Assembly: GCA_025774865.1 (NCBI GenBank)
Contig: JALGZO010000508.1
Coordinates: forward strand, 1 to 6,733
DNA from: a bacterium
GTDB lineage: Bacteria; ARS69
Length of the DNA stretch: 6,733 bases
Direction of reading: 5' to 3'
Shown: positions 1 through 6,733 of the stretch, one piece after another
How positions within the stretch are numbered: position 1 is the stretch's first letter
How the letters are laid out: every line of letters starts with the position of its first letter
Made by a program: the position numbers and the translations under genes
Notes under the pieces: generated by a model
What the model was told of the DNA's origin: nothing
Seen by the model: the letters and a program-made list of their open reading frames with translations, nothing else
Database searches by the model: none

Positions 1-452
1 GGGGACTCGTCGTCAACCGCCGCACCGACCTCACGTACGGCGAGCTTCTCGATGATCTCCCCTTTCCCGCCGCCTCGGAAGGAGCGGTTTTCTGGGGTGG
101 GCCGTGCGAGCCGTCCCGCATGCAGGTGCTCCACCGCCTGCGGCGCGAGCTTCCGCACGAGATGGAGATCTGTCGCGAGATCCGTCTCGGCATCGACGCG
201 GATACGTTCCGCGACGTCGTCGCGCATTCGCTCCTTCCGGGCGAGGCGCTCCACGCATACGTCGGTCATGCGGGTTGGGGCGCGGGGCAGCTCGCGGCGG
301 AGCTCGAACTCGGATCCTGGATCACGTGCTCCGCGGAGCCCGACATCGTGTTCGACACGCCGCCCGACGAGATCTGGGACTCGGTACTCAAATCCCTCGG
401 ATCCCCTTATTCGCGACTCACGTCGATGCCAGTCGACCCGCGAGTGAACTGA
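1..452 (+). CDS. YqgE/AlgH (UPF0301) family protein, 5'-truncated
   Basis: This is the 3' part of a UPF0301 (YqgE/AlgH, DUF179) gene. The reading frame begins at position 3 and ends at the TGA at 450-452, giving 149 visible residues; family members are usually about 180-190, so roughly 30-40 N-terminal residues lie outside the window. Family hallmarks are visible: GLVVNRR at the start (family GxVxNRP, with Arg for the usual Pro), the central WGGP, and the C-terminal block YVGHAGWGAGQLAAEL followed by GSWI. The protein ends soon after LTSMP, as in E. coli YqgE, so the C-terminus looks intact. The family is a small cytoplasmic protein of poorly defined biochemical role; AlgH was named for an alginate-regulation phenotype in Pseudomonas, but a general regulatory function is not established. 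Its stop overlaps the probable start of the lysine-2-oxoglutarate reductase gene, suggesting cotranscription and translational coupling. Family assignment is firm; function is not. Confidence 0.93.
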   Translation, partial: GLVVNRRTDLTYGELLDDLPFPAASEGAVFWGGPCEPSRMQVLHRLRRELPHEMEICREIRLGIDADTFRDVVAHSLLPGEALHAYVGHAGWGAGQLAAELELGSWITCSAEPDIVFDTPPDEIWDSVLKSLGSPYSRLTSMPVDPRVN

Positions 453-1795
453 CGCCGGAGTCGAAGCCGCTGAACGTCGTCGGAATCCGCCGCGAAGACA
501 AAGGCGAGTGGGAGCGCCGGACGCCGCTCGTGCCGGACGACGTCACCCGGCTCGTGCGACATCACGGCCTCGAAGTGCACGTGCAGCGATCCGACCGGCG
601 CTGCTTTCGTGACCAGGACTTCGCGGCCGCCGGGGCCGAGCTCGTCGACGACCTTTCTGACGCCGGCGTGATCCTCGGGGTGAAGGAGATTCCCGAGGGA
701 CTCCTCGAGTCGGGCAAGACGTACATGTTCTTTTCCCACACGACAAAGGGCCAACCTCACAACATGCCGATGCTCAGCCGACTGCTCGAGCTGGGCTGCA
801 CTCTTCTGGATTACGAGCTCGTGGAGAACGACGAAGGCGTGCGGACCATCGCCTTCGGACGCTACGCCGGACTTGCGGGCGCGATCGATACGCTGTGGGC
901 CCTCGGGCGTCGTCTCCAGGCGGAGGGTATCGAGACACCGCTGGCGCGCGTCCGCCCCGCTTGGCAGTACGAGGAGCTGGGGGCCGCCAGGAACGCGATC
1001 GGGGACGTATCGCAGGAGATCGCGAAGGGTGGGCTCCCCGCCGCCGTTTCTCCCCTCGCCTTCGGGGTGACCGGCGCGGGAGGAAAGGTGTCGAGCGGCG
1101 CGCTCGAGATCCTGGACCTCCTGCCGTCGCGCCGGGTGGATCCCGACGACCTGGAAGCCTTCTACGCCCGCCCCGCCGGCACGAACGAGATCGCGATCGT
1201 GAGCTACGGACCGGAGCATCTCGTCGAGCCCGTCGCGAACGGAGCGAACTACGACTGGGACGAGTACCTGAACCACCCGGATCGCTACCGCTCGCAGTTC
1301 GCTCCGCACCTCGGGCGCCTCGTCGCTCTCGTGCACGGGATCCTCTGGAAGGAAGGATTCCCGAAGTTCATCCTTCGCCGCGACCTGGCGGCGCTCTGGC
1401 GGGACGGGCGCACTCCCTCCCTTCGGGTGATCACCGACATCACCTGTGACGTCGGCGGATCGAACGAGAGCCTCCTGCGCGTCACCGACCCAGGAGATCC
1501 AGCGTACCTCTACGACCCCGCGACCGGACGCGCGATCGACGGCTGGACCGGGCCCGGACCGATGGTCCTGCCCGTCGACATCTTCCCCGCCGAGCTCCCG
1601 AAGGACGCATCGCAGCATTTCAGCGAGGTCCTCGCCCCGCTCGTTCCGGCGCTCGCCGGAAGCGACCCCTATCCGGCGGAGCTTCGGCGGAGCATCATCG
1701 TACGAGGTGGGGAGCTCCTCACCCCGTGGCGGGAAGAACTCGCCAACCCGCTCCGCATGCACGGACGCGCTCCCACGGACGAGGCGAAGCCATGA
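449..1795 (+). CDS. Lysine-2-oxoglutarate reductase (saccharopine-forming), stand-alone LKR
   Basis: Expected reaction: L-lysine + 2-oxoglutarate + NAD(P)H gives saccharopine, in the cytoplasm. From a start at 449 the protein has 448 residues, close to the LKR half of animal AASS, which it resembles throughout. The N-terminal AlaDH/PNT-like domain carries IRRED (13-17) and WERRTPLVP (21-29). Further AASS-like blocks are ILGVKEIPE, FFSHTTK (94-100), LLDYELVENDEGVR, FGRYAGLAGAIDTLW, a nucleotide-binding-like GVTGAGGKVSSGA (206-218), ITDITCDVGGSNE (328-340) and VDIFPAELPKDAS. These match AASS better than yeast Lys1, which is shorter and lacks the RRED..WERR form. The start is uncertain. No in-frame ATG, GTG or TTG lies between GTG 326 and the conserved N-terminus; CTG 449 overlaps the AlgH stop (CTGA) and gives the expected length, but has no clear Shine-Dalgarno site. 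The stop overlaps the SDH start (ATGA). Cofactor preference cannot be read from sequence. Function is firm, start about 0.5. Confidence 0.9.
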   Translation: MTPESKPLNVVGIRREDKGEWERRTPLVPDDVTRLVRHHGLEVHVQRSDRRCFRDQDFAAAGAELVDDLSDAGVILGVKEIPEGLLESGKTYMFFSHTTKGQPHNMPMLSRLLELGCTLLDYELVENDEGVRTIAFGRYAGLAGAIDTLWALGRRLQAEGIETPLARVRPAWQYEELGAARNAIGDVSQEIAKGGLPAAVSPLAFGVTGAGGKVSSGALEILDLLPSRRVDPDDLEAFYARPAGTNEIAIVSYGPEHLVEPVANGANYDWDEYLNHPDRYRSQFAPHLGRLVALVHGILWKEGFPKFILRRDLAALWRDGRTPSLRVITDITCDVGGSNESLLRVTDPGDPAYLYDPATGRAIDGWTGPGPMVLPVDIFPAELPKDASQHFSEVLAPLVPALAGSDPYPAELRRSIIVRGGELLTPWREELANPLRMHGRAPTDEAKP

Positions 1796-3117
1796 AGACC
1801 GTCGTCGTGTTCGGCTCCGGAAGAGTCGCCAACCCCGCGATCCGGACGCTGCTCCAGACCGGGCATGCGGTCGTCGTCGCGACCGATCAACCGGAGGCCG
1901 CGGGCACGATGATCGATGGGCATCCGCATGGCGAGGTCGTCGAAATCGATGCGACGAACACGTCGCACGTGCGCGACGCCGTGCGCCGCGCCGAGGCCGT
2001 GGTGAGCCTCCTGCCCGTCAGCTTCCACGTCCGCGTGGCCGAAGCGTGCGTCGCGGAACGCCGCCCGTTCGTGACGACGTCCTACGTCTCGGATGAGATG
2101 CGCGCGCTCCACGCCGAAGCGAAACGAGCGGATGTGCTGCTCCTCAACGAGGTCGGCGCGGACCCGGGAATCGATCACATGCTCGTGTCGCGCGCGATCC
2201 ATCGGCTGCAAGGCGGGGGCGCCCACGTCGTCGGAGTCCGATCCGTGTGCGGCGGCATCCCCGCCCCCGAATCAGCCGACAATCCCTTCCGCTACAAGCT
2301 GTCCTGGACCCCGCGCGGGGTGGTCGGTGCCGGCAGGCGTCCGGCCCGCTTTCGCCGCGACTGGGAGATCGTACACGTCGGACCGTACGAGGCCTTCGAC
2401 CATGCGGCCCCCCTCGTGATCGACGACCTCGGCTCGCTCGAGTTTTATCCGAACGGGGACTCTCTGCGCTTCGAGGACGCGTACCGGCTGTTCGAGCCCC
2501 GCACGATGTTCCGGGGCTCGCTCCGTTGGCCGGGGTGGTGCGAAACGTGGTCGGCGCTCTGCCGGATGGGATGGGCGGACCCGGCCCCGGACGCCTCTCT
2601 TCCCGGATCCACCTTCGCAGATGCGGCGCGGCGCGGCGCCGGCGCCTTCGACGGCGCGTCCGCGCGACCGGCCGTCGCCCGGGCGCTGAGACTCCCGGTC
2701 GACCATGCCGTGGTGGAGCGGCTGGCCTGGCTCGGATTGTTCGAGGAACGCCGGGTGCCCGCCGGCGCGCGCAGCCGGGCGGATCTGCTCATCGACCGAA
2801 TGGAAGAGAAGATGCGCTACGGCCCGGGGGAGCGGGACGTCGTCGTGCTGGACCACGAGATCGAGTTCGAGACCGCGGACGGACGGCCGGGGCGATTCCG
2901 CGGGTCCCTGACCGAATACGGCGAGCCGGACGGGGACACGGGGATGTCGCGTCTCGTCGGTCTCCCGGCGGCGTTCACGGCCCGCCGCATCGTGGACGGG
3001 ACGATTCATGACTCGGGAGTTCGGATCCCGACCCGCCCCGGCATCTATGAACCGATTCTCGCGGATCTGGAGGCCGCCGGCGTGACGGAGTTCGTGCACG
3101 ACCCCGGGCGGGGGTGA
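1792..3117 (+). CDS. Saccharopine dehydrogenase (L-glutamate-forming), Lys9/AASS-SDH type
   Basis: Expected reaction: saccharopine + NAD(P)+ + water gives L-glutamate and alpha-aminoadipate semialdehyde, in the cytoplasm. The 441-residue length is typical of a free-standing Lys9-type enzyme. An N-terminal Rossmann fold starts at VVVFGSGRVA (GSGRVA at 8-13), followed by VVSLLP (70-75). The family's catalytic/substrate region contains EVGADPGIDHM (120-130), CGGIPAPE (153-160), NPFRYK (164-169) and SW (171-172), all shared with AASS. The C-terminal part (MRYGPGERD, GLPAAFTARRIVDG, IYEPILADLEAAGV) also follows AASS closely. ATG 1792 is chosen because it overlaps the LKR stop in ATGA and has a GAGG Shine-Dalgarno-like sequence at 1781-1784; an upstream GTG at 1726 would only read through LKR coding sequence. 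Coupled expression with LKR is likely and would supply both halves of the saccharopine pathway. The pathway direction (lysine degradation versus fungal-type synthesis) is not fixed by sequence; degradation is the likelier use for an AASS-like pair. Confidence 0.95.
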   Translation: MKTVVVFGSGRVANPAIRTLLQTGHAVVVATDQPEAAGTMIDGHPHGEVVEIDATNTSHVRDAVRRAEAVVSLLPVSFHVRVAEACVAERRPFVTTSYVSDEMRALHAEAKRADVLLLNEVGADPGIDHMLVSRAIHRLQGGGAHVVGVRSVCGGIPAPESADNPFRYKLSWTPRGVVGAGRRPARFRRDWEIVHVGPYEAFDHAAPLVIDDLGSLEFYPNGDSLRFEDAYRLFEPRTMFRGSLRWPGWCETWSALCRMGWADPAPDASLPGSTFADAARRGAGAFDGASARPAVARALRLPVDHAVVERLAWLGLFEERRVPAGARSRADLLIDRMEEKMRYGPGERDVVVLDHEIEFETADGRPGRFRGSLTEYGEPDGDTGMSRLVGLPAAFTARRIVDGTIHDSGVRIPTRPGIYEPILADLEAAGVTEFVHDPGRG

Positions 3118-3155
3118 TCGGGAGCTCTGGACTCGCCACGGTTTCTTCCGTTCTC

Positions 3156-3186
3156 TTGAACACCCCCCCGGGATTGATGCTAGAAT
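3156..3186 (+). promoter_or_regulatory. Probable sigma70-type promoter for the phosphoesterase gene
   Basis: An extended -10 element, TGC-TAGAAT, lies at 3178-3186 and matches TGnTATAAT at all but one -10 position. A TTGAAC at 3156-3161 is a 4/6 match to TTGACA, with a 19-bp spacer, long but tolerated with an extended -10. Initiation near 3193 would give a leader of about 55 nt before TTG 3249. A short inverted repeat, GCTAG (3179-3183) and CTAGC (3193-3197), overlaps the -10 and the expected start point and could be an operator, though 5-bp arms can arise by chance. The AT-rich -10 stands out in otherwise GC-rich sequence. Confidence 0.55.
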
Positions 3187-3234
3187 TACGGGCTAGCATC
3201 CTGGAAGTGGTCTCAAGTGTGGGCCCGTGCTCTC

Positions 3235-3239
3235 GGGAG
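3235..3239 (+). promoter_or_regulatory. Shine-Dalgarno site supporting the TTG 3249 start
   Basis: GGGAG lies 9 nt before TTG 3249, the codon that puts a canonical signal peptide at the very N-terminus. It decides this start over GTG 3114, ATG 3177 and GTG 3219 in the same frame, which would bury the signal peptide behind extra residues. CCCG at 3224-3227 could pair with CGGG at 3234-3237 and partly mask the site; this is speculative. Confidence 0.55.
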
Positions 3240-3248
3240 TGCCAATCC

Positions 3249-5633
3249 TTGCGCATATTCCTAGCCGCGTGCCTCTTTGCGTTGGTCGCATCCCCGGCGC
3301 ACGCCGAGCGGTTCGTTTACGAGCCCACGTCCGACTTCGATGACGGTCAGCTGGTCAACGGCACTTTCTGGGACTACGGTTCCCAGGAGTGGGCCGAGTT
3401 CCTTCTCTACTTGCGCCTGGGACGAGAAGGAGCCCAAACCTACGACAACTCCCTCCCGTTCGCCGTGCCCGACGTCTCGGAGGGCCAGACGCTCGCCGAC
3501 GTTCGCCTGCGCCTGAACCAGCAGGGCGGCATCATCACGTCCGAGCTCAACGTGGTGATCTCGGCCGCGCTCGACCTCGACCCGCTGGCCACGCCGGCGC
3601 TGAACGGCGAACGGTTCGCCCTCCCCCGCACGAACGCCACGGTCTCCTGGAACATCACGGCGGCCTGGGACTCTTCGAGCCAGCGCATCGCGAAGTGGGA
3701 GGAAACGCCGGATCTGTCGCCGATCCTCAACGAGCTCGCCGCTCAACCCGGCTGGGACGCGAGCCCGAAGGTCGCGTGCTTCTTCCTGGAGGGCGACAAC
3801 GTGACCGGCGAGAACGTCGTTCGCTACGACGACACGCACGGCCCCTACTGGGACGGCGGCAATCCGGGGATCCGGCCGGCCCGGCTCATCGTCTCGGAGA
3901 GCTTCCGCGACGCCTTCTGGGGCAAGGAGCTCCTTTGCCGGCCGAAGCCCTGGGCGATGGAGCTCAACGTGATCCCCCACGAGGACACCGATGCGTACGT
4001 CGAATGGGGCACCGACGGGGTGTCCTTCCCGAACGCCTCGGCTCCCGTGCAGATCGCGGGCGGATCGGCGCACCACTTCGTCATGAGCGGTCTGAGCCCC
4101 GACACGCGCTACTACTACCGGTTGCAGAACCGCCCGCAGGGCGGCCCCGCGTACGAAGCCGGTCCAACCCACTCGTTTCTCACCCTTCCGCTCACGGGGA
4201 GCGAGTCGCGCCTCTGCGTGACCACGGACATTCACGTCACGAACACGACGGTCCTCGGACTCCAGACCCACCTCGACCAGCTACGGACGAGTCTGGACTC
4301 CATGGCGGCCTTCCAGCCGCAGGGGTACCACGTGTGGCTCGACCTCGGAGACCTCGTGGTGATGCGGGCCCAACGGCTGGTCTTCGACGGCGTGGAGGCG
4401 GAGCAGCGCTACCGCCAGGCCCGCGAGTGGATCGAGTCCATCGGACACTCCCTGCCGTTCATTCAGGCGCGCGGCAACCACGAGGAAGTGAACGGGTGGG
4501 ACTATGACGACAGCCCGGACAACATCACGATCTGGTCCGGGAAGAACCTGCTCAAGTACTTCCCGCCCCCGATGCCCGACGAGTACTACTCCGGCAACGT
4601 CAACCCGTTTCCGGACCTCGGCCTACCGGGCAACTACTTCTCGATGCGCCTGGGCAACGTGTCCCTGCGGGGGCTCGACCCGTACCTGTATTCGACCACC
4701 CGTCCCCACAACGCGCACAATCAACTCGGCGGCTCGAAGAACGGCTGGGACTGGGAGCTGGGAGACGACCAGTATCTCTGGCTGTACGACGACCTCGTCC
4801 AGAACCCCGGGATGTACAACGTCGTGTCCATGCACCATCTGACGTCCTGCTACGACCTGGCCGGCTACTGGTACGGTCGTGGTGGCATCGAGGTCGTCGA
4901 CTACGACATCTCCAACCGCCCGACGTTCGAGTGGGGCGGGGCCGATTCGTCAGGTACCGTGGTGATCGGCACCGAACGGCCGGGTTACGTTCACGGCGCC
5001 GTCCACGACATGCTCGTCGCGGCCGGCAATCAAGCCGTCCTCACGGGCCACGACCACTTCTACGCGCGCCAGCAGCTCGACGGGATGTTCTACGCCACCC
5101 TGCCCAAGCCGAACGACACGGGGGAGCACACCGGGGATCTCTGGGGCTTCCGCAACGCCTGCTTCTACCCCCCTCCCGTCACGCTTCCGCTGGAGAACTC
5201 GGGGTTTCTCTCGATCGTCGCCGACAACTCCGCCGCGACGTTCGAGTACATCCAGATGTACCCCACCGAGGGACAGGGCACCGTTCGTGACAGCTTCACG
5301 CTGTTGCCACCGGTTCCCACGGACGCCGGCGTCACGGACGCGGCCAATGTGCGAAGCGTCGCGATCCGTTCGGTCTCCCCGAACCCCGCGCGCTCGTCGT
5401 CACAGGTCGAATACGAGATCGCGCGCCGCGGACCGGTCCGGCTCTCCGTGTACGATGCCGGCGGCCGCCTGGTACGTCGCCTCGTCGACGACGATCTCGC
5501 CCCGGGGATTCACCGCGCTCGCTGGGACGGTCGCGATCGTCACGGCGAGCGGGTAGCCGCAGGCGTGTACTTTGCCAAGCTCGTGACGTCGCGGGATCGC
5601 ACCGACTCGGTGAAGATGATCGTTCTGAGGTAG
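3249..5633 (+). CDS. Secreted calcineurin-like metallophosphoesterase with FlgD-like C-terminal domain
   Basis: From TTG 3249 the protein has 794 residues. Residues 1-19 are a Sec signal peptide (Arg, hydrophobic core, cleavage after AHA-19). Residues about 20-225 form a beta-rich region resembling secreted carbohydrate-binding-like/DNRLRE-type modules, including VSWNITAAW and PGWDASPKVACFFLEG. Residues about 230-314 resemble the Fn3-like N-domain of purple acid phosphatases (VEWGTDG, GLSPDTRYYYRL). Residues about 320-660 are the catalytic domain, with all five motifs: D327-I-H329, GD368, GN410-H411-E412, H529-H530 and GH601-D-H603, so a dinuclear metal centre should form. Motif I is DxH and motif II is GDLV without the PAP tyrosine, so a generic metallophosphoesterase is likelier than a true purple acid phosphatase. 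Residues about 705-794 (SPNP at 710-713 to KMIVLR) are a FlgD-like/T9SS-type-A-like domain, implying surface attachment or secretion. The substrate is not predictable. The gene appears to have its own promoter. Confidence 0.9.
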   Translation: MRIFLAACLFALVASPAHAERFVYEPTSDFDDGQLVNGTFWDYGSQEWAEFLLYLRLGREGAQTYDNSLPFAVPDVSEGQTLADVRLRLNQQGGIITSELNVVISAALDLDPLATPALNGERFALPRTNATVSWNITAAWDSSSQRIAKWEETPDLSPILNELAAQPGWDASPKVACFFLEGDNVTGENVVRYDDTHGPYWDGGNPGIRPARLIVSESFRDAFWGKELLCRPKPWAMELNVIPHEDTDAYVEWGTDGVSFPNASAPVQIAGGSAHHFVMSGLSPDTRYYYRLQNRPQGGPAYEAGPTHSFLTLPLTGSESRLCVTTDIHVTNTTVLGLQTHLDQLRTSLDSMAAFQPQGYHVWLDLGDLVVMRAQRLVFDGVEAEQRYRQAREWIESIGHSLPFIQARGNHEEVNGWDYDDSPDNITIWSGKNLLKYFPPPMPDEYYSGNVNPFPDLGLPGNYFSMRLGNVSLRGLDPYLYSTTRPHNAHNQLGGSKNGWDWELGDDQYLWLYDDLVQNPGMYNVVSMHHLTSCYDLAGYWYGRGGIEVVDYDISNRPTFEWGGADSSGTVVIGTERPGYVHGAVHDMLVAAGNQAVLTGHDHFYARQQLDGMFYATLPKPNDTGEHTGDLWGFRNACFYPPPVTLPLENSGFLSIVADNSAATFEYIQMYPTEGQGTVRDSFTLLPPVPTDAGVTDAANVRSVAIRSVSPNPARSSSQVEYEIARRGPVRLSVYDAGGRLVRRLVDDDLAPGIHRARWDGRDRHGERVAAGVYFAKLVTSRDRTDSVKMIVLR

Positions 5634-5643
5634 GGAGACCGAC

Positions 5644-5777
5644 GGAGAGCCGAGGTCCGGGAGTCCTCTCCCCGCGAGATACGTTGCCCGGTCCCTTTCG
5701 GGCTCAATGCAATCCCGTCTTGAGGGTGGGCCCGGTCAACAACTCGCGTTGAGAGGACTCCCGGACCTCGGCTCTCC
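5644..5777. repeat. 134-nt element with perfect 27-bp terminal inverted repeats
   Basis: The left arm (5644-5670, beginning GGAGAGCCGAGG) is the exact reverse complement of the right arm (5751-5777), all 27 positions matching. Pairing continues inward: CGCGAG (5673-5678) with CTCGCG (5743-5748), GTTG (5683-5686) with CAAC (5737-5740), CCGG (5688-5691) with CCGG (5732-5735), CCC (5693-5695) with GGG (5728-5730), and CTCAA (5703-5707) with TTGAG (5720-5724), leaving a 12-nt apical loop. The whole element can thus fold into one long imperfect hairpin of about 49 bp. It starts 10 nt after the phosphoesterase stop. There is no T-tract after it, so it is not a standard intrinsic terminator, and I see no clear target-site duplication. 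It could be a MITE-like element, a structured RNA or a 3'-end processing hairpin. The inverted repeat is certain; its nature is open. Confidence 0.95.
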
Positions 5778-5843
5778 AGCGGATTCGGAGCAGGGCGTCG
5801 AGATCCCGATCCCGGGAACTCCGTTTCTCCGCCGGGCCACCCC

Positions 5844-5873
5844 TTGACACTTGCGTGCCCTTCCGGCATCCAT
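5844..5873 (+). promoter_or_regulatory. Probable promoter for the mrp-like gene
   Basis: A perfect -35 hexamer, TTGACA, lies at 5844-5849. At 17-18 bp spacing the sequence is CATCCAT (5867-5873), a weak -10 with only partial agreement to TATAAT. Initiation near 5880 would leave a leader of about 20 nt before ATG 5901. The strong -35, correct spacing and location directly upstream of a gene support it; the weak -10 lowers confidence. Confidence 0.45.
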
Positions 5874-5900
5874 GGACGGCCACGATCATCCAGGAGTCTC

Positions 5901-6733
5901 ATGCCCTCCCCTTCCCACGACGAACTCCTCCAGGCCCTTCGAACAGTTTCTTTCGAGTCCTCTTCGAAGGATGTGGTCGCGTCCGAGATCGCGCGGAACG
6001 TCTCTCATCGAAACGGACGGGGCTCATTGACGCTCGAGGTCCCCAGCCCCGGGTATCCGCGGATCGAGGAACTGACGCAGCAGGTCCGCGATGCCCTTCT
6101 CAGTGTCGCCGGCGTCGAGTCGGTCGACGTCGAGACCACCTGGCGAGTGCGCGCAGCCGAGACGCGGCACGCCGCCATCCACGGGGTCAAGAACGTGATC
6201 GCGGTGGCGAGCGGCAAGGGAGGTGTCGGCAAGTCGACGGTGGCCGCGAACCTCGCAGTCGGGCTCGCGCGACTCGGCGCGAGCACCGGACTCGCCGACC
6301 TCGACATCTACGGACCGAGCGTTCCTCTCGTGATGGGACACGCGGACGAGCCGCGGGTGACCGGGGACGAGGCGCTCGTTCCGTCGGAAGCGCACGGCGT
6401 GAAGTTCCTCTCGATGGGACAGCTCGTGCCCGGCGACCGACCCGTCCTCTGGCGCGGCCCCATGCTGCACAAGATGGTGAGTCAGTTCATGAGCGCGGAC
6501 TGGGGTGAGCTGGACTACTTGGTTCTCGACCTGCCGCCCGGCACAGGAGACGTGCAACTCACCGTCACCCAGACCGTCCCCGTCGCCGGTGCAGTCGTCG
6601 TGACGACCCCGCAGGAGATCGCACTCATCGACGCGCGCAAGGGCCTCACGATGTTTCGCGACAACCAGATGCCGATCCTCGGGGTCGTCGAGAACTTCGC
6701 CTGGTACCAGTGCGGCAAGTGCGGGAAGCGGCA
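5901..6733 (+). CDS. mrp: Mrp/ApbC/NBP35-family Fe-S cluster carrier ATPase, 3'-truncated
   Basis: The frame is open to the window edge and shows the first 277 residues; full-length bacterial Mrp proteins are about 350-370. Residues about 1-85 form an N-terminal MIP18/DUF59-type domain (VPSPGYPRIEELTQQV, GVESVDVE). The P-loop NTPase follows: deviant Walker A GKGGVGKST (105-113, both signature lysines K106 and K111), DLDIYGPS (133-140), RGPM, and the Walker B/switch block DLPPGTGD (210-217). The family CxxC, used to bind a bridging [4Fe-4S] cluster between subunits, is C271-G-K-C274, preceded by VVENFAWYQ where many homologues have ENMS. The family binds Fe-S clusters and hands them to apoproteins in the cytoplasm, with ATP hydrolysis needed. 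ATG 5901 is preceded by AGGAG at 5892-5896, spacing 4 nt. A TTGACA promoter lies upstream, so expression is probably independent of the phosphoesterase gene. Assignment is firm. Confidence 0.96.
   Translation, partial: MPSPSHDELLQALRTVSFESSSKDVVASEIARNVSHRNGRGSLTLEVPSPGYPRIEELTQQVRDALLSVAGVESVDVETTWRVRAAETRHAAIHGVKNVIAVASGKGGVGKSTVAANLAVGLARLGASTGLADLDIYGPSVPLVMGHADEPRVTGDEALVPSEAHGVKFLSMGQLVPGDRPVLWRGPMLHKMVSQFMSADWGELDYLVLDLPPGTGDVQLTVTQTVPVAGAVVVTTPQEIALIDARKGLTMFRDNQMPILGVVENFAWYQCGKCGKR

Follow-up and report, generated by a model that had tools for sequence, protein, structure and literature searches.

The window, the whole 6,733-nt stretch of DNA that was analysed, is contig C512 of a 4.7-Mb genome bin of 785 contigs (92.65% complete, 8.3% contamination). 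It holds a long hairpin between two genes that run in the same direction. The hairpin begins at 5644, 10 nt past the TAG that ends a metallophosphatase gene, whose product has a purple acid phosphatase-like N domain and a Metallophos domain, with a FlgD_ig domain at its C-terminus. The features are as follows:

3114-5633, plus strand: metallophosphatase gene upstream of the hairpin (start uncertain, 3114 to 3282; TAG stop at 5631-5633)
5639-5782, no strand assigned: whole inverted repeat, 40-nt arms at 90% (5639-5678 / 5743-5782)
5644-5670, plus strand: left arm of the outer stem (27 nt, perfect), exact reverse complement of the right arm
5673-5748, minus strand (taken as the folded strand): conserved family A core with inner stem CGCGAG/CTCGCG, 89-92% identity with two copies on contig C439
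5751-5777, plus strand: right arm of the outer stem (27 nt, perfect), exact reverse complement of the left arm
5901-6731, plus strand: Mrp/NBP35-type P-loop ATPase gene downstream of the hairpin (start uncertain; open at the window end)

The perfect 27-bp inverted repeat described in the original prediction is present, with 27 of 27 positions complementary across 80 intervening nucleotides, and the 40-nt, 90% repeat that contains it is the longest in the window. A single hairpin of about 49 bp had also been proposed. The single rod holds up when the 134-nt element is folded alone (MFE fold, -96.9 kcal/mol); the number of pairs depends on the model and is 53 in the MFE structure of this copy. 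With its flanks, the element has a z score of -8.3 as RNA and -9.5 as DNA relative to dinucleotide shuffles, none of which matched its fold as either RNA or DNA. Neither strand contains a T-tract or a terminator-like site between 5550 and 5950, in agreement with the reported lack of a T-tract. Two alternative apical pairings had been pointed out (5703-5707/5720-5724 and 5699-5702/5714-5717); both can be drawn in the window, but they are unsupported because the two C439 homologues retain neither; there, the aligned apical positions read TTGCG and CGAG/CGAA.

Copies and related families in the source genome

Searching the genome for further copies, as had been suggested, showed that the hairpin is not single-copy: two homologues on C439 join the window copy to make family A, with three members. 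The C439 copies face each other with about 200 bp between them, and one lies directly 3' of a ZIP transporter gene that ends in TAG. Across the 75-nt core, the window and C439 copies are 89-92% identical, while their outer arms differ yet pair. Since homologous copies have the core in common but not the arms, a chimera in the assembly is ruled out. The earlier description of identical arms around a diverged interior is reversed when copies are compared: it is the interior that is conserved, and the two arms change in concert, so that the identity of the arms reflects continued pairing instead of a recent insertion. The window copy shows no target duplication, and it has no end in common with other copies. 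One further pattern match, on C573, was dismissed as lacking a hairpin.

We found four more families of the same build in the source genome, designated B, C1, C2 and D. A covariance model built from family A (R1) matched a hairpin on C216, a family B copy that has this build but another core, and a broader model (R2) matched hairpins on C28 and C72; these matches were made mainly through the stems. DNA search with the family B core returned about 15 copies. The 12 copies of this family that were aligned have in common a core of about 75 nt, carried on stems 15-35 bp long; compared between copies, the stem sequences are about 50% identical (median). An opposite-strand family B model led to family C1, its facing partner C2, and family D. 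The family B model (R3) did not find family A, so the kinship of A with B to D rests on their shared build and some similarity of the arms. Together the families, at least five in number, comprise about 50 copies, partial copies included (3 of A, about 16 of B, about 28 of C1 and C2, and 6 of D). Nearly all long perfect hairpins with loops of 50-90 nt in the sampled own-genome contigs, which were the scope of the hairpin census, belong to these families.

The arms are perfect in several copies (27/27, 34/34 and 32/32), and an indel that separates C313 from C160 is present in both arms. The copies on C235 and C703 are deletion derivatives that fuse the outer arms of both hairpins. As repeats would be expected to do, many copies fall at the ends of contigs, and the neighbours of the copies are ordinary chromosomal genes. 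Two pairs of near-duplicate loci (L108/L106 on C160/C313 and L258/L297 on C729/C235), in which the hairpin arms are unlike or a deletion lies between the hairpins, suggest that the bin, with its 8.3% contamination, holds two strains. Separately, a 26-bp tandem repeat, GTTGACRCCGCTGCGGGCGTACTGC, occurs in 6-7 copies between two facing B hairpins (L054, G000:C72, 13617-13787), and it is also found beside other hairpins of this genome (L052 4354-4454, L049 14813-14845, L308 and L309).

In four other genomes of the phylum, all of other genera, families A to D were not found save for one weak match to R3 in G002. This match, the sole one (E 0.0005) in the 905 kb from relatives, is a long hairpin standing alone, built in the same way around a different core (L324 15327-15478, G002:C190). 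The relatives carry other hairpin repeats, some of them CTAG-ended, and families with both CTAG termini and conserved terminal repeats occur in G002 and G003. For example, a MITE-like family of about 180-210 bp in G002 ends in CTAGCCTGCATTTCTCACCAGGC (L315, L318, L323, L324, L328 and L329), and a related element is found at L336 in G003, which is of another genus. G002 also has a repeat family with CTAGCCCGGACTACTCATGAATGATC ends and a second that is a 91-bp hairpin, CCACCGGACGGGC..., which occurs inside a CTAGCCCGGACTACTCATGAATGATC-ended element as well (L326 2770-2927 and 10832-11015; L315 16789-16879; L317 5-95). Plasmids, phages and viral contigs gave no match, and the family B core matches in these sets failed the hairpin filter. 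A GTDB-wide pattern scan with the family B core gave at least 113 matches; among those listed, all were judged to be chance, as the flanking stem was missing. Rfam yielded no bacterial family, only animal microRNA models far below cut-offs.

Covariation and strand bias of the stems

Compensatory change, proposed earlier as the test of a structured RNA, was seen in families A and B. Family A has double changes at 12 of 52 consensus pairs, from only three sequences, and family B at 22 of 38-39 pairs (11-12 copies). For family B, none of 500 shuffles reached the observed covariation, and every slid register was far lower. The fold therefore seems to be preserved, because the arms change between copies while staying paired.

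The two strands do not pair equally well. In family B, 95.9% of cells are paired on the antisense strand compared with 90.3% on the gene-sense strand (from alignments of 12 and of 11 sequences), and one-sided stem changes give A.C on the sense strand, hence G.U on the antisense strand. Across the first 22 stem pairs of all families, read as antisense, G.U exceeds A.C by 22 to 2 (p 4e-5); this count uses a strand-symmetric rule (an earlier rule gives 33:4), and its p value is approximate because related copies have some changes in common. Family A has no G.U and no A.C within its first 22 stem pairs. Its strand is therefore assigned by analogy with family B, from the position relative to the gene, and on these grounds the minus strand is presumed to be the one that folds.

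In the spacer beside C1 hairpins, C>T and G>A changes are about equal (32 vs 33), whereas within the hairpin they stand at 20:8; the strand skew is therefore not a regional mutation bias. Most one-sided changes in C1, a family of closely related copies, occur in one copy alone; selection thus seems to operate on copies already in residence. Given the excess of G.U over A.C in the stems and the unbiased flanking spacer, selection seems to act in place on a single-stranded fold, although G.T in single-stranded DNA would be indistinguishable from G.U in RNA by this signature. As for the RNA reading of the original prediction, compensatory change and the G.U/A.C strand bias speak for it, while the suggested role in ending or protecting the upstream mRNA is not borne out, and in family B it is the antisense strand that pairs better.

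Placement at stop codons and interpretation

A codon model was used to call genes. Of the 30 copies that have a callable neighbour (C381b and C183b left out), 25 have a stop codon on the antisense-3' side of the hairpin. TAG makes up 14 of 21 near stops, compared with 33 of 123 genes overall (p 7e-4). Many copies lie between convergent genes, an arrangement found in only 1 of 37 gaps of at least 60 nt on unselected contigs. C units end in a common inverted terminal motif, GTGTTCCGTCTCGAAAGTC, directly after CTA, and their ends are adjoined by TA; the stop TAG is thus composed of the target TA and the G of the element. Such ends fit insertion at TA within CTAG, which is known for IS630.

These hairpins make up several families of a dispersed stem-loop repeat, in which the cores are conserved and the stems covary, and they are located mainly behind stop codons. 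The repeat is probably mobile and non-autonomous. We favour the view that the window element is a family A copy of this repeat, which spread non-autonomously and whose hairpins were then kept folded. This retains part of the MITE-like reading proposed originally, namely the copies at other sites, the related families and the terminal motif of the C unit; it departs from it in that the arms are not conserved terminal repeats and the window copy shows no target duplication. Non-autonomous repeats would spread to TAG or CTAG stops between genes, often inserting as two facing hairpins (about 450-500 bp) between convergent genes, and each hairpin, once inserted, would be maintained by selection in the form of a folded single strand. 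Transcripts entering the 3' end of a gene from downstream would fold into a stiff rod, which would stop, stall or process them through polymerase stalling, Rho or RNase III, and the gene would thereby be shielded from antisense or read-through transcription. Judging from sequence, blocking or processing such transcripts is the most likely action of the hairpin, and we offer it tentatively. It is rather unlikely that the hairpins amount to a new genome-wide 3'-end element, that is, antisense-strand hairpins with a constant core and freely varying stems, transposed to stops and kept by the host against opposing transcription.

A purely selfish MITE-type element (e.g., Tc1/IS630, with a TA target in CTAG), with hairpins serving its own movement only, is a less probable explanation that still has to be taken seriously. 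C-unit ends regenerating the TAG stop after CTA, the excess of TAG at hairpins, the CTAG-ended families with conserved terminal repeats in G002 and G003, and the absence of copies from other genera would all be in keeping with it. However, among near-identical C1 copies the private changes produce G.U and not A.C, which is unexpected of dead inserts, and the arms of A and B are not conserved ends. Conserved terminal inverted repeats, by which MITEs are recognized, were found for the C unit only. No transposase was identified in a search with PF01797, the RAYT domain (Y1_Tnp), which was not found in the source genome at its 92.65% completeness, and the missing target duplication at the window copy also counts against a purely selfish element.

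Two other explanations are improbable. One is a strand-specific single-stranded DNA site, attC-like or IS200/IS605-like, in which the antisense strand folds and is bound by a recombinase. The position behind the stop and the bottom-strand structure resemble attC topology, but this recombination-site reading is disfavoured because a Y1_Tnp protein is missing from the genome and the attC boxes (RYYYAAC / GTTRRRY) are absent at the ends of 12 copies; moreover, the apex is conserved and not the ends, and the neighbours are ordinary chromosomal genes. The other is a hairpin in the 3'-UTR of the sense transcript, acting as a terminator or as a protector of the upstream gene's mRNA 3' end, as would suit its distance of 10 nt from the stop and its very stable fold. 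Against this, a U-tract is absent in either direction, the sense strand of family B has A.C mismatches, pyrimidine loops and worse pairing, and such a hairpin accompanies only about 50 of several thousand genes. The strand data tell against both this explanation and a further one, template switching at the DNA level between the arms; the latter, which would keep the repeat perfect without selection and could produce the perfect arms and the C313/C160 indel, is very improbable since pure DNA arm-correction would give parity of G.U and A.C in fresh one-sided changes, not 22:2.

Dispersed palindromes of bacteria are usually read as selfish DNA or as terminators, which are hard to tell apart. Here, the many copies with unlike arms and a strand signature set against neutral spacer offer a direct test of whether a fold is retained in place. 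If the antisense reading is true, it would link the spread of a repeat to the control of opposing transcription at gene ends.

Comparison with known systems

MITEs of Tc1/IS630 type (NEMIS/Correia, RUP and others) are short, non-coding elements with inverted repeats. The C units resemble them in having common inverted ends after TA in CTAG; in contrast, the A, B and D hairpins are not conserved ends of an element, and the arms of families A and B vary. The attC sites of integrons are hairpins 3' of a stop codon with bottom-strand structure, and our hairpins likewise lie behind stop codons with the bottom strand kept structured. Unlike attC, they lack end boxes, have a conserved apex instead and do not form cassette arrays. 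The skipping-rope RNA (RF02924) is a long bacterial hairpin RNA and similar in that respect, but there was no bacterial Rfam match here.

A limited literature search did not find repeats with a conserved core, free stems and a measured strand-specific pairing signature; repeated stem-loop families in bacterial genomes as such are already known (PMC2267715, PMC2817692). One such kind is the REP/BIME elements with RAYT transposases (PMC2817692). These are intergenic palindromes behind genes. Our hairpins share the position behind genes and the alternating orientation in pairs; REPs are short with conserved stems, and a RAYT partner was not found here. The SLS families are reported as intergenic dispersed bacterial repeats with a common predicted fold and are thought to act as RNA (PMC2267715). 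The repeats described here likewise have several homologous intergenic copies and a common fold, and they differ from the reported SLS families in that the arms vary and covary around a conserved core and that a strand signature was measured.
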